Source: Candidatus Peregrinibacteria bacterium CG_4_9_14_0_2_um_filter_53_11 (GTDB taxonomy: Bacteria > Patescibacteriota > Gracilibacteria > UBA1369 > UM-FILTER-53-11). From it: 37,485 nucleotides of DNA. The translations under genes were made by a program, and so were the position numbers. The notes under the pieces are model-generated. The model was given only the letters and a program-made list of their open reading frames with translations. It had not been told where the DNA came from and ran no database searches. Position 1 is the stretch's first letter. Every line of letters starts with the position of its first letter. Positions 1 to 37,485 of this stretch are shown piece after piece. Location of the stretch: the NCBI GenBank assembly GCA_002788775.1, contig PFRX01000002.1:1-37485 (forward strand), written 5' to 3'.

Positions 1-25
1 CCCACCTTCGGTAGGGCCACGCGAC

Positions 26-113
26 TGGCGGAGAGGGAGGGATTCGAACCCTCGATACCTTGCGGTATACGCGCTTTCCAAGCGCGCGCACTAGGCCACT
101 ATGCGACCTCTCC
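26..113 (-). tRNA. tRNA-Ser (GGA)
   Basis: Read on the minus strand, the 7-bp acceptor stem GGAGAGG/CCTCTCC, a T-arm with loop TTCGAAT, a long variable arm typical of class II tRNAs, and an anticodon loop CTTGGAAAG (anticodon GGA) are all visible. Discriminator G is followed by a genome-encoded CCA. It decodes UCC/UCU serine codons. Confidence 0.95.
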
Positions 114-131
114 CTAGGGGATGCGCTGTGG

Positions 132-160
132 AGTGTAGCGAATATCCTTCATAAGCGCAA
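132..160 (-). promoter_or_regulatory. Promoter of tRNA-Ser
   Basis: Minus-strand -35 TTGCGC (155-160), 17-bp spacer and -10 TACACT (132-137). Transcription would start about 10 nt before the tRNA 5' end. Confidence 0.6.
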
Positions 161-191
161 TTTCGTCGAAGTCGGTTTGCTGTAAAATAGT

Positions 192-220
192 TTGATATTG
201 ACTGAATCAGGCATTATAGT
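192..220 (+). promoter_or_regulatory. Promoter of the gene at 229, leaderless type
   Basis: -35 TTGATA (192-197), 17-bp spacer, -10 TATAGT (215-220). Only 8 nt separate the -10 box from the ATG at 229, so the transcript would begin at or next to the start codon. Confidence 0.65.
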
Positions 221-228
221 GTCCGCCT

Positions 229-1248
229 ATGTCAATCGACGATTCAGATCAAGCCGGTCGCGGGAACTTGCCCGAGGCCGCCGCACCTTTGCACTCGGGA
301 CTTATGAGGGCTCCCGCCGCCGGTGCTTCTGCCCTTGCGGCTGAGCCGACGGCTGTGGACCAAGCTCCACCCGAGGCTGCACTCGTCGACTCTCGCCGGC
401 GTCTCCTCGCCTTAGCTGAACTTCCTCTCTCAGATGAGGGTGTTCGCAGACACTTTAGTGACCTTGCCACAGCACATCCCGACCGTGCCGCCGAGTGTCA
501 GCGTGAGGCTGATGTCGTCTGTACCCGTCTCGAAGGGACACGCGTTCTTTTTAAGCAGCTGAGACTCTTGGACGGGGTATTCTCTCGTCCTTGGGCAAAG
601 GAGCTCAAGCCTGCTATCGCGACAATCCGCCGCAGCTTCTTAACTCCGGAAAATACTCAGCCTCTTCTAGATCACTATGACCGTCTGGAAGCTCAGCTCA
701 ACGATCTCCTTCGTGACTTCTTTACCAACGGTATCGACTTCCTCGTAGATGAAAAGCTCACCTTCAAACCGGAGGCCGTCGCCGCGCTCCGCGCTGTTAT
801 GGAGGAGGTCTCGGCAGGTTCCGCTCTGGCTCCGCGTTTTGACGGGCTTTCGAAACTACCGAGCATCACCCCCGATATTAATGACGCTCCAGCCGATATT
901 CCTCGCGATGAGCGTCTGACTTTCTTGAACTACAAGACTCACATGGACTTTCTGCGTCGCTTCCTCATTGATGTTCGCTCACTTGAGGGGCGTGGGCTGG
1001 CTCAGCAGCAGCTCGCCAAAATACTCGCCTTCGGTCTTAAGACGCGTGGTGCCGATGCTCATATGGCTGATTATACCCTTTCTCCTTCAGGTACAACCGA
1101 CCTTGGGGAGACCGCTTTCGTTTTCGAGGCTGACGCACGGGCCGCAGAAGACGGATCCCGTTTTGACTACCCGCTACAACTTATAAACGGCTTCATCAAA
1201 CTACTCCAGACACTCCGTGTCGAGCGGAATATTCTTCAGGGGGAGTAG
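229..1248 (+). CDS. Hypothetical protein, 339 aa
   Basis: I do not recognise this family. The first 55 residues are rich in Ala and Pro and look disordered. The rest is mostly charged, apparently helical sequence with short heptad-like stretches and no transmembrane segment, signal peptide or cysteine cluster, so it is probably a soluble cytoplasmic protein. The ATG at 229 is supported by a good promoter whose -10 box ends 8 nt upstream. It ends with TAG and converges on the small minus-strand gene at 1257-1448. It resembles the other Ala-rich hypothetical genes of this window in style, but I cannot show homology between them. Confidence 0.75.
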   Translation: MSIDDSDQAGRGNLPEAAAPLHSGLMRAPAAGASALAAEPTAVDQAPPEAALVDSRRRLLALAELPLSDEGVRRHFSDLATAHPDRAAECQREADVVCTRLEGTRVLFKQLRLLDGVFSRPWAKELKPAIATIRRSFLTPENTQPLLDHYDRLEAQLNDLLRDFFTNGIDFLVDEKLTFKPEAVAALRAVMEEVSAGSALAPRFDGLSKLPSITPDINDAPADIPRDERLTFLNYKTHMDFLRRFLIDVRSLEGRGLAQQQLAKILAFGLKTRGADAHMADYTLSPSGTTDLGETAFVFEADARAAEDGSRFDYPLQLINGFIKLLQTLRVERNILQGE

Positions 1249-1256
1249 GGCCTACT

Positions 1257-1448
1257 TTACTGCCCGAGTGCCTGCTCCAAACGTGTATGCGCCTGATCTG
1301 CCGTGTTATCGACGGCTGATCCTGTTTCCGCCGGGGCGCGTGTTGCGGCTGCCGCCTCCATTAGTTCCATGAAGTCGGCGATGTCGAGGACACCCTGGGG
1401 AGCTGCTGTCCGGGGTTCATCTGCGTTTTGTGCTTCTGCGTTTGCCAT
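1257..1448 (-). CDS. Small acidic hypothetical protein, 63 aa
   Basis: The chosen start is the ATG at 1448 rather than an upstream TTG at 1457. The TTG lies inside the -10 box, and the ATG sits 8 nt downstream of it. The protein is acidic and Ala-rich with one likely amphipathic helix (DIADFMELMEAAAA). No family recognised. It is convergent with the 339-aa gene, with 8 nt between stops. The well-placed promoter makes a real gene more likely than a chance ORF. Confidence 0.6.
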   Translation of the reverse strand: MANAEAQNADEPRTAAPQGVLDIADFMELMEAAAATRAPAETGSAVDNTADQAHTRLEQALGQ

Positions 1449-1456
1449 AGAACACA

Positions 1457-1485
1457 ATATTAAACCACGGCTTGGTATGCGTCAA
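1457..1485 (-). promoter_or_regulatory. Promoter of the small gene 1257-1448
   Basis: Minus-strand -35 TTGACG (1480-1485), 17-bp spacer, -10 TAATAT (1457-1462), then 8 nt to the ATG at 1448. Confidence 0.6.
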
Positions 1486-1539
1486 CTTATTCAGCTGCCC
1501 GATGCTTTAGCCGCCAGGTTAAGCGCGTTTTTCCTTGAG

Positions 1540-1568
1540 TTGTCTATTCCGATTCTTGCATGTATCTT
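1540..1568 (+). promoter_or_regulatory. Promoter of msrB
   Basis: -35 TTGTCT (1540-1545), 17-bp spacer, -10 TATCTT (1563-1568), 9 nt before the ATG at 1578. An AGGAG also lies 4 nt before this ATG, but most of it may not be transcribed if this promoter is the one used. Confidence 0.5.
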
Positions 1569-1577
1569 AGGAGCACT

Positions 1578-1982
1578 ATGAAAGACGACATGACAAACAA
1601 GCCGGAATCTTACTGGAAGGAGAAGCTCACGCCTGAGCAGTACCACATCTTGCGTGAGCAGGGGACTGAGAGTCCTTACAAGAATGAGTACTATTTAAAT
1701 AAGGCTGAGGGGATGTATACCTGTGGTGCCTGCGAGCATCCGCTCTTTTCTTCGGATACCAAGTTTGAGTCTGGAAGTGGATGGCCCAGTTTCTACGACC
1801 CGGTCAACCGAGAAAATGTTGAGTTGATTGAGGATAACGCTCATGGCATGAGCCGCACTGAAGTCCGCTGCAAAAATTGCGGTTCGCACTTGGGTCACGT
1901 CTTCAATGATGGTCCCACTCCAACCGGCCAGCGCTACTGCATCAACTCCTGCTCCCTGAAATTTAAAGCGAAGGAAAACTAG
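1578..1982 (+). CDS. msrB: Peptide-methionine (R)-S-oxide reductase MsrB
   Basis: Reduces methionine-R-sulfoxide in oxidised proteins, using a catalytic cysteine and thioredoxin-like reductants. The 134-aa protein is a complete SelR domain. Two CxxC pairs (Cys49/Cys52 and Cys98/Cys101) form the structural zinc site, GSGWPSFY (66-73) is the substrate loop, GSHLGHVF (102-109) is conserved, and RYCINS carries the catalytic Cys121. There is no signal peptide, so it is cytoplasmic. I chose the ATG at 1578 over an in-frame ATG at 1560, which lies inside the promoter. It ends 2 nt before the antiporter gene, so the two are probably co-transcribed. Confidence 0.95.
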
Positions 1983-1984
1983 AA

Positions 1985-2968
1985 ATGGCCCTACTTATCT
2001 TCCTCATCATCATCGGCCTGGCAATCTTGATTGGTGGCGCTGAGGCACTCGTTCGTGGCGCCTCCTCGCTGGCTAAGAGGTTGGGTGTCTCCCCCCTCGT
2101 TATTGGTCTAACCATAGTGGCTTTTGGTACCTCCGCTCCCGAGCTGGTCGTCAATATGTACGCCGCTCTCGGAGGGACAACGGACATCGCTATCGGCAAT
2201 ATTGTTGGAAGTAATATCGCAAATATCTTGTTGATTGTGGGAATCTCGGCCTCTATCTTTCCCTTAGCCGTTCAGCACAGTACAACTTGGAAAGAGGTTC
2301 CCTTCGCCCTACTTGCCTCGGTGCTGGTCTTTGTCATGGGGAACGACATGCTCATCGATGGCGTCTCTTTTTCCTCTCTTACTCGTACTGACGGAATCGC
2401 CCTGATCGCCCTCTTTATTATTTTTATGTACTACACCGTCGGTCTCGCCCTTGCGGAGAAGGGGCAGCAGGAAGACGACGTCGACACCTACACTTATCCC
2501 TTCTCTATCTTTTACATACTTATCGGAAGTTTGGGACTCTTCTTCGGAGGAAAGCTGCTCGTTGATAATGCTTCCGAGCTGGGACGTATCGCCGGCCTCT
2601 CCGAGTCGCTGATCGGTCTAACTGTTGTTGCCATAGGAACCTCGCTTCCCGAACTGGCAACCTCTGTCGTCGCCGCCTACCGTAAAGAGACGGACCTTGC
2701 CATCGGTAATATCGTCGGTTCGAACATCTTCAACGTCTTCTGGATTCTGGGTCTCACCAGTATTATCACCCCGGTTCCTTTTAACACGACAATCAATGCC
2801 GATGTTCTGGTTGCAGTGGGGGCCACCCTCCTCCTCTTTATCTTTATCCTTATTGGTGGGAAGAAGAAGTTTTTGGATACCGAGCGCCACGTAATTACCC
2901 GTTGGGAAGGCATCGTTTTTCTTCTCCTCTATATTGGGTACACCGGCTACGTTATAGCGCGCGGCTAG
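1985..2968 (+). CDS. Calcium/sodium antiporter, CaCA family (YrbG-like)
   Basis: Inner-membrane cation/Ca2+ exchanger of 327 aa, the usual size for bacterial YrbG-type members. The two inverted alpha-repeats are intact: GTSAPE at 48-53 with GNIVGSN at 71-77, and GTSLPE at 218-223 with GNIVGSN at 241-247. The acidic residues of these repeats bind the transported cations. About ten hydrophobic segments are visible, with an acidic cytoplasmic loop (160-168, QEDDVD) between the halves. It follows msrB after 2 nt. Ion specificity cannot be read from the sequence. Confidence 0.92.
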   Translation: MALLIFLIIIGLAILIGGAEALVRGASSLAKRLGVSPLVIGLTIVAFGTSAPELVVNMYAALGGTTDIAIGNIVGSNIANILLIVGISASIFPLAVQHSTTWKEVPFALLASVLVFVMGNDMLIDGVSFSSLTRTDGIALIALFIIFMYYTVGLALAEKGQQEDDVDTYTYPFSIFYILIGSLGLFFGGKLLVDNASELGRIAGLSESLIGLTVVAIGTSLPELATSVVAAYRKETDLAIGNIVGSNIFNVFWILGLTSIITPVPFNTTINADVLVAVGATLLLFIFILIGGKKKFLDTERHVITRWEGIVFLLLYIGYTGYVIARG

Positions 2969-2992
2969 GTAGAGAGGCTGAAAAACAGACGC

Positions 2993-3030
2993 AAAAAAAC
3001 CGCCGGATAAGAATGTCGGGAGGTTTTTTT
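2993..3030. terminator. Bidirectional terminator
   Basis: A GC stem (ACCGCCGGA / TCGGGAGGT, imperfect) is flanked by an A-tract on the left and a T-tract on the right. It can end both the plus-strand msrB-antiporter unit and the convergent rpmB. Confidence 0.8.
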
Positions 3031-3036
3031 ACTCAC

Positions 3037-3276
3037 CTAAGCAGCTGCCTTTGGAGCAGTCGTCTCTTTTGATCGTACAGCGCGGTTGCGAGGTGGTTTA
3101 ACCATCGTTCGCATACAGGCCGTGCAGATCTTGGTCCAGACGAGCTCTCCCTTTGTGTTGGGAAGGAGCTTGCGAACCAGATTAGGAACGAAACGTCGGA
3201 GAGTCTTAATGTTTGAGTGACTCACCTTGTGTCCCGTGCTGGGTCGTTTGTCGCATTTGTCGCATCGTTTAGCCAT
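3037..3276 (-). CDS. rpmB: 50S ribosomal protein L28
   Basis: Large-subunit ribosomal protein, 79 aa. The core [18 protein letters not shown] is the L28 signature. It is the zinc-type form with Cys5/Cys8 and Cys51/Cys54 as two CxxC knuckles, and it has a basic, Ala-rich tail. The ATG at 3276 is preferred over a GTG two codons upstream because L28 proteins begin right before the first CxxC. A -10-like TATAGT lies 14 nt upstream. It is a single-gene unit that converges on the antiporter at a shared terminator. Confidence 0.93.
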
Positions 3277-3329
3277 AGCCACCAGAAGTTACTATAAAGT
3301 GATATTAAGTGCAACAGGAAATGCTGCTC

Positions 3330-4355
3330 TTAGCGGGGAGTTTGCTCGGAAGGAAGGCGGTTTGCAGCGTCGGCTAAGAATCTGAAAATCTCCCTCGGAC
3401 AGAATTTCGGATCGATCTGCGTTACCCCAAAAGGCATTTTTATGATTACATGAACGGTCAGATCTCCGTTCTCGTCACGCCCAACGGCAACGTGCCCATC
3501 TCGTTCCCGGTCGAATGCGCGGCCCGCTTGAGCTCGCACGAAACCATCCACTGCCTCCTCTTTACCGGAGGCCGGCAGTACAACAAGTTTAACCTTGGTT
3601 CCGTAAGTTTGCTCGCGGTCGAGCCAGATTCCAAGGGCGGCAAAGTCCGCGTGGGTTAGCGGTCTGCCTACGGCCCCTATTAATTCAGGGGGGAGTTCGG
3701 TGCTCTTTTTGGGGTCGAGGTCCTCGAGCGTCTTTGGTTTATCGGCTCCCGGCTCGGTCGTTACTGCCGCCTCAGTCCCGCTACCCTCTGGATCTCTTTC
3801 TCCCTCTTTCAAGGCCGCCTGTGTCGCAGTAGTTACCCTCGTTTCTATCGCCTCGGGAGAGGGCATCTCCGCAAGCCCTCTGAAGAACTCCTCCTCGCGT
3901 GCGGCGGCTTCGGCGAGGCTTCCAGATGTCAGCTGCATCGTATCGGCGAGTCGGCCGTCAAAAATCCGCTGGTGCCTGCCCCATTGAAGACTAAGCACTT
4001 CAGCACCTCCTGCCTGACGCAAAGTCAGTTTGCCGTCGTCGGGGCTATCTCCGAAAGAACAGTCGAGATCAGCCGTGATGCTCTTTCGGATTGCCGGATC
4101 CCTCCCATTGAACTCCATAACGGGGACGAGTCCGGGGTGCCTGGTGAGCAGTCGGCGAACATCAGTTCCATCCATGCGTGGCGTGAGCTCGATGGGGTCG
4201 GGAGTCTTATTCTCAACTCCACGGGTGGTCATGCCGAGTCTCTGTTGATACGCTATACTGGGGTCGAAGCGGCCTGTTGTGCGGCCACTGTCCGTCATAG
4301 TGCGTCGGTCTGTTGTCGGTACTCCGCGTCTGCCTAACTCTCTGTCTACACTCAT
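3330..4355 (-). CDS. Hypothetical protein, 341 aa
   Basis: No family recognised. Soluble and hydrophilic. Residues 1-60 are Arg/Thr-rich and look disordered. A region around 70-135 has alternating hydrophobic residues suggesting beta strands. A Glu/Pro/Thr-rich linker follows (about 160-225), and a C-terminal domain (about 230-335) looks alpha/beta. There is no signal peptide. It has a good promoter of its own (4370-4398) and ends with TAA. It is divergent from the M50 protease gene at 4482. Codon use looks like its neighbours, so I see no sign of recent transfer. Confidence 0.75.
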   Translation of the reverse strand: MSVDRELGRRGVPTTDRRTMTDSGRTTGRFDPSIAYQQRLGMTTRGVENKTPDPIELTPRMDGTDVRRLLTRHPGLVPVMEFNGRDPAIRKSITADLDCSFGDSPDDGKLTLRQAGGAEVLSLQWGRHQRIFDGRLADTMQLTSGSLAEAAAREEEFFRGLAEMPSPEAIETRVTTATQAALKEGERDPEGSGTEAAVTTEPGADKPKTLEDLDPKKSTELPPELIGAVGRPLTHADFAALGIWLDREQTYGTKVKLVVLPASGKEEAVDGFVRAQAGRAFDRERDGHVAVGRDENGDLTVHVIIKMPFGVTQIDPKFCPREIFRFLADAANRLPSEQTPR

Positions 4356-4369
4356 AGTTTTGATTGGTG

Positions 4370-4398
4370 AATATAAAAACTAGCACCAAATCTATCAA
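4370..4398 (-). promoter_or_regulatory. Promoter of the 341-aa gene
   Basis: Minus-strand -35 TTGATA (4393-4398), 17-bp spacer, -10 TATATT (4370-4375), then 14 nt to the ATG at 4355. The leader would be only about 7 nt. Confidence 0.65.
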
Positions 4399-4445
4399 AT
4401 AAAATAGGGCCGAGTCAAATCTTGTGGCTTGATGGATAATGCGCC

Positions 4446-4475
4446 TTAAACCAGTGCTGTGTACCGTGGTATTAT
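4446..4475 (+). promoter_or_regulatory. Promoter of the M50 protease gene
   Basis: -10 TATTAT (4470-4475) lies 6 nt before the ATG at 4482. A weak -35 TTAAAC (4446-4451) is 18 bp upstream of it. Confidence 0.45.
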
Positions 4476-4481
4476 TTGCTC

Positions 4482-5111
4482 ATGACCGATCTCATCTATA
4501 CGATTATCGCCGTCCTCTTTGCCCTTTCTTTTCACGAGTTTGCCCATGCCTGGATGGGGACACGTCTGGGCGATCCGACGGCGCGTCTCCAAGGGCGTCT
4601 GACCCTCAACCCTCTTAAGCATCTCGACCCCGTTGGGACCTTCGCCCTGATTTTTTTTCACTTTGGCTGGGGAAAACCGGTTCCTTTCAACCCTCATAAC
4701 CTGGCGAACCCTAAGCGTGATGGGGCCCTGATCGCTCTTGCCGGCCCACTCACTAATTTGCTGATTGCCATTGTCGTTGCGGTTCCTCTTAAGTATTTTG
4801 GCCAGACCGGGTTTGTAAGCTCGGAGTTGTATCAACTCCTCGACGTTTTTTATCAGGTGAATATTATCCTTCTGGGTCTCAATCTTCTTCCACTGCCCCC
4901 GTTTGACGGTTCTAAAGTTTTGGGACTCTTTATTCCACGTCGTTGGTATAACGCCTACGATACCTACCTTGATCAGGGCGTGACCTACGTTCTGATTTTT
5001 ATCCTATTTGATAACTTCATTCTCGGTCAGCTCTTCGGCTTCTCAATCTTAAGCTTGGGGCTCGGCTCATTTCTCTCCTGGGCACATGCGCTGATCTCGA
5101 TCGGCACCTAA
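4482..5111 (+). CDS. Site-2 protease-like membrane zinc peptidase, M50 family
   Basis: Intramembrane metalloprotease-like protein of 209 aa, in the small M50 subfamily lacking a PDZ domain. The zinc motif HEFAH is at residues 18-22 inside the first hydrophobic segment. The third ligand is the Asp of NLLPLPPFDGSK in a later segment, matching the xxDG motif of the family. Four to five hydrophobic segments are visible. Such proteins often cleave membrane-anchored regulators, but no substrate can be named here. The ATG at 4482 fits a -10 box 6 nt upstream; an in-frame TTG at 4476 would overlap that box. Confidence 0.9.
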   Translation: MTDLIYTIIAVLFALSFHEFAHAWMGTRLGDPTARLQGRLTLNPLKHLDPVGTFALIFFHFGWGKPVPFNPHNLANPKRDGALIALAGPLTNLLIAIVVAVPLKYFGQTGFVSSELYQLLDVFYQVNIILLGLNLLPLPPFDGSKVLGLFIPRRWYNAYDTYLDQGVTYVLIFILFDNFILGQLFGFSILSLGLGSFLSWAHALISIGT

Positions 5112-5193
5112 GTTCCACCTCTGCCGGAAGCCATTGTCGGGGGTATGAAGTGCGAAAAGTAGTAGTGGTTGGGATTATTGCAACGTCAAAGAA
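5112..5193. other. Intergenic, no gene seen
   Basis: Between the M50 gene and the candidate RNA promoter I see no ORF, repeat or convincing hairpin. Confidence 0.6.
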
Positions 5194-5222
5194 TTGAGTT
5201 ATTAGATATCTAGGAGTATTAT
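5194..5222 (+). promoter_or_regulatory. Promoter of a candidate small RNA
   Basis: -35 TTGAGT (5194-5199), exactly 17 bp, -10 TATTAT (5217-5222). A perfect 10-bp palindrome TAGATATCTA (5203-5212) lies in the spacer and could be an operator. Confidence 0.6.
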
Positions 5223-5228
5223 CGGATT

Positions 5229-5356
5229 ACTCTGTGGTGTTCGTAACGGACCCGAAAGCCCAGGCCGACTGGACTGGCACGGCATTGTGGAGTCACTAGA
5301 ACTTTAAAAGCCGCACACTCGCATCAACTGTACGATGCACCCGTGCGGCTTTTTCT
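5229..5356 (+). ncRNA. Candidate small RNA, about 128 nt, unknown class
   Basis: A strong promoter (5194-5222) and a strong terminator (5307-5354) enclose a segment without an ORF. Local stems are possible, such as GTTCG-TAA-CGGAC (5240-5252), and GCCG/CGGC can close a GC-rich stem. I looked for the SRP RNA apical motif, a tmRNA tag or tRNA-like ends, and RNase P core motifs, and found none. A divergent 6S RNA is possible because that class is recognised by shape more than sequence. The assignment as a stand-alone RNA is inference from promoter and terminator spacing. Confidence 0.5.
5307..5354 (+). terminator. Strong intrinsic terminator with nested hairpin
   Basis: The outer stem AAAAGCCGCAC (5307-5317) pairs perfectly with GTGCGGCTTTT (5343-5353). 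An inner stem GCATC (5321-5325) / GATGC (5334-5338) sits in the loop. A T-rich tract follows. Confidence 0.85.
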
Positions 5357-5373
5357 TTGGTCCGGGCTTTTTC

Positions 5374-5402
5374 TTGTTGGAGGAGAGTGATTCTGATACA
5401 AT
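5374..5402 (+). promoter_or_regulatory. Promoter of tRNA-Thr
   Basis: -35 TTGTTG (5374-5379), 17-bp spacer, -10 TACAAT (5397-5402), 13 nt before the mature tRNA 5' end. Confidence 0.65.
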
Positions 5403-5415
5403 CCGCTCGCTGTAG

Positions 5416-5491
5416 GCCGCGATAGCTCAGTTGGTAGAGCGCATCCATGGTAAGGATGAGGTCACGGGTTCAACTCCCGTTCGCGGCTCCA
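5416..5491 (+). tRNA. tRNA-Thr (GGT)
   Basis: Acceptor stem GCCGCGA/TCGCGGC, D-arm GCTC-AGTTGGTA-GAGC, anticodon arm CATCC-ATGGTAA-GGATG with anticodon GGT, T-arm ACGGG-TTCAACT-CCCGT, discriminator T and encoded CCA. It decodes ACC/ACU. Its last 21 nt recur twice downstream. Confidence 0.97.
5471..5491 (+). repeat. tRNA-Thr 3'-end direct repeat, copy 1 (inside the tRNA)
   Basis: The 21-nt core begins CAACTCCCGTTCGCGGCTCC and ends in A. It spans half of the T-arm, the 3' acceptor strand and the CCA. This is the usual core of tRNA-directed integration sites. Confidence 0.85.
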
Positions 5492-5650
5492 TTTGAAAAT
5501 GGCAGCCATCGGGCTGGCGTTTTCAAATTAGAGAAGCGGTGGAGAAGTGGACCCGTAGGGTTGCCTTAAGAATGCGATGAGCGCAAGTCCGAAGGACGCA
5601 GCGCGAGTCGGATTATTAAGGACAGCGAAGCGAACGAAGTGAGCGTAGGT
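5492..5650 (+). other. Segment between tRNA-end repeats 1 and 2; hairpins, no gene
   Basis: It begins with a hairpin whose outer arms are TTTGAAAA and TTTTCAAA (5492-5527), a possible end for the tRNA transcript. It continues with short GC-rich motifs, GTCCGAAGGAC and runs of the type GCGAAGCGAACGAAGTGAGCG. I see no ORF of coding character. With its right-hand repeat it forms a 180-bp unit that could be an earlier insertion, or a remnant left by a lost one. Confidence 0.55.
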
Positions 5651-5671
5651 CAACTCCCGTTCGCGGCTCCA
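5651..5671 (+). repeat. tRNA-Thr 3'-end direct repeat, copy 2
   Basis: Identical to the 21-nt core of the tRNA-Thr 3' end, including CCA, with one more shared T upstream. No tRNA body precedes it, so it is not a functional tRNA. It marks the left edge of the toxin-antitoxin cassette. Confidence 0.85.
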
Positions 5672-5676
5672 GAGTA

Positions 5677-5706
5677 TTGACATTGTCACCACATGTCTGC
5701 CATACT
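5677..5706 (+). promoter_or_regulatory. Promoter of the toxin-antitoxin operon
   Basis: -35 TTGACA (5677-5682, consensus), 18-bp spacer, -10 CATACT (5701-5706). Unlike most promoters in this window it gives a leader of roughly 25 nt. Confidence 0.65.
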
Positions 5707-5741
5707 AAAGACGGTACTATTTTTACCTATCTTTAGATATG
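5701..5741. promoter_or_regulatory. Inverted repeat at the antitoxin start, likely operator
   Basis: CATACTAAAGA (5701-5711) is mirrored by TCTTTAGATATG (5730-5741) with one extra base. The arms overlap the -10 box and the start codon. This is where RelB/DinJ-type antitoxins usually bind to repress their own operon. Confidence 0.5.
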
Positions 5742-6014
5742 TCTACCATCCAAATTCGCATTGATGAGAAAACTAAGAAACAGGCCAAGAAAGTCTTGGA
5801 TACTATTGGAATGGATATGAGCAGCGCAATTAAAGTTTACCTCAAGCAAGTGGTCATAACGCAGGGCATTCCTTTTCAACTCCTTACTGAAAACGGTCTT
5901 ACTATTCAGCAGGAGCAGGAAATCCTCAAGGCTTCTGAAGAGGCTAAGCGTGGAGTGAATGTCTCTGGTCCTTTTGAAACTGCGGAGGATTTGATTAAAG
6001 ACCTTAAGGAGTAG
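5739..6014 (+). CDS. RelB/DinJ-family antitoxin
   Basis: A 91-aa antitoxin that should neutralise the toxin encoded 2 nt downstream and repress the operon. The N-terminus (STIQIRIDEKTKKQAKKVL) is the ribbon-helix-helix DNA-binding half, typical of RelB/DinJ. Residues 26-50 form its second helix and dimer region, and the acidic tail (about 55-91) is the flexible toxin-binding part. The start follows the operator-like inverted repeat. Lys codons are mostly AAG/AAA, and the region is AT-rich compared with neighbours. It lies between two copies of the tRNA-Thr 3' end. Confidence 0.9.
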   Translation: MSTIQIRIDEKTKKQAKKVLDTIGMDMSSAIKVYLKQVVITQGIPFQLLTENGLTIQQEQEILKASEEAKRGVNVSGPFETAEDLIKDLKE

Positions 6015-6016
6015 GT

Positions 6017-6277
6017 ATGAGGCTTGTTCTGCACAAGAATTTTAAGAAAAGCTATAAAAAGTTGTCGGCTAAGCTCAGGGCAAAGGTCGATGATGCACTG
6101 TGCGCTTTTTATTGCGATCCCTTTGATCCGCTATTGAAAAATCACGCTCTTGGAGGCTCCATGGTGGGGAAAAGAGCAGTTTCGGTAACAGGAGACGTAC
6201 GTATTATTTTTGAGGAATACGATGGCTATATCTTGGTAATCGTATTGGATGTTGGGACGCACAATCAGGTCTACTGA
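6017..6277 (+). CDS. YafQ/RelE-family mRNA interferase toxin
   Basis: An 86-aa toxin of the RelE/YafQ superfamily, which cleaves mRNA on the ribosome. The N-terminal HKNFKKSYKKL helix, the central GDVRIIFEEYDG strand pair and the C-terminal DVGTHNQVY strand follow the family pattern. His82 (in THNQVY) and Arg60 (in DVRIIF) are candidates for catalytic or substrate contacts. AAGGAG ends 5 nt before the ATG, one of the few clear Shine-Dalgarno sites in the window. It ends with TGA, a rare stop here. It appears intact, not decayed. Confidence 0.88.
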   Translation: MRLVLHKNFKKSYKKLSAKLRAKVDDALCAFYCDPFDPLLKNHALGGSMVGKRAVSVTGDVRIIFEEYDGYILVIVLDVGTHNQVY

Positions 6278-6282
6278 AATGG

Positions 6283-6303
6283 CAACTCCCGTTCGCGGCT
6301 CCA
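6283..6303 (+). repeat. tRNA-Thr 3'-end direct repeat, copy 3
   Basis: Third exact copy of the 21-nt tRNA-Thr 3'-end core, just 5 nt after the toxin stop codon. It forms the right edge of the cassette. Confidence 0.85.
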
Positions 6304-6319
6304 GTTTGATGCGCTTTAC

Positions 6320-6391
6320 CGCGAGCACACGGTGCGAGCGCGCAGCAAGACAAGCAATCCGGCTTTGCCGGTTGCGAGGCGAAGCGAGCTT
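6320..6391 (+). repeat. Two-hairpin dispersed repeat, copy A
   Basis: It contains GCGAGCAC-ACG-GTGCGAGCGCG and ATCCGGC-TTT-GCCGGT followed by TGCGAGGCGAAGCGAGC. Both parts form short stems with 3-nt loops. Two more copies lie beside tRNA-Trp on the opposite strand with different loop bases. The ORF through it (6332-6526) is a by-product. Confidence 0.65.
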
Positions 6392-7331
6392 AAGAAAAAG
6401 CCTTTCTTTCTAGGACGTGAATGCGGTCGCCGACTCTTAGTGAGCCCGGTTTGGTTACGCAGAACCGCTCGCCAAAGATGGGGCGACGTCGGTCGCCGGC
6501 CCAGCCTTTCTGGGCGAGGGTTTTGAGGATGCCACCCGGTACATTTCTCTCTCCCTTTCCGGGGTGTACGTCGACCATGAGGCAGCGGTCACAGGGCATT
6601 GTGGCGCGGAGCTCCGGGGCCTCGTACAGGGCATCTTCTCCCTCTTCGCCGTTCCCGAGCCGGATGGTTCTCCAGCTGTTTTCGGCGCGTCGCGAACAGC
6701 CGTTGGCTATGAGCTGCGGCCTAAAACGGGCCATAGAGACTCGCTCGCTCCCATCACCCTCTAAAACTTCGTTCAGCTCACCGAGCGAGGCCATGGAAGC
6801 CAGGAGAATATGCGCGTTATCGGCCAGGCTCGCCTGCGTTCCCGCAAACATCTCTCCGTGGTTTTTACCAACTACGCGTGAGATATTTCGCACAAGTTGG
6901 ACTTCTCGATCAAGCAGCCGACTAAACCAGCTTGAGACGGCTCCACTAACTTCTATAACGAGAGCGCTATCACCTGAGCTGTGTTGGGCAGTGAGCGCTT
7001 TTCCACAATACTGGTTATCGGGATCGAAGGAGACCTCGTGACTTAGTGGCCCACGGAGTTCCAGCCGTCTGCGTTCGCCAATTTTCTCAATGGATGGATG
7101 TGCTAAAGCGAGCCGCTCGCCGCCTCTCTCTCGCTGAGTTACGGCCGTCTTGTCCTGACGGTCGATAACCATGAAGCCGTGATCGTCTCTGAGACCGAGT
7201 GCCTGAATGTCTATCCTCGCTCCTGGTTTGAGATTCAGGATTCCCGCACACGACTTTATGGGGTAGGTGACGGCTGCAAGTATGCGCGGCTCCTCGTAGT
7301 CTTCCGGTGTTCGGGCTGGGCCTCTAATCAT
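6390..7331 (-). CDS. MOSC-domain protein (YcbX-like)
   Basis: A 313-aa protein with an N-terminal MOSC beta-barrel domain (about 15-110, beginning with AAVTYPIKSCAG) and a C-terminal MOSC domain (about 160-310). FRPQLIANG (about 203-211) and the CDRC region are typical of YcbX and of mitochondrial amidoxime-reducing proteins. The cysteine before DRC is the likely ligand to a molybdenum cofactor. Members reduce N-hydroxylated compounds or act in sulfur transfer; the substrate here is unknown. No molybdopterin genes are in the window. The ATG at 7331 has TATACT 7 nt upstream, so the mRNA is probably leaderless. It ends within the dispersed repeat. Confidence 0.88.
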   Translation of the reverse strand: MIRGPARTPEDYEEPRILAAVTYPIKSCAGILNLKPGARIDIQALGLRDDHGFMVIDRQDKTAVTQRERGGERLALAHPSIEKIGERRRLELRGPLSHEVSFDPDNQYCGKALTAQHSSGDSALVIEVSGAVSSWFSRLLDREVQLVRNISRVVGKNHGEMFAGTQASLADNAHILLASMASLGELNEVLEGDGSERVSMARFRPQLIANGCSRRAENSWRTIRLGNGEEGEDALYEAPELRATMPCDRCLMVDVHPGKGERNVPGGILKTLAQKGWAGDRRRPIFGERFCVTKPGSLRVGDRIHVLERKAFS

Positions 7332-7338
7332 GGCAAAA

Positions 7339-7344
7339 AGTATA
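7339..7344 (-). promoter_or_regulatory. -10 box of the MOSC gene
   Basis: Minus-strand TATACT lies 7 nt before the ATG at 7331. I see no convincing -35 element at the expected distance. Confidence 0.4.
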
Positions 7345-7390
7345 ATGACTAAGGGGCCATTATACCGTTGTGCCCTTTATTATCAAGGTT

Positions 7391-8677
7391 TCAGGGCCGG
7401 GCTTCTTCCGTGGCCTCCCCACTCGTCTGATCGTCTGTGGAGTTGAGGGCTGGCTCACCTTCTTTTCGGGTGTTGTCTGCTCGGCGGCTCTCACCGTGTA
7501 TCTGCCTAGACTCTCGCAGTTCTTCCTCGAGTTGCCGGACCTTCATCTCTATCTGTGGCGCATTCTGAAAGGCAACCGAGCCGACGATGCCGAGTGAGGC
7601 AAACCAGAGTGCGGCCAGTACGATGAATCCCGTGACTCCTCCAACGGCACGGCGCTTTGTGATGCTCAGGCCGGCCATGAGGAGGACGATGCAGGGCACA
7701 AGGATCAGCACGTAGAGGCCGACAAGAAAGAGCCAGTAGAGGCTGCCACTCACTGTTACAAAGTCGCCGACAGTCAGCGTGGTGTAGGGGATTAGACTTC
7801 CCGAGATTGTCCAGGCGAGGCCGAAGCTGAGCAGGAGTATTCCCGCACTTCCCGCCAAGATCAAAGCCATCGTGAACAAGACTCGCAAGATCTCAAGCAG
7901 TACGTTGATTATGTAGCCGCAGAGCTTAAAGAAGTTTGTGAGCAGGTCACTGAAATAGCTCCCCGCCCCGTTGAGGCCGTCTTTCACCGAGCTAAAATCT
8001 TTTTTTTTGAGCGACTCAACGCCCTTCTTAACAGAGCGTTCGATCTCTTTTAGAGTGATACTTTCGCCGCGCATCTCGAGTTTTTGGGCTGTGGTTCGGG
8101 CCACGGGCACAACTGCCCAAAGTATGATGTAGACCACCAGTCCGAATCCACCAAAGAAGAGCGAGATAAAGAATGCGAGTCTTACAAAAACCGCATCGAC
8201 GCCCAGATAAGCGGCGATTCCCGAGGCAACTCCCGCAAGAATGACATCGTCGGGGTCTCGGTAGAGGTGCCGTTTGCTTCCCTTCTCGGAACTTTTTTTC
8301 TCATTTTCTTCGTTAGGCGCTTTTGTGCTCTCATTGGGAGCTTCCTTGCTCTCTTCGTGTGTGCTTTCTTCCTCTGGCTGAGCTTCACTCTTCGGCTCGC
8401 TCTCGTCTTCGCCGAGCTGGGCAAAGTCTTGCACGCTTCCCATCTGCTTGATTATTTTTTCAATATCGTCGAGTGCTACCGATCGCTCGCGTTTTTTGTT
8501 CTTTCCCAAGAGCTTTTCGGCAATACTAATCTCAATATCTTCGATAATCTCGGCCCTGTCTGTATCATGGGCAAAGTGGCTGCCTATCTCATCCAGATAA
8601 CTCGAAAGTCGCGCATAGGCATCTTCCTCAATACTGAAAACAACTCTGCCGATCGTAATGTTAATTACCTTTTTCAT
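7391..8677 (-). CDS. PspC-domain membrane protein
   Basis: A 428-aa membrane protein. Residues 1-88 form a small charged domain (MKKVINITIGRVVFSIEEDA) often placed before PspC in other bacteria. An acidic, probably disordered linker follows (89-134), then the PspC domain (136-192) with its membrane segment. Further hydrophobic segments lie at about 253-290, 313-338 and 346-370, and the C-terminal tail (375-428) begins as a coiled coil. PspC-type proteins sense or respond to envelope stress. It overlaps the upstream PadR gene by 17 nt on the same strand, so it is translated in an operon with that regulator. It ends with TGA. Confidence 0.88.
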   Translation of the reverse strand: MKKVINITIGRVVFSIEEDAYARLSSYLDEIGSHFAHDTDRAEIIEDIEISIAEKLLGKNKKRERSVALDDIEKIIKQMGSVQDFAQLGEDESEPKSEAQPEEESTHEESKEAPNESTKAPNEENEKKSSEKGSKRHLYRDPDDVILAGVASGIAAYLGVDAVFVRLAFFISLFFGGFGLVVYIILWAVVPVARTTAQKLEMRGESITLKEIERSVKKGVESLKKKDFSSVKDGLNGAGSYFSDLLTNFFKLCGYIINVLLEILRVLFTMALILAGSAGILLLSFGLAWTISGSLIPYTTLTVGDFVTVSGSLYWLFLVGLYVLILVPCIVLLMAGLSITKRRAVGGVTGFIVLAALWFASLGIVGSVAFQNAPQIEMKVRQLEEELRESRQIHGESRRADNTRKEGEPALNSTDDQTSGEATEEARP

Positions 8678-9005
8678 GAGTATGCGTTAGTGATGTTATG
8701 GATCGGGAGAGCTCCTCCCATGAAGTATTGAGCTGAGTCAGGGCCGCCCGGCCTTTTTCTGTAAGTTTGTAGTACTTTCGCGGAGGACCGGTGCGCGACT
8801 CTTTCCAGACGCACTCAACAAGCTCGTGTCTCTTTAACCGGCTCAAGAGGGGATAGAGGGTCCCTTCTACGACCAGGAGCTGTGTCTCCCTCAGTTTTTT
8901 TAGAATCTCCTGAGCGTAGACCTCTTTCTTCGCAATGATGAGGAGGATCGCGAACTCCAAAATACCTTTTCTAATCTGTGCCTGAATGTTTTCTAGGTAG
9001 TCCAT
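8661..9005 (-). CDS. PadR-family transcriptional regulator
   Basis: A 114-aa winged-helix repressor. The N-terminal domain (about 8-85) has the family pattern RKGILEFAILLII, YAQEILKKL, VEGTLYPLLSRL and GPPRKYYKLTEKG, and the short C-terminal helix serves dimerisation. The ATG at 9005 is preferred over an upstream start at 9059, because the extra 18 residues are untypical and the promoter lies inside them. PadR-PspC pairs are usually autoregulated envelope-stress units, so its operator is probably at its own promoter (inference). Confidence 0.92.
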   Translation of the reverse strand: MDYLENIQAQIRKGILEFAILLIIAKKEVYAQEILKKLRETQLLVVEGTLYPLLSRLKRHELVECVWKESRTGPPRKYYKLTEKGRAALTQLNTSWEELSRSITSLTHTHEKGN

Positions 9006-9013
9006 CTGTCCCC

Positions 9014-9042
9014 ATTGTATCGCATGGTACTGTGCAATGCAA
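9014..9042 (-). promoter_or_regulatory. Promoter of the PadR-PspC operon
   Basis: Minus-strand -35 TTGCAT (9037-9042), 17-bp spacer, -10 TACAAT (9014-9019), 8 nt before the ATG at 9005. A leaderless start is likely. Confidence 0.65.
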
Positions 9043-9055
9043 GGGGTTCCGGTTC

Positions 9056-10180
9056 TCAACAGGTGCCGCTTCGATCTGCTTTTTGCTCACTAAGCAAGGT
9101 GTAGGTGCGGCAGGCAGCATGGGTAACTATCCGAGGGTCGGCCTCTGGGTTTGTGGCTGTGTACAATTCGGCTAACTCAGTAACAGTTGTGAGAAGTCGC
9201 TCGACAGCTGCTTGTGTGGCCGGTGGGGTCCTGAAGCTGATTGGATCGAGCCTGCCGCCCCGCAGCGAGGTGGGGGAGAGCTGAAAAGGTTCAGCCGTAA
9301 AAAACCTTACATACTCTTCCAAATGTCGTCGATTCCAGAAATCCGAGACCGCTCCCAGAGCCCCCGGAAGGCTGCTCGCGCCCATTCCTCTCATCCACGC
9401 AGCTTCCAGTCCATCCAGTGGTAATGTTTGTGCAATGCCCATCGACCTGAGTCGCTCTATCTCAAGTTTCATTTCGGCCCGTGGATTCCTGAAGTCCGAC
9501 AGAACTTCCTCGAAGTCTCTGTCTAGCCTGCCGTGAAATCTGTGATCCGCACGACTCTTTAACCGGTCTCGTATTGTGCACATGTGGTTTTCGACAACAT
9601 CAGGAAACAGGTAGATTGTTCTTTCCTTCCCGCCCCCCCCATCTTTGACGAAAATGGGCCCATGAATGTGGAGCTGACTCCCGGGTGTCGTTAGTATCTC
9701 GTCACACTCCAGGGCTAGTTCCGCGGCAGCGCTGCATGCACGGGAGGGGACTATCGCCGTACTTTTGCCCCCATTGCGTCTGACCGCTTCAAGGAGGTTC
9801 GTGTAGGCAGTCTTTACGCTAGCATCTCCCCCGTCCGAGTGGATGTGGAGATAGCACCCCGCATTAGGCCCTATGAGCTCCTGGAGGCTAGCAATGTAGC
9901 TCTCTCGGCGGTCAGCCTCCTCTTGGTGAGTTAGCGCCATGCGTCCTTGGCGTGCTGCTTCCGGATAATTAGGCGGCAGTATGTACATGAAGTTCTCCGC
10001 CTGGGCGTGGATCCTGAGCAGGAGATTAAGGATGAGCTTATTTTTTCGCTCCTCCTCTACCTCCCCTTGCGGGGTCACGATGGTCATGGGGCGCCGCACA
10101 CGAGCATCTAAGTCGCCATCAAAAATGATATTGAGGTGTCCTTCGACTCTCTCCATCGGTGCTTTTGTTGCTCTCTGCAT
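9056..10180 (-). CDS. Divergent ClpP/crotonase-fold protein, 374 aa
   Basis: Residues 107-175 match the ClpP core pattern. CYLHIHSDGG (109-118) corresponds to the strand and oxyanion-loop glycines, RACSAAAELAL (147-157) to the nucleophile elbow with Ser150, and QLHIHGP (169-175) places His173 where ClpP has its catalytic histidine. The Ser-to-His spacing (23) is close to that of ClpP (25). I cannot locate the catalytic Asp with confidence. The N-terminal 100 residues and the C-terminal 190 residues are unlike ClpP. No signal peptide is seen. It could be an active serine peptidase or a non-catalytic relative. It ends with TGA just upstream of the PadR promoter. Confidence 0.6.
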   Translation of the reverse strand: MQRATKAPMERVEGHLNIIFDGDLDARVRRPMTIVTPQGEVEEERKNKLILNLLLRIHAQAENFMYILPPNYPEAARQGRMALTHQEEADRRESYIASLQELIGPNAGCYLHIHSDGGDASVKTAYTNLLEAVRRNGGKSTAIVPSRACSAAAELALECDEILTTPGSQLHIHGPIFVKDGGGGKERTIYLFPDVVENHMCTIRDRLKSRADHRFHGRLDRDFEEVLSDFRNPRAEMKLEIERLRSMGIAQTLPLDGLEAAWMRGMGASSLPGALGAVSDFWNRRHLEEYVRFFTAEPFQLSPTSLRGGRLDPISFRTPPATQAAVERLLTTVTELAELYTATNPEADPRIVTHAACRTYTLLSEQKADRSGTC

Positions 10181-10327
10181 AATGGAAAAATTACCGCTGA
10201 GCTTTCTTGATTTAAGAAAGACTCTCTATGATTATAGTGCGTTATTCTATTATGATTAATAAATATGTCAACTTCCTCCGAGGTAGAGCGGTGGGCTATT
10301 TTTGCTCGCATTGTATTTTCTGTGTGC

Positions 10328-10333
10328 TATAAT
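10328..10333 (+). promoter_or_regulatory. -10 box of rpmG
   Basis: Perfect TATAAT ending 11 nt before the ATG at 10345. The -35 is unclear (TTGCTC lies 20 bp upstream). Confidence 0.5.
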
Positions 10334-10344
10334 CCGCCTCGCAT

Positions 10345-10518
10345 ATGGCTAAATCTAAGTTTGTTATCGCCAGCTTCCGCTGCCCAACCTGTAGCACACC
10401 GAGCAAAACGACTCGTCACGGCAAGACCCCTTTAACGCCGATGAGCCGCTACTGCAAGAAATGCCGCACTCACACGGAGCAGAAACCTAAGGACGTAAAG
10501 AAGCCTTCGAAGAAGTAG
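10345..10518 (+). CDS. rpmG: 50S ribosomal protein L33
   Basis: A 57-aa zinc-type L33 with CPTC (Cys13/Cys16) and CKKC (Cys37/Cys40), the L33 motif SRYCKKCRTHT, and a Lys-rich tail. L33 binds the large subunit near the E site. The start ATG is 11 nt after a perfect -10 box. It is followed after 71 nt by the 583-aa gene in the same direction. Confidence 0.9.
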   Translation: MAKSKFVIASFRCPTCSTPSKTTRHGKTPLTPMSRYCKKCRTHTEQKPKDVKKPSKK

Positions 10519-10589
10519 TTTACTCGCCATCCTTTTGGATGTCTGCGTGCATCTTCTATTTTCTGTTGTTATGAGCTTCAAGTTTTGAG

Positions 10590-12341
10590 ATGATTCGAGA
10601 TAAGGTGAACAACACTTCTCAACCTCAAAAAGCTCAACGCGCGCGGATCATCGCCTTCTTGATCGCGGCAGCTCTTTTGGCTGCACTTCTGGTCTCTTTT
10701 CTCTGGCCTTGGCACAAGCCGATCTCGATAGCCACAACGCCCGGAGGAGTCGCCTTTGAGCAGCTTATGTCCCAGCAGACAAGCCGGGCTTTTGTTATGA
10801 ACCCGAGTACACAGCTTCAGTACGCCCTCTGGAAGACGATCGCCCCAGCTTTTGTGGGGGACCATTTCAACGGGCTTTCCCTGGCTCTGAACGACCTCTT
10901 CATCAAACCAACTAAACCCCTTCCCGATGAGCTTAGAGAGCTTGTCTATGGCAGTCGTCGCTTTGCTCTAAGCTTTAGCTCTCAAGATGTTGACGACTCC
11001 GCCCCCTCGGAGGCGGAGGCTGCCGCCCCTCAAATCATTACTTTTTTCACCGAGGTTGGTACTCATCTTCAGGCTCGTGAGCTTCTCGCCGCGATGAACT
11101 CAAGCGACAAGCGTCTTCGGGCCCCTCCCTCCGCTGAGGCGACCTACTACCGTCCGGGCTTGCTGGGCGATGAGTACGAGGTCGGTCTTGTGAGTGACGT
11201 TCTTTTTATAACAACTGGTGGACGCGATGAGGCTGAGCTTATTTTGAGCCGTTTTAATCATAAGTCCTCTTCTCTTGCCGAGCTGCCGGCCTTGGGTGCA
11301 ATGGCCTCCCGCCTCCCGCCTCAACTTGCCGGGTATTTTTACATCGCCGCTCCGACGGGCCCACGGTCGGCCTCATCCACTTTGGATCTATTCGGGGGGG
11401 AGAGCGGAGCCCGTCTCACCTCGTTTGAGGCAGAGGCGCGTTCACTCCGTCTGCACAGCGTTTTTGATTCGTCTCCGGGCCAAGAAGAGGCGGCTCAAAC
11501 GGTAGCTGCACCTCTTACGGCTGATTTCATCTCGAGGCTTCCCCTTGAGGGGCTTCTTTTTTACGATGAGGGGCGAAAATTTGGAGCGGGAACCTCGGAT
11601 AATGGCTCACTGAGCGAGCTTACTGACCTTCTCCCCCTTCCCCGGGAAACGATAAACGCCGTGTTGGATGGTGAGTATGCTCTGGTAGTTCAGGATGTCG
11701 CTGCGCTCACGCCCTCGGTTTCACTCTATATTGATGTCTCGGACACTAAGGACGAGGCTCGGGCACTTCTGCGCTCTCTTCATACCTCGCTTAAACAAGT
11801 GGTGACACTGTTCGCTCAGCAGCTGGGGCAGTCCGCTGAGGATGCTTCCATCGAGCCGTTTGTAACTCAGCATAACCTTGTGGGCAGTCTCTTTACCGGT
11901 GGACGCCTCACCCTCTACCCTGCGCGTATCCCCCCCGCACTCCTCAACCTTCCTCTGCTCGGTGTTTTCGTCGAACCGATCGACCTGACCTATGGTGTAA
12001 CTTCAGATGGACTCCTTGTCTTCTCAACCCATCCCGGCATAGAGGCGCTGATAACCTCTTCGGCTTCGGCAAAGAAGAGTGCCGAGCTTACGATGCTCCC
12101 TGCCCATCTGGGTCCTCCCGGCCAGCTTACCTATGTTTCTCTACAGGGCCTCCGCGCGGTTGTCTCTGATTTGGTTGCCGCTGTAGATCGCCGGCTTCCG
12201 CTCGATCCTTCTCAGAAGGTGTTGCTTGATAACCTCCAGCTCTACTTTGGTGGTGTCTCCGGTTATGTACAAAAAGTTTTTGTTAACAATGGAAGAGTTT
12301 CCGCCGAGGGTGTTTTTACTTTCAGATCTGCCGATCTGTAA
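10590..12341 (+). CDS. Membrane-anchored protein resembling DUF3352 proteins, 583 aa
   Basis: A short basic N-terminus is followed by one membrane segment (about 19-41) and a large domain predicted to lie outside the membrane. That domain has repeated alpha/beta-like blocks, for example FITTGGRDEAELILSRF and LVFSTHPGIEALITSS. The anchor plus this repeated layout reminds me of DUF3352 proteins, whose function is unknown; the match is tentative. There are only a few Cys residues and no catalytic motif I recognise. It may share a transcript with rpmG. The start ATG is the first in frame and puts the anchor at the usual distance. Confidence 0.7.
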   Translation: MIRDKVNNTSQPQKAQRARIIAFLIAAALLAALLVSFLWPWHKPISIATTPGGVAFEQLMSQQTSRAFVMNPSTQLQYALWKTIAPAFVGDHFNGLSLALNDLFIKPTKPLPDELRELVYGSRRFALSFSSQDVDDSAPSEAEAAAPQIITFFTEVGTHLQARELLAAMNSSDKRLRAPPSAEATYYRPGLLGDEYEVGLVSDVLFITTGGRDEAELILSRFNHKSSSLAELPALGAMASRLPPQLAGYFYIAAPTGPRSASSTLDLFGGESGARLTSFEAEARSLRLHSVFDSSPGQEEAAQTVAAPLTADFISRLPLEGLLFYDEGRKFGAGTSDNGSLSELTDLLPLPRETINAVLDGEYALVVQDVAALTPSVSLYIDVSDTKDEARALLRSLHTSLKQVVTLFAQQLGQSAEDASIEPFVTQHNLVGSLFTGGRLTLYPARIPPALLNLPLLGVFVEPIDLTYGVTSDGLLVFSTHPGIEALITSSASAKKSAELTMLPAHLGPPGQLTYVSLQGLRAVVSDLVAAVDRRLPLDPSQKVLLDNLQLYFGGVSGYVQKVFVNNGRVSAEGVFTFRSADL

Positions 12342-12432
12342 CAAACGGCGGTCTTCTTGGTAATAAACTATGAAACAGCCTTGGTGAAATCTTTTTTAAA
12401 AAACTTACTTTTTAACACCACCCAAACTTTTT

Positions 12433-15171
12433 ATGAAGACGCCCACTAAACTATTTACGGTTTTTGTAGCTTTAATTTCCGCTGTCCCCCTTTCGGTTTT
12501 TGCGCAAAACGGAGATGTCGTTGAGGACTCGCCGGGCTCCGTCTCCGGTGAGACGATCGCCTTTAAGGACCTTTCGACTTCTCATCCTTTTTCCCAAACA
12601 ATCGCCGAGCTCAAGGATCTCAAGCTTGTCGCGGGTCATCCCGATGGCACTTTTCAGCCTGACAAGACGATCAACCGTGCCGAATTTGTGACCATGGTTG
12701 TGGCCTCCATTAACGATAACCCGCAGGGGTCGAACTGTTTTACCGATGTTAAGGAAGAGTGGTACGCCTCACGTGTCTGCTATGCTAAGGAGCAGGGGCT
12801 TGTAAGCGGCTACTCGGACGGCAGTTTTGGTCCCGCAAAAAATATAAACTTTGTTGAGGCTTCTCTGATACTCGCAAAGGCTCACGAGCTCAATCCTGCG
12901 GCACCTGCTCCCGATGAGGAGTGGTATGCTCCTTCCGTCAACAAGCTGGCTGATGGGAAGGCTATCCCCGTTACGGTCGACAGCCTTGACCGTAAACTCA
13001 GCCGTGCCGAGACCGGTGAGATGATCTACCGAATCAAAGTTCCCGGCCTGGACCGTCCTTCAATGACACTCGCCTCACTTACCGATCCGCTTCCCTCGGT
13101 CGCTTCGTGTGATGAGCTTGAGGCCCGTCTTGAGTTTCTTAAATACCAACAAAATCGCCCCTACTATGGTGGCGGCGTTTTGAGAACCATGTCGCTCGCC
13201 GTCCCCGAGTCGGCAGCCCAGGACTCTAGTCCCACTCCTCCAGCAGCCGCTCCCCAGGCTCCAACTGAGCCGGGGGCCACCGCAGACGGGGAGGCCGCTA
13301 CTTCGAATAAGGCAGAGTCTTCGGATGACTTCTCTCAGACCAATGTACAGGTTGAGGGTGTCGACGAGGGCGATGTCATTAAGAATGATGGAGAGTTTAT
13401 CTACATGGTAAGTGGAAGCACGGTCCGCATTATTAAGGCTTACCAGCCTGAAGATCTTGCCGAGGTAGCTCGTCTTGAGCTTTCAGATAAGACCGTCGCC
13501 CCCACTGAGATCTACGTCGATGGTGACCGACTTGTTGTGCTTGGTCATAGTTATGCCAACTACGGTAAACCCATGCCGGTTGATCTTCCCGTCGAACCGG
13601 TCGATGACTCAGGCCGCAGCAGTTTTTCACCTATCGGCATTGTCCCTGCTCAGCAGCGGGCAGTGGTTTTTGTCATCGACATGAGCGACAAGTCCAACCT
13701 TACAGAAGAGCGTTCCGTTTACTTCGACGGTTGGCATGTTTCTTCTCGTCGTATTGGCAACGACCTTTACCTCGTGACCAATAACTCGCCTTACTTCTAC
13801 CCCTATCTTGAAGCCGATGCTTCGGTTAGCGATGTTTTGCCCAGCTTCAATGACTCACGTGTTGGTTCGGAACAGCCCTCAGCGAACTGCTCGCAGGTTC
13901 ACTTTGTTCCCGGTTATAACGATGTAAACTTCCTTACTGTCGCCAGCCTCAATCTTGATGACCCGGATGCACCTCTGAAGCGTGAGGTTGTAATGGGAGG
14001 AGGGGAGACGGTCTACGCCTCAACAGGTGCCCTTTATGTTGCAGCAACCCGCTACATCTACCCTGAGGTAGGGATCTATGATGTTTGGGGAGGAGGCGGC
14101 AAGGAAGAGACGCGACTTGTTCGTTTCGCCCTCAATGACGGAAACGTCGCCTTCGGCTCGTCCGGAACTGTCCCCGGTCACCTTTTGAATCAGTTCTCAA
14201 TGGACGAGAGCGGCTCCACCTTCCGTGTTGCAACCACAGTTCAAGGCAGCTTCGGCTTTGGTATCGCGGCGGATGGCTTTGCTCCACAGTCCCAGAGTCA
14301 GAGTACCAATAACCTTTACACGCTGAGCAGTGCAAACCTCTCAACGCGGCTTGGTGCAATCGAAAACATAGCTCCCGGTGAGTCGATCTACTCGGTCCGT
14401 TTCTTGGGTAACCGTGCCTACATGGTGACCTTCAAAAAGATCGATCCCTTCTTTGTTATCGACCTTAGCGATGCAACGAATCCTCGCATCTTAGGTGAGC
14501 TCAAGATACCGGGTTACAGCGACTACCTTCACCCTTACGACGAGAATCATGTGATCGGTTTCGGTAAGGACGCGGTTGCTCCTCAGGAGCTTGCCGATGC
14601 CGGCCTCACGGGTCGCCTTGGCTTCGACTTCGCCTGGTACCAGGGCATGAAGCTCGCCCTCTTCGATGTTACCGATGTGGCCAATCCCAAACTACAGTTC
14701 AGCGAAGTTATTGGTGATCGGGGAACGAGTAGCGAGCTCCTCTATAACCACAAGGCTCTCTTCTTCGATAAAGAGCGCGGACTGTTGGCTTTCCCCATTG
14801 AGGTTCACGAGGTAACTCAGGAGGTTAAGGATCAGGCGGCACGAAATCCTTGGCCAACCGATCCCAACTCACTCTATGGCGAGACAGTTTTCAGAGGTGC
14901 TTATGTCTACTCCCTCGATCTTGAAAACGGCTTTGAGCGCGTCGCTGCAATGACTCATCTTCCCGCCGGATTCTTCGATCGTGAGGAATCTGAGCTCTAC
15001 ACTCCCGAGGCCTACAACTCGGCCATTAACCGTATCGTCTCTATTGGCGAGTACCTCTACACGATCTCACTTAATAAGGTCAAAGCCTTCACTCTTGGTG
15101 GCGACTTTAGCCAGGTTAATGAGGCAGGTCTAACTGTTGACGAGCAGAGCTGGGGCCCGATCCTTTACTAG
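12433..15171 (+). CDS. Secreted SLH-domain protein with C-terminal beta-propeller, 912 aa
   Basis: A Sec signal peptide (1-24, ending VFAQ) precedes three S-layer homology modules. The first two are clear, at about 43-90 (KDLSTSHPFSQTIAEL..GHPDGTFQP..NRAEF) and 102-150 (DVKEEWYASRVCYAKEQGLV); the third, about 155-205, is degenerate. A Pro/Ala-rich linker (about 258-300) leads to a large domain starting with QTNVQVEGVDEGDVIKNDG. That is the signature of secreted beta-propeller proteins of the Beta_propel type (COG4880). It probably sits on the cell surface, held through the SLH part. Ligand or enzymatic role is unknown. Confidence 0.88.
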   Translation: MKTPTKLFTVFVALISAVPLSVFAQNGDVVEDSPGSVSGETIAFKDLSTSHPFSQTIAELKDLKLVAGHPDGTFQPDKTINRAEFVTMVVASINDNPQGSNCFTDVKEEWYASRVCYAKEQGLVSGYSDGSFGPAKNINFVEASLILAKAHELNPAAPAPDEEWYAPSVNKLADGKAIPVTVDSLDRKLSRAETGEMIYRIKVPGLDRPSMTLASLTDPLPSVASCDELEARLEFLKYQQNRPYYGGGVLRTMSLAVPESAAQDSSPTPPAAAPQAPTEPGATADGEAATSNKAESSDDFSQTNVQVEGVDEGDVIKNDGEFIYMVSGSTVRIIKAYQPEDLAEVARLELSDKTVAPTEIYVDGDRLVVLGHSYANYGKPMPVDLPVEPVDDSGRSSFSPIGIVPAQQRAVVFVIDMSDKSNLTEERSVYFDGWHVSSRRIGNDLYLVTNNSPYFYPYLEADASVSDVLPSFNDSRVGSEQPSANCSQVHFVPGYNDVNFLTVASLNLDDPDAPLKREVVMGGGETVYASTGALYVAATRYIYPEVGIYDVWGGGGKEETRLVRFALNDGNVAFGSSGTVPGHLLNQFSMDESGSTFRVATTVQGSFGFGIAADGFAPQSQSQSTNNLYTLSSANLSTRLGAIENIAPGESIYSVRFLGNRAYMVTFKKIDPFFVIDLSDATNPRILGELKIPGYSDYLHPYDENHVIGFGKDAVAPQELADAGLTGRLGFDFAWYQGMKLALFDVTDVANPKLQFSEVIGDRGTSSELLYNHKALFFDKERGLLAFPIEVHEVTQEVKDQAARNPWPTDPNSLYGETVFRGAYVYSLDLENGFERVAAMTHLPAGFFDREESELYTPEAYNSAINRIVSIGEYLYTISLNKVKAFTLGGDFSQVNEAGLTVDEQSWGPILY

Positions 15172-15208
15172 GGCGCCCACGGGCTGGTCGCGGAGTCGCA
15201 ATCTAAAA

Positions 15209-15526
15209 TTAAGCTGATCTATGCCGGCGTCTGCCCTTCGGACGAAGCTCAACTATGAGGTTCACGTCCAGGGCGAACGCCAGCTGGGTCAGCTTTTTTA
15301 GTGTCAGATTCTGCTTGCCGTTTTCAATCCTCGCGATAACGCTCTGGCTTGTTTTGAGGCGTCGGGCCAGCTCGGCTTGTTTCATCCGTCGCTCCGCACG
15401 CAGGTTTCTTATCTCTTCACCTATGCTGAGGCGTTCGTAGCGCTCCAGCGCCTCGGGCGTGGTGAGTCTCTTGGCTAGATGCTGCTCGTGGTCGTTCTGG
15501 TCACTCTCGCCATGGGCCTTTTTCAT
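15209..15526 (-). CDS. XRE-family helix-turn-helix regulator
   Basis: A 105-aa DNA-binding protein. The Cro/C1-type HTH covers about 35-92 (IGEEIRNLRAERRMKQAELARRL, SQSVIARIENGK, LTLKKLTQLAFAL). The N-terminal helix and the size resemble HigA-type antitoxins, but no toxin gene is adjacent, so it is either an orphan antitoxin or a stand-alone regulator. The ATG at 15526 has TATAAT 6 nt upstream. Its promoter contains a perfect palindrome and is divergent from the promoter feeding the typA leader, so it may control both. Confidence 0.87.
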   Translation of the reverse strand: MKKAHGESDQNDHEQHLAKRLTTPEALERYERLSIGEEIRNLRAERRMKQAELARRLKTSQSVIARIENGKQNLTLKKLTQLAFALDVNLIVELRPKGRRRHRSA

Positions 15527-15532
15527 GAGGTA

Positions 15533-15561
15533 ATTATAGCATATATGCGATAACGCTTGAA
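15533..15561 (-). promoter_or_regulatory. Promoter of the XRE gene, with palindromic operator
   Basis: Minus-strand -10 TATAAT (15533-15538), 17-bp spacer, -35 TTCAAG (15556-15561). The perfect palindrome GCATATATGC (15539-15548) directly abuts the -10 box and is a natural site for autoregulation. Confidence 0.6.
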
Positions 15562-15586
15562 TTTTTAGCGAATCTCATGGTATAAT
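15557..15586 (+). promoter_or_regulatory. Distal promoter upstream of typA, divergent to XRE
   Basis: -35 TTGAAT (15557-15562), 18-bp spacer, -10 TATAAT (15581-15586). Its transcript would meet the terminator at 15613-15643 about 50 nt later. Confidence 0.6.
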
Positions 15587-15612
15587 GTTTCTGTTAAATC
15601 GTTTTTCTTCGC

Positions 15613-15643
15613 AACCGCACCGCTACTGGATGGCGGTTTTTTT
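15613..15643 (+). terminator. Leader terminator before typA
   Basis: AACCGC (15613-15618) pairs with GCGGTT (15633-15638), followed by seven T. A second ACCGC at 15619-15623 offers an alternative shorter hairpin, so two stems compete. It lies between the distal and proximal promoters. Confidence 0.65.
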
Positions 15644-15648
15644 GTGCC

Positions 15649-15678
15649 TTGCATTCTTAGACCTCTCTCGCCTATACT
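15649..15678 (+). promoter_or_regulatory. Proximal promoter of typA
   Basis: -35 TTGCAT (15649-15654), 18-bp spacer, -10 TATACT (15673-15678), 9 nt before the ATG at 15688. Confidence 0.6.
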
Positions 15679-15687
15679 CCGTTCACT

Positions 15688-17484
15688 ATGAAGACCTTAA
15701 GCATCGCGATAATCGCACACGTCGACCACGGCAAGACGACACTAACAGACCATCTGCTCCGTCAGGGTGGCGCCTTTGCGGCACACGAAGAGATCGGGGA
15801 TCTGGTTATGGACAGCAATGCTCTCGAGCGTGAGCGTGGTATTACGATCCTCTCCAAGAATGCTTCAATCCACCGCGACGATGTGAAGATCAACATCGTC
15901 GACACTCCCGGCCATGCCGACTTCGGCTCCGAGGTTGAGCGTGTTCTTAAGACGGTCGACTCAGTTCTGCTTCTTGTGGATGCCAAAGAGGGGCCGATGC
16001 CCCAGACGAAGTTTGTCCTGAAGAAGTCGCTTCAGCTTGGTCTTCGTCCTATCCTCCTTATAAATAAGATTGATAAGCCCGACCAGCGAGCCCATGAGGT
16101 TGTCGACATGGTTTTCGATCTATTCGTCACTCTTGGTGCAACGAATGAGCAGCTTGACTTCCCCATCGTCTACACCATCGGCAAGCTCGGTATCGCAAAA
16201 CATGAGATGGCTGACGAGAGCACGAATCTCGATCCGCTTTTCGAGACCATCTTTAAGCATGTTCCACTCTATCCGGATCGCTCCGCCGATCCTCTTCAGA
16301 TGCAGGTCACCACGCTCGCTTATGACGACTATGTCGGACGTATCGGTATCGGACGTGTTGCAGCCGGATCACTCCAGAGCGGTCAGCAGATCTCACTCTG
16401 TCGTCGTGATGGAAGTATCATTCCCGGGAAAATTACCAAACTTTTTGTCTTTGAGGGTCTTAAGCAGGTGGAGGTTGAGTCGGTTGAGGCCGGAGATATC
16501 TGTGCCGCCGCCGGAATTGACGATATTACCATCGGTGAGACGATTGCTGATAAAGCAAATCCGGTCCCACTTCCAATGATCGAGATCGACGAGCCGACGA
16601 TGGAGATGAACTTCCTCGTTAATAACTCTCCTTTTGCAGGAAGAGAAGGTAAGTTTGTGACGAATCGTCATCTCCGCGAGCGCCTCGACCGTGAGCTCGA
16701 GACTAACGTCGGTCTTCGTGTTGAGCCACTCGGTGGCGTTGATGGTTTCAAGGTTAGCGGACGCGGTGAGCTTCACCTCTCGGTTCTCCTTGAGAACATG
16801 CGCCGTGAGGGTTATGAGATTCAGGTCTCAAAGCCCGAGGTTATCTTCAAAGAAATTGAGGGTAAGAGGTGTGAGCCTATCGAGCAGGTCTTGATTGACG
16901 TTCCCGATGAGTTCGCAGGTGCCGTTATCGAAAAGCTTGGACGTAGAAAGGGTGAGATGGTCAATATGATCGCCGCAAATGGGGTCAGCCGTATCGAGTA
17001 CAGTGTTCCTACACGAGGTCTTATCGGCTTCCGCTCAGACTTTATTACCGATACTAAGGGTGAGGGGATTTTGGATCACAGCTTCCTTGAGTATCAGCCT
17101 TATCGTGGCGAGATTTCAGGGCGTCTCAACGGTGTACTTATCGCCGGAGAAAATGGCGTAACTATGGCCTACTCTCTCTGGAATCTCCAAGAGCGTGGAA
17201 AGCTCTTTATCGGTCCCGGTGTTGAAGTCTACATCGGCATGGTTCTTGGTCAGCACTCACGCGATAATGATCTTACCGTTAATCCATGTAAGGGCAAGAA
17301 GCTCACAAACATGCGTGCCTCCGGAAGTGATGAGTCTGTTCGTCTGGTTACGCCAGTCGATATGACCCTTGAACTTGCTCTTGAGTACATCGAGAATGAT
17401 GAGCTTGTGGAGGTTACTCCAACAAGTATTCGTATTCGCAAAAAATACCTCACGGAAAACGAGCGCAAGCGTGCAAAGGGCTAG
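15688..17484 (+). CDS. typA: Translational GTPase TypA/BipA
   Basis: A ribosome-binding GTPase of 598 aa, full family length. The G1 motif AHVDHGKTT (10-18), switch RGITI, G3 DTPGH and G4 NKID are all present, followed by EF-G-like domains II, III and V and the TypA-specific C-terminal domain (about 480-598, including NMRASGSDE). It assists ribosome assembly and translation under stress or cold. It can be made from a proximal leaderless promoter and perhaps also from a distal one through a terminator. It is a single-gene unit followed by the trhO promoter. Confidence 0.97.
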   Translation: MKTLSIAIIAHVDHGKTTLTDHLLRQGGAFAAHEEIGDLVMDSNALERERGITILSKNASIHRDDVKINIVDTPGHADFGSEVERVLKTVDSVLLLVDAKEGPMPQTKFVLKKSLQLGLRPILLINKIDKPDQRAHEVVDMVFDLFVTLGATNEQLDFPIVYTIGKLGIAKHEMADESTNLDPLFETIFKHVPLYPDRSADPLQMQVTTLAYDDYVGRIGIGRVAAGSLQSGQQISLCRRDGSIIPGKITKLFVFEGLKQVEVESVEAGDICAAAGIDDITIGETIADKANPVPLPMIEIDEPTMEMNFLVNNSPFAGREGKFVTNRHLRERLDRELETNVGLRVEPLGGVDGFKVSGRGELHLSVLLENMRREGYEIQVSKPEVIFKEIEGKRCEPIEQVLIDVPDEFAGAVIEKLGRRKGEMVNMIAANGVSRIEYSVPTRGLIGFRSDFITDTKGEGILDHSFLEYQPYRGEISGRLNGVLIAGENGVTMAYSLWNLQERGKLFIGPGVEVYIGMVLGQHSRDNDLTVNPCKGKKLTNMRASGSDESVRLVTPVDMTLELALEYIENDELVEVTPTSIRIRKKYLTENERKRAKG

Positions 17485-17557
17485 GAGCTGATGGTCTGTC
17501 TTTTGACCTGCTGTTTGCTCAGTCGATGGTTAGCTTCCCAGCTCACGTTGGGGCGTC

Positions 17558-17586
17558 TTGCCAGCTGATGACTCTTCCCTTACTAT
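17558..17586 (+). promoter_or_regulatory. Promoter of trhO
   Basis: -35 TTGCCA (17558-17563), 17-bp spacer, -10 TACTAT (17581-17586), then 8 nt to the ATG at 17595. Confidence 0.65.
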
Positions 17587-17594
17587 AGGCATCG

Positions 17595-18635
17595 ATGCAT
17601 CTACTTCGTAATATTTACGGCCGTCCGGAACTTGAGAAGAAGCTCGAAGTCGAGGCGGTTGAGCGGACGACGATCTCTTTTTACCGCTATGTTCCCCTTA
17701 CCGATCCGGAGGCGCTTCGTGATGAGCTCTACAAGGAGTGGACAGAGCTGGGTGTTCTTGGACGCATCTACCTTGCCACCGAGGGGGTGAATGCTCAGTT
17801 CAGTCTTCCCACTGAAAATATCGAGGCCTTCCGTGCGAACCTCGAGTCCCGGGCGGAGTTTAAGGAGATGCCTTTTAAGATCGGCCTGATCGGGGGCCCT
17901 TCCTTTGTTAAGCTCACCCTGAAAGTCAGAAAACAGATTGTTGCCGACGGTTTGGAGGAAGGAAGTTACGACATTTCAAACGTGGGTAATCACCTAACAC
18001 CCGAGGAGTTTAACAGGGCGATGGATGAGGATGATGCGATCGTCGTCGATATGCGTAATCACTATGAGAGTCGTGTCGGCCATTTTGAGGGTGCACTCTG
18101 CCCCGATGCCGATACCTTCCGTGAGGAGTTGCCACTCGTGAGTGAGGAGCTTAAGGGGAAGGAAGATAAGAAGATTCTTCTGTACTGTACCGGTGGTATT
18201 CGCTGCGAAAAGGCCTCGAGTTACCTGAAAAGCCAGGGGTTTAGGAATGTGAATCAGCTCTACGGCGGAATTATTAACTACGCTCGGGAGGCCCAGGAAA
18301 AAGGCTTTGAGCCTCGTTTTAAGGGCAAAAACTTCGTTTTTGACGGGCGGCTTACTGAGCCGGTTACTGCTGACGTTTTAAGTGAGTGCGATCAGTGTGG
18401 TGGAAAAAGTGATCGCGTCACCAACTGTAAAAATGAGATCTGCAACCTGCTCTTTATTCAGTGTGAGGCCTGTGCCGAGCAGATGAGCGAAACCTGCACC
18501 GATTTATGCAAAGAGGTTGCGGCACTTCCCATCGAGGAGCGTCGGGAGCTTCGTCGCAAGGCGGGGAAGACCGACTTTAAGCGGTTTAAAAGTCGCCAGC
18601 GTCCTGCCCTAAGAAGGAGTCAACCCGTGAGCTAG
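17595..18635 (+). CDS. trhO: tRNA uridine(34) hydroxylase TrhO (YceA/UPF0176, rhodanese fold)
   Basis: Performs oxygen-dependent hydroxylation of U34 in certain tRNAs, the first step to 5-(carboxy)methoxyuridine. The 346-aa protein has the N-terminal UPF0176 domain (about 25-120, with YLATEGVNAQFS), the rhodanese domain (about 130-235) with the active-site loop CTGGIRCEKAS (Cys198), and a C-terminal zinc-like region with CDQC, CKNEIC, CEAC and CTDLC spacings. All key elements are present. The start ATG follows a leaderless-type promoter. Confidence 0.94.
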   Translation: MHLLRNIYGRPELEKKLEVEAVERTTISFYRYVPLTDPEALRDELYKEWTELGVLGRIYLATEGVNAQFSLPTENIEAFRANLESRAEFKEMPFKIGLIGGPSFVKLTLKVRKQIVADGLEEGSYDISNVGNHLTPEEFNRAMDEDDAIVVDMRNHYESRVGHFEGALCPDADTFREELPLVSEELKGKEDKKILLYCTGGIRCEKASSYLKSQGFRNVNQLYGGIINYAREAQEKGFEPRFKGKNFVFDGRLTEPVTADVLSECDQCGGKSDRVTNCKNEICNLLFIQCEACAEQMSETCTDLCKEVAALPIEERRELRRKAGKTDFKRFKSRQRPALRRSQPVS

Positions 18636-18649
18636 TGCCACTAGTGGCA
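18636..18649. repeat. Perfect 14-bp palindrome after trhO
   Basis: TGCCACTAGTGGCA begins directly after the trhO stop codon. There is no T-tract, so it is not a classical terminator. It could be an RNA-stabilising hairpin or a protein site. Confidence 0.4.
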
Positions 18650-18693
18650 TCTCGGAGCCCAGGCAGTTTTTCTGTCATTTGTCTCGGTCGTCT

Positions 18694-18731
18694 GCCTGCG
18701 GTGGCCGCCTCAGTCTTGGCAGGCCTTTTTT
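18694..18731 (+). terminator. Terminator of trhO, overlapping the next promoter
   Basis: GCCTGC (18694-18699) pairs with GCAGGC (18719-18724), with further possible pairing in the loop, followed by six T. Confidence 0.65.
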
Positions 18732-18744
18732 AGAGGCGTAGAAT
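18716..18744 (+). promoter_or_regulatory. Promoter of the nitroreductase gene
   Basis: -35 TTGGCA (18716-18721) lies in the 3' arm of the trhO terminator. A 17-bp spacer holding the T-tract leads to -10 TAGAAT (18739-18744). The leader is about 17 nt. Confidence 0.55.
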
Positions 18745-18768
18745 GATAACCCCATAACCCCCGTTTTT

Positions 18769-19341
18769 ATGAAAAGGACAGCAAACTATCCGATCAGTTC
18801 GGCCCTTCTTAATCGTTGGTCACCACGTGCACTAAGTGGAGAGACCCTGAGTGATGCCGAGCTGATGCCGCTTTTTGAGGCCGCGCGCTGGGCTCCGTCT
18901 TCTTACAACGGTCAGCCGTGGCGTTTTGTCTATGCGAAGCGTGATTCCGCTGCATGGGATACGCTCTTTGGTCTTATGGTTGAGTTCAATCAGAGCTGGG
19001 CTAAGAATGCTGCCGCCCTTGTGGTTGTTGTCTCGCGCACCACCTTTGAGCACAACGGTGAGCTATCAGTCACCCATAGTTTTGACTGCGGTGCGGCTTG
19101 GGAAAACCTCGCACTCGAGGCCGAGGCGCGGGGCCTTGTGGCTCACGGAATGCAGGGATTTGACTACGGAAAAGCTAAAAGTGAGCTGGGCGTTCCTGAA
19201 GACTACTCGGTTGAGTGTATGATCGCCATTGGCAAGCCCGGCAAAAAAGAGGATCTGCCCAAAGACCTCCAGGAACGTGAGTTCCCCTCAGATAGAAAAC
19301 CCCTCGAAGATATCATTATGGAGGGGAAGTTTAGGGCTTAG
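18769..19341 (+). CDS. Nitroreductase-family FMN oxidoreductase
   Basis: A 190-aa flavoprotein that should use NAD(P)H to reduce nitro compounds, quinones or similar substrates. RWSPRALSG (16-24) and AARWAPSSYNGQPWRFV (38-54) are the FMN-phosphate and ring-binding segments of the family. The central ENLALEAEARGLVAHGMQGFD helix and the final IAIGKPGK strand are also conserved. The length fits the short single-domain class. The physiological substrate cannot be inferred. It converges on the ClpP-like gene with 1 nt between stops. Confidence 0.9.
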   Translation: MKRTANYPISSALLNRWSPRALSGETLSDAELMPLFEAARWAPSSYNGQPWRFVYAKRDSAAWDTLFGLMVEFNQSWAKNAAALVVVVSRTTFEHNGELSVTHSFDCGAAWENLALEAEARGLVAHGMQGFDYGKAKSELGVPEDYSVECMIAIGKPGKKEDLPKDLQEREFPSDRKPLEDIIMEGKFRA

Positions 19342-19342
19342 G

Positions 19343-20344
19343 TTAGGTCAGAAGCGCAAGGAGTGCGGCCATATCCTCATTCTCTCTCAAATTTCCCAGG
19401 AAGGCCGCTGCCCTCGTTTCCTGAAAAGCCTCCTCGGCTCCTTTGGGAACTCTCAGCTGGCCATGGGTAAAGGTAGTTATATCTGTTGTAGGGCCAACTT
19501 TTTTGGCTATCCCAAAAGCTATAGCGTCCCCCCCACTCAGTGCTATTTCGCGTGCAAAGAGATCATCGGGGTTTTCGCCTACAGTCTGTGTGATGACGGC
19601 CTGTACCAAGTCTCGTTGTTCCCTTCTTGCTGCATCGATGAGTCTGGCGCTGAGCTCACTCCATTCTGCTCTTGTTGATGCTCTCAAATGGGCACGCCCT
19701 TCATCATCGAGCAGTGCCTCCAGCTCTTCCATCCTATCTCCTGCGTGGGCTATATGCCACATAAGCGCAGTACCTTCACCAACGTAGCGCCTGTCCGGGT
19801 CGGCAGCCAAAAGGAGATTTGCTCCTCCACTCATTGCAACATCGCCAGCAAATGAGGCGGCGGTCCCGCCCGATGCACGTGCCAAGCTGGACATTGCCGC
19901 AATCCCCTCAGCGACTTGTCGACTGCCGCCATAACTATCAACGAGCAGTACGCAGTTAAAGGGACCGGATATGATTCGTCTTCCTGCTTCAACCATATGA
20001 GCGGCCGAAGCTCCTTGATTTGAGGCGAACTGATCGAGTTTACTGAGCGCTCCTTCAAGCGTTGTTGCTCTGTTGTACAGCGCTAGCCCCGGCGCTCCCT
20101 GGTGGGCTTCGGTCCCTTGTGCGAGTCTGCGGATTAGGCTCAGATCCAAAAGAAATCCCGTTGGAAGGTGCGTTAGAACCCCTTTATCGGAGCCGTTTGG
20201 CGTTGAAAAAATGGCTGGGGCTGTTGCTAGCTCTATTTGGTCATCCCATTGTGTCCAACCAGTATCGAATCCTGCCTCAGCTTCGAGGTCTTCAGGTACT
20301 GTGATGGTGAGTGTTCCAAGCGATTCCCGGGAGGATTCTGACAT
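19343..20344 (-). CDS. Divergent ClpP-like serine protease-fold protein, 333 aa
   Basis: Residues 130-285 follow the ClpP layout. CVLLVDSYGG (131-140) matches the oxyanion region, AGDVAMSGGANLLLA (166-180) carries Ser172, and ALMWHIAHA (193-201) carries His197, exactly 25 residues later as in ClpP. NPDDLFAREIALSGGDAIAFGIAKKV (split here as NPDDLF and EIALSGGDAIAFGI) matches the ClpP stretch with the catalytic Asp, so Asp261 is the candidate. An insertion of about 16 residues (200-222) extends the handle. The N-terminal 125 residues are unique and have no signal peptide. A complete catalytic triad suggests an active peptidase, but partners and substrates are unknown. Confidence 0.65.
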   Translation of the reverse strand: MSESSRESLGTLTITVPEDLEAEAGFDTGWTQWDDQIELATAPAIFSTPNGSDKGVLTHLPTGFLLDLSLIRRLAQGTEAHQGAPGLALYNRATTLEGALSKLDQFASNQGASAAHMVEAGRRIISGPFNCVLLVDSYGGSRQVAEGIAAMSSLARASGGTAASFAGDVAMSGGANLLLAADPDRRYVGEGTALMWHIAHAGDRMEELEALLDDEGRAHLRASTRAEWSELSARLIDAARREQRDLVQAVITQTVGENPDDLFAREIALSGGDAIAFGIAKKVGPTTDITTFTHGQLRVPKGAEEAFQETRAAAFLGNLRENEDMAALLALLT

Positions 20345-20417
20345 AGTGGTGGTGTTAGTCGGCGGTGCGTTATTATGGCATTATTGCTGAATAATGCAAC
20401 AGTTGGCTCCTGCATAA

Positions 20418-20582
20418 CTATGTACCGGCCGCTGCACTCATTCGTGCCTCTATGCCTCGTACGATAGCACTATAAACCTCAGTACTGCCGTCGTAACGGG
20501 TGCGGACTGTTTCATGTGCTTCTGCAGCTATCTCCGGAACACTCCTTAACGTCCAAAAAGATCGTGTCTCTTTAAAAGTCAC
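20418..20582 (-). CDS. Small hypothetical protein, 54 aa, GTG start
   Basis: A GTG at 20582 overlaps the end of the preceding gene by 11 nt and opens a frame to TAG at 20418-20420. The product (MTFKETRSFWTLRSVPEIAA at its start) contains amphipathic helical sequence such as AAEAHETVRTRY and VYSAIVRGIEARM, which looks like real coding sequence. No family is recognised. An alternative is a decayed tail of the upstream gene. Confidence 0.4.
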   Translation of the reverse strand: MTFKETRSFWTLRSVPEIAAEAHETVRTRYDGSTEVYSAIVRGIEARMSAAAGT

Positions 20583-20838
20583 TCAGCTTAGCTTCTTCTT
20601 CTGGAGGTTTAGTTTTTTCTTCGATGAGTTTTAAAAATTTTGGTACAAATCTGTCCAACATCTCAATGATTTTCTCGTCATTTGTTGCCTCAATGTTTTT
20701 TCCTGTATGAGGATCGTACATTATCTCAGCATTTAATGAGGATTTGGTGTCCTCACCATTATCGGTAAATAAATCTAAAGACCCAATGACCACCGGATAA
20801 GCATTTTGTGACGGTCCGTCCCATTTCTCACCTATCAT
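20572..20838 (-). CDS. Hypothetical protein, C-terminal part of an apparently frameshifted gene
   Basis: Read alone this is an 88-aa acidic protein. Extending its frame upstream past the ATG gives sensible sequence (GQDTTGQIDIGMIGEKWDG) up to a run of six G on the minus strand (20872-20877). There it would join the frame of the 195-aa ORF 20828-21415 if one G were missing. I therefore read the two as pieces of one gene of about 280 residues. The C-terminus is a Lys/Glu-rich helix. AT-rich compared with surrounding genes. Confidence 0.55.
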   Translation of the reverse strand: MIGEKWDGPSQNAYPVVIGSLDLFTDNGEDTKSSLNAEIMYDPHTGKNIEATNDEKIIEMLDRFVPKFLKLIEEKTKPPEEEAKLSDF

Positions 20839-21415
20839 ACCGATGTCTATTTGACCGGTTGTATCCTGTCCACCCCCCTCCCTTCTTATACTGCCTAATT
20901 GTTAAGCCGGGACCTCCTGAGGAATGGGTATCAGAGAATGTAATATCATAATCTATTCCATTCTCTTCATATTCGATAGGACCAACAGTGAAAAAAGGAT
21001 TTGTGTCACTACGCGGTCTATTCATTGGAGCCCAATAATCATCATCCAGACGCTCGGCATCTATCAACTCTGCAAGATGATCTCTTAATGCAGTTAATCT
21101 TTGAGCAGCTTGGTTGCCGGTCTCGTTAAAGACGGGTTCTTTTTCAAATCCTGGTGGGCTCATTATCTCATCACTCGCGTTGACTTCACTCATAAGGGTT
21201 GATGGGTCTCTATCTTTTTCTGCTGGAACTGGATCGGGTAGAAGAGACATACGTGCAATTCCACTTTTAATCGATTCGGCTCCATTTTGAGATGCTTGTT
21301 CCCCTAGATCTTTGTCTGCTTGTTGTGCATTTGAATTTTCAGGCGCACCGCTCCGTATCTCAGTTTGACCTTCCGAAGGACCACTATGAAATATAAGACG
21401 TTGTTCTTTAAACAT
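20828..21415 (-). CDS. Hypothetical protein, N-terminal part of an apparently frameshifted gene
   Basis: A 195-aa ORF of unknown family. Residues 1-90 are polar and low in hydrophobic residues. From about 95 there is a helix (AAQRLTALRDHLAELIDAERL), then beta-like sequence (FFTVGPIEYEENGIDYDITF, GPGLTIRQYKK). After the G-run the product turns abruptly into WTGYNRSNRHRYDR and ends with TGA. The next frame continues the fold, so this end is probably an artefact of a frameshift. It has a strong promoter 27 nt upstream. The region is clearly AT-rich, suggesting foreign origin. Confidence 0.55.
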   Translation of the reverse strand: MFKEQRLIFHSGPSEGQTEIRSGAPENSNAQQADKDLGEQASQNGAESIKSGIARMSLLPDPVPAEKDRDPSTLMSEVNASDEIMSPPGFEKEPVFNETGNQAAQRLTALRDHLAELIDAERLDDDYWAPMNRPRSDTNPFFTVGPIEYEENGIDYDITFSDTHSSGGPGLTIRQYKKGGGWTGYNRSNRHRYDR

Positions 21416-21618
21416 TTTTGTTTTGTTAGGTTAACTGTATATATTATACAATATATTGATATATAAGACAACTCCGCATTCGCTGAAACCGTAGAATTAC
21501 TAAGCGTATCTATGACAAAAAGCTGGAAGAGCTTAAAGGCCCTCAGCACAACCTCAGCAACGAATCGGCCAAATACACCGAAGTCGGCACTACTGCTTTA
21601 GTTCCAGGTTGTCCTATC
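21416..21618. other. AT-rich promoter region and non-coding spacer
   Basis: The left part holds the promoter at 21443-21471. From 21487 an open frame without a start codon (KRIYDKKLEELKG...) looks faintly like coding sequence but runs into the tRNA-Trp gene. I treat it as non-coding or as a gene remnant. Confidence 0.5.
21443..21471 (-). promoter_or_regulatory. Promoter of the frameshifted gene
   Basis: Minus-strand -35 TTGTCT (21466-21471), 17-bp spacer, perfect -10 TATAAT (21443-21448). The leader is about 20 nt, longer than the leaderless type that dominates here. Confidence 0.65.
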
Positions 21619-21692
21619 TGGCAGGGGCGGAAGGAATCGAACCCTCGACTAAGGTTTTGGAGACCTTCGTTATACCATTTAACTACGCCCCT
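21619..21692 (-). tRNA. tRNA-Trp (CCA)
   Basis: Minus-strand acceptor stem AGGGGCG/CGCCCCT, anticodon arm AAGGT-CTCCAAA-ACCTT with anticodon CCA, T-loop TTCGATT, discriminator G and encoded CCA. Anticodon CCA reads only UGG, in keeping with UGA as a normal stop. Confidence 0.95.
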
Positions 21693-21716
21693 ATTTTGTA
21701 AGCTTCATTCGTTCAG

Positions 21717-21770
21717 ACCGGCAGAGCCGGATCTTCGCTCATTGCGCGCTCGCACCGTGTGCTCGCGGGT
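21717..21770 (-). repeat. Two-hairpin dispersed repeat, copy B1 (shorter)
   Basis: Read on the minus strand it has GCGAGCAC-ACG-GTGCGAGCGCG and then ATCCGGC-TCT-GCCGGT. The trailing GCGAAGCGAGC part is missing. Confidence 0.65.
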
Positions 21771-21787
21771 CACCGGTAAGCTTAGTT

Positions 21788-21860
21788 TCGCTCGCTTCGA
21801 CTCGCAACCGGCAGAGCCGGATTGCTCCTCTCGTTCGCGCTCGCACTGTGTGCTCGCGGG
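21788..21860 (-). repeat. Two-hairpin dispersed repeat, copy B2
   Basis: Read on the minus strand: GCGAGCAC-ACA-GTGCGAGCGCG, a 17-nt spacer, ATCCGGC-TCT-GCCGGT, then TGCGAGTCGAAGCGAGC. The stems match copy A, and the loop bases differ. Confidence 0.65.
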
Positions 21861-21978
21861 TTGTGAGAGATGTCGTCTCGTTCGTGTTTGCGGGTTGAGA
21901 GGTGGCTTCTTTGCTGCGCGGTTATGGTACCGTCTCCTTGGGGTTTTGTGCAAGGGGAGGTGTGGCTGAGGGCGTGAC

Positions 21979-22008
21979 TTGACTGCGGCCGTTGAAATAG
22001 GGTAGAGT
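21979..22008 (+). promoter_or_regulatory. Promoter of the 500-aa gene
   Basis: -35 TTGACT (21979-21984), 18-bp spacer, -10 TAGAGT (22003-22008). The leader of about 40 nt holds a small hairpin CTGTG-TCGT-CACAG (22016-22029), which could act on RNA or bind a regulator. Confidence 0.5.
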
Positions 22009-22054
22009 AGTTCTCCTGTGTCGTCACAGTGAACACTTTAACACTCAATTTTTT

Positions 22055-23557
22055 ATGTCATCTCCTTCAGAACAACAACGCGATCATGAGTCCCAGAAGC
22101 CACCCAGAAGTGGTCCTGGCACCCGTCCGGGTATGTCTATTGCAACCAAAGCTCTTATTGCTGGAGCATGGGCCGCCGCCCTCGGAGTCATGGGGTGGAA
22201 AAACGACCTGATTAGCTGTGGTCGGCGTCCCAACTCGTCTGCCCCAAGTAGGGCTGCCAATCCGGCTGATGCCGGCGAGCTTCCGGGTGACGCGAGCGCT
22301 GAGGTCTCCAATACCGACGCTATTTTGGCCCTTCCCGAAAATCCGGATATTCCCATGCCCTATTTTGCAATCACCGGAGAGCCTGTTCACTTTGAGCCTC
22401 CTAAAAATCTTCAGGGGTTTACCGGCGAGGAGTTGGAGCGTTTCAGTATAACACTCGGAGAAATGCTTGAAGCCCGCTTCCACACAGATGTTGAGCCGCA
22501 ACTTAATCAAGGTATTCCCCCCAGTCAACTTATTGGGCCGGCTGTATCCGCTACGGCACTTCTACTTGAGCAGAGTGATCCGCGTGTAGCGGCTGAGCTC
22601 GCATCCTTCAGGAGCACGTGGAATCAGCAGTCTCCGGATGCCGGATACGAGCTTGTTGCGCACTTGAATGAGTACCTGCTCCCCGGAGGGCATATGCTCT
22701 ATATTGGCGTGGGAGATAGGCTTGACCTCCTTAGGGTGAGTTCTACCGAGTTTCGTAACCTTTACGATAACAATGACGGTCCCGGTGGTGAGGAGCCCAG
22801 GATAAGAGTTCCCGTACTTCACGTTGCAAGCACCATGAAGCTGGCGAGCGAAAGTGATCAAGGCGTTGGTGAGTACGAGCATCACTCAGGGGTTGTTCTT
22901 ATCTATCCCGCACATATCGCCGCCGACGCACAACAGCGTCTTGCGAACCGTCCCGACTATCCCCGCTTTAAAGGGCCGATGCCACTTGAGGAGATGATTG
23001 ATCATTCTACTGAAGAAACTATTAACGGCCTGCTGGTAAGCCCTTACTTTGCGGCGCGCTTCCCTAAGGTGGGTCGTGAGTTCACGGAAGGAGTTGGATA
23101 CGAGGCGACGATTCCGGTTCGCACTAAAGAGGGGGAGCGCTCTTTGACCTTGGCTTTCCCTCCCGCAGCACTACACCTCTTGGCTCAGCTGGGCATGAGT
23201 CTGGCAACAACAACGAGTGATATGCCGTTCACTCATAGTGCTTATCTGCAAAAAACTCCGGCAGATGATCCGGTAAGGTACTTGATCCGCCAGCTCCTTC
23301 CACTTGCAACGATTCAGGCTGCTCCTAATACTGAGCGTGCGAATGCTCAAAGGGCACTTTTCTTGCATGCTCCGAGTCTGGAACAGCTCAGAGCTCTCGT
23401 TGGTACACCGCACTACTCAAGTGATCACACTAACCGTGCCGGAGAGGTCCTCTACAGGATTGGCTTTGATCTGATGCACCGGGCTGAGGCCGGGGAGCTG
23501 CCCCGCGGTGAGCTTAGGGCCGTTCCGGGGCCGAACCCTCGTCCACTTCCCCGTTAG
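22055..23557 (+). CDS. Hypothetical membrane-anchored protein, 500 aa
   Basis: No family recognised. A polar N-terminus (1-27) precedes one hydrophobic segment (about 28-48), so the rest is probably outside the membrane. A Pro/Ala/Ser-rich stretch (about 56-90) links to a folded domain (about 100-490). That domain contains EYEHHSGVVLIYPAHI and IDHSTEETINGLL (315-327). The His/Glu clusters recall metal sites but do not match HExxH or any motif I know. The tail is Pro/Arg-rich. It converges on the PBP gene with 11 nt between stops. Confidence 0.7.
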   Translation: MSSPSEQQRDHESQKPPRSGPGTRPGMSIATKALIAGAWAAALGVMGWKNDLISCGRRPNSSAPSRAANPADAGELPGDASAEVSNTDAILALPENPDIPMPYFAITGEPVHFEPPKNLQGFTGEELERFSITLGEMLEARFHTDVEPQLNQGIPPSQLIGPAVSATALLLEQSDPRVAAELASFRSTWNQQSPDAGYELVAHLNEYLLPGGHMLYIGVGDRLDLLRVSSTEFRNLYDNNDGPGGEEPRIRVPVLHVASTMKLASESDQGVGEYEHHSGVVLIYPAHIAADAQQRLANRPDYPRFKGPMPLEEMIDHSTEETINGLLVSPYFAARFPKVGREFTEGVGYEATIPVRTKEGERSLTLAFPPAALHLLAQLGMSLATTTSDMPFTHSAYLQKTPADDPVRYLIRQLLPLATIQAAPNTERANAQRALFLHAPSLEQLRALVGTPHYSSDHTNRAGEVLYRIGFDLMHRAEAGELPRGELRAVPGPNPRPLPR

Positions 23558-23568
23558 CTCATCGGCGC

Positions 23569-25818
23569 CTAGGCGTCCGGTGGGATGTTGTAGTATTTAA
23601 AGAGGAACTCGGCTATGTCGTGGAAGAGAGGAGCTGCTGTCGCATCGGCCCAGATGGTTGTGCGAGGCCGGTCGATCTTTACGAGCATTACAAACTTTGG
23701 ATCGTCGATTGGAGCAAAGCCTATAAACGAGGCGATGGTTGTTCCCGGGCCGGTAAGGGGGATTCCGTTTTTATAGGTCTGAGCCGTGCCAGTTTTGCCT
23801 CCGATGTGGTAGCCTTTAACTTCGGCGCGCTTGGCTCCACCATTCTCAATGACGCTCACCATCATCGCCGAGATTGTCGCCGCTGACTTCTCGGAAATAA
23901 CTTGGCGAACTTTCTCCGGCTCGGTTGGGATAACGGTTCCATCCGCCTTGCGAATCTCCTCGATAATGTGAGGCTTCATGAGCACGCCTTTGTTTGCGAG
24001 TGCTCCCAGAGCTGAGATCATCTGAATCGGCGTGACGGCAATTCCCTGCCCAAAGGCGTGGGTGATGAGCTCACTTTCTGCCCAGCGTGAGGGGTCTTTG
24101 AACTGTCCGGCATGTTCGTTTTCAAACTCGATGTCTGTTCTTTCGCCAAAGCCGAACTTGCCCAGATAGCTGCCGAAAAGTTCGCGTCCCATCTTTCTCG
24201 CTACGAAGGCCATACCGGTGTTGAGCGACTGCTCAAGGACTTGGCGCATCGTCGTAATGCCATGGTAAGTGTTGACCGCATTGTGGATCTCGAATTCATC
24301 AACTTTAATGGGGCCCGTGTCGTTGAAGGTTGTGTTTGGAGTGACGTCTCCATCATCGAGAGCGATAGACATGGCGACGGTCTTGAAGATCGAGCCCGGC
24401 TCCCAGATATCCGAGACGGCGCGATTTCTGTAGACGCCTGAGCCCAGAATATTTTGAAACTTTGAGTAGATGGTGCGGCCCGTATCAATAAGGGTTTTGA
24501 ATATCTGAATACGGTAGTGTGAGTCGTAGTCGATGTTGAGGTAGTGAGTCTCGTTCCCCGGCTCACCTACGGTTGTTATGCGCTCGAGCTCCTCAGCGCT
24601 CAGGTTTATATCTTCTGTCACCAGGGCGTCGCTAAAGTCATTCGGATCGAAGGTGGGATAGTGGGCCATGCTGATGATCTTTCCTGTTTTTGGCTCCATG
24701 ATAAGTACGAGACCTGAGTCGGCGCGGCTGTCGCGGACCGCTTTGCCAAGCAGCTGCTCCACCTTCATCTGGATGGAGCGGTCGATCGTCAAAACCACCG
24801 AGTCTCCATCTATGGCGGGTTCGATAACGAGGTCGTCACCAACAATGACTTGCTGGCCGATCGCATCAAGCTGAGTTTTGAAGATTCCTTTCTTGCCTCG
24901 GAGTGTCAGGTCGAAGCTCTGTTCGATACCATAAACGCCGCCGCTCTGTGCGGTAAAGCCGATTACCTGGGAGGCCAGCTCTCCTTCCGGATAGTAGCGG
25001 TAGGTGCGATCCTGAAAATTTATTCCTGCGTACTGCTTTCTCCCCGCGTCTTTATCTTCTTTCATCATGGCGCGTATCTCTTCTTCAAGGGCTGAAGGGA
25101 TACGGTCGCGTAGGACTACATAGCGGTTGCGTCCCACAAGGAGCTCGGCCAGCCGTTCGTTGCTGATTTCTACCACCGGAGCGAGTACTTGGGCCACATA
25201 GTCGCGGTCGCCAATTTGTGCGGGGTAGGCGATGATGGAGCTCTCGCTAACCTGGATGCCCGGAAGGTTTTTCTCCTTCAACAAGGCCTGCATCTCGACC
25301 GGCGGATCTTGGTAGAGAATGATCGACTGCCGAGTCTTCTGGCTTATCTTCTCAAAGAAGTTCTGTCTGAACTCAACCTTAAGTTCTTCTTCGGTACGAG
25401 GTTGCAGCATCCCCCGCTCCTCCTCTGTGACGTCGGCGGCCAGCGTTCGCTTGAGCTGCCGAATGCGGTAGGCATCACGTTCTTGTGCCTCGTCGAGGTC
25501 GAAAATCAGGTCGGCCAGCTTGTCGGTGACGTACCCCGGATCTTCGATCAACGTTGGGTCGGCGAAAAGCGTCGGCTGAGAGATGTTCGTTGCAAGGCGG
25601 AAGTACTCACCCGAGTGTGGATCCTTAATCATAATGTCTCCACGCCGCGCCTGTACCTCGCTGTAACCCAAATGGCCTTCTTCAGCTTTTGCTCTAAAGT
25701 AGGAGCTTTTGAAAAACTGCAGATTGATCATCTGCAGGACGATGGCTATGAAAAAGAAGCCAAAGAAGAAGAGGAGAACGTGAATCCGATTAAATAGTCG
25801 CGGGCGGCGGGATACCAT
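23569..25818 (-). CDS. ftsI: Class B penicillin-binding protein, FtsI/PBP2-like transpeptidase
   Basis: Cross-links peptidoglycan at the cell membrane. The 749-aa protein has one N-terminal membrane segment (about 11-31), a dimerisation/pedestal domain (about 50-330) and a transpeptidase domain with all three active-site motifs: SIFK with Ser476/Lys479, SLN at 531-533, and KTG at 675-677. It is longer than typical FtsI (about 590 aa). The extra residues lie in the pedestal (about 100-260, partly coiled coil) and before SIFK (about 400-460). Whether it serves division or elongation cannot be told, as no other cell-wall gene is adjacent. It ends with TAG. Confidence 0.9.
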   Translation of the reverse strand: MVSRRPRLFNRIHVLLFFFGFFFIAIVLQMINLQFFKSSYFRAKAEEGHLGYSEVQARRGDIMIKDPHSGEYFRLATNISQPTLFADPTLIEDPGYVTDKLADLIFDLDEAQERDAYRIRQLKRTLAADVTEEERGMLQPRTEEELKVEFRQNFFEKISQKTRQSIILYQDPPVEMQALLKEKNLPGIQVSESSIIAYPAQIGDRDYVAQVLAPVVEISNERLAELLVGRNRYVVLRDRIPSALEEEIRAMMKEDKDAGRKQYAGINFQDRTYRYYPEGELASQVIGFTAQSGGVYGIEQSFDLTLRGKKGIFKTQLDAIGQQVIVGDDLVIEPAIDGDSVVLTIDRSIQMKVEQLLGKAVRDSRADSGLVLIMEPKTGKIISMAHYPTFDPNDFSDALVTEDINLSAEELERITTVGEPGNETHYLNIDYDSHYRIQIFKTLIDTGRTIYSKFQNILGSGVYRNRAVSDIWEPGSIFKTVAMSIALDDGDVTPNTTFNDTGPIKVDEFEIHNAVNTYHGITTMRQVLEQSLNTGMAFVARKMGRELFGSYLGKFGFGERTDIEFENEHAGQFKDPSRWAESELITHAFGQGIAVTPIQMISALGALANKGVLMKPHIIEEIRKADGTVIPTEPEKVRQVISEKSAATISAMMVSVIENGGAKRAEVKGYHIGGKTGTAQTYKNGIPLTGPGTTIASFIGFAPIDDPKFVMLVKIDRPRTTIWADATAAPLFHDIAEFLFKYYNIPPDA

Positions 25819-25827
25819 GAGGGTTTC

Positions 25828-25856
25828 ATTATACGAACTGTTGGGTAGTCGGGCAA
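25828..25856 (-). promoter_or_regulatory. Promoter of ftsI
   Basis: Minus-strand -35 TTGCCC (25851-25856), 17-bp spacer, -10 TATAAT (25828-25833), 9 nt before the ATG at 25818. Confidence 0.65.
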
Positions 25857-25885
25857 TGGGCGGGTGTCTTTCACTGAGGCGAGCT

Positions 25886-25915
25886 TTGACCGGTGCGCCA
25901 TCGCCGTGGTACTAA
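25886..25915 (+). promoter_or_regulatory. Promoter of the M16 peptidase gene
   Basis: -35 TTGACC (25886-25891), 18-bp spacer, -10 TACTAA (25910-25915), 6 nt before the ATG at 25922. It is divergent from ftsI. Confidence 0.6.
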
Positions 25916-25921
25916 GAGTGC

Positions 25922-27184
25922 ATGAAGAAAACAACCCTCCCTAACGGCTTACGTATTATTACGAAAAAACTCAGCAGTACTCAGTCGGCAACCGTGCTCG
26001 TGCTTGTTGGTGCCGGCTCTCGCTATGAAAGCAAGCGTCTGAATGGCATCTCTCACTTTCTTGAGCACATGTTCTTTAAGGGCGCTGAGAAGTTTAAAAG
26101 TGCGAAGGAAGTTTCGGAGGCGATCGATATGATTGGGGGCGACTTCAACGCCTTTACCGGCAAGGAGTACGTTGGCTACTACGTGAAAGTTGCGGCTCAG
26201 CACACCAAGACCGCTCTGGATGTTATCGCCGACATGCTGCTGCACTCTCGTTTTGATACGACCGAGATCGACAAGGAGAGGGGCGTAATTATGGAAGAGT
26301 ACAACATGTACCAGGACACGCCGATGTATCAGGTGGGATGGGATTTTGAGCGCCTCATCTATGGAGATCAGCCTATGGGATGGGATCAGGTTGGAAGCAA
26401 GGAACTGATCAAGACGGTAACTCGTGAGGATTTCATCGCTTATCAAGGAGCCCTCTACACTCCCGAAAATATCGTGGTAAGTGTGGCCGGAAATATCGAC
26501 CACGATGAGGTTGTGGGGATTATTGAAAAACTCTTTCACTTTGATGATCGCAAGAAGGCTTACGAGGCCTCGCCCCTCGAGATCAATGAGGATCAGAAGC
26601 GGGTCTTTTTGCAGCACAAGCGAACCGAGCAGACGCACGTCGTCGTTGGCTTCCCCGCTTATCCCGAGGATCACAAAGACCACTATGTCGAAAAAGTCCT
26701 CGCGGTTGTTTTGGGCGGCAATATGAGCTCACGCATGTTCTTGAGTGTTCGTGAGGCTCAGGGGCTCTGCTACTACATCTCGACGTCGACAGATGACTAC
26801 ATGGATACGGGCATTATCTCCACGCGTGCCGGTGTTGATGTTAAGCGTAGTCACCTTGCCGTTGAGGCCATCTGTGCCGAGTATGCCAAGATTAAGGGGG
26901 AGCTGATTCCCGAGGCCGAGCTCTACAAAGCCAAGGAGTACCTTAAGGGAAAGCTGGTGCTCAGGCTTGAGGACTCAGAAGAGTACGCTCACCTTATCGG
27001 CAAGCAGGAGCTGCTCTACAAAGATATTCACGGGCCCGAGAAGATTATGGAAGAGATCGATGCAGTAACTGCCGAGGATATCAAACGCGTTACTGAAGAC
27101 CTCTTTGATGAGGATAAGCTGCGTCTTGCCGTTATCGGTCCCTATGAAGAGACGGCCGAGTTCGAGAAGGTCCTTCACTTCTAG
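25922..27184 (+). CDS. M16-family zinc metallopeptidase (processing-peptidase-like)
   Basis: A 420-aa single-chain peptidase of the PqqL/YmxG/mitochondrial-processing-peptidase group. The inverted zinc motif HFLEH (45-49) is intact, and the third ligand falls on Glu125 or Glu126 in ERGVIMEEYNMY, at the usual distance. The C-terminal half is the inactive M16 repeat, with the SSRMFLSVREAQGLCYYIS region typical of the family. There is no signal peptide, so it is probably cytoplasmic. It cleaves short peptides or signal fragments in known relatives; the substrate here is unknown. Confidence 0.93.
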   Translation: MKKTTLPNGLRIITKKLSSTQSATVLVLVGAGSRYESKRLNGISHFLEHMFFKGAEKFKSAKEVSEAIDMIGGDFNAFTGKEYVGYYVKVAAQHTKTALDVIADMLLHSRFDTTEIDKERGVIMEEYNMYQDTPMYQVGWDFERLIYGDQPMGWDQVGSKELIKTVTREDFIAYQGALYTPENIVVSVAGNIDHDEVVGIIEKLFHFDDRKKAYEASPLEINEDQKRVFLQHKRTEQTHVVVGFPAYPEDHKDHYVEKVLAVVLGGNMSSRMFLSVREAQGLCYYISTSTDDYMDTGIISTRAGVDVKRSHLAVEAICAEYAKIKGELIPEAELYKAKEYLKGKLVLRLEDSEEYAHLIGKQELLYKDIHGPEKIMEEIDAVTAEDIKRVTEDLFDEDKLRLAVIGPYEETAEFEKVLHF

Positions 27185-27186
27185 CC

Positions 27187-27215
27187 TTGGCATATCTGCC
27201 TCCTTCGGCTAGAAT
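27187..27215 (+). promoter_or_regulatory. Promoter of ndk
   Basis: -35 TTGGCA (27187-27192), 17-bp spacer, -10 TAGAAT (27210-27215). The leader is about 30 nt. A closer CATACT (27243-27248), 4 nt from the ATG, is too near to serve. Confidence 0.5.
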
Positions 27216-27252
27216 CGTGGGCGATAGAATCCTTTTAATACTCATACTTTTT

Positions 27253-27714
27253 ATGGAACGCACACTTGTCATTATCAAACCGGATGGGGTCCAGCGTGGA
27301 CTTGTTGGAGAAGTTGTTAAACGCTTTGAGCGCAAAGGTCTGAAGATTGTTGGAATGAAGATGATGCCTCTTAACGAGATGCTTCTTCGCGAGCACTACT
27401 CACACATTGCCGATAAGCCTTTCTACCCGGGGGTTGAGGACTTTATGAAGAGCACGCCAGTTATCATTCTCTGCCTTGAGGGACTTGAGTCCGTTGGTGC
27501 CGTCCGTGTTATCTGTGGTATCACCAAGGCTCGTGAGGCCGATGGAGGAACGATCCGCGGTGACTTCGCCATGAGTGTCGCCTGCAATGTTGTTCACGCC
27601 TCAGACACACCGGAGAATGCTCAGGCCGAGGTTGCTCGCTTTTTCAAAGATGAGGAGCTCTTCTCATACGACAAGACCGAGTACCTCCACGTCTACCTCG
27701 ACGAGGAGCGCTAG
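27253..27714 (+). CDS. ndk: Nucleoside diphosphate kinase
   Basis: Transfers the gamma-phosphate of ATP to NDPs and dNDPs through a phosphohistidine. The 153-aa protein is full length. RTLVIIKPDGVQRGLVGEV (3-21) is the N-terminal signature and CNVVHASD holds the active-site His115. RGDFAM and the GVRGA-equivalent region are present. The ATG at 27253 is chosen over a TTG at 27187: family members start with MERTL, and the upstream codons coincide with the promoter. pabB begins 17 nt after its stop, so the two are likely co-transcribed. Confidence 0.96.
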   Translation: MERTLVIIKPDGVQRGLVGEVVKRFERKGLKIVGMKMMPLNEMLLREHYSHIADKPFYPGVEDFMKSTPVIILCLEGLESVGAVRVICGITKAREADGGTIRGDFAMSVACNVVHASDTPENAQAEVARFFKDEELFSYDKTEYLHVYLDEER

Positions 27715-27731
27715 ATCGATTACCGCCTACC

Positions 27732-29003
27732 GTGACTGAAGCTCAGCACCGTTACCAAACCTTGAAGCAAAAGGGCATTCCTGCCGTGCTGTTTGAGGGT
27801 GGGTGGTTTGGATGCTGGTCGTTTGTGGTCGAGATCGATGCAGGAGTCGAGCCGCTACGGGGAGAAGAGGGGCTCGCGGAGATTCGTAGAGCTGTCGTAA
27901 CTCACCGTGAAAAGATGCAGTCCGCTTCACTTAATGATGAGGCCCCTTTTTCTGAAGGCTACGTTGGCTTTTTAGAATATGAGTTCGGGGAGCGGTGGGT
28001 TGACGTCTCACCCGGGGCAGCTGAGTCAGAGGGGGGAAGTGCGCTTTTTTATAAGACCAAAAAAGTCCACGCATTCAGAACAGAGTTGTCACCTTCTCCA
28101 TCAGCAACGGTGACTACTTCCGCCGGTGAGTCACCACCTGTAGCGCCACCGCCCTCCTACCAAAAAGCCTTTGCGGCCGTTCAGGAGGCCCTTTATTCCG
28201 GCGAGAGCTACCAGGTAAATTACTCCGAGGAGTTTATCGAGCCCTATGCCGGTGACCCTTTTGACCTTTACTGCCATCTTGCTAAGCTCAACCCTTCCTC
28301 TCACCAATGCTACTTCCCGCTCTTCTCTCTACCGCATGACGGGCCCTCGACGGAGTCCACGCCTACTCTCGGCTCTGCCCTTATCTCAAACTCGCCCGAA
28401 CTTCTTTTTACTCTCCAGGCTAATGGTAAGTTCACGAGCCGCCCTATCAAGGGGACGGCACCTCGCTTCGGTGATCCACTGCTCGACAGGCAGGCGGCCG
28501 AGGCTCTGGTGAAAAGTAACAAAGATGCGGCGGAGCTCATGATGATCGTCGATCTTGTTCGTAATGACATGGGGAAGGTTGCCCGGACTGGAAGCGTTGT
28601 TGTTGAAAAACACCGTGAGCTTGAGAGCTACTCAAACGTCTTCCATACCGTCTCGACCATCACCGCTCAGCTCCGCCCCGAGCTTGACTGGTACGATGCA
28701 CTGCGCGCCCTCTTCCCGGGAGGCTCGGTAACGGGCTGCCCTAAAAAGCGGACGATGGAGCTTATCCGTGAGTTAGAAAGGGGGAGGCGCAGTGCCTACT
28801 GTGGCTCAGCCGGTCTGATCGATCTCTCCGGAGCAGCAGAGTTTAACATCCTCATTCGCACCGCAACCTACCTCCCAAACAAAAAAGAACTGGTCTTCCG
28901 CTCAGGTGGTGGTCTCGTCGTCGACTCAACGTTGGAAGCCGAGTATGCCGAACTGTGCGACAAGGCGGAGGTTGTTCGCTCTGCGTTAGGTAGTGCTAAC
29001 TAG
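27732..29003 (+). CDS. pabB: Aminodeoxychorismate synthase component I (PabB)
   Basis: Converts chorismate and ammonia to 4-amino-4-deoxychorismate for p-aminobenzoate and folate. The 423-aa chorismate-binding domain has PIKGT (238-242), where Lys240 is the PabB-type lysine; TrpE proteins have Ala there. Also present are SPELL (221-225), DLVRNDMGKV, HTVSTI, PGGSVTGCPK and a final RSGGGLVVDS. It starts with GTG at 27732. No pabA glutaminase is in the window. The first 135 residues are shorter and less conserved than in E. coli PabB. Its 3' end overlaps the opposite-strand hypothetical gene by 18 nt. Confidence 0.93.
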   Translation: MTEAQHRYQTLKQKGIPAVLFEGGWFGCWSFVVEIDAGVEPLRGEEGLAEIRRAVVTHREKMQSASLNDEAPFSEGYVGFLEYEFGERWVDVSPGAAESEGGSALFYKTKKVHAFRTELSPSPSATVTTSAGESPPVAPPPSYQKAFAAVQEALYSGESYQVNYSEEFIEPYAGDPFDLYCHLAKLNPSSHQCYFPLFSLPHDGPSTESTPTLGSALISNSPELLFTLQANGKFTSRPIKGTAPRFGDPLLDRQAAEALVKSNKDAAELMMIVDLVRNDMGKVARTGSVVVEKHRELESYSNVFHTVSTITAQLRPELDWYDALRALFPGGSVTGCPKKRTMELIRELERGRRSAYCGSAGLIDLSGAAEFNILIRTATYLPNKKELVFRSGGGLVVDSTLEAEYAELCDKAEVVRSALGSAN

Positions 29004-29900
29004 TGGGAAAAAACTTCGGTAAAGAAGGCTGCTTTTAACGCCTCGGGGTTCGGGGCCACGCCTATGTGCAATGCGCCGGTTGTCCCAGGCGAGCATTTTC
29101 AGGCTCCAGGGATTACCATCTGGCCAGCTGGCGGAGTAGCAGGTTTGGAGCTCTGTATCTGATATTTTTACTACGCTCTTACCTTCCATGTGCCGTTCGT
29201 CCTGGATGTTCACCGTTGCTTGGGCGTGAATGAGCTCTCGTAAGATCTGAGCGACCTCTTCATCTGTCCGGCTCTCAAGCCCCAGATCTTGTGCGGTGAT
29301 GTGTCCTGCTTGTAGAAGGTGGCCGGCGATTTCCTGAACTGAAGGTTCTGCAGTAAACTGATTCGTAGGGTCCTGATCGAGCTTACCGGCTAGTTCAACG
29401 ATGCATGTTAGGTGCGTTGATTGTGGCCGCCCCTTTCCGGTGGTTGGGCGCCTCAGGCTCATTCCCGCGTCTTTGTAGCTGGCGCAACAGATAGTTTCTA
29501 GGTATTCAAGTACGTGTTCTTCTCTATCGTCCCTACCTGCTTGGTCTGATTTGAACCACAGTTCATCCCTTGTCCCTTCCGTTGGCAGTCTGTGGCTTTC
29601 CTCATGCCAATTGGTATAAGTCGCAGCTTTACCGTCCGAGATGGCATCCCGCCCAATTCGGTCAAGAACTGTCCCGGTTGATGGGTGCATTGACTCAATG
29701 GTGATCTCGCTGAACCCTACTCTTAGAATATCACTTCGTACTGCGTCGTGGAGACTTTTTAGCTGACTGCCGCTCGCAATCTTTGGTATCTTTACAATCC
29801 GCCCAAAACCCTCGGGCCAGTGAGGTCGAGAGATCTCGGGGAGTTGATCCGGGGTGCGGAAGGTTGATACCTCGGCGTCTGGGAAGAGTTCGGTGAGCAT
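28986..29900 (-). CDS. Hypothetical protein, 304 aa, opposite strand between pabB and pabC
   Basis: No family recognised. A hydrophilic soluble protein with no signal peptide. It contains a likely alpha/beta N-terminal part (about 30-75, with GRIVKIPKIASGSQLKSLHD), a polar middle, and a helical segment (about 185-235, VQEIAGHLLQAGHITAQDLG). Its very good promoter (29909-29937) supports it as a real gene. It separates pabB from pabC, which are otherwise in the same direction, and its transcript would run antisense into the pabB 3' end. Confidence 0.72.
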   Translation of the reverse strand: MLTELFPDAEVSTFRTPDQLPEISRPHWPEGFGRIVKIPKIASGSQLKSLHDAVRSDILRVGFSEITIESMHPSTGTVLDRIGRDAISDGKAATYTNWHEESHRLPTEGTRDELWFKSDQAGRDDREEHVLEYLETICCASYKDAGMSLRRPTTGKGRPQSTHLTCIVELAGKLDQDPTNQFTAEPSVQEIAGHLLQAGHITAQDLGLESRTDEEVAQILRELIHAQATVNIQDERHMEGKSVVKISDTELQTCYSASWPDGNPWSLKMLAWDNRRIAHRRGPEPRGVKSSLLYRSFFPLVSTT

Positions 29901-29908
29901 AAGTGCCT

Positions 29909-29937
29909 ATTTTATGTATTTTGTGCAAAAAAGTCAA
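29909..29937 (-). promoter_or_regulatory. Promoter of the 304-aa gene
   Basis: Minus-strand -35 TTGACT (29932-29937), 17-bp spacer, -10 TAAAAT (29909-29914), 8 nt before the ATG at 29900. Confidence 0.7.
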
Positions 29938-29998
29938 GGCCGCGGGGGGGAGGCGCCTGAGTCTTGCCCGACGGGCTCTACCGCCGTATGCTAAGGCC

Positions 29999-30802
29999 AT
30001 GATCGTCTATCTCAATGGCAGATATCTTGATGCTCGGCAGGCTACTATTCCCGTCTTCGACCCCGGCTTTCTTTATGGAGATGGAATCTTCGAGACGATG
30101 CGGACCTATAATGGCCGTATCTTTCAGCTGGGGGAGCATCTCGACAGGCTTTTGGAGTCGGCTAAGACGCGCGGCTGGGAGTTGAGTTGGCGCCGTGACG
30201 AGCTCTCGAAAATTATCACCAAGACTGTGGCTCGCAACGGCTATCCCGACTCTCGCATTCGTGTGACCATCACTCCCGGCGTGGAAAAACCGACACTTTT
30301 TGTCTGGGTGCAGCCTCTCGATAAGCTCGCGGGGACGGCCTATTCTCAGGGCGTTTCGGCGATAACATTTCCCCTCGAGCGTGCCTTCCCCCGTATGAAA
30401 ACAACCAGTATGCAGCCCCTGTTAATCGCTCGTGTTGAGATGGAGAAGCGCGGCGCCTTCGAGGCTCTTCTGGTCAATCATAAGGGCAATGTTACCGAAG
30501 GAACGTGGACTAACCTCTTTATTGTAAAAGATAACGAGATTATCACTCCCAAACTGGGCGTTCTTTTGGGGAAGACGCGTGATAGTGTAATTGAGTGTGC
30601 ACGTCATAGCGCGACGGTCTCCGAGAAAAATATTCCGCTCGACAGTCTCTTGCAGGCCGACGAATGTTTCGTTACCAACTCAACAAAGGGTATAGTTCCG
30701 GTCGTGCGGGTAGATGGGGCCAAGATCGCCAACGGAAAGCCCGGCCCGGTAACGAAAAAACTTATGAAGGCGCTCCGCGAGATGATGACTAACGCCGACT
30801 AA
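29999..30802 (+). CDS. pabC: Class IV aminotransferase, probable aminodeoxychorismate lyase PabC
   Basis: A PLP enzyme of 267 aa. PGFLYGDGIFETMR (22-35) is the fold-type IV signature, Lys134 in PRMKTTS is the PLP lysine, and TEGTWTNLFIV is the cofactor-phosphate region. ADECFVTNSTKGIVPV is conserved. PabC, branched-chain and D-amino-acid aminotransferases share these features. The neighbours pabB and folP make 4-amino-4-deoxychorismate lyase (p-aminobenzoate formation) the best reading, but not a certain one. The ATG at 29999 is chosen because family members begin right there; a longer frame from 29903 runs through the neighbour's promoter. folP follows after 10 nt. Confidence 0.85.
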   Translation: MIVYLNGRYLDARQATIPVFDPGFLYGDGIFETMRTYNGRIFQLGEHLDRLLESAKTRGWELSWRRDELSKIITKTVARNGYPDSRIRVTITPGVEKPTLFVWVQPLDKLAGTAYSQGVSAITFPLERAFPRMKTTSMQPLLIARVEMEKRGAFEALLVNHKGNVTEGTWTNLFIVKDNEIITPKLGVLLGKTRDSVIECARHSATVSEKNIPLDSLLQADECFVTNSTKGIVPVVRVDGAKIANGKPGPVTKKLMKALREMMTNAD

Positions 30803-30812
30803 CCCAAACTAT

Positions 30813-31619
30813 ATGGTGAGCAACCCTCTCATTATGGGTGTTCTGAATCTTACGCCCGACTCGTTCTCGGATGGGGGCCGGTACACCACGGTCTCGCGAG
30901 CCCTTAAACGTGCTGCCGACATGGTTCGGGAGGGAGTCGATATTATAGATGTGGGAGGGGAGTCGACCGGCCCGGGGAGTTCGGATGTCTCGCTTAAATC
31001 AGAGCTTGAGCGGGTTATCCCCCTGATAAAAAAACTCCACACAACCTATCCGCGGCTCACGATCTCGGTCGATACTTACAAGGCCGAGGTCGCTCGCCAG
31101 GCGGTCGCGGCAGGTGCGCGGATGATTAACGATGTTACGGCACTTCGGGGTGATGAGGCGATGGTTTCCGTCGTTGCCGAGTCGGGAGTGCCCCTAGTGA
31201 TGATGTACTCAAAAGATACGTCGGCTCGAACAACTCGGACTAAGCGCCGCTATGTGGACGTGGTGAAAACGGTGAAGGCATTTTTAGAAGAGCGGGTGAG
31301 GTATGCTCGAGCTCAAGGAGTTGCCAAAGAGCAACTTATCCTCGACCCCGGCATGGGGGCTTTTGTTAGCGGCCTGCCTCAGTACAGCTACGAGATTTTG
31401 GCTCGGCTGGATGAGCTCGCTAAACTCGGCTACCCGATCTTGGTGGGTGCCTCACGGAAGTCTTTTCTGGGCGGGCCCCTCGAGGAGCGCCTCATCCCCA
31501 CGCTTGTGGCTCACACGGTCGCACTCCAAAACGGCGCGAGCATCGTGCGCGTCCATGATGTTAAGGAGCACAGGCAGCTGCTTACTTCTCTGCGTTCTTC
31601 TTCGCAGTGGGAGAGGTAG
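30813..31619 (+). CDS. folP: Dihydropteroate synthase
   Basis: Joins p-aminobenzoate to 6-hydroxymethyl-7,8-dihydropterin diphosphate to give dihydropteroate. The 268-aa TIM-barrel protein has the first signature IMGVLNLTPDSFSDGG (7-22), the second DIIDVGGESTGPGS, the sugar-barrel NDVTAL, ILDPGMGAF, and VGASRKSFLG with the conserved Ser-Arg-Lys. It is in one operon with pabC. The 3' end overlaps a small minus-strand gene by 38 nt. Confidence 0.96.
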   Translation: MVSNPLIMGVLNLTPDSFSDGGRYTTVSRALKRAADMVREGVDIIDVGGESTGPGSSDVSLKSELERVIPLIKKLHTTYPRLTISVDTYKAEVARQAVAAGARMINDVTALRGDEAMVSVVAESGVPLVMMYSKDTSARTTRTKRRYVDVVKTVKAFLEERVRYARAQGVAKEQLILDPGMGAFVSGLPQYSYEILARLDELAKLGYPILVGASRKSFLGGPLEERLIPTLVAHTVALQNGASIVRVHDVKEHRQLLTSLRSSSQWER

Positions 31620-31779
31620 GATTTAGGGTTCTCACAATCGCTGCGTAGGCATCATATCCCATGCCGTCGAGCTGCCCTGGGTACCGCTCGAAAACCTCTA
31701 CCATTCCGCGGCCATCTGCTACCTCGAGTTTTAGTACCGGTTCTACTCGCTCTGCGCCATTTTCGCTTGGTCCTGACAT
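31582..31779 (-). CDS. Small hypothetical protein, 65 aa
   Basis: An ORF with coding-like composition. The middle, LKLEVADGRGMVEVFERY, could be a beta-hairpin plus helix, and the tail is Lys-rich. No family recognised. It is convergent with folP, overlapping its last 38 nt, and divergent from queD. The promoter is weak (TAACCT 7 nt before the ATG), so I am less sure of it than of the 63-aa gene at 1257. Confidence 0.45.
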   Translation of the reverse strand: MSGPSENGAERVEPVLKLEVADGRGMVEVFERYPGQLDGMGYDAYAAIVRTLNPTSPTAKKNAEK

Positions 31780-31827
31780 AATAATTAGGTTAGGGTGCTT
31801 TACCCTATCTTCTCCGTAAAAACACTT

Positions 31828-31857
31828 TTCGTCAAGGTGTGGGGTAAGTGGTATACT
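31828..31857 (+). promoter_or_regulatory. Promoter of the queD-queC operon
   Basis: -10 TATACT (31852-31857) with a poor -35 TTCGTC (31828-31833) at 18 bp. The leader is about 27 nt. It is too short for a preQ1 riboswitch, and no preQ1 motif is visible. Confidence 0.45.
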
Positions 31858-31891
31858 TTGGGGGCACTCTCAAGTATCAACACCGTTACCT

Positions 31892-32254
31892 ATGTTTCTC
31901 TCTCGCATCTTTTCATTTTCGGCTGCTCATCATCTTACCAACTACCACGGTGCCTGCGAGCGTCCGCATGGTCATACTTATCGTCTGAAGATAACTGTTG
32001 AAGGTGAGATTCGGCCCGATGGACTGATCCTGGATTTTGTTGAGTTGAAGCGTGTTGTAAACGAGCGTGTCCTTGAAAAACTCGACCACACGGATCTTAA
32101 TGACCGATTCGAAAATCCCTCTGCCGAGCTCATTACGGAGTGGATCGCCGAGCAGCTTTCCCCAATTGGCGAGCTCACAAAAACTCAGGTTCGCCTCGCC
32201 GAGATTGAGTTATGGGAGGGCGATACTACTTCTGTCCGAAAGGTAATTTCCTAA
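31892..32254 (+). CDS. queD: 6-carboxy-tetrahydropterin synthase QueD homolog, possibly bifunctional PTPS-I/III
   Basis: A COG0720 enzyme of 120 aa. FSFSAAHHL (7-15) gives the first zinc histidine, and HGH (26-28) gives the other two. Asp65-His66 in LDHTDLN complete the catalytic set. QueD converts dihydroneopterin triphosphate to 6-carboxy-tetrahydropterin for preQ0. The motif reads CERPHGH: catalytic Cys22 is followed by Glu23, whereas ordinary QueD has CxxxHGH without that Glu. A CE pair is the mark of PTPS-I/III proteins, which also form 6-hydroxymethyl-dihydropterin and replace FolB. With folP and folK adjacent and no folB here, a dual role is likely but unproven. Confidence 0.93.
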   Translation: MFLSRIFSFSAAHHLTNYHGACERPHGHTYRLKITVEGEIRPDGLILDFVELKRVVNERVLEKLDHTDLNDRFENPSAELITEWIAEQLSPIGELTKTQVRLAEIELWEGDTTSVRKVIS

Positions 32255-32257
32255 TTT

Positions 32258-32842
32258 ATGGAGATAGAGAGAAAGATTTTGGAGATCGACGTGGCTGATC
32301 TTCGACAAAAAATCGAGCGGCTTAGTCCACCCCCCGAGTGCACTTTTAGCGGGCTTGTTCGGGTGCGCTACTTCGACTTCCCCGATGAGCGCATTAAAAA
32401 TGCTCGCGATCTATTGCGGTTAAGGACCTTTGTTTTTGATGATAAGACGGCCGCCCCCTACACCGAGTTCGTCTATAAAACGTACAAAGGCGTTCGCAAG
32501 GGGGCGAAATTTTTCAAGGAAGATGAGCTGCGATTTGAGGATGATAAGCAGTACGAGAAACTCTCGAAAATTCTCATCGACTTGGGGCTGAAAAAGACCG
32601 CTGAGTACGAGAAAAAGCGTATCCACTACCGCTGGGGAGAGCTGGCTTTTGAGATTGATGAGTACCCGGAGCTTCCGCCTTTTGTGGAGATTGAGGCCGC
32701 CTCGCCCAGTGCGATAGATGCGGTCGTCGCCTTCCTTGAATTGAGTGGGCACGAGCAGACGCCCGAGACGATTAACGAGCTTCTCGCCCGTAAGTATCCT
32801 CGGAAAAAGCTGGATGGTTTGGTTTTTAAAAAAGTACGTTAG
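32258..32842 (+). CDS. CYTH-domain protein (class IV adenylate cyclase / triphosphatase-like)
   Basis: A 194-aa CYTH protein. The family signature ExExK is at the very start (Glu2-Ile-Glu4-Arg-Lys6). LLRLRTF, FVYKTYKG, KKRIHYRW and FEIDEYPELPPFVEIE supply the charged residues that line the tunnel barrel for triphosphate and metal. Family members act as class IV adenylate cyclases, thiamine triphosphatases or inorganic triphosphatases; I cannot tell which. It lies 3 nt after queD and 2 nt before folK, so it is co-translated with pterin enzymes. A pterin or nucleotide triphosphate substrate is possible, but that is speculation. Confidence 0.87.
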   Translation: MEIERKILEIDVADLRQKIERLSPPPECTFSGLVRVRYFDFPDERIKNARDLLRLRTFVFDDKTAAPYTEFVYKTYKGVRKGAKFFKEDELRFEDDKQYEKLSKILIDLGLKKTAEYEKKRIHYRWGELAFEIDEYPELPPFVEIEAASPSAIDAVVAFLELSGHEQTPETINELLARKYPRKKLDGLVFKKVR

Positions 32843-32844
32843 CT

Positions 32845-33405
32845 ATGGCGGAGGTTATTCTCTCACTCGGCTCAAATCAAGGTGATCGAGAGGCTTCACT
32901 CGCTCAGGCGCTCGCGCTTCTTCCGCTTGAAAATCTCAAACTTTCTCGGCTTTATCGCTCCGAGCCATGGGGTGAGGTTGAGGGGGAAGGTGAGTTTCTC
33001 AATCAAGTCGTCTCCGTCTCAACGAGACTTTCTCCGGAGGATCTTTTGGAGGAGATCAAGCTTGTTGAACAGAAACTTGGTCGCACTCGTCCAGACGCTG
33101 TTCCTCTTCAGGGTCTTCCCGCAGGGCCTAAAAAATCCGGCCGGCACTACCTCCCACGGCCCATCGACATCGACATACTCTTTTACGACACCCTCATTTA
33201 TTCATCTTCGCATCTCACGATTCCGCACCCACTTATTGCCGAGCGTCGCTTTGTCCTGCTCCCGTTGGCTGAGCTTTTGCCGGAGTACCAGCATCCGGTT
33301 CTAAAAAAAACACTGCGTCAGTTGTTGAATGAATGCGAGGATGCCTCTATAGTGGAACCGCTTTATGACGATACAGGGACTTCAAAAACTCGCGACTCAG
33401 TTTAG
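32845..33405 (+). CDS. folK: 6-hydroxymethyl-7,8-dihydropterin pyrophosphokinase
   Basis: Transfers pyrophosphate from ATP to 6-hydroxymethyl-dihydropterin, supplying the substrate for FolP. The 186-aa protein has LSLGSNQGDRE (6-16), the SRLYRSEPWG pterin loop, FLNQVV, and the signature RPIDIDILFYD with its two metal-binding Asp residues, then IPHPLIAERRFVLLPLAE. The length is slightly above the typical 160 because of a C-terminal tail that overlaps the transketolase gene by 41 nt in another frame. Confidence 0.95.
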   Translation: MAEVILSLGSNQGDREASLAQALALLPLENLKLSRLYRSEPWGEVEGEGEFLNQVVSVSTRLSPEDLLEEIKLVEQKLGRTRPDAVPLQGLPAGPKKSGRHYLPRPIDIDILFYDTLIYSSSHLTIPHPLIAERRFVLLPLAELLPEYQHPVLKKTLRQLLNECEDASIVEPLYDDTGTSKTRDSV

Positions 33406-34222
33406 AATCGACATTCTCAACACAGTCTTTCAGGCTGGGTCAGGTCATGTTACCACCTCTCTTTCCGCGATCGACATTATCACCATGCTTTACTTTGGTG
33501 ATATCGATGGACAGCCGATCATGCGCTACGATCCACACAAGCCTCAGTGGGATGGGCGCGACTACTTTATCTTGAGCAAGGGGCATGGCTGCCCGGCTCT
33601 GTATGTGGTACTCGCCGAGCTCGGATTCTTTCCCAAGGATGAGCTTAATCATCTCCGTCAGCTGGGTGCTCTTCTTGAAGGTCACCCGGTTCGCAAGATC
33701 CCCGGAGTTGAGGCCAATACCGGCCCACTCGGCCAGGGAATTTCATTTGCAAACGGCATAGGGCTTGCGATGAAGATGGATAAAAAGTCGAACCGTATTT
33801 ATGTAGTCTGCGGTGATGGTGAGCTTCAGGAAGGACAGATCTGGGAGTCGGCCATGACGGCGGCTCAGTACAAGCTCGATAACGTCACGGTCTTCATTGA
33901 TAACAACAAGCTGCAGCAGACCAACTTTGTTACCGCGATCAAACCCGTCGCTCCCATCGGTCAGAAGTTTTCGGCCTTTGGTTGGAACGTCATTAACGTC
34001 GCGGACGGACACAACTTTGACGAGCTCCAGAACGCAATCGGGCGTGCTTGGAGGACGAAGCAGCGTCCCACGGTTATCGTCTGCGACACGATCAAAGGTA
34101 AGGGGATTCCTTTTGCAGAACAGAAGCCGGAGTACCATGGTGTTCCTCTTTCAAAAGAAGAGATGGCAGAGGCCGTTCCTTATCTGGAAAGGCAGCTCGC
34201 CGCTTTGACTAGTCAGAAATAA
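33365..34222 (+). CDS. Transketolase, N-terminal (thiamine diphosphate-binding) subunit
   Basis: A 285-aa half-transketolase. SGHVTTSLSAIDIITMLYF, SKGHGCPALYVVLAE and GPLGQGISFANGIG are the Pyr/PP-interface motifs, and the thiamine diphosphate motif GDGELQEGQIWES to FIDNNKLQQ is complete. It needs a C-terminal subunit, which is very probably the gene starting at 37051, 2.8 kb downstream. Together they act in the non-oxidative pentose phosphate pathway. It overlaps folK by 41 nt and is followed by queF after 3 nt, so it is embedded in the pterin/queuosine operon. Confidence 0.93.
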   Translation: MTIQGLQKLATQFRIDILNTVFQAGSGHVTTSLSAIDIITMLYFGDIDGQPIMRYDPHKPQWDGRDYFILSKGHGCPALYVVLAELGFFPKDELNHLRQLGALLEGHPVRKIPGVEANTGPLGQGISFANGIGLAMKMDKKSNRIYVVCGDGELQEGQIWESAMTAAQYKLDNVTVFIDNNKLQQTNFVTAIKPVAPIGQKFSAFGWNVINVADGHNFDELQNAIGRAWRTKQRPTVIVCDTIKGKGIPFAEQKPEYHGVPLSKEEMAEAVPYLERQLAALTSQK

Positions 34223-34225
34223 CTT

Positions 34226-34681
34226 ATGCCAAAGAAGACTCAGAAGACCGCCTTTAAGCTCTACCGGGAGGGGGCCGACTATCAGCAGATCGATCTCAAA
34301 AAGCTGCGTGCTTTTTTGAAGGCGCAAACTCCTCTGGAGACCTTTGAGTTCGAAGAGGTTAGTAAGGGCGAGCACTGGATCTCGATCTCGACTCCGGAGC
34401 TCACGAACATCTGTCCCTTCACCGACTATCCGGATTTTGGCAGTGTGTTGATCGAGTATGTGCCCCGTAAAAAATGTTTGGAGCTCAAGTCGCTCAAGCT
34501 CTACATCAACGCCTTTCGAGATATCAAAATTTTCCATGAGGCTCTCACAGAGGTTATCTTCGCGGACTTCCTCGACGTGGTGAAGCCACGCAAAGCTCGG
34601 ATTATTGTCGATATGAATGTTCGTGGGAACGTCAAAACAATCTGTAAAAAGCACTACAACACCGTATCGCCGAGCGCATGA
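34226..34681 (+). CDS. queF: NADPH-dependent 7-cyano-7-deazaguanine reductase QueF
   Basis: Reduces the nitrile of preQ0 to the amine preQ1. This is the short, unimodular type (151 aa). ELTNICPFTDYPDFG holds the nucleophile Cys63 and the acid Asp70, 7 apart, and FHE places His104-Glu105, 41 after the Cys. Both spacings equal those of the B. subtilis enzyme. KCLELKSLKLYINAFRD is the NADPH/substrate region. It ends in ATGA, overlapping the queE start by 4 nt. The TGA stop is one of very few in this window. Confidence 0.95.
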   Translation: MPKKTQKTAFKLYREGADYQQIDLKKLRAFLKAQTPLETFEFEEVSKGEHWISISTPELTNICPFTDYPDFGSVLIEYVPRKKCLELKSLKLYINAFRDIKIFHEALTEVIFADFLDVVKPRKARIIVDMNVRGNVKTICKKHYNTVSPSA

Positions 34682-35316
34682 TACTCAACGAGGTTTTTTA
34701 CTCAGTTCAAGGGGAGGGTAAGAATGCCGGTCAGCCGGCCGTTTTTGTGCGCTTCGGAAACTGCAACTTAAAGTGCAGCTGGTGTGATACCAAGTACACC
34801 TGGCATCCGGACCTTCAAGATAACACCTCTGTTGAACTCGCAGCGGTTTACGAAAAAGTTCGTGCCTATCCCCAGTGCAAGCACCTCATCTTAACGGGCG
34901 GTGAGCCTATGCTCCAGCAGGATGCCATTCGCGCTCTCCGTTCCGAGTTTCCGGACTACTACATCGAGGTGGAGACGAACGGTAGCCAGCCTGTGAGCTG
35001 TTATGACGAGGTCGACCTCTTTACCGTCTCATACAAGACGAGCAACTCAGGTAACCCACCTTACGAACTTAAGACGCGCAATGATAAGTGCATCTACAAG
35101 TTCGTCGTCTGCTCACGGAACGACTTTGGAGAGATCGAAGAAGTTATCTCTCGTTATGAGCTGCCCGCCTCTTCCATCTACCTTATGCCCGAGGGGGTGA
35201 GCCGGGATGCTCTCCTTGAAAAGCAGCCTTTCATTGTCGATTACTGTGCTCAGCGCGGCTATAATTTCACCTCCCGACTTCACATCTTAACCTGGGGCGA
35301 TAAGCGTGGCGTTTAG
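34678..35316 (+). CDS. queE: 7-carboxy-7-deazaguanine synthase QueE (radical SAM)
   Basis: Radical-SAM enzyme that converts 6-carboxy-tetrahydropterin to 7-carboxy-7-deazaguanine. The 212-aa protein starts MILNEVFYSVQGEG. The cluster motif Cys29-x3-Cys33-x2-Cys36 (CNLKCSWCDTKYTWH) is intact, and LTGGEPMLQ and VETNGSQPV bind SAM. The product is passed to QueC, encoded 10 nt downstream. The start is fixed by the 4-nt overlap with queF. Confidence 0.95.
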   Translation: MILNEVFYSVQGEGKNAGQPAVFVRFGNCNLKCSWCDTKYTWHPDLQDNTSVELAAVYEKVRAYPQCKHLILTGGEPMLQQDAIRALRSEFPDYYIEVETNGSQPVSCYDEVDLFTVSYKTSNSGNPPYELKTRNDKCIYKFVVCSRNDFGEIEEVISRYELPASSIYLMPEGVSRDALLEKQPFIVDYCAQRGYNFTSRLHILTWGDKRGV

Positions 35317-35326
35317 CAGTTAGCCT

Positions 35327-35944
35327 ATGAAAACACTCCTCATTTACTCCGGTGGAATGGACTCAACGACCCTCCTCTACAAGCTTTTGGCCGATGGGGA
35401 TGAGGTCCGTTGTATATCTTTCGATTACGGGCAGCGACACAAGAAGGAGCTGGAGTATGCGCGCCGGATTTGCGAAGAACTCGGGGTCGAGCACAGTATT
35501 ATTGATGTCCGCTCGCTCAACGAGCTGATGCAGGGGTCTGCACTGACCTCCGATATCCCCGTGCCGGAAGGTCACTATGAAGATGAGAACATGAAACAGA
35601 CGGTTGTTCCTAACCGCAATATGATCTTCATCTCCCTTGCGATGGCTCAGGCGATCTCGCTTGGATTCGAGCGGGTAGCGCTTGCCGTTCACGCCGGAGA
35701 CCACGCGATCTATCCCGACTGTAGGCCCATTTTTATCCAAAAAATGCAGGCGGTAGCCGCCATAGCGAACTACGAAAAACTAGATGTTTTTGCACCATTT
35801 TTGACTATGAGCAAAGGCGAAATAGCGGAGGTTGGACGTGAGCTCGGTGTCCCGTTCGAAAAGACCTGGACTTGTTATAAAGGTCTTGCGGAGCCCTGTG
35901 GAAAGTGCGGGTCATGTGTCGAGAGAGGGGAGGCGCTTGGTTAG
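35327..35944 (+). CDS. queC: 7-cyano-7-deazaguanine synthase QueC
   Basis: ATP-dependent conversion of 7-carboxy-7-deazaguanine to preQ0. The 205-aa protein has the PP-loop SGGMDSTT (8-15), FDYGQRHKKEL, VPNRNMIF, the AVHAGDHAIYPDCRP substrate loop, and the zinc site made of a Cys in TWTCYKG with CGKCGSC. It is about 25 residues shorter than the E. coli enzyme because the C-terminal helix stops right after the zinc site. It is the last gene of the run that begins at queD. Confidence 0.96.
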   Translation: MKTLLIYSGGMDSTTLLYKLLADGDEVRCISFDYGQRHKKELEYARRICEELGVEHSIIDVRSLNELMQGSALTSDIPVPEGHYEDENMKQTVVPNRNMIFISLAMAQAISLGFERVALAVHAGDHAIYPDCRPIFIQKMQAVAAIANYEKLDVFAPFLTMSKGEIAEVGRELGVPFEKTWTCYKGLAEPCGKCGSCVERGEALG

Positions 35945-35949
35945 GAATT

Positions 35950-35977
35950 TTGCCTGAATAACTGTGCGTGGTATAAT
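35950..35977 (+). promoter_or_regulatory. Promoter of the 157-aa gene and DUF192 lipoprotein
   Basis: -35 TTGCCT (35950-35955), 16-bp spacer, -10 TATAAT (35972-35977), 11 nt before the ATG at 35989. Confidence 0.6.
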
Positions 35978-35988
35978 TGTGCTTCACT

Positions 35989-36462
35989 ATGAGTAGACCA
36001 CTAAGGAGTTTTGACGCTGGAGGTGGGCCTCCCGGACCTGAACTCGAGGACGATGATTTTGATCGTCCCGTTCCGCCGTGGGATGCGGATGTTTTTTATC
36101 AGGAGTACAAGCGAGTGAGAGATCAGCTTATGGTTGATGAGGTCCCCGCTGCCCGCCTGAATAAGCTCAAGAAAACTGTCAGGCTTGCCTTATCGTCTGC
36201 TCTTGGTCGCTCGGCACTGCCCGGTTTTCCTCTGGAGATAGCTTTTGCAGAACTTCACCCCAAGCTTGGTATTGAGGCTGCAGCTGGGTATCTGGAAGAG
36301 TGCGACCCGCTTGCTCCCGATCTTGCCAGAAGGCTAAGCAACTTTGCCGGCTATTACACGGTACTTCTGTTGAATAGTCGCTATGCTCACTTTGCTCGAG
36401 TTATGGAGGGTGACCTTCCTAGACTCCAACCTCAAAACGAACCTCACAATGATACAGAATAG
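35989..36462 (+). CDS. Hypothetical protein, 157 aa
   Basis: No family recognised. An acidic, Gly/Pro-rich N-terminus (1-35) precedes a helical domain (about 36-145) with YQEYKRVRDQLM, LNKLKKTVRLALSS and GIEAAAGYLEECD. It is soluble, with no signal peptide. The start at 35989 is chosen over an in-frame upstream codon at 35977 because that codon lies in the -10 box. It overlaps the following lipoprotein gene by 14 nt, so the two are translated from one transcript. Confidence 0.72.
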   Translation: MSRPLRSFDAGGGPPGPELEDDDFDRPVPPWDADVFYQEYKRVRDQLMVDEVPAARLNKLKKTVRLALSSALGRSALPGFPLEIAFAELHPKLGIEAAAGYLEECDPLAPDLARRLSNFAGYYTVLLLNSRYAHFARVMEGDLPRLQPQNEPHNDTE

Positions 36463-36982
36463 CTTGCTCTTTCTTAGTCTCCTTATTCTTGCCGGCTGCA
36501 CCGCGCCGGTACAGACTCAGTCGTCACAGCAGCCCCCTGTTTCCGAGGAGCAGGCCGCGAGCTTTTCACCGGCTCCTGCTGCCGACCTACCGGCCCCGTC
36601 TTCCGACGACTCCGGGGAATCTTTTGCTCTGAATACCCAAAAAGGCACCTTCCCCCTCACGCTAGAGATCGCCGATGATGACGAGGAGCGCCGCTCGGGG
36701 CTTATGGGCCGTACGGAGCTCGCCCCGGATGCGGGTATGCTCTTTGTTTTTCAGGATGAACAGCCCCGTCGTTTTTGGATGAAGGATACTTTGATTCCCC
36801 TGGATATCATCTACCTTGACAGTACTCTCACGGTCGTCGCCCTTGTTGAGGGGATGCAGCCATGTACGGCCGACCCCTGTTCCACCTATCCTTCGGTGAA
36901 GCCCGCGCGCTATGCGCTTGAGCTTCGGGAAGGGGCGATCGAGAGCTATGGTGTCATGGTGGGTGATACGATTCGGCGGTAG
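36449..36982 (+). CDS. DUF192 lipoprotein
   Basis: A 177-aa secreted protein. Residues 1-17 form a lipoprotein signal (SLLFLSLLILAGC) with lipid attachment at Cys17. A Ser/Pro/Ala-rich tether (18-60) leads to the DUF192 domain (about 65-175). Signature parts are RRSGLMGRTEL, GMLFVF, RRFWMKDTLIPLDIIYLD and the end ALELREGAIESYGVMVGD. DUF192 is a widespread outer-surface beta-barrel-like domain of unknown role. The start at 36449 is set by the signal peptide; the frame is open further upstream, inside the previous gene. Confidence 0.9.
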   Translation: MIQNSLLFLSLLILAGCTAPVQTQSSQQPPVSEEQAASFSPAPAADLPAPSSDDSGESFALNTQKGTFPLTLEIADDDEERRSGLMGRTELAPDAGMLFVFQDEQPRRFWMKDTLIPLDIIYLDSTLTVVALVEGMQPCTADPCSTYPSVKPARYALELREGAIESYGVMVGDTIRR

Positions 36983-36995
36983 CGCTTTAACTTAC

Positions 36996-37024
36996 TTGCC
37001 TCCGCTCTGTGAGCACGCTACTCT
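36996..37024 (+). promoter_or_regulatory. Possible promoter of the C-terminal transketolase gene
   Basis: -35 TTGCCT (36996-37001), 17-bp spacer, -10 TACTCT (37019-37024), giving a leader of about 20 nt. Confidence 0.45.
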
Positions 37025-37050
37025 GTACTGGCCTTATCCTAATCCTTTTT

Positions 37051-37485
37051 ATGGCAGCCCCCATCGCACATATCGGAGAGATGATTGCTACTCGCAAGGC
37101 TTTTGGTGATGCGCTGGCGATTGCCGGAGAGCGCCACTCCAACCTCATCGTCCTCGACGCCGACCTCACAACTTCCGTTAAGGCCGACAAGTTCGAGAAG
37201 CAGTTTCCCGATCGTCACTTCAACATCGGTATCTCCGAGCAGGATCTGGTCGATACGGCTGCCGGTCTTGCCATGGCGGGCAAGCTTCCCATCGCCTCCT
37301 CATTTTGCATGTTCCTAACGGGGCTGGGCTGGCAGCAGATTCGCAATGGCGTCTGCTATCCAAATCTGAATGTTAAGTTTGTCGGTTCTCACTGCGGAGT
37401 TCAGATTGGTGAAGATGGCGCCACTCACCAGGCTCTTGAGGATATGGCCATCATGCGTGTCATTCCCAATATGAAGGTCTTCTGC
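37051..37485 (+). CDS. Transketolase, C-terminal subunit (partial, cut by window end)
   Basis: The first 145 codons of a half-transketolase in the pyrimidine-binding domain. TRKAFGDALAIAGERHSNLI, VLDADLTTSVKADKF and FNIGISEQDLVDTAAGLAMAG are typical, with Glu in ISEQD being the residue that activates thiamine diphosphate. SHCGVQIGEDGATHQALEDMA is also conserved. The frame is open to the last base, so the rest lies outside. It pairs with the N-terminal subunit at 33365-34222, from which it is separated by five genes. Confidence 0.93.
   Translation, partial: MAAPIAHIGEMIATRKAFGDALAIAGERHSNLIVLDADLTTSVKADKFEKQFPDRHFNIGISEQDLVDTAAGLAMAGKLPIASSFCMFLTGLGWQQIRNGVCYPNLNVKFVGSHCGVQIGEDGATHQALEDMAIMRVIPNMKVFC

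Follow-up and report, generated by a model that had tools for sequence, protein, structure and literature searches.

A candidate PTPS-I/III-type enzyme with a CExxHGH motif in a folate and preQ1 gene run of Candidatus Peregrinibacteria bacterium CG_4_9_14_0_2_um_filter_53_11

Features of the locus

The window, the whole stretch of 37,485 nucleotides that was analyzed, carries a run of genes in the order pabB, pabC-like, folP, PTPS, CYTH, folK, transketolase N-terminal subunit, queF, queE and queC (Table 1). The PTPS reading frame extends from ATG to stop and encodes 120 amino acids. The original prediction had described a tight run of folate and queuosine genes with folP immediately upstream of this frame. 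Profile matches confirmed folP, folK, queF, queE and queC, and the position of folP upstream, but 272 bases separate the end of folP from the PTPS start, and two genes that had been overlooked are interspersed, the CYTH gene between PTPS and folK and the transketolase gene between folK and queF. The latter opens a pentose-phosphate cluster in relatives. The RNA families found in the window are three tRNAs and nothing else.

Table 1. Features of the folate and preQ1 gene run, with window coordinates
Feature	Position	Strand	Evidence or remark
pabB-like aminodeoxychorismate synthase component I	27732..29003	+	TIGR01824/TIGR00553, about 280 bits, below cut-offs
pabC-like aminotransferase class IV (aminodeoxychorismate lyase or BCAT-like)	29903..30802	+	profile; conserved position in folate runs
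folP, dihydropteroate synthase	30813..31619	+	TIGR01496, 294.8 bits
PTPS-I/III-type enzyme (COG0720), CExxHGH; proposed FolB bypass and QueD	31892..32254	+	ORF, profiles, AlphaFold2 model
codons of C22-E23-R24-P25-H26-G27-H28	31955..31975	+	QueD Cys, PTPS-III Glu, two zinc-ligand His
CYTH-domain protein (triphosphate-tunnel type)	32258..32842	+	PF01928, 1.2e-7
folK, HMDHP pyrophosphokinase	32845..33405	+	TIGR01498, 109 bits; PF01288
transketolase N-terminal subunit	33365..34222	+	PF00456, 5e-54
queF, preQ1 synthase	34226..34681	+	TIGR03139, 112.8 bits
queE, radical-SAM 7-carboxy-7-deazaguanine synthase	34678..35316	+	QueE subfamily models, best 123.9 bits, below every subfamily cut-off
queC	35327..35944	+	TIGR00364, 216.7 bits

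Motif and structure of the PTPS protein

The translation bears out the predicted motif: residues 22-28 read CERPHGH, with Cys22 and Glu23 adjacent. The protein matches the Pfam family PTPS (PF01242) at 5e-30 and barely reaches the NCBIfam model for QueD (TIGR03367; 89.3 bits against a cut-off of 89.25). The zinc-histidine framework of COG0720 is present, with H13, H26, H28, D65, H66 and E109 among the residues that are invariant in PTPS homologues. The AlphaFold2 model (pLDDT 96.6) has E. coli QueD as its nearest solved fold (Z 17.9, rmsd 1.1-1.2 Å, 112-113 residues superposed), followed by the ExxHGH protein PH0634 of Pyrococcus (Z 17.8) and the PTPS-II enzymes of human and rat (Z 16.6-16.7). 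The best PDB match by sequence is PH0634, ahead of QueD. As judged from the model, the subfamilies are not told apart by fold. The shared fold would also suit a PTPS-II making 6-pyruvoyl-tetrahydropterin for tetrahydrobiopterin, but the CxxxxxHGH motif of that subfamily is absent from the protein, in which three residues separate the Cys from HGH, and no biopterin genes were seen in the neighborhood; this reading is extremely improbable.

Both the Cys of CxxxHGH and the Glu of ExxHGH are thus present. Cys22 aligns with the QueD Cys, and C22xxxH26 occurs together with preQ0 gene neighbors (queF, queE and queC in the run), as in PTPS-I. Glu23 falls in the alignment column of the Plasmodium PTPS Glu (FRETLHGH), a residue (E37) that PDB titles name as catalytic, as in PTPS-III. 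Proteins with both residues are said to have rescued an E. coli folB mutant in work by Pribat and colleagues from 2009, in which Cys-only proteins reportedly failed. The FolB bypass has been based on a Glu that replaces or accompanies the Cys (PMC5615194). The assignment of proteins with both residues to PTPS-I/III, which had been proposed for this protein, agrees with the literature, where CExxHGH is the signature of PTPS-I/III hybrids able to work in the folate and queuosine pathways (PMC5041015).

Conservation among relatives

The survey took in 99 genomes from the family, order and class of this organism; 71 of them carry a PTPS, one each. A contig scan gave one further relative, from Synergistota, so that 72 proteins were compared. 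Cys22 and Glu23 are invariant in all of them (72/72) and are among the few invariant columns of the alignment. Pairwise identity among the PTPS proteins from genomes without queC averages about 52% (minimum 36%). The position of Glu23 is occupied by Gly in the QueDs of E. coli and P. aeruginosa and in 78/78 viral QueD motifs, a control biased to close E. coli-like QueDs by one of its two search patterns, C[GE]R[LP]HGH[ST], which did permit Glu.

In several relatives (L058, L062, L070, L074 and others) the PTPS has 145-154 amino acids; the Pfam match ends near model position 95, beyond which the C-terminal region is extended and divergent. The relative from outside the class, in Synergistota bacterium L-13 (L002, CP074691.1, 6001-6381), is 56% identical to the window protein, has CExxHGH and is directly followed downstream by a DHPS (folP-type) sequence. 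Horizontal transfer involving this distant phylum is possible.

Phylogenetic placement, which had been proposed as a check, set the protein outside the plain QueDs on a branch with SH-aLRT 97 (15 plain QueDs, few columns, short search). The tree was built on 124 columns only, and its placement of PH0634 and the animal PTPS, which have long branches, is unreliable. The state of queC changes at least eight times over the PTPS tree; therefore the same enzyme appears to have been used repeatedly with and without the pathway.

Folate pathway

No FolB match was found in the window, in agreement with the original prediction, and the search of the whole genome (1.2 Mb assembly, 99% complete) by Pfam profile, put forward as a check, likewise found none. 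The genome encodes exactly one PTPS; a second was sought throughout the assembly and not found. FolE is encoded on another contig (C40), and the other folate-pathway genes were found in a search that did not include folC. Because thyA adjoins folA in the same genome, folate is evidently used in this organism.

Across the clade, FolB is replaced by PTPS. PTPS without FolB is the pattern in 69 of the 74 genomes that carry folK. Three others (G010, G091, G093) encode FolB but lack PTPS, two lack both proteins, and no genome encodes the two together. PTPS and folK are associated: over all 99 genomes, both are present in 69, folK without PTPS in five, PTPS without folK in two and neither in 23 (Fisher 1e-15, phylogeny not corrected for). 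On the same strand, folP, folK or folE lies near PTPS in 66/72 neighborhoods, whether que genes are present or not. The run pabB-pabC-folP-PTPS-CYTH-folK is common to relatives that lack que genes, including members of other families (G006 in L042, G012 in L078), and queF-queE-queC follow it only in the family of this organism. Co-occurrence, the exclusion of FolB and operon context together strongly support the view that the PTPS takes the place of the missing FolB in the folate pathway, a role that the genome comparison makes almost certain.

A plain QueD in which a Glu happens to follow the Cys, with folate imported or another substitute for FolB, would account for the TIGR03367 score just above the cut-off and for E. 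coli QueD as the nearest solved fold. Against it stand the invariant Glu, at a position that is Gly in the QueDs of viruses, E. coli and P. aeruginosa, the placement in the tree, the mutual exclusion of FolB and PTPS, and the 47 genomes that have the enzyme and no queC, in which QueD has no known job. A chance Glu was rejected on the first three of these grounds (72/72 Cys-Glu against the Gly of viral QueDs, the tree and the FolB/PTPS exclusion), and the reading as a whole is very improbable.

Queuosine pathway

Intact queF, queE and queC stand beside the PTPS gene. QueC was found at over 200 bits in 26 genomes, and in 24 of these the sole PTPS is a single CExxHGH protein, with nothing else to serve as QueD. 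Operon membership with queF, queE and queC and the lack of any other PTPS make it likely that the enzyme also supplies the QueD step. Because the folate run exists in relatives without que genes and queF-queE-queC follow it in one family only, the simplest reading is that an ancestral PTPS of the folate operon doubles as QueD, not the reverse (polarity inferred, not reconstructed).

Cys22 is invariant also in the 47 PTPS-carrying genomes that lack queC, and therefore the motif alone is no proof of queuosine function. Loss of the Cys where queC is missing, expected if it served QueD only, was not seen in these genomes, and no motif switch occurred; the folate reaction, or the structure, may depend on Cys22. 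Most of these relatives retain TGT and QueA, which suggests that they salvage preQ1, or a base related to it, and do not synthesize it.

TGT and QueA were not found in the present assembly, whereas TGT occurs in 89/99 and QueA in 77/99 relatives. In siblings (L082-L086), tgt, ruvA and an HD-domain gene are contiguous, and BLAST with a permissive threshold recovered none of the three from the present assembly, which is 99% complete. A loss specific to TGT was rejected since the three genes are absent together, which makes an assembly gap likelier than loss of TGT alone; the absence of TGT is thus probably a hole in the assembly. A sigma-like gene that adjoins the tgt block in siblings stands in another context here, so that the gap reading falls short of proof. 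QueA is absent from 2/5 siblings as well.

An enzyme for folate only, which would replace FolB and keep its Cys for another reason while the QueD step came from some other, unseen source, is consistent with the gene's place in the folate run of genomes without que genes, where the Cys is invariant, and with the missing TGT and QueA. It is opposed by the intact queF, queE and queC in the same run, which need a QueD, and by the lack of another PTPS here and in the other 23 PTPS-carrying genomes with queC. This alternative is unlikely, though the least so of the three considered. For a Rickettsia protein with a canonical site, a single enzyme for both pathways has been argued to be unlikely (PMC5615194).

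Two observations on relatives concern the same pathway. The class relative G096 (98% complete) has QueC, TGT and QueA and lacks PTPS, FolE and HPPK, and thus has the queuosine pathway minus its first two steps. In G097 (C13:34929-36023) the TGT match spans six in-frame TGA codons, as expected under UGA recoding; UGA is recoded as Gly in Gracilibacteria/Absconditabacteria.

Proposed function

The gene is best explained as encoding a PTPS-I/III-type COG0720 enzyme that probably serves both folate biosynthesis (FolB bypass) and queuosine biosynthesis (QueD). FolE would supply 7,8-dihydroneopterin triphosphate. For folate, Glu23 would be the acid-base residue, like its counterpart in Plasmodium PTPS-III, and cleavage of the side chain would give 6-hydroxymethyl-dihydropterin, which would pass to FolK and FolP with FolB replaced; with Cys22 acting as in QueD, 6-carboxytetrahydropterin would be made for QueE, QueC and QueF. 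Both activities, their location in one active site and the fate of preQ1 are predicted from the genes and the motif. The original prediction had made this enzyme the branch point of both pathways. Its folate half has strong support from co-occurrence, the exclusion of FolB and operon context; its queuosine half gains from the operon with queF, queE and queC and the single PTPS, and is weakened by the TGT and QueA that the assembly lacks and by the Cys22 of the 47 genomes without queC.

In 13/71 genomes, spread over three families, a CYTH gene comes directly 3' of PTPS, as it does in the window and in L078, L080 and L037-L041; seven of the 13 lack queC. According to enzyme nomenclature, inorganic triphosphate is a product of both the PTPS and the QueD reaction, and a FolB bypass by retro-aldol cleavage would release glycolaldehyde triphosphate. 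As a hypothesis, the adjacent triphosphate-tunnel enzyme could clear the triphosphate product of PTPS. A more speculative and rather doubtful extension is that the CExxHGH enzyme is primarily a folate enzyme, with both residues taking part in the FolB bypass and the Cys selected even without queuosine, and that the CYTH protein is a dedicated helper hydrolysing the triphosphate released (inorganic, or glycolaldehyde triphosphate if the cleavage is retro-aldol).

Significance and comparison with known systems

A small-genome bacterial order appears to manage without FolB. For five complete Peribacteria genomes, folate biosynthesis genes were reported as not identified (PMC4736985); an unrecognized FolB bypass is the kind of step that such annotation can miss. 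Relatives that have the preQ1 pathway and relatives that lack it share this CExxHGH enzyme, and so offer a natural experiment for separating what Cys and Glu each do. They also caution against deducing queuosine synthesis from the presence of the Cys by itself.

Dual-motif enzymes are already known, and the present case extends them, with good support, to a bacterium with a small genome and to the whole of its order. E. coli QueD (PTPS-I) has the same fold, Cys, zinc histidines and Asp-His pair; its motif is CGRLHGH, with Gly where the window protein has Glu. The PTPS-III enzymes of bacteria and Plasmodium, as described in PMC5041015 after Pribat et al. 2009 and Hyde et al. 2008, share the Glu two residues before HGH, the folate neighbors and the replacement of FolB, but the window protein keeps the QueD Cys beside the Glu, where Plasmodium has Arg. 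The closest likeness is to the PTPS-I/III hybrids of Phillips et al. 2012, which in the account given by PMC5041015 have the same CExxHGH, lack FolB, and combine folate and queuosine genes with one PTPS; unlike in that account, the candidate enzyme described here belongs to an order-wide folate operon to which queF-queE-queC have been added in one family.
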